Below, piece after piece: positions 1 through 32,926 of a DNA stretch of 32,926 nt (positions within the stretch are counted from its first letter, which is position 1; the number at the start of each line of letters is the position of its first letter). The position numbers and the translations under genes are program-made. The stretch comes from a virus, in IMG/VR virus record IMGVR_UViG_3300009155_000148, positions 1 to 32,926 of that record. One strand, written 5' to 3'. The notes below the pieces were generated by a model. The model did no database searches and had not been told where the DNA came from. It saw only the letters and a list, made by a program, of their open reading frames with translations.

Positions 1-447
1 TGTTTGCCATGTTTGAAGCATTTTGAGATAGGCTAAACGGTATGCACAGTAATCGTTGATAAGTTCTTTAGGGTCTTTATTTCGTACAGCTTGTATTGTC
101 ATATTGCCAATAACGCCATCTGCGTACACGTTTACACAGGCTTGTAGCCACTTTGCGGCACGACCTGGGCCACTGTTTATAGCCGCATCAAAGACAACGT
201 AATCAACCCCGCTAGGCAAGTCATCACCTTTGACTTTGTCCCAATACTTTGTTTTGTAAAGTGGGCCAACATCAGCAGGTGTCAAGGCTTTCATTGTTTT
301 GGTGTCTACCATGTGACCACAATGCTCTTCCCAAACTGCTTTTGTACAGCCCAAATTTGTTTCTCCCCCGGGATCTTTTGGGTTAAAAACGTAACCTCCC
401 TCGTGAACGAGGACCGCAGCTAATGCTTTATCAAAGTTTTGATTCAT
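1..447 (-). CDS. Endolysin, glycoside hydrolase 108 family (partial, C-terminus off the left edge)
   Basis: Peptidoglycan-degrading N-acetylmuramidase-type lysozyme, the enzyme that opens the wall at the end of infection. The first 149 codons are present and the frame runs off the window at base 1. The N-terminus carries the family hallmark HEGGY (residues 15-19) with the catalytic Glu16, followed by DPGGETNLG at about residues 25-33, the usual GH108 'DPGG.TN.G' block. The part after about residue 90 matches the start of the usual C-terminal peptidoglycan-binding region (DGVIGNMTI). No signal peptide is visible, so export would depend on a holin. The ATG overlaps the stop of the holin-like gene upstream as ATGA, which implies coupled translation. 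It is the last gene of the lysis cassette visible here. Confidence 0.9.
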   Translation of the reverse strand, partial: MNQNFDKALAAVLVHEGGYVFNPKDPGGETNLGCTKAVWEEHCGHMVDTKTMKALTPADVGPLYKTKYWDKVKGDDLPSGVDYVVFDAAINSGPGRAAKWLQACVNVYADGVIGNMTIQAVRNKDPKELINDYCAYRLAYLKMLQTWQT

Positions 448-938
448 GATGTGGGAGTAGATTGGTGAAGCAAATTATCTTTAGCTTGTGAGCCAGCAGA
501 TGAGCCAAAATAGAAAGCGATGATGCCTGTCCAAGCAGTACCTAAACTGCCAAGCATGATGTCAATCTGGGGAGCGTGTTGTATCTGACCGTACATAAGG
601 CCACCTAGAATGCCAAAGAAACCAATAGTAACCCCAATAGCAAGGGCAGGGGGCAAATAACTTTTAGTAGCCACTTGCATATCACGAGCAGATTTTCGGT
701 CTTCATTCGACAGTTTGGCAAAATCAAGACCCATCTCTTGTGCCCGTGCAGCCATCTGTATCTCAGCCTGCTTAATTAGCATGATCTGGTCAGCATTTAG
801 CTTGCCGCTATCAATTGTTGCTTGAACGTCTTTAGGGTCAATGCCAATAGCCTTGGAGATAGCGTCCACAGCAAGCCCCGCCAAAGGCCCACCAAGAGCT
901 GTTGCAATCGTTGGGGCAATAGTCTTTAACCAATCCAT
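444..938 (-). CDS. Holin-like membrane protein (GTA_holin_3TM type)
   Basis: Probable holin, which would permeabilise the inner membrane and release the endolysin encoded directly downstream. The 164-aa protein starts with MDWLKTIAPTIATALGGPLAG, a hydrophobic N-terminal helix. A charged middle follows (residues about 35-92, with LDFAKLSNEDRKSAR), then two clear transmembrane segments at about 98-118 and 130-148, and a short polar tail. This layout and the 'GFFGILGG...LGSLGTAW' core match the three-TM holin family first described for gene-transfer-agent release. I chose ATG 938 over the longer frame starting at 965 because GCGGAGG lies five bases upstream of 938. Its stop overlaps the endolysin start (ATGA). 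The function is inferred from family and context. Confidence 0.75.
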   Translation of the reverse strand: MDWLKTIAPTIATALGGPLAGLAVDAISKAIGIDPKDVQATIDSGKLNADQIMLIKQAEIQMAARAQEMGLDFAKLSNEDRKSARDMQVATKSYLPPALAIGVTIGFFGILGGLMYGQIQHAPQIDIMLGSLGTAWTGIIAFYFGSSAGSQAKDNLLHQSTPTS

Positions 939-939
939 A

Positions 940-1293
940 TTAACCTCCGCATGGGCCAACAACAAAGCCAGCCGTATCAGTTTTGCAAGTATTTAATGGT
1001 ACGCATGGGCCAATCACAAACCCGTCTGTACACCAATTAATAGGGGGCGTTGTCGGATTGACCGCAAGAATAGGTGGATTGACAACAGCAATTGGGCCAG
1101 CAACAGGGCCAGTCACAAATGTGACTACAGGCGTGGTAGGCGTTGCTTGTGTACCACTTGGGCCAAGCACAAAGGGGCTGGGTGGGACAGCGTCAAAAGA
1201 CAAACGTACAGACATTGTTTTGTCTTGAGGGGCAGGGTCTGAACCTACGCCACAGCCCGACAAGGCGAGACACACAAGCATTGCATATTTCAT
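940..1293 (-). CDS. Small proline-rich lipoprotein, candidate outer spanin
   Basis: A 117-aa predicted lipoprotein. MKYAMLVCLALSGC has a basic residue, a short hydrophobic stretch and a lipobox LSGC with Cys14 as the predicted lipidated residue. The mature part is rich in Pro, Val, Thr and Gly, and carries three related short motifs (FVLGPS, FVIGPC, FVVGPC), the last two near the C-terminus. A proline-rich lipoprotein inside a lysis cassette fits an o-spanin, which joins the outer membrane to an inner-membrane spanin. The 77-aa coiled-coil membrane protein just upstream would be the obvious partner. The longer frame to 1371 was not used because AAAGG precedes ATG 1293. The gene ends two bases before the holin-like start. 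The spanin role is inference; the lipoprotein signal is seen directly. Confidence 0.65.
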   Translation of the reverse strand: MKYAMLVCLALSGCGVGSDPAPQDKTMSVRLSFDAVPPSPFVLGPSGTQATPTTPVVTFVTGPVAGPIAVVNPPILAVNPTTPPINWCTDGFVIGPCVPLNTCKTDTAGFVVGPCGG

Positions 1294-1294
1294 A

Positions 1295-1375
1295 TCAACC
1301 TTTAAATTTGTACATCCCCGCAATAGTGCTTTTCGCCAATGCAAATGCAGCACTAATGGTGATCGGGTCAATCAT
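1295..1375 (-). CDS. 26-aa micro-ORF, possibly the truncated remnant of a larger phage protein
   Basis: ATG 1375 overlaps the stop of the 77-aa gene as ATGA, and the frame reads MIDPITISAAFALAKSTIAG followed by MYKFKG and a stop at 1295. The first 20 residues resemble the start of a widespread, longer podovirus protein of unknown function that begins 'M(I/F)DPITISAAFALA'. Here it stops after 26 codons, on top of the Shine-Dalgarno of the lipoprotein gene. It could be a deletion remnant or a short coupling ORF that carries ribosomes to the lipoprotein start two bases downstream. The resemblance is from memory and was not searched. Confidence 0.4.
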   Translation of the reverse strand: MIDPITISAAFALAKSTIAGMYKFKG

Positions 1376-1605
1376 TTATCCACTTTTGAATCTAATTTGT
1401 CAAAGATTTTATTAAGCATTTCTTTGATTTCACGAATGTCTTCACGGCTGTCATCACGGGTAACGTAGGTCTTAGGAAGTTCCTCACGCAGTTTAGCAAG
1501 GTCTGATTTCAAATCTTTGACAGCAGTCCACATTTCACGGCAAAACCACCCTGCCACTGTAAAAACAATGCCAGCGCCAGTGTTTATAAGAGATTGATAT
1601 TCCAT
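1372..1605 (-). CDS. Membrane-anchored coiled-coil protein of the lysis block (candidate inner spanin)
   Basis: A 77-aa protein with one N-terminal transmembrane helix (about residues 8-25, GAGIVFTVAGWF) followed by a highly charged helical region from about 28 to the end. Heptad-like hydrophobic spacing is visible (LKSDLAKLREEL, then IREIKEMLNKIFDKLDSK). This is the topology of inner-membrane spanins, and also of several uncharacterised small phage membrane proteins that travel with GTA-type holins and GH108 lysozymes. The start is supported by AAGG about six bases upstream of ATG 1605. It lies three bases after the preceding gene and overlaps the next micro-ORF by ATGA. Its role in lysis is inferred from position and topology only. 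Confidence 0.55.
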   Translation of the reverse strand: MEYQSLINTGAGIVFTVAGWFCREMWTAVKDLKSDLAKLREELPKTYVTRDDSREDIREIKEMLNKIFDKLDSKVDK

Positions 1606-1608
1606 GAT

Positions 1609-3066
1609 TTACCTTTTATAAGCAGAAGGAGGAGCAATCCCGCGACCACCGCCAACTTGACGAGCATACTGTTCGTCTGCTCTACGTTTCTTGGCAATGT
1701 CGGATTGTGCGTAAGGGCTTCCTAACAACATAGCGGCATTTTGTTGTTGCTGAATGTTGGCAGGCAAAGTAGAACCCTCACCAGCCCCCATCATTGTAAA
1801 TCCTGGCGGCAATACAGCCTCGAGCATGTTGGCCCCAGCCATACCACGTTGACCAGCAGTTTCCGCTTTGGCAAGATCTGGGATAGCAATTAGAGCGCCC
1901 AAGATGCCACCAACTTTTGCGGCTTTTGTGCCCATAAAAGGCGTTCCTTTGGTTTCAAGAACGTGTTTTGTAATTCCAGGAGTTTGCGGTGGAAGAGTAA
2001 GACCAGCGGCTTTTGCTTCTTCTCGTGTTGGCCTACCAAGTAACCTATTAATTTCGCTTGATTCTTGCATGGCAAGGTCGTTGGTCAAGGGAAATGGACG
2101 GTTTGTATAAGCTTTTGTATATTCAGTTTGACCAATATTGGTTCTTGATGTGTCAATATTTTGAGCGCCTGGGACAAAAGCATATCCCGCAGGCACATCT
2201 TCTATTTTGGCGTAACTGTTTCTCAACATTGGCTCACCAGCTTTTTTGCCTTTTGTTCTGATTTCAGCGGCAGGGCCTTGACCAGCATAGGCAGGTTTAT
2301 TAGTGCCTGTTCGAAGCTCTTCTGGAGGCTGGTCAATTAAATCTGCAACAGTTTGGTTAACTGCTTGAGTTACATTGCCGCCAGTAGCAACTGCTTGGCC
2401 TACGCTAGGCGCGGCAGGAGGCGCAGGTGGTGGTGCAGGCGGTACAGCCCCAACAGGCGGTTTAGGCTGCATCAATTGCGGGGCAGGTGGCTGGATAGTC
2501 AGCTGGTCCATTGGATTAGCGGCGCTTGGGAAGCCAGGCGTTGCACCTACTGGCAAAGGATTGGCCCTTGCAGCAGCATCAGCCGCTTTAACCGCTTTGT
2601 TTATTTCACTGCGCTCAATTAATGCCTGTATTTCAGGCGAGTATTTAGTCTCAGGCGCTAAAGAAGGAATAACAGGAGGTGGCGCAACAGGAGCAAGCTG
2701 CCCAATATTACGCATGTCTTGTTTCAGCGTCATGCCTTCAGGTGGAGCGCCAGCAGTGGTTTCACCATATTTCTTTTGGCTAGAAGTGTAGTGGTGATGT
2801 GCAGCAGCCAATGCACCCAATGCACCCAAACCACCTAAAATCTCAGTGCCATAGTTGCTTAGTCCTTCAGCAGCCTTAGGCGCACCAAGATCATTGCTTA
2901 ATTGTTGTGATTTTTCAACAATGGCGTTGACATCAATGGGCTTTGCTTGAGCAACATTAGAAGTCTTTTCAGATTTCATGCGCCTAGAAACAATCCCTTG
3001 CTCCTTCTTTTTTTCAGAAGGAGTTTCAGATGCAGTTAAAGAACTGTAATCGATATCATCTAGCAT
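1609..3066 (-). CDS. Large virion-type protein with proline-rich centre, unknown function
   Basis: I do not recognise this 485-aa family. The N-terminal 60 residues are charged (EKKKEQGIVSRRMKSEK). A hydrophobic Gly/Ala/Leu helix follows at about 76-92 (EILGGLGALGALAAAHHHY). The centre, about 180-225, is a Pro/Ala-rich linker (PPAPPPAPPAAPS), a second hydrophobic stretch lies at about 385-402 (VGGILGALIAIPDLA), and the C-terminus is basic. It overlaps the upstream 475-aa gene by 11 bases and precedes the lysis genes. Two large, low-complexity proteins in this position of a podovirus late operon are often DNA-ejection (internal virion) proteins, and the hydrophobic helices would fit. That is inference from place and composition. 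Confidence 0.55.
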   Translation of the reverse strand: MLDDIDYSSLTASETPSEKKKEQGIVSRRMKSEKTSNVAQAKPIDVNAIVEKSQQLSNDLGAPKAAEGLSNYGTEILGGLGALGALAAAHHHYTSSQKKYGETTAGAPPEGMTLKQDMRNIGQLAPVAPPPVIPSLAPETKYSPEIQALIERSEINKAVKAADAAARANPLPVGATPGFPSAANPMDQLTIQPPAPQLMQPKPPVGAVPPAPPPAPPAAPSVGQAVATGGNVTQAVNQTVADLIDQPPEELRTGTNKPAYAGQGPAAEIRTKGKKAGEPMLRNSYAKIEDVPAGYAFVPGAQNIDTSRTNIGQTEYTKAYTNRPFPLTNDLAMQESSEINRLLGRPTREEAKAAGLTLPPQTPGITKHVLETKGTPFMGTKAAKVGGILGALIAIPDLAKAETAGQRGMAGANMLEAVLPPGFTMMGAGEGSTLPANIQQQQNAAMLLGSPYAQSDIAKKRRADEQYARQVGGGRGIAPPSAYKR

Positions 3067-4477
3067 TTACAGGCTCCATTTCACCGTTAACGTAACGCTG
3101 CAATTTATTGTTTCTGTTTATGTAAACAACACCTTCTTGTGGCTCAACTTTTTTGCCTGAGGCGCGATCAGTCTCATGGTCATATGTGTTGTTGATTGCC
3201 TTAAAAGTCATGGTTTTTTGGAATTTATCACGCAATTCATTAATTGCACTAGGCTCGATGTTACGAATATTTGAATGCATTTCTTTGGCAAGATAAGAAT
3301 TCCATGCCACGTTTAATGAGTTGTTGCGTTGGAAATTAATGTCGTTAACAACAGTGTCTAAACGGCTGTTCAACAAAGGGTCAACAGGCAGCAACTGCTT
3401 AACACCTGGCGCTTGATTAGCTGGATCTGCATCAATGCTGGCTTGGGCTTGGCTAAGAACATTATTTAATTGCAACAGTTTTTGAAGATCTGTAAATTGT
3501 TGAGGTGTGCTGATTACGCCTTGTGTTACACGGCTTAATTCACTCAACATGTTGCGTTGAATGGTTTCAGCATTGCTTGCTGTATTGCCTTGAACAGCAC
3601 CTGTTGTGCCGCCCGTAGTAACTTGGTTCATACCACCAGTAGAACGCCCAGCATTAACACCAACACCACCAGGAATGATTGCACCAACAACACCGCCTTC
3701 AGGATTGCCAATTCCTGCTTTAACACCAACAGTGTTTTGAATGTTTTGACCAACTAAAGCACCAGCATTTTGCCCAGCAGTAGTTTCTGCATTTGTGCCA
3801 GAAGCTTTTGTGCTTTGAGAAGAAACAAAGCCTAAGAGTTTTTGGCGCTGTTCAGGTTGTAACTTACTAACATATTCAAGAACAGGGGCCATTGTTTTGT
3901 CGGAAACAAGCCGCCTACGCTCTTCTAAAGCATTGCGTAACACAGTGCCTTTTTGTGCTGTTTCAATGGACTTAGCATACTGTTCAGCAATAGGTTTTGC
4001 CAAACCAGTTATGTAGTTTTTTTGTGTTTCGCTTGAGCCTTTAAACACACCTGATTCAAGTGCATTTCGATCAGTGTTGCTAATCAAGCCACCTGCATCA
4101 TCCAGCTTTTTTATTTCAGCAGCAGTAAGTTCCCGACCTTGCTTATCAAAAATAACCCCAGTTGGGCCACGTTGGTTGTATTGACGAGCAAATTCACCCA
4201 AGACAGGATGAGTTGCCAATTCTTCACGAGTAGGACCACCATTAAAATATTTAATAGCTTCATTAACTTTTCCAGTGGCTATTGCGCCAATCAATGGCAA
4301 CCATTGGGTTTGCGTATTAAAGTGCCCTTCTTTGTCTGAGACGGCTTTTTGATTAATTACATTGGCAGTTTGGATTCGATCATCTGGAGTTGCGTTAGGA
4401 GCAATCCCCTTGCCAATAATAATTAAATCAGCAACAGCATTTTCTGGCGGCTTAACCGCATTCATTATTTCTGCCAT
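3056..4477 (-). CDS. Large virion-type protein, candidate internal/ejection protein
   Basis: A 473-aa protein of no family I can name. Residues 1-90 include a segment resembling the LT/lysozyme-adjacent region of ejection proteins only in composition: DRIQTANVINQKAVSDKEGHF, then WLPLIGAIATGKVNEAIKYF. No catalytic Glu motif is evident. The middle is long and helical (about 120-215), followed by a Gly/Val/Asn/Thr-rich stretch (about 225-305) and a helical C-terminus ending VYINRNNKLQRYVNGEMEP. I start it at ATG 4477, where GAGGG lies six bases upstream. The ATG at 4483 directly abuts the same SD and overlaps the upstream stop. It sits between the repeat-rich 437-aa protein (with one small gene between) and the 485-aa protein. 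Confidence 0.55.
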   Translation of the reverse strand: MAEIMNAVKPPENAVADLIIIGKGIAPNATPDDRIQTANVINQKAVSDKEGHFNTQTQWLPLIGAIATGKVNEAIKYFNGGPTREELATHPVLGEFARQYNQRGPTGVIFDKQGRELTAAEIKKLDDAGGLISNTDRNALESGVFKGSSETQKNYITGLAKPIAEQYAKSIETAQKGTVLRNALEERRRLVSDKTMAPVLEYVSKLQPEQRQKLLGFVSSQSTKASGTNAETTAGQNAGALVGQNIQNTVGVKAGIGNPEGGVVGAIIPGGVGVNAGRSTGGMNQVTTGGTTGAVQGNTASNAETIQRNMLSELSRVTQGVISTPQQFTDLQKLLQLNNVLSQAQASIDADPANQAPGVKQLLPVDPLLNSRLDTVVNDINFQRNNSLNVAWNSYLAKEMHSNIRNIEPSAINELRDKFQKTMTFKAINNTYDHETDRASGKKVEPQEGVVYINRNNKLQRYVNGEMEPVNAR

Positions 4478-4479
4478 GA

Positions 4480-4815
4480 TCATCCCTCAAAATCTGTACT
4501 CATGTTGTGGTCAACAGGAGCGGGTTGTGTGCCAAATGTAGGAATTGTGGGAATTGTAGGATTTTTAATTCCCAAAGAATTTGCAGCTCCAGAAAAATTA
4601 CCTTGGCCTAATTGTGACGCAGTATTTGAAATCTTCCCAAATAAGTTTGGAGGTGGCACAGCCGCAGTAGATCCTGTGTTTGGAGGCTCAACACCTAATG
4701 CTGCTTTTTTATAAGCGTCCTCAATGCTCATCATGCCTTTTTTATCATCAAGCCCACTGTAAGTAGACATGTCTGAATATTGTTCAGGATTTGCCCATAA
4801 AGCCGCATTAAACAT
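4480..4815 (-). CDS. Hypothetical 111-aa virion-block protein
   Basis: Unrecognised. It has an N-terminal charged segment (residues 1-40, MFNAALWANPEQYSDMSTYS then DDKKGMMSIEDAYKKAAL), a Pro/Thr-rich middle with a repeated IP step (NPTIPTIPTFG) and an acidic end (STDFEG). AAGGA precedes ATG 4815 by seven bases. The gene lies nine bases after the 437-aa repeat protein and just before the 475-aa protein, so it is co-transcribed with candidate virion genes. Composition suggests a small structural or accessory protein; no catalytic motif was seen. Confidence 0.55.
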   Translation of the reverse strand: MFNAALWANPEQYSDMSTYSGLDDKKGMMSIEDAYKKAALGVEPPNTGSTAAVPPPNLFGKISNTASQLGQGNFSGAANSLGIKNPTIPTIPTFGTQPAPVDHNMSTDFEG

Positions 4816-4824
4816 AAATATTCC

Positions 4825-6138
4825 TTATGAAAGCTTAAAGCCCATACCTTTGCCAGAAGTATTTTGACCTTGCGTTCCAGAAAAGTTTGGAGTCGTAGAT
4901 CCTTGGGGTGTGCCGTAAATCACAGATGCATATTTGTTATACACATCTTGTGGTGTACCAGCATAATTAATTTGAGCAGCAGCAGCTTGATTGGCAGCGC
5001 CTAAGTTTCCTGAGCCTTGACCAGCCAAATTACCATACAAGCCGCCAGCTTGGCCTTTTGCATTTTGACCAGAATTAAGCAAATTGTTATAGCCGCTTTG
5101 AGCTTGTCCAGCTGCTGTTTGTCCAGCACCAAGTAATTGCCCATAAGCATTTTGAGCTTGGTTAGAAGCACCCATGCCAGCATTCATGATATTTCCATAA
5201 ATGCCAGCAGCAGTATTAGCGCCAGCTTGACCAGCGCCTAAAAGACCTTGATATAAATTGCCTGCTTGTCCAGTAGCATTTTGACCAGCGCCAAGCAATG
5301 CTTGACTAGCCGCAGCACGATTAGACTCAATACCTTGTTGCGTTTGAGCGGCAACAGTGCCTAAACGTTGGTTGCTAAGCGATTGCAAGTTGGCTTGAGC
5401 CAAGGCGGCACGGGAAGACCCTAATCCACCAGCAGCGCCATAACTAGCATTTTGACCCGCCATTGCTTCACGAGTTTGCTCCATAGCAGGTTGCAAAGCA
5501 GCGTTAACTTGCTGTTGTGCATATTGAGGCGAAAACAATTGGGCCAGTTGGCTTGCTCCAGCCCCAGTAAGATTTTGTCCCAATCCTTGCTGATAAGCCG
5601 CAGTGCTACCTACGCCGCCAGCGCCTTGGCCTTGCAGTGCAGTAGCCAACCCAGCTTGCTGCCCAGCAATGTTGCTTGAACCACTAAGACCTTGCCCTGT
5701 CAATCCTTGACCAAGACCTTGCTGATAGCCAGCCATATTGCTTAAACCAGTAGCACCGCCACCAGATAACTGTTGACCCAATAAGGCTTGAGATGCCGTT
5801 GTAGATCCTAAACCAGTACCACCTGTGCTGGCTAATTGAGCGCCTGAATTTGCTTGGGCGTTGGCAAGATTATTTTGACCAACTGTGCCAGCAGTAAGTG
5901 CGCCTGCCCCTGTCGCTTGTTGAAGGTTGCCTGTTTGCTGGGCAACATTAGAAGCATTTGCCGCTGCATTTGTAGCAGATGGCATTACTTGATTCAATAC
6001 ATTTTGAGCGCCACCTAAAGTTTGAGCATAGGCAGGAAACGCTGTATTAGTTAAAAAACCTGTTTGTGCGGCAAGAAGATCTTTTTGCTCTTGTGTTACA
6101 ACAGGAGCAGAACTACCAGATGATTTTCCAAATCCCAT
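4825..6138 (-). CDS. Gly/Ala/Gln-rich repeat virion protein
   Basis: A 437-aa protein of very low complexity, almost free of charge in its body. Residues 109-196 are four tandem 22-residue units and residues 281-370 are five tandem 18-residue units. Between them (about 200-275) is a non-repeated block, LFSPQYAQQQVNAALQPAME then GAAGGLGSSRAALAQANLQS. This 'GxxGSSR.AL.QA' pattern recurs in podovirus proteins annotated as tail or virion structural. The N-terminus (MGFGKSSGSSAPVV) and C-terminus (GKGMGFKLS) are alike. The periods of 18 and 22 fit five and six helical turns, so a long fibrous helical assembly is plausible. GGAG precedes the ATG, which overlaps the upstream stop (TAATG). The virion role is inferred from context. 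Confidence 0.65.
   Translation of the reverse strand: MGFGKSSGSSAPVVTQEQKDLLAAQTGFLTNTAFPAYAQTLGGAQNVLNQVMPSATNAAANASNVAQQTGNLQQATGAGALTAGTVGQNNLANAQANSGAQLASTGGTGLGSTTASQALLGQQLSGGGATGLSNMAGYQQGLGQGLTGQGLSGSSNIAGQQAGLATALQGQGAGGVGSTAAYQQGLGQNLTGAGASQLAQLFSPQYAQQQVNAALQPAMEQTREAMAGQNASYGAAGGLGSSRAALAQANLQSLSNQRLGTVAAQTQQGIESNRAAASQALLGAGQNATGQAGNLYQGLLGAGQAGANTAAGIYGNIMNAGMGASNQAQNAYGQLLGAGQTAAGQAQSGYNNLLNSGQNAKGQAGGLYGNLAGQGSGNLGAANQAAAAQINYAGTPQDVYNKYASVIYGTPQGSTTPNFSGTQGQNTSGKGMGFKLS
5029..5298 (-). repeat. Five tandem 54-bp (18-codon) repeats
   Basis: Inside the 437-aa gene, codons 281-370 form five consecutive units of exactly 18 residues. The units begin LLGAGQ, LLGAGQ, IMNAGM, LLGAGQ and LLNSGQ, and each has an aromatic Y at position 16, or one residue earlier or later. 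A degenerate sixth unit (LAGQGSG) follows. The DNA copies have diverged, so this is an old protein-level repeat rather than a recent tandem duplication. Confidence 0.85.
5551..5814 (-). repeat. Four tandem 66-bp (22-codon) repeats
   Basis: Codons 109-196 of the 437-aa gene form four units of exactly 22 residues, starting GLGSTTASQ, GLSNMAGYQ, GSSNIAGQQ and GVGSTAAYQ. Each ends in a Gly/Ala/Ser-rich turn (GGGAT, GQGLS, GQGAG, GAGAS). The period differs from that of the repeats at 5029-5298 in the same protein. Confidence 0.85.
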
Positions 6139-6395
6139 TATCTTGCTCCTTTTGCGGATCCACCGCTTTTACCACCAAATTGCATTGGTTGATTGGCATT
6201 TACATTACCCGTATTATCCACTTGTTGGATGGTGTTTGGGAAATTGCGTTGAGGTTGATACATTTGATTTGCCTGAGGATTTTGCATTGGATATCCCATT
6301 TGAGGCTGACCAGATGTAACAGAGTTTGTAGTGCTGCCTTTACCAACCTGCTGATTAGTAGGATTACTGGCAACTGTTGGTGAAAAGCTTCCCAT
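6138..6395 (-). CDS. Small Asn/Gln/Pro-rich virion-block protein
   Basis: An 85-aa, uncharged, low-complexity protein rich in Asn, Gln, Pro, Ser and Met (for example GYPMQNPQANQMYQPQRNFP), ending in a basic glycine-rich tail (FGGKSGGSAKGAR). No domain or motif was recognised. AAAGG precedes ATG 6395, and the stop overlaps the start of the 437-aa repeat protein (TAATG). This makes the pair translationally coupled and suggests that they act together in the virion. Confidence 0.55.
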   Translation of the reverse strand: MGSFSPTVASNPTNQQVGKGSTTNSVTSGQPQMGYPMQNPQANQMYQPQRNFPNTIQQVDNTGNVNANQPMQFGGKSGGSAKGAR

Positions 6396-6404
6396 AATTA
6401 ACCT

Positions 6405-6743
6405 TTAAGTAAACTCACGACCAGAAGATCTGATGGTGATGCTTGTGGCAGCACTGGCTAAAGTGGAAATAAAATCACCTGCCGCCAAAGCTTGACCAAC
6501 AATTTCTGGAAATGTATAAACCTCTCCAGGTTGCAATGTTTTTGTTTTAGTAATTAAGTTGCCATTTCCTGACGAGCCAGCAGAAGTAACCAAATTAATT
6601 GATAGAGATGCAGCAGTTGAGCTGTAATTTGTCCCTGTAAATTTATCAATAATTGCATTAGTGCTTGCGCCAACCGTATATTGAGTGGTTTGAGCATTTT
6701 CTGCAATTTTTGCAGGGATAAAAACTTTTACTGTTGTAGTCAT
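6405..6743 (-). CDS. Small beta-rich phage protein of the tail region
   Basis: A 112-aa protein with alternating beta-strand-like segments. MTTTVKVFIPAKIAENAQTT, a TNAIIDKFTGTNYS segment, TKTLQPGEVYTFPEIVGQAL and a closing TSITIRSSGREFT resemble a recurring, uncharacterised podovirus/siphovirus family found beside fibre genes. The pattern suggests a small immunoglobulin-like or jelly-roll accessory domain. AAGGAG lies seven bases upstream of ATG 6743. It is nine bases downstream of the 550-aa fibre gene. The function is unknown; a tail accessory or fibre-associated role is inference. Confidence 0.6.
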   Translation of the reverse strand: MTTTVKVFIPAKIAENAQTTQYTVGASTNAIIDKFTGTNYSSTAASLSINLVTSAGSSGNGNLITKTKTLQPGEVYTFPEIVGQALAAGDFISTLASAATSITIRSSGREFT

Positions 6744-6752
6744 TATGACTCC

Positions 6753-8405
6753 TTATTCAAGCAACAAATTATTATTTGATGCGGTTTGCATGATTACCCA
6801 ATTAGTGCCATCAGACACCATTGTCGCCCAATTACCAATTACACCCAAAAGAATGGCTGTTCCTGCCGTTGTGCTATCAATTGGCACAATATTTGATGAA
6901 GCAGAATTAACCAATTGAGTTTGCATATTCTTTACAGTAATTGATCTGCCCGTCCATGCTGAAGCAGCAGGAAAAGTCAAAGTCAAAGTAGACCCTGTTT
7001 TGTTATTGATAATCCAAGTGTCTGTACCCGTTATTGTATAGTCAGCAGTCTTAGTTAGCACTGTAGACAAAGGAATATAGTCAGTGTTAGCCACTGCAGC
7101 TGAAATAGCTGTACCGTTGCCTTTGAGTAAACCAGTAATTGTGGTGGTCAACGTAATGTTTGCGGCTTGACCAGCAGCAACAGTTCCTGCAAATCCGTTG
7201 GCAGATACCACCGATGCGGAAACTAAATTTCCTGAAGCAGTACCCGTTAAGTCTCCAATAAACGTAGTAGCACTAGCAGTAGTTGCAAACGTAACGCTTT
7301 TATCTTGATCTATCGTAACTGCTGTAGCTTGGGTAATTGTGCCATTTGGAGTAACATTAATTAAAGTTTTTGTACCCCTAGCAACAGCCCCCCAGTTTTC
7401 AGTTGCAACGCCTTCAAAAGAAGCTTGAGCGTATCCATCAGAAGAAGTTGTACCGTATCCTGCAAGTTCAAACTTGCCCAAACTGTCTCCACTAAATGGC
7501 GCTTGAGGAGCAGCATAGGTATTGCGAAATTTAGTAACTCGCATTGAGGAACTATTTGCATCGCTAGAATATCCACGAATAGAAATTCTTGACGTTAAAG
7601 TGTTATCTCCAAATGCTCTTAACAAAGTTGTCGGAACAGTTGTTGTATTTATTCCAAGGTGGCTTACGTTTGTTAAACTTTTGGCATTAAGGTCAACTGG
7701 ACTTATGGCTCCAATATACGGAACAAAGTTTTCTGCATTTTGAGCCGCCATTGTTCCCAACTGAGGCTGGGGGATAGACCCAATTGCCTGCTCCAGCGCT
7801 TGAATTTGAGGAGTTTGATCAAGATACGCAATAGATCCAATTGCTTGCTCTAAAGCTTGAATTTGAGAAGATTGATCAAAATAAGGAATAGCTCCAATTG
7901 TTTGTTGTAAAGCTTGGATTTCAGAAGATTGATCAGAAATTACAGGATCAGTTATATTGTCAGCATTAGTTACAAAATCTAAATCAATTGAAGATCCATT
8001 GTCTTTAACAAAAGTTGGGCTTGGACGCAAAGGACCAATATATATTTCAAGTTGCCGACCGCCAGTAGTGTTGTACCAAAAAAACTTAGTTGTTCCAAAA
8101 CCTCCATTTACTGGCAACCATTGATAATCTGATGGGGTTGTTGATTCAGTAAATAAATCATTGTTTCTGATTCCGTAATAAAGTCGATTGGTTGGTACGT
8201 TACTAAAGTTAACTTGTCCGTTATAACTGTCTGCATATTTAACTTGCAAATATTTATATAAATAACTTACAACACCAAAATTAGCAGTGCTTATATAACC
8301 CGTATTAGGGTTGATAGCCATTGTTTGAGAAAAGTTGGCAAGCAGATAATTGACTGCTTCACCCAATTCTGCATTGGTTGGATTTGTAGTTACTGAAAAT
8401 GTCAT
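6753..8405 (-). CDS. Tail fibre / collar-type fibre protein
   Basis: A 550-aa fibre protein. Residues 1-150 form a globular N-terminal domain, presumably for virion attachment. Residues 158-214 are three tandem 19-residue units (DQSSEIQALQQTIG, DQSSQIQALEQAIG, DQTPQIQALEQAIG), a likely trimeric coiled-coil shaft. The region from about 235 to 395 is Ser/Thr/Asn-rich and beta-like. From about 430 a known fibre C-terminal pattern appears (LLKGNGTAISAAVANTDY, then LTFPAASAWTGRSITVKN and ending GNWATMVSDGTNWVIMQ), usual in phage beta-rich tips. GAGG precedes ATG 8405 and the stop of the nozzle-like gene overlaps the ATG (TAATG). It probably contributes to host recognition. Confidence 0.75.
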   Translation of the reverse strand: MTFSVTTNPTNAELGEAVNYLLANFSQTMAINPNTGYISTANFGVVSYLYKYLQVKYADSYNGQVNFSNVPTNRLYYGIRNNDLFTESTTPSDYQWLPVNGGFGTTKFFWYNTTGGRQLEIYIGPLRPSPTFVKDNGSSIDLDFVTNADNITDPVISDQSSEIQALQQTIGAIPYFDQSSQIQALEQAIGSIAYLDQTPQIQALEQAIGSIPQPQLGTMAAQNAENFVPYIGAISPVDLNAKSLTNVSHLGINTTTVPTTLLRAFGDNTLTSRISIRGYSSDANSSSMRVTKFRNTYAAPQAPFSGDSLGKFELAGYGTTSSDGYAQASFEGVATENWGAVARGTKTLINVTPNGTITQATAVTIDQDKSVTFATTASATTFIGDLTGTASGNLVSASVVSANGFAGTVAAGQAANITLTTTITGLLKGNGTAISAAVANTDYIPLSTVLTKTADYTITGTDTWIINNKTGSTLTLTFPAASAWTGRSITVKNMQTQLVNSASSNIVPIDSTTAGTAILLGVIGNWATMVSDGTNWVIMQTASNNNLLLE

Positions 8406-10030
8406 TAGAAAGCATCCTCAACAATAGTTGCTTGCCAATTCATTGCCGTAGTATTCCATGTATTAGTTGCATCATTAGATTGAATTTTTAACGATACTGT
8501 ACGCACGGCATTTTGTTGAGTTGTTACCCAAGGATTATTAGTAACAATGCTCATTCTGCCTGTCTGACCATAGGTTGCGTCCTGTGCTGTTGAATTAGCG
8601 CCACCAACAGTGATCTGTACTTCACCAGTTCCAGCAATTTCAGGCAACGCCCTATGTATATACACTTTGCTTGAATAAGGAATGGGGCCATTTGCTGTTT
8701 GCAAAACAACATTATTTCGTTCAAATAAACAAGGAATAGGTTGGTTATTGATAAAAGAATTACCAATGTCTGTTTGAATTAATTTAAGATTGGCTGATCC
8801 TGTTGGGGCATATGTTACGCAACGTGAAGCATATTTAAAATCACTTCCAACAAACACAGGGCCTTCAGTACCCATACAAGCGTTCTGGATGTCTTTAGGA
8901 GCGTTCCAAACTTGTAAGTCATAGCGGTATGCCAACATCTTGTTGCACCACCCTGTAGAGGTCAAATCAGGAAAATAAATTTCAATTTGATATTTCTGCG
9001 TATTGTTGACCATAAACACACGGTCAGAATATGTGGCACTTAAATTACTGAAAAAGTAATTCTTGACCTTCTGGTTGCCCAAGGAATTGAAATTGGACCC
9101 ATCAAACACCCAAATGTCACGAGCATCAATGCCATACACATTGGCATCAGTATTTGTCCAGCAATTGTTGTTTAACAATCCTCGACCTTGGTTAAACAAT
9201 CGCACACCAAAAACTGGCGTTGTTGTGGATTGATAAGCAATAGGAGAAAGAATTACTGTATCCCAATATGAACAGATGTAAAAGTTACCACCTAAAAAGA
9301 ACCCATCAACTAATTGCCCACGAACAGGAACTTCTTGTTCGTTAGCTATGTTAGATAATGTAGGGACCCAAGATGCTGGTACACCCGTTGTTGCAAAAGC
9401 TTGTGACCAACGAATGGTCGTTTCATATCTTGTGGTAACTCCACTAAGAGTTTTAGTTAAGTTTCCAGCAACCAAAATATTGCCTACGTTTGGAGAACAA
9501 AAATTTCTCATAAACGCAGCAGTTGTTTTGGTTACTCCAATGTCATAGTTCCAAATATAATTGTCAGGAGCAGTGTCATAAACATTAATCTCGGTACGAT
9601 CAGGCAGGAAGTACATTGGAGAGCCAAGGCCATCATTGATGAAGAAAACTTCACCTACCCATGATGTAGTGATATTAATGTTGTCCGTGTAGCCAGACAA
9701 AGTAACATTATTATTTGCGGCATAACCTGGGGTAATGTTGACAATAGAATTGTTGGTCAACATGTACCAACGACCTAAATTGCTTGAATCCCTAGTAGCT
9801 ACAATATAAACAAATTGTCCATTAGATCGAAATCCACCTTCCATAAAAATAGGAAAGTATGGAATTAATGACAAAATTGCTTGTTCGCCATTAATTTTTT
9901 TAACACCACGAACATCTGCTTCAACATTTTTGCCAGAATTGTACTCATTTGGCCCCAAAGCATTGCTTGGGACATCAGGAGTAAACGACATGTTAGAAAA
10001 TGGCGTTCGCAGTTTGGTGTAGTCAGCCAT
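8405..10030 (-). CDS. Tail nozzle-like protein (T7 gp12 / P22 gp10 type)
   Basis: A 541-aa beta-rich protein with the look of podovirus tail nozzle or 'tail tubular B / DNA stabilisation' proteins. It starts with a head-proximal segment (LRTPFSNMSFTPDVPSNALG), then repeated blade-like strands: GQFVYIVATRD, GEVFFINDGLGSPMYFLPD, RWSQAF...PASWVPT, GNFYICSYWDTVILSPI, ARDIWVFDGSNF. Such 'RWS...W' and 'D.W.FDG' blades are typical of the beta-propeller in this family. Its position between the adaptor/tailspike genes and the fibre genes fits. The SD is weak (GGAA about ten bases upstream). It would close the tail channel and anchor fibres. The family assignment is by pattern and not by alignment. Confidence 0.6.
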   Translation of the reverse strand: MADYTKLRTPFSNMSFTPDVPSNALGPNEYNSGKNVEADVRGVKKINGEQAILSLIPYFPIFMEGGFRSNGQFVYIVATRDSSNLGRWYMLTNNSIVNITPGYAANNNVTLSGYTDNINITTSWVGEVFFINDGLGSPMYFLPDRTEINVYDTAPDNYIWNYDIGVTKTTAAFMRNFCSPNVGNILVAGNLTKTLSGVTTRYETTIRWSQAFATTGVPASWVPTLSNIANEQEVPVRGQLVDGFFLGGNFYICSYWDTVILSPIAYQSTTTPVFGVRLFNQGRGLLNNNCWTNTDANVYGIDARDIWVFDGSNFNSLGNQKVKNYFFSNLSATYSDRVFMVNNTQKYQIEIYFPDLTSTGWCNKMLAYRYDLQVWNAPKDIQNACMGTEGPVFVGSDFKYASRCVTYAPTGSANLKLIQTDIGNSFINNQPIPCLFERNNVVLQTANGPIPYSSKVYIHRALPEIAGTGEVQITVGGANSTAQDATYGQTGRMSIVTNNPWVTTQQNAVRTVSLKIQSNDATNTWNTTAMNWQATIVEDAF

Positions 10031-10032
10031 GA

Positions 10033-10359
10033 TTAATTATTCCAAGGCAATGGCAAACTTACAAAAGTTGGATTAGCTTGTGATTCAACTTGAGAAATAA
10101 CATTTTTTTCTGTTGCATCTTTGTCAACGCCGTTGTTCCAACACCAACTCAATACTTGATCTTGAGTCAAATCTGCATAAGGAGTAAATGAACCATTTAT
10201 TTCTGGTTGAGGAAAAGATAAAGTTCCGAAACTTAAGCCGTTATATGTGCCATCAGTTGTATTGCATCGCCATCCACAATCAACTACTGTTTCTATATTT
10301 CCATTAATTTCCGTATTGGATACATTCATCCATTCAATCAACCAATTAATAGTACTCAT
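10033..10359 (-). CDS. DUF7936-like small phage protein
   Basis: A 108-aa protein matching a recurrent phage family of unknown function. It has NWLIEWMNVSNTEINGNIE, a cysteine-bearing strand VDCGWRCNTTDGTY, then YADLTQDQVLSWCWNNGVDK and a C-terminus ending in PLPWNN. The 'LT..QVL.W.W..GVDK...E' block is characteristic of proteins near fibre genes in many podo- and myoviruses. AAGGA lies six bases upstream of ATG 10359, and the ATG overlaps the S74 fibre stop (ATGA). A fibre-tip or fibre-assembly role is possible from context only. Confidence 0.65.
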   Translation of the reverse strand: MSTINWLIEWMNVSNTEINGNIETVVDCGWRCNTTDGTYNGLSFGTLSFPQPEINGSFTPYADLTQDQVLSWCWNNGVDKDATEKNVISQVESQANPTFVSLPLPWNN

Positions 10360-11435
10360 GATTTTCCTTCTAATGCCAAAAGGCGGTTTTCAAGCGATTC
10401 AATAGTGTCAAGTGCTTTTTGCAACGATATGACAACCACGGCTAAAACAGAACGATCATAATAGCCCCAAGGTTTTCCTTCTTCAGGGGCTGGCGCAGCT
10501 TCAGGACCGATTGCGGCATTGACATTCTGGGCATAAAAGCCTAACTGCCGATCTTTGCCAAAGATTTCTTTTTTTTCATCGTTGTAATACCAATAGCCAG
10601 GCTGCAACTTTTTAAGCATAGCATCCGTATCAACTGGAATACCATCTTTAATTTTCCATGTTTCATCAGACACGGACGATATAACACCAGCTGCTGAAAA
10701 TGTCGCTGCGCCAGCGCCATACGCGCTCATGGTGACGATGCCAGTTGAGGCAAGCGTCATGGAAGTAGCAGAAGCGTTAGTCCTCCATGTATGCGAAGCT
10801 GCGTAATAGTATGTGTCTACATATGCTGCGCCAGAACGATTGTAATTTTGAATATATGTCCCAGTACCCCCACCAGGTGCATTTGTAAAAAATTCCAACC
10901 CTGCTGCACCCGCATTTGAAACTGCAAGTTTTGCTTGTGGCGAGCTTGTCCCAATACCTACGTTGCCACCAAAAGGGTTAATTGTTATATCAGCAGCGGA
11001 AGATCCGCCATTAAACACAGAACCCTGTAAATACGGCAAACCTGACGTAACAAGGTTTCCGTGATTCATTAAATAACCAGAGTTAGCATCGCCACGAACA
11101 GTAAATGCAGCTTGAGTATTTGAGGTTGCTAATGTGCTTGCGTTTTGAGCCGCAGCGCCAAGAACTGCCAACTTTGCATTTGCGCCTTCATTAGCGGGAA
11201 TGGTTGCATTAACGCCAACTTGCCCAGCAGATGTAATCAACAACGTATTGCCAGTTGTTAATACACTTGTAGACGATGCGTAAACCACGCCGTTTGCGGA
11301 AAAAGGTCTGGTTATTCCAGTTAAAGCATTGATGGTAATTTGTTTTGTGACGCTACTTTGCACAATCGGAAGAGTTTCAGTTCCAACAACCGGAGTTGTT
11401 GCGGCAGTAAGTTGTGAAATTTTAGCGTTTGACAT
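10356..11435 (-). CDS. Tail fibre with C-terminal S74 intramolecular chaperone
   Basis: A 359-aa fibre. The N-terminus (KISQLTAATTPVVGTETLPI) is the common short virion-attachment module of phage fibres. A beta-rich repeat region with NVGIGTSSPQAKLAV (about 158-172) follows. Residues about 254-359 form a Peptidase_S74 endosialidase-type chaperone: SVSDETWK at 254-261 (the family's 'S.D.RLK' self-cleavage region), LKKLQPGYWYY, RQLGFYAQNVNAAIG and a C-terminal coiled coil (LQKALDTIESLENRLLALE). Such domains drive trimerisation and then cut themselves off. The usual R-L of the motif is T-W here. No Shine-Dalgarno is visible upstream of ATG 11435, only an AT-rich stretch. Confidence 0.88.
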   Translation of the reverse strand: MSNAKISQLTAATTPVVGTETLPIVQSSVTKQITINALTGITRPFSANGVVYASSTSVLTTGNTLLITSAGQVGVNATIPANEGANAKLAVLGAAAQNASTLATSNTQAAFTVRGDANSGYLMNHGNLVTSGLPYLQGSVFNGGSSAADITINPFGGNVGIGTSSPQAKLAVSNAGAAGLEFFTNAPGGGTGTYIQNYNRSGAAYVDTYYYAASHTWRTNASATSMTLASTGIVTMSAYGAGAATFSAAGVISSVSDETWKIKDGIPVDTDAMLKKLQPGYWYYNDEKKEIFGKDRQLGFYAQNVNAAIGPEAAPAPEEGKPWGYYDRSVLAVVVISLQKALDTIESLENRLLALEGKS

Positions 11436-11458
11436 TTTTTGTTTTTAATTTATTAAAT

Positions 11459-13180
11459 TTATCCAATAACGTTCCATTGAGTGCCATTCCATAAAAATAC
11501 TTTAGAAAAGTAATTTGTATTGTATGAAGGGCTAACCGTACCATCAACAGTGCCAATAAATTGGATAGGTCTTGCCGCAGCAGTTCCAGCGCCATCTTTT
11601 ATCGTAACAGCGTACCCAACTGGTCGAAGTGTTGGCGGCGTTACTTGAATGGTAGCCGCTGTGGTATTAATAACAACAAGTGTTTCTTCAGTGCCAAGCA
11701 ATTGATAGTTTGCGCCTGATGAGCTTACTACAGTGTATTTGTCTACCCGCCCACGAATAGTTCCAGTTGTGCCTGTGCCGTTGTGTACCGTGTTTTTTTC
11801 TGTCACGTTTAACACAGAGCCAGCCAAAATTACACCTTGATATGTGTATGCGCTAGGATAATCATTGTTTACGCCGCCGCCAACAATGTTGGAGTCAATT
11901 TTTACGCTGACACTGTTGGATACATAAATGCCTGTGCAATAGTTAACATCTCCACCAGGTGTTAGATTACGAGCGTTGTAACCCGCAACCACGTTGTTTG
12001 CAATAATGCCGCCTTGAATATTTCTTAAAAATATCCCCGCTCCAATATTGGCTTGCATTGTATTTCCAGTAATTTGGAAATTTACAAGGGTTGGTTGGGA
12101 ACCGTATGGGTTTACAGACCCAATAGATTGGTACGCATACAACTCGCCATTAAAATGGTTATTTGCAATGTTGACCATTATGGGATATTGCCCATCAGCT
12201 TGCGGAATAATGTTGATTGTTGGAGAAGAATATCCTGCCCCATCAAAGAAATTATTTGTAATTCTTACTTCAGATAAAACTCTTGTAGGAGTTAATAAAA
12301 TGCAACTTACAGTGTTTCCACCTAAATAACAATTGTCAATTAACAAACCTTCACATCCGTACACAAGAATGCCGTATTCATTACCAGCATTAGTGCCTGC
12401 GAAATTAACTGTTTGTGTGCCGTTGTCGCTGATTGTAAAATTAACTGACCGAGCACCAGCGTTTGAGCCACCAAAATAGCAATTGGTAATGTCAACCAAT
12501 TGAACGTATGCAACAGACCCAACAAAAATACCAGCAATACCTTCTTGGGCTGCGGGGTAAAAAGGATTCCAACATCCTTGAATGTTGCACCTGTTAATTT
12601 TAATTAACGATCCTTGTTCAATGTTGATTTGAAAAGTCATACGCCACAACCAACAGTCTTCAATCAAAGCGCCTTGTGCGTTGCCAAAACGAATGTGCGA
12701 GCCTGTAGTCGCAAGATTTGACAACGATGTAAAACCTGTGTCCGGCAACGTTCCGTGATAAAACCACATTCCTTTAATATTTGCAGAGCCTGCATTGTCA
12801 AAGTTAAAAGTATTACCATAATTAGCATAGCGTCTAATAATGGTATTGTTAACGCCGTTGCCAATCAATTGCTGGTTTGTCAAGCAATTGATAGTGCTAG
12901 TCAATAAATATGTTCCCGTGGGAAAATAAACTCTACCACCTGCACCTGCTGCTGTAATGGCTGCTTGAATAGCCGCTGTATCATCTGTTGTCCCATCTCC
13001 AACAGCACCATAATCTTTAACAGTTAGACTTTCACGCAATTTGGTTTGTACTGTTGTAGTTATTGCACCAACGCCAGCAGGAACATATGCAATATTTGCC
13101 GCTGAAGCAGGCACAACCAATGAAGTACCATACAAACTATTGGATTCCCCACCAGAACCAAACAAATTACCGATTGTCAT
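11459..13180 (-). CDS. Tailspike with pectate-lyase-type right-handed beta-helix
   Basis: A 573-aa tailspike and probable polysaccharide-binding or depolymerising protein. A short N-terminal virion-binding part is followed at residues 54-75 by VKDYGAVGDGTTDDTAAIQA, the hallmark opening of Pectate_lyase_3 beta-helix tailspikes. Next come GGRVYFPTGTYLLTSTI and repeated N-rich coils (IRFGNAQGALIEDCWLW, VYGCEGLLIDNCYLGG, ITGNTMQANIGAGIFL, IANNVVAGYN). The last about 70 residues look like a beta-rich cap (VTIKDGAGTAAARPIQFIG). AAGGA precedes the ATG. The catalytic residues cannot be assigned by eye. Upstream is the adaptor and downstream the S74 fibre, so this phage carries at least two receptor-binding proteins here. 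Confidence 0.85.
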   Translation of the reverse strand: MTIGNLFGSGGESNSLYGTSLVVPASAANIAYVPAGVGAITTTVQTKLRESLTVKDYGAVGDGTTDDTAAIQAAITAAGAGGRVYFPTGTYLLTSTINCLTNQQLIGNGVNNTIIRRYANYGNTFNFDNAGSANIKGMWFYHGTLPDTGFTSLSNLATTGSHIRFGNAQGALIEDCWLWRMTFQINIEQGSLIKINRCNIQGCWNPFYPAAQEGIAGIFVGSVAYVQLVDITNCYFGGSNAGARSVNFTISDNGTQTVNFAGTNAGNEYGILVYGCEGLLIDNCYLGGNTVSCILLTPTRVLSEVRITNNFFDGAGYSSPTINIIPQADGQYPIMVNIANNHFNGELYAYQSIGSVNPYGSQPTLVNFQITGNTMQANIGAGIFLRNIQGGIIANNVVAGYNARNLTPGGDVNYCTGIYVSNSVSVKIDSNIVGGGVNNDYPSAYTYQGVILAGSVLNVTEKNTVHNGTGTTGTIRGRVDKYTVVSSSGANYQLLGTEETLVVINTTAATIQVTPPTLRPVGYAVTIKDGAGTAAARPIQFIGTVDGTVSPSYNTNYFSKVFLWNGTQWNVIG

Positions 13181-13189
13181 ATATTTTCC

Positions 13190-14179
13190 TTATTTAAAAC
13201 TATAACGATAGTTTCTAGGTTGAAATTCTGATGTTAAATGTTGGTCACCGCCACGCCATTTATCTTTGAAGTTTTGATCTTCAATTAAACCATAAGCATC
13301 ATCGCCCCTAGCTTTCCATTTTTGTGCTTCTTCAACGTTTTTGTTTTTGTCATAATATGCAGACAAAGTGTTATATAAATAACCTTCAGGAAATGAAGAC
13401 AAAACTTCATTGGTTTGTAAAATTGGGATAGCAGCATTGTTTGTAGGAGAAAACAATAAATTATAAGATCGTTGGTAATAAGCTTTAATTGTTACGTTTG
13501 CACCTGGGTTTGGGCTAAATACATAACGACCACCTACTTCAGAAAAAGAAGCTCGAATAACCCTTGGCACACCAAAAGGTCTGATGTATAACTGATCAAT
13601 CATGCGCCTGCGAATAATCTCACGATCACCTACACGGTCATACACAATCCAAGGACCAACATTGGTTGCGCCAGCAGGTTGATTAGATGTTTGGGTATCT
13701 TGAAAAAACAAAATAGGCCAATTCATGTCAAATGGAATATCTGCCATGCCTTGGCTATCTGTTACCAAAATAGATGGGTTTGTGGGGTTGTATGGGTCAC
13801 TACGCAAGCCAGGCAGTTCAATGACCCGCATTGTCATTTCAGCATTTTGAATGCAACTTAAAATTTCCAATGAAGATTGAGAAGGCAATTTTAAAATAGT
13901 AGCTGGCAAAATTGAATTTGTCCATACTCCATCAGGGTCAGATACCGTGATGCTTGTTGCGTTTACAAAAAGCACAACGGTGTATGGCAACATAGTGCTT
14001 GGGCCAATAAAATCACCTGGCAACACTTGACCAACAGGGCTGGCTGAAGTAGTTAAAATTGGGTTTGTATCATTACTTACACTAGAAGCATTGACAGTCA
14101 AAGGACTAGGAACAGCTCCAACCCAATTGGCTACTCGGCTTACTAAAGCATTTCCCGATTGAATAAACAGAGCTGACAT
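13190..14179 (-). CDS. Head-tail adaptor (SU10 adaptor / P22 gp4-like)
   Basis: A 329-aa protein likely to form the ring joining portal to tail. The C-terminal third has the adaptor hallmark: VTIKAYYQRSYNLL, then FPEGYLYNTLSAYYDKNKNVEEAQKWKARGDDAYGL (about 262-297), the 'P.AYL...L..A......D...A..W' helical pair of SU10/gp4-type adaptors. A long beta-rich insertion follows the N-terminus (about 20-100). Position between head genes and the tailspike supports it. AAGG precedes ATG 14179. The protein is longer than minimal adaptors, and the insertion may be an extra decorative domain. Confidence 0.7.
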   Translation of the reverse strand: MSALFIQSGNALVSRVANWVGAVPSPLTVNASSVSNDTNPILTTSASPVGQVLPGDFIGPSTMLPYTVVLFVNATSITVSDPDGVWTNSILPATILKLPSQSSLEILSCIQNAEMTMRVIELPGLRSDPYNPTNPSILVTDSQGMADIPFDMNWPILFFQDTQTSNQPAGATNVGPWIVYDRVGDREIIRRRMIDQLYIRPFGVPRVIRASFSEVGGRYVFSPNPGANVTIKAYYQRSYNLLFSPTNNAAIPILQTNEVLSSFPEGYLYNTLSAYYDKNKNVEEAQKWKARGDDAYGLIEDQNFKDKWRGGDQHLTSEFQPRNYRYSFK

Positions 14180-14188
14180 TTTTAAACC

Positions 14189-14695
14189 TTATCTTGTCGG
14201 TATAGAAGGATTATAAGGAATTGGGATCTTTCCGCTAGGGTGACAAACAAAATCACTGTAATGTTCGTTTACGATAGCATAAAAAAGAATCTTATCCTTA
14301 CGCTCTTGCTTAATTAACTCCCAAGGACGGTTGTTAAACCACTTGGAACTGATTTCATGGGCAAAACATTTAGGCAATTGCATCATGTGGGCAGTGCCTG
14401 CAAAAAATGGATTGTCTGTTCCATGAACTTTATGAAATTCCCTACGTTCTTTACAAAATTGTTTTACTTCTTCAACATTCTTTTGGTCATACTGGACATA
14501 CCGTACACCGTCTACAGCGCCAACCTTGTAATCAATGTTGGAAGTTTTAAAGGTTTGCGACCAAGTACCAGACTTGACCTCATTAAATAGTTTGTCGTTA
14601 TGACGAAATACACTATCAATGCCAGCCTCAAGAATACCGCCTGAATAGTATTCTTCATTTATGCGAACTTCATCATCATTCATATTTAATCCCAT
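14189..14695 (-). CDS. Hypothetical protein between head and adaptor genes
   Basis: A 168-aa soluble, charged protein I cannot assign. It contains NVEEVKQFCKERREFHKVHG (about 73-92), PKCFAHEISSKWFNNRPWEL and KILFYAIVNEHYSDFVCHPSGK, with scattered Cys and His but no clear metal-binding spacing. Proteins of this type often sit between the major head and adaptor genes in SU10- and N4-like maps. ATG 14695 has AAGG seven bases upstream; the ATG four codons later also has a GGGA, so the start is uncertain by four residues. A virion accessory role is inferred from position. Confidence 0.55.
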   Translation of the reverse strand: MGLNMNDDEVRINEEYYSGGILEAGIDSVFRHNDKLFNEVKSGTWSQTFKTSNIDYKVGAVDGVRYVQYDQKNVEEVKQFCKERREFHKVHGTDNPFFAGTAHMMQLPKCFAHEISSKWFNNRPWELIKQERKDKILFYAIVNEHYSDFVCHPSGKIPIPYNPSIPTR

Positions 14696-14707
14696 AACAA
14701 TACCTTA

Positions 14708-14737
14708 CCAAAAGAGCCTCCTTGTGAGAAGCCCTTT
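14708..14737 (-). terminator. Stem-loop, weak terminator or attenuator on the minus strand
   Basis: On the minus strand a ten-pair stem (AAAGGGCTTC with GAGGCTCTTT, two G-U pairs, loop of seven) is followed by TTTGG. The U-run is short, so termination would be partial. It lies between the 268-aa head protein and the 168-aa gene and could set head versus tail transcript levels. Confidence 0.45.
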
Positions 14738-14745
14738 CAGAAAGA

Positions 14746-15552
14746 TTAGTCTTTAGGATTCAAAGCAATAGTGAAACCTTCCAACACGATGTGATCAGTT
14801 GCTGTAGCAGTATCGCCAGTAATGGTGATTGCAACAGAAGCAGAACTATCAATTGCTGTGTAAACATGGGCACTAGCCGCTGCTCCACCAATCAATTGAG
14901 TAGATTGCACACCCAAAGCACCACGATTACGGATTGAGTTCATAGAACTGCCACCAGTAGAAGTAGTGTAAGCAGATGCAGTACCAATAGCAGTGCCGCC
15001 AAAGTACACAGTGCCTGTCTTAGCACCAGCCGAATTGTTGCAAGACCAGTTAGAGGTAACAACAACTTGACCATTGTTGCCCATAGAACCAGCTGGCAAT
15101 GTTACGTTAATTAAAGTAGTTTCAGTGGTAGAACCAGTGAAAGAACTATTAGAACCCGTAACAGCAGTCAAAGTTCCAGTTGGAGCAACAGGTGTAAATG
15201 CAACAGCGCCAACACCGTTAGCAACGCCATATTTACCAGCATAAACCACACCCACAGTAGTGCTAGAAAACACCACATAGTAGATGCCGCCAGTTGAGTC
15301 ACCCGACACAGCAGAAGCTGGGAAGTAGACAAAAGCATTGGCGTAAGTTGTGGGCAAAGCAGTACCCAAGGTTACAGTGCCATTTGTGGCAATAGTGCCA
15401 GTGTTAGCAACAATAACTGGAATACCAGATTCGCTCAAAATGCGGGGGAAATATTGAACCTGACCTTGAGTTCCAAGAACGCCAGTGATATCACCAGTGT
15501 TAACGTCAGACACAAATGCGGAGTTGTACTCTTTCCATGCTAATGTAGCCAT
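14746..15552 (-). CDS. Candidate head decoration/fibre protein
   Basis: A 268-aa protein directly after the major head gene. It is rich in Thr, Ser, Gly, Ala and Val with almost no charged residues outside the ends. The start, MATLAWKEYNSAFVSDVNTG, is followed by long beta-type repeats (GTVTLGTALPTTYANAFVYF, TTVGVVYAGKYGVANGVGAV) and a C-terminal beta domain (TDHIVLEGFTIALNPKD). The composition and position fit a head decoration or head-fibre protein. AAGGA precedes ATG 15552. It is separated from the head gene by a strong terminator, so it is probably made at a lower level than the head protein. The role is inferred. Confidence 0.55.
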   Translation of the reverse strand: MATLAWKEYNSAFVSDVNTGDITGVLGTQGQVQYFPRILSESGIPVIVANTGTIATNGTVTLGTALPTTYANAFVYFPASAVSGDSTGGIYYVVFSSTTVGVVYAGKYGVANGVGAVAFTPVAPTGTLTAVTGSNSSFTGSTTETTLINVTLPAGSMGNNGQVVVTSNWSCNNSAGAKTGTVYFGGTAIGTASAYTTSTGGSSMNSIRNRGALGVQSTQLIGGAAASAHVYTAIDSSASVAITITGDTATATDHIVLEGFTIALNPKD

Positions 15553-15575
15553 GATTTTTCCTTAAAAATAAATTG

Positions 15576-15600
15576 AAAAAAGGGGGTGATTAGCCCCCTA
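15576..15600 (-). terminator. Strong intrinsic terminator after the major head gene
   Basis: On the minus strand AGGGGG pairs with CCCCCT across a seven-base loop (CTAATCA) and is followed at once by a run of six T. This is a textbook rho-independent terminator, placed four bases after the head gene stop and inside the late operon. Confidence 0.88.
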
Positions 15601-15604
15601 AAGT

Positions 15605-16762
15605 TTAGCTGAGGTAACGTTGAACTTGTGCAGATGTACGAGCAGCAGTTACGGCAGCACCAGAAGAAGAAGTGCCTGCCAAAACAGCCACACCCGCTGG
15701 ATTACGCACAATCAATGTGCCTTCCATGATGTATTGGTCCAAAGATGCGTCAGCAGAGCTGAACACTTCATTGTTAGGACCAAGTTCACGCAAGCTGCCC
15801 CATTGGATAACGTCAGGGTTCAAGAACAACACGGAAGTGTTGTCTGCACCTGTTTGATCCATAACCCAAGAGTCATCGATCTGGTAGGTGTAGTTGAAGT
15901 CACCCTCGTAAGTACCAATCGTATCGCCCTTATCAGCAGGGTTAAAACGGTTGATCGAACGGCTAGTAGGCATCTGGTCAGAGATGTGAGTACGCATCGA
16001 TGTTGGGGCTACCATGTTGGTAATCTTGGCATTGAAACGCTGCTCAGCAGTAGTAACCAATTGCTTGTAGGTAAAGGGACTAAACTGTTGCAAAGTCTGA
16101 CCAGTGGAGAACGAAAAATAACCCAAACCAGCATTGCTCAACAAACCATTGAAAGGTTGGTTGGTGCTAGTGGTTGCGGTTGTGTCGTTACCATCAGAAG
16201 TTGCCAAGTTTAAAACTGCAGTACCACTGGTAGGGTTACCAGAACGTGTACCAGCAAACGAGTACAACGAACCAAAACGGCGACCGTTGTTAGGCGAAGA
16301 ACCTTGGCTGGAAGATTGACCAGAATATTTGATAGAAGCGCCATCGGCACGAACCATCTGCAATTCAACGTCAAACATAATTTCAGTCAATTGCTTGACT
16401 TCTTGGTATGCCTGTGGGTCACCACCAGCTTGTTCAACAGCACGAGCAGTGCCAGTAGCACCGATCACAGTGGTGAAAATCTGTGTGTAGTTACCGCAGT
16501 TTGCGCGAGTGTTGTTGTTAGCATCAGATGCGGCAACAGCAGCGCCTTCCAGCTTGGCGTTCAAGGCTGGGGTACGGTAGTAGTCAACGGGCCAAATGTA
16601 CAGAGTCGAATTGACTTTGCGTTTTTTGCTCATTGCCATGTTGGTTAGAGGGGTACGGTCTTTAACATAGTTAGAGACAGTCATATCGAGGTCTTTGACC
16701 ACGATGTCGGTGGTATACGAGCCATTGCCGTTACCAAGGTTTGCAGAGGTGATAGTTGCCAT
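15605..16762 (-). CDS. Major head protein (SU10 / DUF5309 type)
   Basis: A 385-aa HK97-fold capsid protein that forms the icosahedral shell. Diagnostic stretches are DRTPLTNMAMSKKRKVNSTLYIWPVDYY (about 35-62), AVEQAGGDPQAYQEVKQLTEIMFDVE (about 109-134), a variable Gly/Ser/Thr insertion (about 150-215), and a C-terminal set with MVAPTSMRTHISD, GTYEGDFNYTYQIDDSW and LRELGPNNEVFSSADA. The pattern 'RTPL.....K......W..D' and 'R......G......G.YE.DFG' belongs to SU10-type head proteins. AGGAG lies eight bases upstream of ATG 16762. It sits just after the scaffold gene and just before the strong terminator, as expected for the most abundant product. Confidence 0.88.
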   Translation of the reverse strand: MATITSANLGNGNGSYTTDIVVKDLDMTVSNYVKDRTPLTNMAMSKKRKVNSTLYIWPVDYYRTPALNAKLEGAAVAASDANNNTRANCGNYTQIFTTVIGATGTARAVEQAGGDPQAYQEVKQLTEIMFDVELQMVRADGASIKYSGQSSSQGSSPNNGRRFGSLYSFAGTRSGNPTSGTAVLNLATSDGNDTTATTSTNQPFNGLLSNAGLGYFSFSTGQTLQQFSPFTYKQLVTTAEQRFNAKITNMVAPTSMRTHISDQMPTSRSINRFNPADKGDTIGTYEGDFNYTYQIDDSWVMDQTGADNTSVLFLNPDVIQWGSLRELGPNNEVFSSADASLDQYIMEGTLIVRNPAGVAVLAGTSSSGAAVTAARTSAQVQRYLS

Positions 16763-16777
16763 TTCAAAAACTCCTGT

Positions 16778-17890
16778 TTAACGCCTGCGTTGTTTATTTG
16801 CCGCAAGCATAGTTGCTAAAAGATCCCGTGCCGCATTCTTATCGCCTGATTTAGCTTGTTTTTGAAGTTTCTCAACATCATTTTCTGGCGAGGTCTTAGC
16901 TTTTGTGACAGGTCTACTGGCTGCTGCCAATGAACTTCCCACGTTCCGCATTTTAGGTCCTTCTCGAAACTTCATACCGTCTCGAACTAACCCCAACAGA
17001 TATTCGTCACTGGATATCAGATCTAAATTCTGAACACCAGGCACAAAAGAACCCGTTGCACCTTTCCAATCTTTACTTAGTTTATCTCTAAGTTCAGTAA
17101 AGTGGGCTTTGTTTGATAACTCCTTATCAGTAAACGCTTGCCTAGCTTGTTCCAACTGTTGTTGGACATAGTTAGCACGTTGCTGAAAGAAACTTTCAAC
17201 TTTAGGCCGATTTGATTTAATGTACTGCGACTTTTCCTCGATTAGCGAGGCATTTTGACGGATAGCCGCTTCTGCCTGTGACCTTTCGGCTGGATCATTC
17301 GCATTCTGATAGATTTGCTGCCATTGCTGGTTATATTGCTGAAGAGTAACTAGCTCATCTGCTGCTGTTTGCAACTGAGGAACAATTGTTAACTCCAACC
17401 CTATCTGCAAACCATCAAGCTCATTAATTCGCTTTGACGTTAACTCTTCAAAATCAGCTCTTTCGGCTTTAAGCTTACGAGCATTTTCATGGATAGCACT
17501 GCCTTGACCCAAAATAGCAGCAGCCTTTGATACTGGGATCTCTATAAAGCCGCCTTCAGCGTCCTTATTGGGGATTCTCCACAGCATGTCGGGATTCTGC
17601 TCTGCAAACTCCAAGAAGTTAACCGGATCGGTTACACCATCGGTGGCCTCATCAGTTTCTTCAGAGCTTTCAGTTTCCAGCTCATCAACATTACTATCTT
17701 CAGGTTCGGCTTCTTCTACAGGAGCCGCCTCAGGGGAAACTTTCGTTTCTTGTCCTGCTGGTGGTGGTGAACTGCCATCGGGTTGCTGACTGTTACGCTT
17801 GTTAGCGGCAATCATTGCAGCGATAGCATCGGCGGGATTCGCCATACCAGTTTGCTCAGGGGCGGTCACTTGCGTGATTACGTCTGACAT
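16778..17890 (-). CDS. Scaffolding protein
   Basis: A 370-aa protein that would nucleate head assembly inside the prohead. The architecture is typical: a disordered acidic N-terminal third (about 40-90, PVEEAEPEDSNVDELETESS), a long charged helical/coiled-coil middle rich in Gln and Glu (about 130-260), and a basic C-terminus (DKNAARDLLATMLAANKQRRR), the usual capsid-binding end. It lies between the portal-side 105-aa gene and the major head gene, the canonical place. AAGAG precedes ATG 17890. No protease motif was seen, so it probably is not a fused maturation protease. Confidence 0.8.
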   Translation of the reverse strand: MSDVITQVTAPEQTGMANPADAIAAMIAANKRNSQQPDGSSPPPAGQETKVSPEAAPVEEAEPEDSNVDELETESSEETDEATDGVTDPVNFLEFAEQNPDMLWRIPNKDAEGGFIEIPVSKAAAILGQGSAIHENARKLKAERADFEELTSKRINELDGLQIGLELTIVPQLQTAADELVTLQQYNQQWQQIYQNANDPAERSQAEAAIRQNASLIEEKSQYIKSNRPKVESFFQQRANYVQQQLEQARQAFTDKELSNKAHFTELRDKLSKDWKGATGSFVPGVQNLDLISSDEYLLGLVRDGMKFREGPKMRNVGSSLAAASRPVTKAKTSPENDVEKLQKQAKSGDKNAARDLLATMLAANKQRRR

Positions 17891-17906
17891 AGTTTACTCT
17901 TTTCTG

Positions 17907-18224
17907 TTAGTTAATGGACTTCTTTGCCACTTTTCCCAGAAATTCTGTCTTCTCAATGAAGCCAATAAAATCTCGGACCCCAGCAACATTAAATGCGTTT
18001 TCAATACGTTCTGGATCAATGCGGCATTCCTCTAACCGACCCAATAGATCAAACCTGTAAAGGTTAAACAACAATGCAAAATCCTCGTTTTTAATGAGGC
18101 GGGAAGCACACTCCCCGTTTTCAATTACTAGAGTTTTTCGAGTTACATCAGCTTCCTTATGTGTATCGGAAATTTTTGTTCGCCGATTAAAATACTCACG
18201 AATATTCAATACCAAGCTTTTCAT
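17907..18224 (-). CDS. Hypothetical protein between portal and scaffold
   Basis: A 105-aa soluble protein, basic at the N-terminus (MKSLVLNIREYFNRRTK) with a helical acidic/basic remainder (FNLYRFDLLGRLEECRIDPE then FIGFIEKTEFLGKVAKKS). No family is recognised and no membrane segment is present. AAGGA lies five bases upstream of ATG 18224. It sits nine bases after the portal gene and sixteen before the scaffold, so it is very likely a head-assembly accessory, but that is context only. Confidence 0.55.
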   Translation of the reverse strand: MKSLVLNIREYFNRRTKISDTHKEADVTRKTLVIENGECASRLIKNEDFALLFNLYRFDLLGRLEECRIDPERIENAFNVAGVRDFIGFIEKTEFLGKVAKKSIN

Positions 18225-18232
18225 TGCAATCC

Positions 18233-20392
18233 TTAATCAATTTCAACCGCACTAAGTTTACCTCTTTTTGCCGCTAATGCTTCAAACATATTATCAGTGT
18301 CAACATCTTCAGCTTTCTTAATGTTCAATGCAGATACAGTTTTTGATTCTTGTACTTTAGCATTATTAAGATCAGTCTTAGATTGAGTTTCTTTATCCAA
18401 AGCGCTTGGGCCTTGTGAGGCTTTTGCCTGCATAACTTTAGCGGCTTCTTCCAATGTTGGCAAGTAAGCATCTACATCTTTAACACCTAATACACGGAGG
18501 GTATCTTCAAATGGTCTACGAGTCTTGGCAAACAATTCGGGCGCACTAGGATCCAATTGCATGATTAACTGACCAAATTGGGCTTGTGCTTGACCAATCA
18601 ATTGTTGGCGGGTCAAACGGTTTTCATCTGACAAGAAACCCAAAGCCAAATCAATGTTAATCAACTTGCGGTCAATGAATTCATAGTTATCCATTGAAAT
18701 AGCATCCATAAATGGTTTGCCTTTGCCGCACACACCCGCTAATTGCTGGATGTTGTAGTCATCAGCGTATTGGATAAGGGTTTTCCAAACAATGTACAAG
18801 ACATCTCGTAAACCAATAGCGCAGTTCTTGACCATTTCATCTTGGATGAGTTGGTTAGGGCCCATAGCCAACTGAAGTTTGTAACCGCTGTTGCCGTCTT
18901 TCATTGCTTCAGGATTCAACACATCGCTTGGGCTAGTCATGCCAATCATTGCCATCTTGTCAGCCTCAAAACGCTGCATAGAGGACTCAACATACGCAAG
19001 GTTGCCTTGCATAGGCTGGAATTGGAAAACGTGCTTATTAGGATCAAATTTACGATCCAAAATAAACATAGCTGACACGCCACGCTGAATTTCTTCAGCA
19101 TCCATAAACTCTGGGTTTACGCCAATCCTTGGGGTAGACGATTGCATTGCAAAGGCCATCTCTGCACGAGCAATTGAGGTTGCATATTCTTGCATAGGCA
19201 CAAGGCGCTCGGCAAGAGAATAACCAAAAAAGTTTCCTGTGATAGGTTTAGGGCACATTGCTGCCAAGGGAATAAAATCCACTTCTTTGACATACAGCAC
19301 ATACGAACCTGAGAAACAGCATTCCACAATTTCTTCTTCACCATCACCATCCACATCTTTTCGGATCCAAGCGGTGGTCAGCATGATGACTCGGCTGTAG
19401 CGGTCAGCACCTGCGGAAGCCACAACACCTTGACCAGGCACTGGAGTGGAATCACGAGCATGAAGTGCCAGATCGTTTTCTAGTGCGCCAGCTTGGTAGG
19501 CTCCAGCAGGGCCGTAGGCGGCATGTTCTGCCAGCTTCTCAAGATCTACATACGGGAACTGTGACTTGCACTCATGGATTGTCATTGGGTCATAGAAACC
19601 CACAAAGTCTTGGTCCTGAATGTTAGGAATTGTTGGGTTGCAGACAAAATAATGTTGGGCAACGTGTTTAATCTTGACCGAAGTGGAGAATCCGGTCATC
19701 TTGTACTTGGCACGGTAGACTGTGTTGGCCCTGATAGCAGAATCCATGCCCTCTTGCTGGGTTTGGTCTTCTTCAGGAGCCATCATCTCTTGCATTACGC
19801 CTTGCAAGTCAACATCAATGCGGCGCATGTTCTGACGCTTGACAGTCAGACCCTTTTCAGCAGCCATAGTCTCAAACACACGCAGTTGGTCTTTTGTGCC
19901 TTCAACTTCTTTGTACTGGGTTATAGGCTCACGCACGGGCGACACCATAACAATGCCGTTTTTGTGCAACAAAGAGTCCTGCGCCCAATCCCTGATGATT
20001 GCGTATGAATCATTCTTGGAATTGACCATGTACTTGACCATTTCGGTGGCTTGGGCAGCTTGTTCGCCATCCATTTCACTAAAACGCTCAAACTCAAAGT
20101 TAACTTTACCGTTTGGCATCAAGCACTTAGTAATGATAGCTGTAGCGTAATCTACGCCAGGTGTCACTACGGGGTGGATGTAATCAATGCCTCGGATTGG
20201 CTCGGTGGAGTTGCTAACCGCAATGTTCAAGTAGTGATAGTCAGATAAACGGTTGAAAGTGTTCTTTGCTTGAGTCAAACGAAGGTAATCGACCATTTTG
20301 AGATACACTTCATGGGCGACTTGGAATACGATTCCTTTGTTGCCAGCGGGTGCTTCAATGTATTCAACGATAATATTTTGTTTATCCAACAT
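18233..20392 (-). CDS. Portal protein (P22-type)
   Basis: A 719-aa portal, forming the dodecameric DNA channel at one vertex. The large size and the blocks TKDQLRVFETMAAEKGLTVK, FVGFYDPMTIHECKSQFPYV, AWIRKDVDGDGEEEIVECCF and PITGNFFGYSLAERLVPMQE with QEYATSIARAEMAFAM are typical of P22-like portals. These normally carry a long C-terminal barrel, here about 600-719 and highly helical. I start it at ATG 20392, which has AAGGA six bases upstream and follows the terminase stop by one base. The frame is open nine codons further upstream without a better signal. It is followed by the 105-aa gene and the scaffold. Confidence 0.88.
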   Translation of the reverse strand: MLDKQNIIVEYIEAPAGNKGIVFQVAHEVYLKMVDYLRLTQAKNTFNRLSDYHYLNIAVSNSTEPIRGIDYIHPVVTPGVDYATAIITKCLMPNGKVNFEFERFSEMDGEQAAQATEMVKYMVNSKNDSYAIIRDWAQDSLLHKNGIVMVSPVREPITQYKEVEGTKDQLRVFETMAAEKGLTVKRQNMRRIDVDLQGVMQEMMAPEEDQTQQEGMDSAIRANTVYRAKYKMTGFSTSVKIKHVAQHYFVCNPTIPNIQDQDFVGFYDPMTIHECKSQFPYVDLEKLAEHAAYGPAGAYQAGALENDLALHARDSTPVPGQGVVASAGADRYSRVIMLTTAWIRKDVDGDGEEEIVECCFSGSYVLYVKEVDFIPLAAMCPKPITGNFFGYSLAERLVPMQEYATSIARAEMAFAMQSSTPRIGVNPEFMDAEEIQRGVSAMFILDRKFDPNKHVFQFQPMQGNLAYVESSMQRFEADKMAMIGMTSPSDVLNPEAMKDGNSGYKLQLAMGPNQLIQDEMVKNCAIGLRDVLYIVWKTLIQYADDYNIQQLAGVCGKGKPFMDAISMDNYEFIDRKLINIDLALGFLSDENRLTRQQLIGQAQAQFGQLIMQLDPSAPELFAKTRRPFEDTLRVLGVKDVDAYLPTLEEAAKVMQAKASQGPSALDKETQSKTDLNNAKVQESKTVSALNIKKAEDVDTDNMFEALAAKRGKLSAVEID

Positions 20393-20393
20393 A

Positions 20394-21986
20394 TTAAATC
20401 CTTTGCGCCTTGCCTTCAATAGCGGTTAACCTGCGAAACTCAAATGTATTTGCCCGACTAACTAATGACTCGCCGTGACCTTGAATAAGTGCAAGTATGC
20501 CAATACGAGCGGAATCAATGTGATCATCAGGATCACTGAACTTGCCAGCATCATCAATAGCATAGTTTCTTGCCTCATCAAGGAAATCAACACATGACTC
20601 ATTAATCATAAATGTTTGCCGCTCCATCCCCATCCGCATTATATTGATTCCGTAAGATTTGTGGTTAGTTACCTTGCCCATATCGTTTACAGGGTTCAAT
20701 ATAGCGCCAGCGATGCAATTAAGGCCATAGTTGTCCTCAAATACTTCCCTGACGGATTGCTCAGTCAGAGTATACCTTCCCGCTTGGGCGGCATCATGCG
20801 GAAGTGCTATTGGAACGCCTTTTGATTCCTTGTCCATCAAATAATGGACGTATTCATCAGGAGTTTCCCCTTGGGCAACCTTTACCTGGCGGTGGAGGTA
20901 AATAATTTCCTCTATAGGATCCCTAAAAAAGAAACTGATAACCGTAGGGTCGTTCTTAATTCCCAAGTCAAAAGAAATTAATCTTTCCATCTTGGAGTTG
21001 TTTCTTAGGTCAATGTCTGTAGACTTATAGGTAGGCCACTTTAGCAGCGGGAATACTACGCCTTTGCCAACCAAAGGAATACCATTTATACGGCACTCAC
21101 GTTCCCAAGGCATAAAGTCTCGGCTTAATTGGTCACGTTCTTTTTGGCTAAAAAAGCTTTCACCCCATTCATTTTCAAAAGGTACGTCATCCCAAGTTAC
21201 TCGGATATGCGTATAGCCTTCTATTCTGTCCCAGAATCTGCGAACAAGTCCTGACATGCCTTTGAGTGGTGTGAAAGAACACAGTACCTGCCCGTTGCGT
21301 TGTGCAGTACGGATGACAAGTTCTGAGAATGTCTCGTCAGGGGGTTGCTCGTCCAAGACAACAAGGTCAAGTTCAAAACCCTGCAAATGGCGCACTTGCT
21401 GTGTGTAGTTGGAAAAGTAGAGTTTTGATTTGCCACCAGAAGAATGCCAGATTTCAATAGAAAGGACGTTTGCACCATCGGTGCGATATGACTTTTCATC
21501 AATGCTTTCCAAAGGAATAGCACCCGTTCCTAGTTTGTATGCTTGTTTTATATCGTCACAACCCAACAATTTGGACTGTAGCGTTTTTGCAACTTGCTCC
21601 CAAGATTCACCAGCCGCCATAGCAATAATGGGTTTGTCCCACTTCTTGCCTTTCCAATTCTTTGGATACATGCCTGTCAGGTGGTAGGCAGTCTCATAGG
21701 TAGACGCAATGGTCTTTCCGGTACGGTTACCTGCAATCATCCCTCGGCGGGTAAAGTGGTTGCCAGTTTCAAAAAAGTCAGTCTGATACTTGAATGGCCT
21801 GAACCATTTCAAAGCGTTGTACTGCATGTCTTTGGCAATAGTATCTCTTGCCGCCATCATCTTGCGGAGTTGATCGGAGTCCATTTGGTTGGTAGCCTTT
21901 TTGCCACCAGCCAACTTAACAAGATGTTTTAACGCTCGATCTTTGTAGATCGGTTGGATGTAGTCACTAGATTCACTTTTTGCCAT
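20394..21986 (-). CDS. terL: Terminase large subunit
   Basis: The packaging motor and headful/cutting nuclease, 530 aa. ATPase: Walker A AGNRTGKT at 85-92, Walker B VVLDE at 209-213, coupling motif SFTP at about 237-240. Nuclease (RNase H fold): Asp340 in ISFDLGIKNDP, Asp398 in ALPHDAAQ and the C-terminal acidic cluster in SDPDDHIDSARIG at about 484-496. All expected acidic positions are present, so it should be active. I start it at ATG 21986 because the three codons before it begin with GTG inside the upstream gene. No good SD is present, and the start lies within the preceding 62-aa gene, so translation is probably coupled. The portal follows after one base. Confidence 0.95.
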   Translation of the reverse strand: MAKSESSDYIQPIYKDRALKHLVKLAGGKKATNQMDSDQLRKMMAARDTIAKDMQYNALKWFRPFKYQTDFFETGNHFTRRGMIAGNRTGKTIASTYETAYHLTGMYPKNWKGKKWDKPIIAMAAGESWEQVAKTLQSKLLGCDDIKQAYKLGTGAIPLESIDEKSYRTDGANVLSIEIWHSSGGKSKLYFSNYTQQVRHLQGFELDLVVLDEQPPDETFSELVIRTAQRNGQVLCSFTPLKGMSGLVRRFWDRIEGYTHIRVTWDDVPFENEWGESFFSQKERDQLSRDFMPWERECRINGIPLVGKGVVFPLLKWPTYKSTDIDLRNNSKMERLISFDLGIKNDPTVISFFFRDPIEEIIYLHRQVKVAQGETPDEYVHYLMDKESKGVPIALPHDAAQAGRYTLTEQSVREVFEDNYGLNCIAGAILNPVNDMGKVTNHKSYGINIMRMGMERQTFMINESCVDFLDEARNYAIDDAGKFSDPDDHIDSARIGILALIQGHGESLVSRANTFEFRRLTAIEGKAQRI

Positions 21987-22161
21987 ACAGATCACGCATA
22001 GCTAAAAGCAAATCAGCGGCAGAAGCTAAATAGTAAACGTCTTGAGGGGGTAAGGTCCGATCTCCTTGAAGATCTTTTTGTAACCACTCAAGAGTCTTAC
22101 GGGCGCAAACTTCTGCTTGTGCCGATAGCTTTTGACGGAAAACGGAAGATTGATCTTCCAT
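21973..22161 (-). CDS. Small protein overlapping the terL start
   Basis: A 62-aa helical protein (MEDQSSVFRQKLSAQAEVCA then YLASAADLLLAMRDLYGKK). ATG 22161 overlaps the upstream stop as TAATG, and its own 3' end overlaps terL by 14 bases. No domain was recognised. The position directly before terL is where some phages keep a small terminase, but 62 residues is short and no DNA-binding motif is seen; the 164-aa protein at 24189 is the better candidate. It may be a packaging accessory. Confidence 0.5.
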   Translation of the reverse strand: MEDQSSVFRQKLSAQAEVCARKTLEWLQKDLQGDRTLPPQDVYYLASAADLLLAMRDLYGKK

Positions 22162-22802
22162 TACGCCCACGGATCAACAATGTTCTTAGAAGAAATGCTG
22201 GTTAGGTCACGGTCAATCAAGCCCCAGATGCCGCCACCTTTTTCGCCAGAGCAATACTGGAACAGCTTGCGACCACGTTCTGTGTATGTGCCGTCAGGAC
22301 GCTTCATCAAAGTCTCGCCTGTGCGGGGGTCATTCCATGCGTACTTTTCAGGCACACGTTGACCAAACTTGTTAAGGCGTTCACCGACAGCCACTTGGAA
22401 CACGGGCCCAACAATTTGGAATGTCACCGTGCCATTGTCGTACTTGCGGAAATCAATAGCGACCTTATCATCCGACTGAGGGTTAGTTGGGTGGGGCATA
22501 TTGGTTGCGCCAAAATAATGAATCTGTGAGTCAATATTTGGCAAATCAGCAGGACGCTCAGGCAGAGGCGGAAGATCGTCTTCAGGAATCAGTTCTCGTT
22601 TGTCAATGTAAGGATTAACATCCGTTAAATATTCGGAAGGTATCTTGCGGCCTTCAAGAGCGTTTTTAGCGACTTGGTACTGGTCTTCTTTGGGCTTGCC
22701 AATAAGGTCTAACGCAATTTGTGTCTTGTCGTACACGAACTGCGCTAAGTCTTTAGCTGTTGGAAGATCTTCCTTCAGTGCGTCAATATCATACGTTGCC
22801 AT
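22161..22802 (-). CDS. Conserved phage protein upstream of the terminase, unknown function
   Basis: A 213-aa protein, acidic and helical at the N-terminus (DIDALKEDLPTAKDLAQFVY), with a proline-rich linker (about 72-85, LIPEDDLPPLPERPADLP) and a compact C-terminal domain (about 110-213) containing VTFQIVGPVFQVAVGERLN, WNDPRTGETLMKRPDGTY and GRKLFQYCSGEKGGGIWGL. The single Cys and many charged residues give no catalytic signature. AGGA precedes ATG 22802. It lies in the packaging segment, and I recall similar proteins upstream of terL in other podoviruses, but I cannot assign a job. Confidence 0.55.
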   Translation of the reverse strand: MATYDIDALKEDLPTAKDLAQFVYDKTQIALDLIGKPKEDQYQVAKNALEGRKIPSEYLTDVNPYIDKRELIPEDDLPPLPERPADLPNIDSQIHYFGATNMPHPTNPQSDDKVAIDFRKYDNGTVTFQIVGPVFQVAVGERLNKFGQRVPEKYAWNDPRTGETLMKRPDGTYTERGRKLFQYCSGEKGGGIWGLIDRDLTSISSKNIVDPWA

Positions 22803-22814
22803 GCTATTCCTAAG

Positions 22815-23048
22815 TTATGCAGCAGGTGCTGCGGATTCTTCAACAAGTGTTGTGGGTTCTTCAGCGAATGTTGTAATTTCTTCAACAGGTTCTGGAAGTT
22901 CTGAGGTTTCTTCAACTGTTGGGTAATAATCGCCAATCTGGGGTTTGTGTTCTGCTACATAAGCAAAGTCCAGATGGGTTTCATTGCCTTCAGCATCCAA
23001 GGCAATAATCTTGTTTTCTGCATCACGTTTAAAGTCTGCAATTTTCAT
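22815..23048 (-). CDS. Small acidic protein
   Basis: A 77-aa protein with a structured N-terminal half (MKIADFKRDAENKIIALDAE, a beta-hairpin-like ALDAEGNETHLDF) and a strongly acidic, Pro/Thr/Glu-rich tail (PEPVEEITTFAEEPTTLVEE). The tail contains a repeated VEE(S/I) step. It is unlike its neighbours, which are mostly basic, and could neutralise or chaperone them; that is speculation. AAGGA precedes ATG 23048. Confidence 0.5.
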   Translation of the reverse strand: MKIADFKRDAENKIIALDAEGNETHLDFAYVAEHKPQIGDYYPTVEETSELPEPVEEITTFAEEPTTLVEESAAPAA

Positions 23049-23056
23049 ATTAATCC

Positions 23057-23221
23057 TTATTTCTTTTTGGCTGTCTTAGCCGATTGTGTAAACGCCTTAG
23101 CAGTAGGCGCACCTTTTGAGCCAGGCTTACGCATCTTTTCTACAGGTTTGCCTTCAGCTTTTTCACGCTTCACACGTTCTTGCTTTGCATGAATGTTGGC
23201 ATAAAGTCCAGGTTTAGCCAT
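23057..23221 (-). CDS. 54-aa basic protein ('MAKPGLYANIH' family)
   Basis: A 54-aa lysine-rich protein, MAKPGLYANIHAKQERVKRE with a C-terminal half KMRKPGSKGAPTAKAFTQSA and ending in AKKK. This small, very conserved phage protein recurs in packaging regions of many tailed phages and has no known function. It starts one base after the stop of the DUF6321-like gene (TAA then ATG) and has GGAA nine bases upstream. High net positive charge suggests nucleic-acid or capsid contact. Confidence 0.7.
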   Translation of the reverse strand: MAKPGLYANIHAKQERVKREKAEGKPVEKMRKPGSKGAPTAKAFTQSAKTAKKK

Positions 23222-23491
23222 TTAACATTTCCAATTCTTGAGTGATGCCTTGGCCCGTTCAGCAGGACCTTTAGCGTTTCTAACTACGCCCTCCATACGG
23301 GCACAGAACGATGCCTTACGCCCCGCATCCTTTTTGGTTTTGGGGTTAGGCGCTGGCGCTTTTAAGTTACTACCGTTCTTTTTGTTGTATTCGGCACGGC
23401 CTTTGGCGGTCATGCCAGCACCTTTGTCTGTTGGGTTATAGGTCTTACCCTTACCCGTAGTCTTGTGTGCAATAGCTTTATCGTGCGCCAT
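23222..23491 (-). CDS. DUF6321-like basic protein
   Basis: An 89-aa basic protein. GAGMTAKGRAEYNKKNGSNL, then PNPKTKKDAGRKASFCARME and a C-terminal KASLKNWKC match the DUF6321 pattern 'GLTAKGR..YN..TGSNLK.P......(R)..SFCARM'. The function is unknown. The first 20 residues (MAHDKAIAHKTTGKGKTYNP) vary between phages. AAGG lies upstream of ATG 23491. The family is typical of late packaging regions and its charge suggests a DNA- or head-associated role, though none has been shown. Confidence 0.75.
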   Translation of the reverse strand: MAHDKAIAHKTTGKGKTYNPTDKGAGMTAKGRAEYNKKNGSNLKAPAPNPKTKKDAGRKASFCARMEGVVRNAKGPAERAKASLKNWKC

Positions 23492-23494
23492 ACT

Positions 23495-23728
23495 TCAAAC
23501 CTTGCTTGGCAACTTAGGAGTTGTGAAGCTTTTCTTGGCAGCCGCATTAATGTTGTTCAAATGCGGGTCAGACAAAGGGTTCTGATTGAACGTCTTGCCA
23601 ACAGCAGTAGCCAGCATTGCGGAATACTTGTGGCTTTCAGCATAGTTTTTCAACTTGTCATTAATGCCTTTAGTTAGACCGCTTGTCATGGCTTTACCGC
23701 CAGAAATTACTTTACCGTATGCAGACAT
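23495..23728 (-). CDS. Hypothetical small basic protein
   Basis: A 77-aa protein with a glycine/lysine-rich start (MSAYGKVISGGKAMTSGLTK), a helical middle (INDKLKNYAESHKYSAMLAT) and a Pro/Lys end (KKSFTTPKLPSKV). No motif was recognised. GAGG lies five bases upstream of ATG 23728. It is one of a run of five small, mostly basic genes between the small and large terminase candidates. Confidence 0.5.
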   Translation of the reverse strand: MSAYGKVISGGKAMTSGLTKGINDKLKNYAESHKYSAMLATAVGKTFNQNPLSDPHLNNINAAAKKSFTTPKLPSKV

Positions 23729-23735
23729 ATTAGCC

Positions 23736-24002
23736 TCACTTTAGATAGTTGTTGCGGTCACTGTTCATGTAGCCATCATTCATGATGTGCCCACAGTAAT
23801 CAGCGTGTGTGCTAACCATAACTTTTTGATTGCGACTAGCAATGTTGCCAGTGGCTTTGGGTGCGCCTTGTTGACCTTTGGGGCCAGACATTCCGTGGCT
23901 AGGACCACAAACGCCAGTAGCGCCGCCAGTGCCTGTAGGAGTATGCTTGGATTGATTGCCCTTGCGATTAGGCGCTTGAGCATATTGAAAATTGGTAGTC
24001 AT
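23736..24002 (-). CDS. Hypothetical Gly/Asn/Thr-rich small protein
   Basis: An 88-aa low-complexity protein. A Gly-rich first half (PTGTGGATGVCGPSHGMSGP) is followed by a His/Cys/Asp-containing part (VSTHADYCGHIMNDGYMNSD) that ends NNYLK. Two cysteines and several histidines give no canonical metal site. AAAGG precedes ATG 24002, which overlaps the DUF6496-like stop (ATGA). It is co-translated with the basic proteins around it. Confidence 0.5.
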   Translation of the reverse strand: MTTNFQYAQAPNRKGNQSKHTPTGTGGATGVCGPSHGMSGPKGQQGAPKATGNIASRNQKVMVSTHADYCGHIMNDGYMNSDRNNYLK

Positions 24003-24187
24003 TTTTTACCTTTCATTTTGGCTTCTTTCTTTTCGACCGCAGTATTCTTGCGTTCGCCCTTTTCGGATTTCTCACGCTTCTCAGCATAAGCAATCGCAAC
24101 AGCTTGTTTTTGTGGCTTGCCAGCTTTCATCTCAGTCTTGATGTTTGACTTAAATGCTTTGGCTGATCCAGATTTCATTAGTGGCAT
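23999..24187 (-). CDS. DUF6496-like basic protein
   Basis: A 62-aa protein, MPLMKSGSAKAFKSNIKTEM then AGKPQKQAVAIAYAEKRE and a C-terminal lysine-rich tail. 'AF..N...E...GKPQKQAVAIAY' is the DUF6496 signature, found in very many phage genomes and of unknown function. About a third of the residues are Lys or Arg. AAAGG precedes ATG 24187, and it is directly downstream of the candidate small terminase. A role in DNA contact is inference. Confidence 0.78.
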   Translation of the reverse strand: MPLMKSGSAKAFKSNIKTEMKAGKPQKQAVAIAYAEKREKSEKGERKNTAVEKKEAKMKGKK

Positions 24188-24188
24188 T

Positions 24189-24683
24189 TTATACCTTTCT
24201 TAGAGATTGTAGAAAATCATCCAAGGCATCGTCAGCAGACACCTCTTCCTCTTTGTTCACGTTGTTAACGTGTTCAATCGAAATTATAGGCGCTCTTGAG
24301 GATTCAAAGGGGGCAAGCTTATCAGCAATCTTAGCCTTGTCTTTAATGTCAAGCTCATCAGACTGCATGGCATCAATCAAGACTTCCATTGCCGTCTTGA
24401 GTGGGGGTAGACCTTTGGCGGTACGTTCATCACTGAGCTTGTTAAACAAAGCGCCATATTCAGTTACTCGGTTAACCACTGACTTAGGCCGACCAGGGGT
24501 GAATACCGGAACCTTTGGCTCCTTAGGTTCTTGCTTACCAGTAGCTAACTTCATTGCCTTTTGTTCAGCTTTCTTTCTCTGATAATAATCACGCTTCTTT
24601 TGTTTCTCTTCTTCACTGGTGACATTAGAATCTTGAGGACGAATATCTCCATATATTGCGTCATTGGGTTTAGGTATTTTCAT
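24189..24683 (-). CDS. Candidate terminase small subunit
   Basis: A 164-aa protein, charged and helical. The N-terminal half is basic (KQKKRDYYQRKKAEQKAMKL), then comes GRPKSVVNRVTEYGALFNKL followed by LKTAMEVLIDAMQSDELDIK and KAKIADKLAPFESSRAP. This last set ('E.LI.AM....L..K.KIADKLAP.E..R.P') is the layout I associate with small terminases of podoviruses. The C-terminus is acidic. I use ATG 24683 because AAAGGA lies seven bases upstream and the ATG overlaps the GNAT-like stop (ATGA). The role would be recognition of the packaging site. Assignment is by pattern and by place, two thousand bases before terL. Confidence 0.5.
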   Translation of the reverse strand: MKIPKPNDAIYGDIRPQDSNVTSEEEKQKKRDYYQRKKAEQKAMKLATGKQEPKEPKVPVFTPGRPKSVVNRVTEYGALFNKLSDERTAKGLPPLKTAMEVLIDAMQSDELDIKDKAKIADKLAPFESSRAPIISIEHVNNVNKEEEVSADDALDDFLQSLRKV

Positions 24684-25186
24684 TTCATATCCTTTAATAA
24701 TTCTGCAGTGCGTCCCCAAGCATAAGAGCCATTAACAGTAAATCCACGTTTCTTGTGAATCTTCATAAACCCATTATGTTCTGCTCTTATACTGGTTGAG
24801 CAGATAACCGGAATACCCCAGCTACTGGCCCACAGTATATGCTGGTCAATCATCTCATTAAGTAACCTTACCCTAGTTCTGACCGGAAGACTTAAATCAA
24901 GGTGGTGAAACTTAGCGTTGGATATCTCTTCATTGGCATACGTTGTATAACCCCCACGGTCAAACCAACAGTACCCCAAAAGCCTCATCTCATCCCAATT
25001 CCTGCAAACCGCAAGGAACTCTCTACCCTTGTCAAACAGCTGAACAGTAGAAGCCACTGTTACATGCTTTCTAAAGACGTTCCTGTCCCTTGTGAGGATG
25101 CCATCAGCCTCTTGCCCAAAGATACTGTCAGCCATCTCCACAATATCATCTACGTCATGCAGCGGATGCGCCAATGTCCAATCCAT
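24680..25186 (-). CDS. GNAT-like acetyltransferase
   Basis: A 168-aa protein with the shape of a GNAT fold. An N-terminal DVDDIVEMADSIFGQEADGI helix and beta segments (EFLAVCRNWDEMRLLGYCWF) are followed by the region normally binding acetyl-CoA (HLDLSLPVRTRVRLLNEMID) and a C-terminal helix-strand (NGFMKIHKKRGFTVNGSYAW). The classical R/Q-x-x-G-x-G/A loop is degenerate. AAAGG lies six bases upstream of ATG 25186. The frame is open 35 more codons to a TTG at 25291 without an SD, so a longer form is possible. It is the first gene of the late operon. Substrate unknown: a phage, host or small-molecule target is possible. Confidence 0.55.
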   Translation of the reverse strand: MDWTLAHPLHDVDDIVEMADSIFGQEADGILTRDRNVFRKHVTVASTVQLFDKGREFLAVCRNWDEMRLLGYCWFDRGGYTTYANEEISNAKFHHLDLSLPVRTRVRLLNEMIDQHILWASSWGIPVICSTSIRAEHNGFMKIHKKRGFTVNGSYAWGRTAELLKDMK

Positions 25187-25355
25187 ACAATGCCTTTCAA
25201 TAACACGGCTGGGGACTGCCTTGCAAGTAGGTACTGTTATCGGCGTACCACAATCCCCATGCGTGTTAGCAGTTGCAATTGTAGCAACCAAAAAACTTTT
25301 GGGTAAAAAAATTTATACAGGGGCGCAAGTACTACATTTCTGCCTGGCAATTCTT

Positions 25356-25385
25356 TATATAAACCCGTGTATTTTGGCACTTTAA
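25356..25385 (-). promoter_or_regulatory. Candidate sigma70-type promoter for the late operon
   Basis: On the minus strand, TTAAAG (25385-25380) and TATATA (25361-25356) are 18 bases apart, directing transcription towards 25186. The -35 match is poor and the -10 fair. It would give a leader of about 160 bases before the GNAT-like gene. No phage polymerase promoter family could be recognised. Confidence 0.3.
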
Positions 25386-25527
25386 CGAGTTTTAGGCATT
25401 GTTTGTAATGCTGTAGTTGTAGTCTTTGTGCGGGATGAGTAGTAGGGGGAAATGTTTTTAAAGAAAAATTGGGAATGGGTGAGCGGGCCCCCTAACCTCA
25501 CCCCGATTCCAGCCCTACCCCCTCCTG

Positions 25528-25590
25528 GTTCTAGGGGGGTTATGAGGCGTTCTAGGGGGGTATTGCGCCTGGCTAAGGGGGTGGTAGCCT
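25528..25590 (+). repeat. Three 21-bp direct repeats with G-run core
   Basis: GTTCTAGGGGGGT occurs at 25528-25540 and 25549-25561, identical over 13 bases. A degenerate copy (TGGCTAAGGGGGT, 9 of 13) lies exactly in phase at 25570-25582. The units are 21 bp, two helical turns, so bound proteins would face the same side. A C-run (ACCCCCT, 25517-25523) just before could pair with the first G-run. Confidence 0.75.
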
Positions 25591-25861
25591 GAGAGGCATT
25601 CTCTCCTCTGTGGGGCTTGTGATTTGCGTGTGAGGAAGGGCCCGATGGTTTTGGTGTTTTCTCTGTCGTTTAACTGTCTCTAGCCGTACGCTGGCAGACC
25701 TAGATCTAGTCTCTGTCTCTCCTATTGTTTCCCTCTGTAGAAGAGTACAAACTAGCCCTAGGTTTATCTCTCTTTTTCTTTTCATTCACACACCAGAGGG
25801 CAGCCCTGGTACGATAGTGAATGCCTATTAAAAAGCTTATTCAATAGCATAACGCTATGTT

Positions 25862-25882
25862 CACTTGAATGATGATCAAGTG
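25862..25882 (+). promoter_or_regulatory. Operator-like palindrome over the early promoter candidate
   Basis: Perfect inverted repeat CACTTGA - ATGATGA - TCAAGTG (7-bp arms, 7-bp spacer). It covers the -35 box of the rightward promoter candidate and part of its spacer, as a repressor site would. No repressor gene is visible in the window apart from the winged-helix protein at 30160-30447. Confidence 0.5.
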
Positions 25883-25893
25883 TAATCTATCGT
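25865..25893 (+). promoter_or_regulatory. Candidate sigma70 promoter of the rightward operon
   Basis: TTGAAT (25865-25870), 17 bases, TATCGT (25888-25893). Transcription would start near 25900 and reach GGAG at 25921, six bases before ATG 25931. The -10 is a four-of-six match. The only other TTGAC hexamer nearby (about 25998) lies inside the first small gene. Confidence 0.45.
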
Positions 25894-25930
25894 TCTAAGG
25901 GTAATTACTAATAGGGTTTTGGAGCTATCA

Positions 25931-26041
25931 ATGAAATCAACAACTTACGAGAGTTGGCATGATTCTTCCCTGCTATATATGTGTAGGGTACAGATTTTTG
26001 ACTTTACATTGTTCAACTTAATAGAATGGAATGGAACATGA
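25931..26041 (+). CDS. 36-aa leader gene of the rightward operon
   Basis: ATG 25931 has GGAG six bases upstream and the frame reads MKSTTYESWHDSSLLYMCRV then QIFDFTLFNLIEWNGT and stops at 26041. The stop overlaps the ATG of the next gene (26038) as ATGA. It has the best ribosome site in the region. No family is recognised, but the codon spacing and coupling make it a likely real gene or a leader peptide. Confidence 0.5.
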   Translation: MKSTTYESWHDSSLLYMCRVQIFDFTLFNLIEWNGT

Positions 26042-26259
26042 AATACAAGCTTAATATTTCCCGTGATGTAGATACCGATGAACCTGATGTCTTCATCCTC
26101 AATTTACCAGCGGGTTTTAAATTTAGTCATGACGTTATGGATTTATCCCATGTGCGCGGTTATGACAGTATTAAAGAGATTCGCAAAGACATTAAAGACG
26201 GCTGGGTTGTGTCATGTGATTGTGATGGATGTAAGCATATGCTTGCTAAAGGGGTTTAA
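26038..26259 (+). CDS. Small conserved early protein
   Basis: A 73-aa protein, MKYKLNISRDVDTDEPDVFI then LPAGFKFSHDVMDLSHVRGY and a C-terminal CDCDGCKHMLAKGV. The pattern 'MKY.L...R.V..DE......LPAGW.F.DD..HVRG.DS..E....' with a short Cys cluster near the end recurs in phages next to Gp88-type genes. The CDCDGC at about 62-67 might bind a metal. I use ATG 26038 (TGGA about seven bases upstream, ATGA overlap with the leader) rather than ATG 26026. Function unknown. Confidence 0.65.
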   Translation: MKYKLNISRDVDTDEPDVFILNLPAGFKFSHDVMDLSHVRGYDSIKEIRKDIKDGWVVSCDCDGCKHMLAKGV

Positions 26260-26262
26260 ACC

Positions 26263-26448
26263 ATGACTGAATCAGATCTCTACAAAGCAGCACGAACCAT
26301 GCAATACATGGGCTCATTTGCCAATGCAATTAGTGAAGCATATCTTGTCGCTGATGATCACAATCGGGAAACCCTTATACAAGCCTTTAAAGGGCTATTT
26401 GAAAGGGCTTTGAGCATTGCCAATACCACCACCACACAAGAGGGCTAA
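26263..26448 (+). CDS. Small conserved early protein, unknown function
   Basis: A 61-aa helical protein, MTESDLYKAARTMQYMGSFA then SEAYLVADDHNRETLIQAFK and LFERALSIANTTTTQEG. 'LY.AAR..QY.G.FA..I.EA...AD..NR..L..AF' is a recurring phage pattern without a known role. AAGGGG lies about eight bases upstream of ATG 26263. It follows the previous gene after three bases and precedes the next by three, so the operon is tightly packed. Confidence 0.65.
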   Translation: MTESDLYKAARTMQYMGSFANAISEAYLVADDHNRETLIQAFKGLFERALSIANTTTTQEG

Positions 26449-26451
26449 ATC

Positions 26452-26712
26452 ATGCTGACGCAAGACCAAAAAGACGCTATCTATGGTGAATCGTTTTTTG
26501 AATTCCAAGCCTTTTTAGGCTGTGGTCACAGTCCTGTTACTGTAACAATGGTTTATGAATATGATTCAACAGGCATTTATAATGAGACAGTCAATACTAT
26601 TCGCACAATGTCGGGTATTGATATTATTGATTATATTGAAGAGTCAACAATTGATGAAGTATGTATGCGCGGATGTATGTTACTAGAAGAATCTAAACAA
26701 GAGGTATATTAA
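26452..26712 (+). CDS. Hypothetical early protein
   Basis: An 86-aa acidic protein, MLTQDQKDAIYGESFFEFQA then CGHSPVTVTMVYEYDSTGIY and ESTIDEVCMRGCMLLEESKQ. Three Cys are present, of which CMRGC is a short pair. No domain was recognised and no signal peptide or membrane helix is visible. GGGC lies close to ATG 26452 but is not a strong SD; reinitiation after the preceding stop three bases upstream is likely. Confidence 0.55.
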   Translation: MLTQDQKDAIYGESFFEFQAFLGCGHSPVTVTMVYEYDSTGIYNETVNTIRTMSGIDIIDYIEESTIDEVCMRGCMLLEESKQEVY

Positions 26713-26713
26713 T

Positions 26714-26806
26714 ATGAAAAGCTTTATAACTGATCTATTCCATGCGACTATATTCGCTGTCATTATCTCTAGTCCAATGGTAGCGTATTTCATTATTTAT
26801 ATGTAA
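26714..26806 (+). CDS. 30-aa single-membrane-pass peptide
   Basis: ATG 26714 gives MKSFITDLFHATIFAVIISS then PMVAYFIIYM and stops at 26806. GAGG lies nine bases upstream, and it starts just after the previous stop. Residues 9-29 are hydrophobic, so it is a tiny inner-membrane protein. It is below usual ORF cut-offs. Small membrane peptides in early operons often alter host envelope functions; no specific role can be claimed. Confidence 0.5.
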   Translation: MKSFITDLFHATIFAVIISSPMVAYFIIYM

Positions 26807-26816
26807 ATCTATACTG

Positions 26817-26840
26817 TAAACCCTTATTAATAGGGGTTTA
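26817..26840 (+). promoter_or_regulatory. Perfectly stemmed hairpin in the gap before the Gp88-like gene
   Basis: TAAACCC and GGGTTTA (7-bp arms) flank TTATTAATAG, itself nearly palindromic, giving a 24-base imperfect palindrome. There is no U-run, so it is not a terminator. A second hairpin CCTAG-GTTT-CTAGG follows at 26844-26857. Either could be an RNA processing or translational control site in the 81-base gap. Confidence 0.45.
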
Positions 26841-26887
26841 TGGCCTAGGTTTCTAGGGTCTTAATATATTCACGAAAAGGCAAGACA

Positions 26888-27646
26888 ATGCAAAATCCAT
26901 ATAAACTCATTCTCAAGTCATTAGGCTTAGAGTATCGCCCGATACTTGGAGAATCTTCAACCAAAACCATTAAAGGGGAAAAGATAGGATATCTCACTGG
27001 TATCGTTTACCTTGTGCCTGATGAAACCTTATGCCCTTTAGCCCTTTTAGCGGGCTGTTTCCATGGATGTCTCAATACAGCGGGTAGAGGAGCATTTAAC
27101 AGTGTACAAAAGGCAAGAAAAGCCAAAACCCAATTTTTCTATGACCATCAACAAGCCTTTCTACTGTCATTGTGTGCCGATGTATGGTCTATCCAAAGAA
27201 AAGCCCTTAGATTAGGCTTTAAGCCCCTTGTAAGACCAAATGGCACAAGTGACATCCCTTATGAGAATCTGATCATATGGGAAAACAAGAATCTGTTTCA
27301 ATTATTCCCTGATGTGATGTTCTATGACTATACAAAACACCCATCAAGGTCATTAGAGGGTAAGACGTTAAACAATTATGATTTAACCTATTCTTTTAGT
27401 GCTATCACACCTAAGCCTATCAGTATTAAGGGTTTATCAAATAGGAATAACTCTAGAGTTGCTGTAGTGTTCCAAAAGCAAGCCGATATCCCTGATTCAT
27501 TTAGGGGCTGGGATGTAATTGATGGAGATAACACTGATGTAAGGCATATTGAGCCAAAACAAGTTGTAGTGGCTTTATATGCTAAAGGTAAGGCTAAACA
27601 CGACACTACGGGTTTCACTCAAATTAAAGGGGTTCACTATGCTTAA
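26888..27646 (+). CDS. Gp88 / DUF7227-like protein with cysteine motif
   Basis: A 252-aa protein of a phage family with unknown function. YLTGIVYLVPDETLCPLALL leads to a Cys cluster, C49-x7-C57-x3-C61, followed by LNTAGRGAFNSVQKARKAKT (62-81). Later blocks are FKPLVRPNGTSDIPYENL, FPDVMFYDYTKHP, and a C-terminus with GWDVIDGDNTDVRHIEPKQV and LYAKGKAKHDTTGF. 'CP....GC...CL.TAGRG.F..VQ.AR..KT..F' and 'RLNGTSDI..E' are hallmarks of this group. The Cys spacing suggests a metal or Fe-S site, unproven. AAGG precedes ATG 26888. It is the largest gene of the rightward operon. Confidence 0.75.
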   Translation: MQNPYKLILKSLGLEYRPILGESSTKTIKGEKIGYLTGIVYLVPDETLCPLALLAGCFHGCLNTAGRGAFNSVQKARKAKTQFFYDHQQAFLLSLCADVWSIQRKALRLGFKPLVRPNGTSDIPYENLIIWENKNLFQLFPDVMFYDYTKHPSRSLEGKTLNNYDLTYSFSAITPKPISIKGLSNRNNSRVAVVFQKQADIPDSFRGWDVIDGDNTDVRHIEPKQVVVALYAKGKAKHDTTGFTQIKGVHYA

Positions 27647-27842
27647 TGTCTCATATGATTTTAAAGAGGGTCAACTTGTAAAGTTGTTTCACGGTAGGCC
27701 AGAAGAGGCATGGGATATATACCATGCACCAACTGAAGAGTTAAGGAATGCGATTACATGGAATGATAGAAATGGTGATTTTGAAGAGTTGCAGCGAGTT
27801 GATATTCTTGAAATATTCATAATGGATTTTATTCAATCATAA
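27639..27842 (+). CDS. Hypothetical acidic early protein
   Basis: A 67-aa protein, MLNVSYDFKEGQLVKLFHGR then PEEAWDIYHAPTEELRNAIT and ending MDFIQS. AAAGGGG lies six bases upstream of ATG 27639, and it overlaps the end of the Gp88-like gene by eight bases in another frame. I rejected the longer frame from 27579 because of this SD. No family is recognised. Confidence 0.6.
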   Translation: MLNVSYDFKEGQLVKLFHGRPEEAWDIYHAPTEELRNAITWNDRNGDFEELQRVDILEIFIMDFIQS

Positions 27843-27851
27843 GGTTATACA

Positions 27852-28061
27852 ATGAAAACATCCGAAAAATTTGCTCTTAATGAGTGGTTATCTGATTACC
27901 CCTTGAATGCCACATTTGACGATGTGCTGTATTTATTGCTAAATAATAATGATGAATCGGTTACCCCTTGGGAAGTTGTGGAATATCACCCTAGGCATTC
28001 AATCGCTGAATTCATTTCAAATACTCAAACCCACTTTGCGGCTGTCACTAATGAAAAGTAA
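27852..28061 (+). CDS. Hypothetical small early protein
   Basis: A 69-aa acidic protein, MKTSEKFALNEWLSDYPLNA then FDDVLYLLLNNNDESVTPWE and EYHPRHSIAEFISNTQTHFA. It shows helix-rich composition and no metal or membrane motif. AAGG lies seven bases upstream of ATG 27852, nine bases after the previous gene. 'ALNEWLSDYP...TFDDVL..L......V..WE..E' recurs in phage small proteins near Gp88 genes, function unknown. Confidence 0.6.
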   Translation: MKTSEKFALNEWLSDYPLNATFDDVLYLLLNNNDESVTPWEVVEYHPRHSIAEFISNTQTHFAAVTNEK

Positions 28062-28065
28062 AACA

Positions 28066-28263
28066 ATGAAAAATTTTTCTAAAATTAATCACGCTGATAA
28101 AGTTATTAGTTGTTTTAATTGTTATCAAGACCTATACGAATTTTATGCAATTGAAACAGATAATCCTAAAGGTCAGGGTAAATTTTATACTTGTTGCGAA
28201 AGTTGCAGCATGAAGACCTTTTTTGATTTTATAGAGGATAACCATGCAACGAATATTGATTAA
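28066..28263 (+). CDS. Small zinc-ribbon-like protein
   Basis: A 65-aa protein with paired cysteines: C16-x2-C19 (SCFNC) and C43/C44-x2-C47 (TCCESC), separated by 23 residues, which is the layout of a zinc ribbon. The rest is MKNFSKINHADKVISC at the N-terminus and a charged end (TFFDFIEDNHATNID). It starts at ATG 28066, five bases after the previous stop; an in-frame ATG at 28051 lies inside the previous gene. The SD is weak. It may bind nucleic acid or a protein partner; neither is shown. Confidence 0.55.
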   Translation: MKNFSKINHADKVISCFNCYQDLYEFYAIETDNPKGQGKFYTCCESCSMKTFFDFIEDNHATNID

Positions 28264-28363
28264 TGCTCAAAATGCGGGTTTCTACATACCCGATATCGAT
28301 ACCTTTTTTTGCAAATATGAGGATTTTAAAACTGAGCATATTTGGGTTTATGAATTCCATTAA
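28244..28363 (+). CDS. 39-aa last gene of the rightward operon
   Basis: ATG 28244 with GAGG six bases upstream gives MQRILINAQNAGFYIPDIDT then FFCKYEDFKTEHIWVYEFH, stop at 28363. It overlaps the zinc-ribbon gene by 20 bases in another frame, and its stop is three bases before the terminator stem. The strong SD makes it credible despite its size. No family is recognised. Confidence 0.5.
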   Translation: MQRILINAQNAGFYIPDIDTFFCKYEDFKTEHIWVYEFH

Positions 28364-28365
28364 TT

Positions 28366-28390
28366 AAGCCCTTCGGGGCTTTTTTTGTTT
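28366..28390 (+). terminator. Intrinsic terminator of the rightward operon
   Basis: AAGCCC - TTCG - GGGCTT stem with a UUCG tetraloop, followed by TTTTT G TTT. A textbook strong rho-independent terminator three bases after the last small gene. Confidence 0.95.
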
Positions 28391-28403
28391 TCACCCGTGC
28401 ATT

Positions 28404-28532
28404 GTGCGGGTGCGGGTGCTTCATGCGTGCTTTTTAGCGTGCGTGCTGGGTGCGTGCGTGCCACTGTATCGGGTGCGTGCGGGTGCGTTTATGCATTTTT
28501 AAGTGCATGAACGGGTGCGGGTGCGTGCGGGT
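28404..28532 (+). repeat. GTGC/GGGTGC tandem repeat tract
   Basis: The decamer GGGTGCGTGC occurs three times exactly (28448-28457, 28471-28480, 28519-28528), within a longer mosaic of GTGC, GGGTGC and TGCGGG units. The strand has alternating purine-pyrimidine runs (GCGTGCGTGC), which favour Z-DNA. A small palindrome TGCATTTTTAAGTGCA sits within it at about 28492-28506. Confidence 0.75.
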
Positions 28533-28672
28533 ATCGCATGGGGTATCAGTGTCGGTTATTCAAGGGAATACCGTATAAAGGGCTGAAAACGGGTATTTAA
28601 GCGGGTTTTACGGGTTGACTGTGGGTTGCTATTGGTTTTGGCGTTCGTTCGCTGTAGGCCGTTCTATGCTTT

Positions 28673-28736
28673 GTTGCGTAAAAACCACTGTATAGAAACA
28701 CAATGTTGCGAAAAAACCACTGGGGTAAAACACATG
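28673..28736 (+). repeat. Imperfect 32-bp tandem repeat
   Basis: Two adjacent 32-base units, 28673-28704 and 28705-28736, share GTTGCG, AAAAACCACTG and AAACACA in register, 24 of 32 positions identical. Both units are AT-rich with a conserved ACCACTG core. Confidence 0.7.
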
Positions 28737-28892
28737 AGAACTAGGGTAAACCCTATGTAATACCTTTCTAGAGGGGTAAAAATGGTGTTTTTCTTTCTGT
28801 AGAAAGGATCCCCCCCCTCAAAAAATTTAAGGCCCCTGTTTTTTTGACCCCACCCCTTTTTTATTTGGCCCACCCTTTTTAAACTTTTGACG

Positions 28893-28916
28893 AAAAAAAA
28901 CCTCCCGAAAGAGGTT
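28893..28916 (-). terminator. Intrinsic terminator of the leftward right-hand operon
   Basis: On the minus strand AACCTC - TTTCGG - GAGGTT is followed by TTTTTT. The stem lies 34 bases after the DUF5856-like gene stop. A further small hairpin, TAGCC-TTGCAG-GGCTA (28919-28934), stands just before it. Confidence 0.9.
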
Positions 28917-28949
28917 AATAGCCTTGCAGGGCTAGGAGAGGACCACGGA

Positions 28950-29300
28950 CTAACTGAGAAATCTGAGCTTATAAAGCGTTGAATCTATTCTATCACCTAT
29001 GCTGTCCAACAGGTTTTGGATTTCACTGTCTGGTGGCATTACATTGCGGTTGTCTACAAAATACTCACGCAGCTCTTTTAGCTCTTGCAAGCCATTTTCT
29101 GCTGGCGGGTAGTAGTCTGCTGGATATTGGATAATCTCACCCATAAGACCTTGTGTGGCCTCCACCAGGGCATCAATCAGTTCAGGGATCTCGGTGTAGA
29201 ACTCACCCAAAGCAGTGTGATCAGCAAAGCTTTTGGTCTGCCAATGCAATATGTGAGTATTTGTAGCTGCGTGTAGCAAGGTTAGTATGAATTCACCCAT
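28950..29300 (-). CDS. DUF5856-like, Dps/ferritin-like protein
   Basis: A 116-aa all-helical protein, first helix MGEFILTLLHAATNTHILHW, then SFADHTALGEFYTEIPELID and ALVEATQGLMGEIIQY. The pattern 'HLLH..T....H..L..FY..I..L.D.L.EA.QG' is that of the DUF5856 phage family. His16, His28, Asp43 and Glu47 are spaced 12, 15 and 4, the same spacing as the iron ligands of E. coli Dps (31, 43, 58, 62). A Dps-like iron- or DNA-related role is therefore possible. GGAG lies upstream of ATG 29300. It is the last gene before the terminator. Confidence 0.7.
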   Translation of the reverse strand: MGEFILTLLHAATNTHILHWQTKSFADHTALGEFYTEIPELIDALVEATQGLMGEIIQYPADYYPPAENGLQELKELREYFVDNRNVMPPDSEIQNLLDSIGDRIDSTLYKLRFLS

Positions 29301-29311
29301 GATTGGCTCCT

Positions 29312-29584
29312 TTAACGTGATTGTAGGCCATCTAGCAGACGTTGGATAGTTATGTTGAGAGCATCCATCTCATCCATGTGTTTGATAGCCCACATACGCT
29401 TTTGCCCATGCCAGCCAAGTAATGGTCCTTGGTGGCAAGATTTACACAAGGCAATGCAAGTGAATTGTCTATGCTGCTTGACATGGTGGGCATCACTGGG
29501 TCCAAGCTCATCACATACTGAACAAGGCAATTCTTTGATAAGCGCCAAATGCAATCTCTCACGGGCGTTTAACTTGTTGTTCAT
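29312..29584 (-). CDS. HNH/Ref-like nuclease
   Basis: A 90-aa protein with C21-x2-C24, an AHH at 32-34 and C47-x2-C50-H51: CSVCDELGPSDAHHV then CIALCKSCHQGPLLGWHGQK. This is the beta-beta-alpha metal nuclease arrangement of HNH enzymes, and the 'CS.C...G.S.AHHV......LC..CHQGP..G.HG' version is that of the Ref (RecA-dependent nuclease) family. The small size equals the Ref catalytic core. The next helix (KRMWAIKHM) is conserved in that group. Upstream overlap by ATGA with the 108-aa gene. Recombination or host-DNA cleavage are possible uses. Confidence 0.72.
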   Translation of the reverse strand: MNNKLNARERLHLALIKELPCSVCDELGPSDAHHVKQHRQFTCIALCKSCHQGPLLGWHGQKRMWAIKHMDEMDALNITIQRLLDGLQSR

Positions 29585-29907
29585 CCAAGATTTCTCAGTT
29601 CAGCACGTTTGGAGTATTCCTGCACCTTGTAAACCTCGATGCGAGCCAGTGCTGCCTTCATCATCCACAATAGATTCTCTTCTATTTCAGTAGCCTCTCT
29701 GAGGGCCACCAATTGGGCTTTGTAGTTGGCATGGGCATAAGCATAGGCTTCTTTGTGGCCTAGCGTACCCTCTTCTTCATTCATCAACTCAGACTTCACC
29801 ACTCTCAGGTTGTTTTCTACAAAGGTTCTATCTGCCTTGGCCTTGGCAAATGCTGAACTGTTGGCAGTGATGTAGTTGATTGCTTTGTTGGGGTCGATTT
29901 CATTCAT
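29581..29907 (-). CDS. Conserved phage protein with helical YAYAH motif
   Basis: A 108-aa helical protein: INYITANSSAFAKAKADRTF, then EAYAYAHANYKAQLVALREA and LLWMMKAALARIEVYKVQEY. 'YAYAH..Y......LREA.E.EE.L.W.M.AA.ARIEV.R.QE' is frequent in phage genomes of recombination regions, without a known activity. The protein is charged and would form a helical hairpin. It overlaps its neighbours by ATGA on both sides (29581-29584 and 29904-29907). Confidence 0.65.
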   Translation of the reverse strand: MNEIDPNKAINYITANSSAFAKAKADRTFVENNLRVVKSELMNEEEGTLGHKEAYAYAHANYKAQLVALREATEIEENLLWMMKAALARIEVYKVQEYSKRAELRNLG

Positions 29908-30182
29908 AGTTCATCCAATTTAGTGTCTATTAATTTCTGCACACCTGCATTCAGGTCACCATTGCCCAGGTCAAGCAATAGACTGTGTTGGATACGGGTG
30001 TGCTTGATGAATACCTTGCTGTCATAGGGCTTCTTAAACCGCTCTCCAGCGCCCTTACGGTTGCCGCCCCATGTCCCTATAGGTCTACCCAATCTTCTTG
30101 CCCTTGCTGCCCGTCTTTTCTCACGCTCTTCAAGGACAAGCCATTTGGGCTTTTGATAGTCAAACGGATCTTCCAGCTCCAT
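29904..30182 (-). CDS. Small basic protein
   Basis: A 92-aa arginine- and lysine-rich protein, MELEDPFDYQKPKWLVLEER then EKRRAARARRLGRPIGTWGG and a helical end (LNAGVQKLIDTKLDEL). The basic block RRAARARRLGRP-GTWGGNRKGAG resembles a nucleic-acid-binding region. GGAGG lies four bases upstream of ATG 30182; the longer frame to 30314 runs through another gene and has no SD. It overlaps the winged-helix gene by 23 bases. Confidence 0.6.
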   Translation of the reverse strand: MELEDPFDYQKPKWLVLEEREKRRAARARRLGRPIGTWGGNRKGAGERFKKPYDSKVFIKHTRIQHSLLLDLGNGDLNAGVQKLIDTKLDEL

Positions 30183-30447
30183 CATTCCTCCAAATGGTTT
30201 GTGGTATGTATCGCTCTGTTGGGTGTGGAGCGTTCTCAGGCGTCTCCACGCACATGTAGACCGCCGTGTACTGACCTCGGTTTGGCCCCGTCCAACGGTC
30301 AATATATACGCCATGAATCAACTTCACTGTCTTTAATATTGAACCGTAATTGTCATCATTAAGCGCATCGCCAATCTGTTTTACAGTTAAGCCATCATCT
30401 GATGCCAACAAAATGTCCCGAATAATTTGGTGTCTGCTTCTTTTCAT
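30160..30447 (-). CDS. Winged-helix protein
   Basis: A 95-aa protein whose first half is a winged helix-turn-helix: MKRSRHQIIRDILLASDDGL then TVKQIGDALNDDNYGSILKT followed by VKLIHGVYIDRWTGPNRGQY. The helix 'TVKQIGDAL' and recognition helix region are clear. I start at ATG 30447, which overlaps the preceding stop (ATGA); the TTG at 30462 has no support. A DNA-binding regulator is the simplest reading, and it is the only one seen in the window. Its target is unknown. Confidence 0.65.
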   Translation of the reverse strand: MKRSRHQIIRDILLASDDGLTVKQIGDALNDDNYGSILKTVKLIHGVYIDRWTGPNRGQYTAVYMCVETPENAPHPTERYIPQTIWRNDGAGRSV

Positions 30448-30641
30448 TGTGGTGGTGTACAAGTGTGGATGTAATCGCCTGCCCGTTTACCGCATCGGGG
30501 GCAAAAGTTGCGCTCACCCTGTTTGAAATTATTTGAGTAATTCATTTCTGAAGTGAATTGCTGAGATTTTTTTTGCACAGGTGCTGGCTGTGCGGGTGGG
30601 GTGGTGTACAAGGTGCGAGTTTCGTAAGGGCCATCACCATC
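30444..30641 (-). pseudogene. Proline-rich/zinc-ribbon C-terminal part, out of frame with the 49-aa ORF
   Basis: The frame from 30641 reads DGDGPYETRTLYTTPPAQPA then a lysine/glutamine linker and ends in NFCPRCGKRAGDYIHTCTPP. 'ETR.LYT.PPAQP' is a typical tail segment of phage proteins related to Ea22/DUF551, and CPRCGKR...HTC is a zinc-ribbon half. It has no good start of its own. The only starts are a GTG at 30737 and ATGs at 30698 and 30545, none with an SD. It joins to the 49-aa ORF by a +1 shift at 30641, so either a frameshift, a sequencing error, or a programmed +1 event is likely. Confidence 0.55.
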
Positions 30642-30789
30642 ATGTGTTCTCTTTCTGTGGCAAAGTTTGTGTAATAAAGCGAAACCCAGTGTCGCCATCT
30701 TTAAGTAACACCGTGATAGTTGCAGCTTGTAAGTCACTGCCGTATATCCGCATCAGTGCTTCCATGATTCTTTGGGTTTCGTTGTTCAT
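30640..30789 (-). CDS. 49-aa ORF, apparent N-terminal part of a broken gene
   Basis: ATG 30789 overlaps the upstream stop (ATGA) and reads MNNETQRIMEALMRIYGSDL then QAATITVLLKDGDTGFRFIT, ending in KENT and TGA at 30640. It is well-formed helical then beta-like sequence with ordinary codon use. It stops exactly where the downstream frame resumes one base later. It may be a short complete gene, but the continuation in the next frame argues for a break. Confidence 0.5.
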   Translation of the reverse strand: MNNETQRIMEALMRIYGSDLQAATITVLLKDGDTGFRFITQTLPQKENT

Positions 30790-31004
30790 GCTTGTCCCCT
30801 TGCTCGAAAATCTTTGGCAAATGCAGAATTTTTCATGTCGTATTCTTCCAGTAAATCTTCTACTAACTCACGCTCATGCTGTGCCACCACATTGGCAAAA
30901 GCTTCGAGCTTTTCAATGTTGATTGGCTCATTCGTTACAAAGTCATAAGGCAGTTTGGTTTCCCGCGCCATCTCCATGATCGTCCTTTTACGCCATCCAC
31001 TCAT
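30786..31004 (-). CDS. Small conserved phage protein ('SGWRK..IMEMA' type)
   Basis: A 72-aa helical protein, MSGWRKRTIMEMARETKLPY then FVTNEPINIEKLEAFANVVA and HERELVEDLLEEYDMKNSAF. The opening 'MSGWRK..I.EMARE.GL' and the following 'LE.FA..V...ERE' are common in phage accessory regions, role unknown. GGAGG lies five bases upstream of ATG 31004. It overlaps the 31-aa membrane gene by 17 bases and the next ORF by ATGA. Confidence 0.6.
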   Translation of the reverse strand: MSGWRKRTIMEMARETKLPYDFVTNEPINIEKLEAFANVVAQHERELVEDLLEEYDMKNSAFAKDFRARGQA

Positions 31005-31083
31005 AAAACCTCCATGCAATCATTGACGCAAACAAAGTGCAAAGCACCGCCACGGCAATCTCAAGTTTAGTTTGCTTGGTCAT
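30988..31083 (-). CDS. 31-aa single-pass membrane peptide nested in the operon
   Basis: ATG 31083 reads MTKQTKLEIAVAVLCTLFAS then MIAWRFYEWMA, stop at 30988. Residues 8-25 are a transmembrane helix with a basic N-terminus, so N-in. GGGG lies about six bases upstream, and the ATG overlaps the previous stop (ATGA). It overlaps the downstream gene by 17 bases in another frame, and its DNA contains that gene's GGAGG site. Confidence 0.5.
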   Translation of the reverse strand: MTKQTKLEIAVAVLCTLFASMIAWRFYEWMA

Positions 31084-31247
31084 TTGTTACCCCACAGTGA
31101 GTTTGCGTAATCCATTAGCCGTTCAAAGACGGCAGGCTCCAGTGCGATCACTTTGTTTTCGTGATGGTTCGCGGCCAGCCAAATTTGGAAACCGTCAGTC
31201 GATGCGTATACCCCGTCACCAAGGTAAGTTTGTTTTTCATCGTTCAT
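31080..31247 (-). CDS. Small conserved phage protein ('YLGDGVYA' family)
   Basis: A 55-aa protein, MNDEKQTYLGDGVYASTDGF then QIWLAANHHENKVIALEPAV and FERLMDYANSLWGNK. 'YLGDGVYA..DG..I.L.......N.I.LEP.V...L..YA' is one of the most common small phage families and has no known function. It is shorter than most ORF cut-offs. It overlaps its neighbours by ATGA at both ends (31244 and 31083). Confidence 0.72.
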   Translation of the reverse strand: MNDEKQTYLGDGVYASTDGFQIWLAANHHENKVIALEPAVFERLMDYANSLWGNK

Positions 31248-31444
31248 TTGCACTTCTCCTTCTTCTCATCGCACTTTGATGCAATGTGTGGTGCTGGGGC
31301 GATGATTGGAGCAACCTTTACGGGTTCGGGCGTTCGGGCAGGCGCTACCTTTGCAGGAGCTACTCGTACAGGAACTGGGGTGATGTGCGGCACACTGAAG
31401 TGCGGCGCAACAGTAATGGCAGAAAATATCAATGTGTAGATCAT
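31244..31444 (-). CDS. Small exported or membrane-anchored Pro/Val/Ala-rich protein
   Basis: A 66-aa protein, N-terminus MIYTLIFSAITVAPHFSVPH hydrophobic enough for a signal or anchor, then repeated PV/AP steps (PVPVRVAPAKVAPARTPEPV) and a charged C-terminus with two Cys (SKCDEKKEKCK). Low complexity in the middle. GGAG is upstream of ATG 31444. No family is recognised. Confidence 0.5.
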   Translation of the reverse strand: MIYTLIFSAITVAPHFSVPHITPVPVRVAPAKVAPARTPEPVKVAPIIAPAPHIASKCDEKKEKCK

Positions 31445-31506
31445 GCTTCACTCCTCAATGGGTAAGGTGGGAAAGGCCAGTTTTCAGGCCAATTATTTTT
31501 GTCCAT
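31441..31506 (-). CDS. 21-aa micro-gene
   Basis: ATG 31506 with GGAG five bases upstream reads MDKNNWPENWPFPPYPLRSE then A and stops at 31441. It overlaps the next ATG (31444) by ATGA and lies in another frame inside the 3' end of the 63-aa gene (14-base overlap). The Trp-Pro repeat (NWPENWPFPPYP) is striking. It may be a real micropeptide or a translational relay. Supported only by SD and overlap. Confidence 0.4.
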   Translation of the reverse strand: MDKNNWPENWPFPPYPLRSEA

Positions 31507-31684
31507 GATTTCTCCATTCGCGGCAAAATGCCCTTTGTTTTTGCGTCAAGTCAGGGCTAAACCCTGCAATTGAGCATTCAGGATGTTGGGGGAATATGTC
31601 GGTGGCAGGAGGAGCAAACACCACAAAGATGCCAACCACGTTGACAGCCAAACCAAGTACAAAAAGTGGGATGTAGGTTTTCAT
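31493..31684 (-). CDS. 63-aa single-pass membrane protein
   Basis: MKTYIPLFVLGLAVNVVGIF then VVFAPPATDIFPQHPECSIA and GFSPDLTQKQRAFCREWRNH. A transmembrane helix at 5-24 is followed by a loop containing two Cys (37 and 55) and a basic end. GAGG lies five bases upstream of ATG 31684, so I reject the longer frame to 31765. No family is recognised. It would expose its C-terminus to the periplasm or cytoplasm depending on topology, not resolved. Confidence 0.55.
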   Translation of the reverse strand: MKTYIPLFVLGLAVNVVGIFVVFAPPATDIFPQHPECSIAGFSPDLTQKQRAFCREWRNHGQK

Positions 31685-31691
31685 GCTGACC

Positions 31692-31886
31692 TCAATGTAA
31701 GGAGTCATAAGCCATCTCCCACAGCACATCTGGGTACTTGTCGTGAAGCTGGTCAACCTCTTCATCTGTCAGTTCAGTGCCATCCTCATACACACACTCA
31801 CCAAAGTGAGCATCACAAAAATCTGGGTAGTCCCAAGAGCAAACATTTTCAACAGTTGCAAACACTTTTTTTCCGTTCAGTTCCAT
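31692..31886 (-). CDS. Small acidic conserved phage protein
   Basis: A 64-aa acidic protein, MELNGKKVFATVENVCSWDY then PDFCDAHFGECVYEDGTELT and DEEVDQLHDKYPDVLWEMAY. 'M.LNGK.........DYPEPD......EDGTELTDEEL..L' recurs widely in phages, unknown function. GGAG lies six bases upstream of ATG 31886, so the longer frame to 31928 is rejected. It follows the 72-base gap after the resolvase gene. Confidence 0.6.
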   Translation of the reverse strand: MELNGKKVFATVENVCSWDYPDFCDAHFGECVYEDGTELTDEEVDQLHDKYPDVLWEMAYDSLH

Positions 31887-31958
31887 TTCAGACTCCTTTT
31901 GTTGATTGGAAAACCAAGTGTGCATCAAGTTGATTGCACTTGATATACGGACAAACCC

Positions 31959-32384
31959 TTAGATGTCTTCTTTAACCAACACCTCTACCATGCCTACAGT
32001 CCCATAGCGTTTTGTGCTGTGCAGGCTGACCACTTGGGTGTCATCGTCATAGACAATGCCATTCATGCTGTCCAGGAAGGCTTTGATGATGTTGTCGATG
32101 TCTGGCTTCTTGCATGGCTTCTCAAAGCCCTCTAAACAGACCGTAGAGCGCTTCTTTGAGTAGGATGCAGGAATTGGTACTGTGATGTAGATATAGGCCG
32201 CTACAGGCGTTTTTAGCGGCTCAGAAGATCCCATTGCTTGACGGGCTGCTTCTGCTATCAGGGTTTCGTAATCACGGGTTTTTGTGGGTGTATATGTTGA
32301 TACAAAGTTGCCACGCCTGGCGAACTTAGGGCGACCTTTGCCGATGGGTGTGCCTTCCACTGTGAACATTACTTGGAATGTCAT
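31959..32384 (-). CDS. rusA: RusA-like Holliday-junction resolvase
   Basis: A 141-aa DNA-structure-specific endonuclease. KKPDIDNIIKAFLDSMNGIV then YDDDTQVVSL is the RusA active-site block, with Asp95 and Asp97 in PDIDN, Lys101, and the acidic cluster Asp113-115. The N-terminal PIGKGRPKFARRG is also conserved in this family. It would resolve branched intermediates during replication or packaging. ATG 32384 overlaps the methyltransferase stop (ATGA), and I reject the longer frame to 32414. Length equals the family norm (about 120-145). Confidence 0.92.
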   Translation of the reverse strand: MTFQVMFTVEGTPIGKGRPKFARRGNFVSTYTPTKTRDYETLIAEAARQAMGSSEPLKTPVAAYIYITVPIPASYSKKRSTVCLEGFEKPCKKPDIDNIIKAFLDSMNGIVYDDDTQVVSLHSTKRYGTVGMVEVLVKEDI

Positions 32385-32926
32385 TTTAAGAGTCTCCATG
32401 CTGTTGCGGCACACAAGGGGACTTGTCCATTTCCAATGGCTTTAAGTCTGTCCACCCTAGCGGCCACCCCATCAGCCACTCTACCCACGTTGGGTTGAGT
32501 TGTGCGGGGGGCATTGTCGGGTTCTCTCTGCCACCAGTCTCTGTCCAAACCACACTCGGCAAGTCTGAATTCCCCTGCCAGCCCTTGCTTGGTCGGCGAG
32601 CCGCATAATCCGATTTCACAGGTGTGGGCCACATCAGAACTAATCTGCCCAATCCTATCGCCCCATCGTTTCCCTTTTGGTTGATTTTCCGAGGCTTGCC
32701 ATCTCTCGTTGGATAAAACTGATCGTTTTTCCCAATTACTGCACCTGAAGTTCCATCGCTGCTTGTCGGGGTGGGTACATAAAATCCAAATACGGTCTCT
32801 TTTGTGGGGTGCGCCAATGTCTGCTGCTCCCAGCACTCCCCATTTCGCATCAAACCCCATTGAGGCCAAGTCTCCGAGAACGGTTCCAAGTCCCCGAGAA
32901 GTGAGCATTGGTGAGTTTTCCACAAA
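32381..32926 (-). CDS. C5 cytosine DNA methyltransferase, C-terminal part (runs off the right edge)
   Basis: The C-terminal 181 codons of a Dcm-type enzyme. The window's end reads F-V-E-N-S-P-M-L, corresponding to motif VI (normally ENV), followed by LGTVLGDLASMGFDAKWGVL then GAADIGAPHKRDRIWIL, which contains motif VIII (QxRxR equivalent), and a C-terminal RVDRLKAIGNGQVPLCAATA that is motif IX/X (GN.V). The catalytic PCQ motif and SAM-binding motif I lie beyond 32926. It would methylate phage DNA against host restriction. A second open frame on the same strand in this stretch (32386-32925) is an out-of-frame shadow. The stop overlaps rusA (ATGA). Confidence 0.88.
   Translation of the reverse strand, partial: FVENSPMLTSRGLGTVLGDLASMGFDAKWGVLGAADIGAPHKRDRIWILCTHPDKQRWNFRCSNWEKRSVLSNERWQASENQPKGKRWGDRIGQISSDVAHTCEIGLCGSPTKQGLAGEFRLAECGLDRDWWQREPDNAPRTTQPNVGRVADGVAARVDRLKAIGNGQVPLCAATAWRLLK

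Follow-up and report, generated by a model that had tools for sequence, protein, structure and literature searches.

Two tandem-repeat arrays of equal unit number in a putative ejection protein of a phage with SU10-type capsid and portal proteins

The locus and its features

The window, i.e., the whole 32,926-nucleotide stretch of virus record IMGVR_UViG_3300009155_000148 analysed here, derives from a phage with SU10-type capsid and portal proteins. Its minus strand encodes, at 4825-6138, a 437-aa protein in which an array of 22-residue units (N-array) and an array of 18-residue units (C-array) flank a conserved non-repeated block. The features of this gene and its neighbours are as follows (n and m as in the length rule given below):

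4825..6138, minus: whole gene, ejection-protein-like, with paired repeat arrays (n = 5, m = 0)
5884..6138, minus: N-terminal conserved segment, aa 1-85; Gly/Ser-rich MGFGKSSGSS start, then a predicted helix
5821..5886, minus: N-array unit 1, 22 aa, aa 85-106; diverged
5755..5820, minus: N-array unit 2, aa 107-128
5689..5754, minus: N-array unit 3, aa 129-150
5623..5688, minus: N-array unit 4, aa 151-172
5557..5622, minus: N-array unit 5, aa 173-194
5284..5547, minus: conserved block without repeats, about aa 198-285; two helices predicted, with the tip loop between them
5410..5442, minus: predicted hairpin tip YGAAGGLGSSR, aa 233-243
5233..5286, minus: C-array unit 1, 18 aa, aa 285-302
5179..5232, minus: C-array unit 2, aa 303-320
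5125..5178, minus: C-array unit 3, aa 321-338
5071..5124, minus: C-array unit 4, aa 339-356
5017..5070, minus: C-array unit 5, aa 357-374
4828..5013, minus: C-terminal conserved segment, aa 376-437, with YASVIYGTPQ and GTQG
4480..4815, minus: neighbour gene, 111 aa; in the position that the small gene following tf_54 has
3056..4483, minus: neighbour gene with 475-aa product; position suggests a second ejection protein
1609..3066, minus: neighbour gene with 485-aa product; position suggests a third ejection protein
8405-10030: likely nozzle gene (our label); phrog_3287 virion structural protein

A first-pass annotation of this DNA had proposed repeats with periods of 22 and 18 residues flanking a non-repeated block, and both periods are real: the protein matches itself at lag 22 (and 44) across aa 108-200 and at lag 18 (and 36) across aa 270-385, and none of 500 composition shuffles equalled either signal at any lag from 2 to 44. 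Counted from conserved anchors, the N-array occupies aa 85-194 (5557-5886) and the C-array aa 285-374 (5017-5286), with five units each. The earlier count of five 18-residue units is therefore retained, while that of four 22-residue units is raised to five, the missed unit probably being N-unit 1, which is the most diverged (27-32% identity to the other four); the feature spans 5017-5886 rather than the 5029-5814 first assigned. The repetition is confined to the protein, as had been proposed, since Tandem Repeats Finder (minimum score 40) reported no DNA-level array within 4825-6138 and the mean nucleotide identity among units is 0.47 in the N-array and 0.50 in the C-array.

Elsewhere in the window, the gene at 6753-8405 (minus strand), which adjoins the likely nozzle gene and encodes a putative tail-tip fibre without Pfam match, carries a 57-bp tandem repeat (2.9 copies at 7774-7940, 84% match) that encodes three 19-residue units (..QIQALEQAIGSI..). 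Homologues of its product in the repeat-free relatives range from 282 to 1452 aa (blastp), some of them perhaps cut by contig ends.

Equal unit numbers across relatives

Comparison of repeat numbers across relatives, which the first-pass annotation had recommended, brought out a property that it had overlooked: both arrays carry the same number of units, n, in all 154 distinct complete proteins (the window protein and its relatives), with n ranging from 0 to 11 and 111 proteins being repeat-free (n = 0). The lengths follow a simple rule, in which the N gap equals 18 + 22n + 7m and the C gap equals 21 + 18n + 7m (m = 0-2), and no departure from it, even by one residue, occurs among the 154 proteins. 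The coupling is apparent from plain motif distances in 11 complete proteins (the window protein and ten relatives), where QTG/RTG is separated from LFSP (LFGP) by 23 + 22n residues and GLGSSR from AANQAAA (and variants) by 53 + 18n, the n values of the two sides matching (5, 5, 4, 7, 4, 2, 11, 2, 1, 0, 0). Between the arrays, LFSP and GLGSSR lie 37 residues apart in 12 of 12 proteins measured (the 11 complete ones and one fragment). For larger sets, gap lengths were taken between HMM anchors on three conserved segments, and the lockstep was found in 71 of 71 and then in 126 of 126 distinct proteins. Two later scans each added 14 new distinct proteins, all of them in lockstep; of these 28, 9 carry repeats, and 17 share less than 70% identity with any earlier protein over the conserved segments. 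The lockstep is thereby established for this sample.

The states (n,m) are distributed as follows: (0,0) in 111 proteins, (1,0) in 7, (1,1) in 6, (1,2) in 1, (2,0) in 8, (2,1) in 1, (2,2) in 1, (3,0) in 1, (4,0) in 7, (4,1) in 1, (5,0) in 2, (6,0) in 6, (7,0) in 1 and (11,0) in 1. The m = 1 class, with 7 extra residues on both arms, was first met in the 71-protein set, and only the last set contained proteins with a further heptad added to each arm (+14 residues per arm, m = 2), namely L339 and L323. The rule itself was read from the first 11-71 proteins, and the m = 2 offset is post hoc, as it was needed for 2 of the last 14 proteins and was unforeseen. The relatives come from five scans, with up to 80 of 119-182 relatives taken from each and identical proteins merged, so that the sample is not exhaustive. 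Left out were 13 incomplete ORFs in which one of the three anchors was missing (9 of 221 ORFs, 1 in 80 loci and 3 in 72 loci), a number in which copies are not merged.

Chance agreement between the arms falls far short of what is observed: permuting the C-gaps among the 43 proteins outside state (0,0) gave a mean of 5.7 fits and a maximum of 15 in 10,000 trials, against 43 observed. This permutation ignores kinship, which is addressed by counts on trees. A quick tree of the conserved segments (146 rows, near-copies merged) requires at least 30 state changes and contains 21 path-disjoint pairs that differ in state, with every protein balanced on both arms. A more careful tree of 120 rows needs 24 state changes; many of its forks are weak (55 of 117 inner branches are well supported), and the well-supported branches alone force 6 of 10 gains or losses of the repeat-free state. 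Unit sequences are unlike between lineages, and the array expansions therefore look independent. The lockstep has evolved repeatedly.

In one relative, the growth of the arrays is recent enough to be seen in the DNA. L007 (5001-7031; 677 aa) has the most units in the sample (n = 11), and its N-array shows a 132-bp period (3.8 copies, 83% matches) and its C-array a 108-bp period (3.2 copies, 82% matches), i.e., both arms grew recently, by two-unit blocks. The suggestion of the first-pass annotation that the repeats are old and selected thus needs dividing: selection fits the evidence, and age fits the window protein, whereas L007 expanded both arrays recently. Across 13 proteins with n of at least 4, some of them close kin, the highest within-array nucleotide identity correlates between the arms (Spearman 0.75, p 0.003), and the mean identity does so more weakly (0.52, p 0.07).

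The similar divergence of the two-unit-size block expansions on both sides of L007, together with the correlation of highest identities, would also fit a mechanism of mutation or recombination by which the two arms are copied at once, with no structural pairing between them. We regard this as very unlikely, since the units of the two arrays differ in length and sequence and a block of about 90 residues separates the arrays, so that no single tandem duplication adds one unit to each, and since unit numbers have changed in many lineages. As a single tandem duplication cannot add both a 22-residue and an 18-residue unit across a fixed block, the simplest cause of the coupling would be structural, each N-unit having to meet one C-unit in the folded protein.

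Neighbour gene length was also considered as a correlate of n and was rejected, as the 475-aa and 485-aa neighbours have equal lengths in the window (n = 5) and in L007 (n = 11), a comparison limited by the many neighbours that blastp did not find in other loci. In the loci that could be compared, neighbour lengths do not follow n, and therefore nothing here shows the whole phage scaling with n.

Kinship to SU10 gp21/gp22 and LUZ24-type proteins

The window protein has no match in Pfam, NCBIfam or PHROGs. Across an alignment of 65 members that includes it (A3), PHROG searches gave scattered weak matches to nine families, the best being phrog_30507 (5e-6, 2 of 65 members), which has no named function, and Pfam searches gave six scattered families at E 0.036 or worse. 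PDB sequence searches with an alignment of 36 repeat-free relatives (A4) and with one of SU10 gp21/gp22 plus Pseudomonas and Vibrio proteins (A13) returned nothing credible. Of 50,697 annotated phage records, only 1 contains a relative (tblastn), and a search for the host in a bacterial genome collection found no relative among 27 pattern matches.

Profile comparison points to a known group of particle proteins. Aligned with hhalign, A4 and A13 score 38.6 (E 8.8e-5), whereas 60 column shuffles reach at most 20.8 and the reversed control 19.5; A4 against A10 gave 29.3 against 22.9, and A4 against A11 alone gave E 0.07. SU10 gp21, gp22 and the Lyrsu01 protein match phrog_4287, annotated as a DNA ejection protein, and hmmscan detected no match to this family in the window protein or its 64 relatives in A3. 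Single-sequence comparisons of P0021, P0020, P0013 and P0014 with A4 were no better than shuffles. As the PHROG and single-sequence comparisons are null, the case for kinship to SU10 gp21/gp22 is made by the profile match and by gene order. Two Pseudomonas phages, Lyrsu01 and tf, show the same order, namely a 'particle protein' (tf_54, which resembles LUZ24 gp53), a small gene and then two larger particle proteins, and SU10 has gp21, gp22, gp23 and gp24 at that place, without the small gene. The window gene likewise lies downstream of nozzle/tail genes and before two larger putative particle proteins, as in the SU10/LUZ24 gp53 group; these 475-aa and 485-aa neighbours (3056-4483 and 1609-3066) have no Pfam, PHROG or NCBIfam match.

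Further likenesses to SU10 gp21/gp22 and the LUZ24-type proteins (phrog_4287; tf_54) are that the profile similarity extends over the central block and the tip, that both groups have a Gly/Ser-rich N-terminus and that arm lengths rise together in both. In the distant set (11 rows, six of them close kin), the two arms measure 93/79-80, 119/101, 136/122 and 124/117 residues (Pearson 0.97), as taken between fixed alignment columns, two of which hold other residues in gp22. Since the arm lengths rise together there, balanced arms may be old in the superfamily and the counted 22/18 arrays may be a local elaboration. The eleven aligned SU10/LUZ24-type members differ from the window family in having no counted 22/18 arrays, and those of SU10 and Pseudomonas have a Gly-rich tail at the C-terminus, which the window protein lacks.

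Ejection proteins are packed in the phage head and injected with the DNA. By its likely kinship to gp21/gp22, the window protein would be a virion protein, as the first-pass annotation had supposed, and a short-tailed bacterial virus probably injects it ahead of the DNA. The sections of the SU10 study cited here place gp20-24 in virions and not in the genome-release intermediate (PMC9509320).

Seven of the 154 proteins (L195, L316, L329, L336, L338, L347 and L376) have a Peptidase_S74 domain fused to the C-terminus; they are otherwise ordinary members, with n of 0, 1 and 4. Such a fusion is unexpected for an ejection protein: Peptidase_S74, the chaperone of endosialidase, is a folding domain of trimeric tail fibres and spikes. 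Because of these seven relatives, we keep as a rival an exposed trimeric tail needle or fibre, with the hairpin arms making up a rod of six helices, the length of which the paired repeats would tune. The domain fits an exposed trimeric fibre better than an injected protein, and SU10 encodes nearby a trimeric coiled-coil tail needle, gp18, according to the sections of the same study cited here (PMC9509320). This rival is nevertheless unlikely, as the profile match and gene order point to gp21/gp22, the sequence of gp18 looks different (by eye only), the gene at 6753-8405, beside the likely nozzle gene, is by position a better candidate for a needle or tip fibre, and none of the other proteins in the 154-protein set has a C-terminal extension of more than 10 aa. 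The window protein itself contains no Peptidase_S74 domain in Pfam searches, and it is predicted to be all-helical, unlike needles and fibres with this domain, which it resembles in being an elongated phage protein. A separate putative tail fibre of 359 aa, encoded in the window at 10356-11435 (minus strand), matches Peptidase_S74 close to its C-terminus at a borderline score (21.9 bits against a cut-off of 22; E 2e-4).

Unit composition and predicted structure

Unit statistics were derived from 99 N-units and 101 C-units, all distinct, from the repeat-bearing members among 140 proteins. Hydrophobicity in the C-units peaks at 3.60 residues per turn with a strong 5-turn stripe, and in the N-units at 3.67 residues per turn with a weaker 6-turn stripe; the five-turn and six-turn units of the first-pass annotation are thus clean for the 18-residue unit and less so for the 22-residue unit. 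Its observation that charge is nearly absent extends to the family, D/E/K/R making up 3.4% of N-unit and 0.2% of C-unit residues. In the N-units, Gly occupies positions 22, 15 and 3 in 97%, 88% and 80% of units, respectively.

In AlphaFold2 monomer models, the window protein and L006, a relative with n = 2, are helical throughout except in loops and at the ends, at modest confidence (mean pLDDT 67.6 and 66.9; pTM 0.32-0.36), so that the helical rods proposed earlier are found again, as a prediction. In both models, a loop at the tip motif YGAAGGLGSSR separates the arms, and the C-arm of the n = 2 model is spanned by a single helix of 99 residues. For the window model, pLDDT falls below 50 at residues 127-133 and 138-155 (mid N-array), at 345-369 in pieces (late C-array) and near the C-terminus, and the helices are broken where it does so in the two arrays. 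In fold searches, BFVD yielded three matches at E < 1e-3, all of them uncultured-phage proteins probably of the same family. Against the PDB, the window model found two weak matches, and the n = 2 model matched long helices of a generic kind.

The low model confidence in parts of both arrays and the biased composition are what would be expected of a low-complexity Gly/Ala/Gln/Asn sequence drifting by slippage, disordered and structureless. That reading is scarcely credible given that no protein among 154 departs from the length rule by even one residue, that the hydrophobic stripe at 3.6 residues per turn is conserved and that the window gene has no DNA-level repeats.

A paired hairpin of quantised length

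We favour, with reasonable though not high confidence, an ejection protein in which each unit of one arm pairs with a unit of the other, the two arms making up an antiparallel helical hairpin of quantised length. In this scheme, the gene product would be a member of the SU10 gp21/gp22 and LUZ24 gp53 ejection protein group, and its chain would leave along the N-arm, turn at the fixed tip YGAAGGLGSSR and return along the C-arm, forming an antiparallel alpha-helical hairpin. In this clade, the hairpin would lengthen by rungs, a 22-residue segment of the N-arm being set against an 18-residue segment of the C-arm, or alternatively by a symmetric heptad pair. An insertion on one arm would be tolerated only with its partner on the other, which would account for the equal unit numbers. 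Helicity and the tip loop are predictions of the models, and we infer that the arms pack antiparallel and pair physically and that the protein belongs to the ejection set. The view that the two arrays are rods of different pitch, put forward in the first-pass annotation, is at best part of the explanation, because the unit numbers of the two arrays are tied one to one.

Two straight helices with 22 and 18 residues per rung would drift apart by about 6 Å per rung, which the models leave unexplained; at a guess, every N-unit may contain a Gly-rich joint that takes up its four additional residues. An outer helix wrapping by 120 degrees per rung was considered and dropped on geometric grounds, being inconsistent with 6 turns per 22 residues.

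Pairing might instead take place between subunits, with the N-arms forming one layer of a tube and the C-arms another, the layers being equally long. Equal numbers follow from either arrangement, and a tilted outer layer would explain 22 outer against 18 inner residues. We consider this fairly unlikely, as the model of a single chain by itself shows helical arms with a loop at the tip between them, and the +7/+7 and +14/+14 steps are simplest for two equivalent helices lying side by side.

If the arms of one chain do pair as a hairpin, each rung could add about 27 Å (18 x 1.5 Å) to a conduit crossing the cell envelope, which is speculative. The paired 22/18 rungs would then be a length-adjustable part of an injection conduit, at about 27 Å per rung and with 0-11 rungs reaching up to about 300 Å, suiting different host envelopes; we offer this tentatively, as a possibility on the doubtful side.

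Comparison with known systems

The nearest known behaviour to a length-quantised phage hairpin, by analogy, is that of the chemoreceptors (MCPs), whose cytoplasmic coiled-coil hairpin with its conserved tip shifts in length by symmetric seven-residue insertions and deletions, as described in the sections of the source cited here (PMC5907407). The phage family likewise shows +7/+7 steps, and also +14/+14, but differs in that its rung is asymmetric (22 vs 18), is repeated up to 11 times and is nearly uncharged. Structural alignment of the n = 2 model with chemoreceptor hairpins covers 162-199 residues across the tip at a weak Z of 5.5-6.5, which for long helices is no evidence of kinship. Pfam searches with the window protein and the 65 members of A3 revealed no homology to the MCP signalling domain, and no MCP family is among the six scattered matches.

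Phage T7 provides a second comparison. Its helical internal virion proteins gp14, gp15 and gp16 are injected and form a channel, gp14, the smallest of the three, making a hexameric helical channel, and the cited sections of that work make no mention of paired arrays in this ejectosome (PMC8954989). Compared with the present family, T7 gp14 scored 14.0, within the range of 40 shuffles (maximum 18.8), at a distance where kinship could escape a sequence match.

A search of the open full-text literature, to which most subscription journals do not belong, brought up among the papers listed no description of this repeat family or of paired 22/18 repeats. We take the protein to be, probably, an ejection protein with a hairpin of quantised length, whose family adds to the heptad step an asymmetric +22/+18 step that is repeated up to 11 times.

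Implications

The one-to-one coupling of the arrays, re-balanced many times, amounts to a natural experiment on how an unbalanced intermediate state is crossed; no such intermediate is seen among the 154 complete proteins. The lockstep also places a strong restraint on distances in a class of phage proteins that, in the cited sections of the SU10 study, was left unresolved in the virion reconstruction (PMC9509320). Because n can be read from sequence alone, the relation between the length of an ejection protein and the cell envelope becomes testable. If the arms are paired rung by rung, the length of the rod would change in evolution only in balanced steps.
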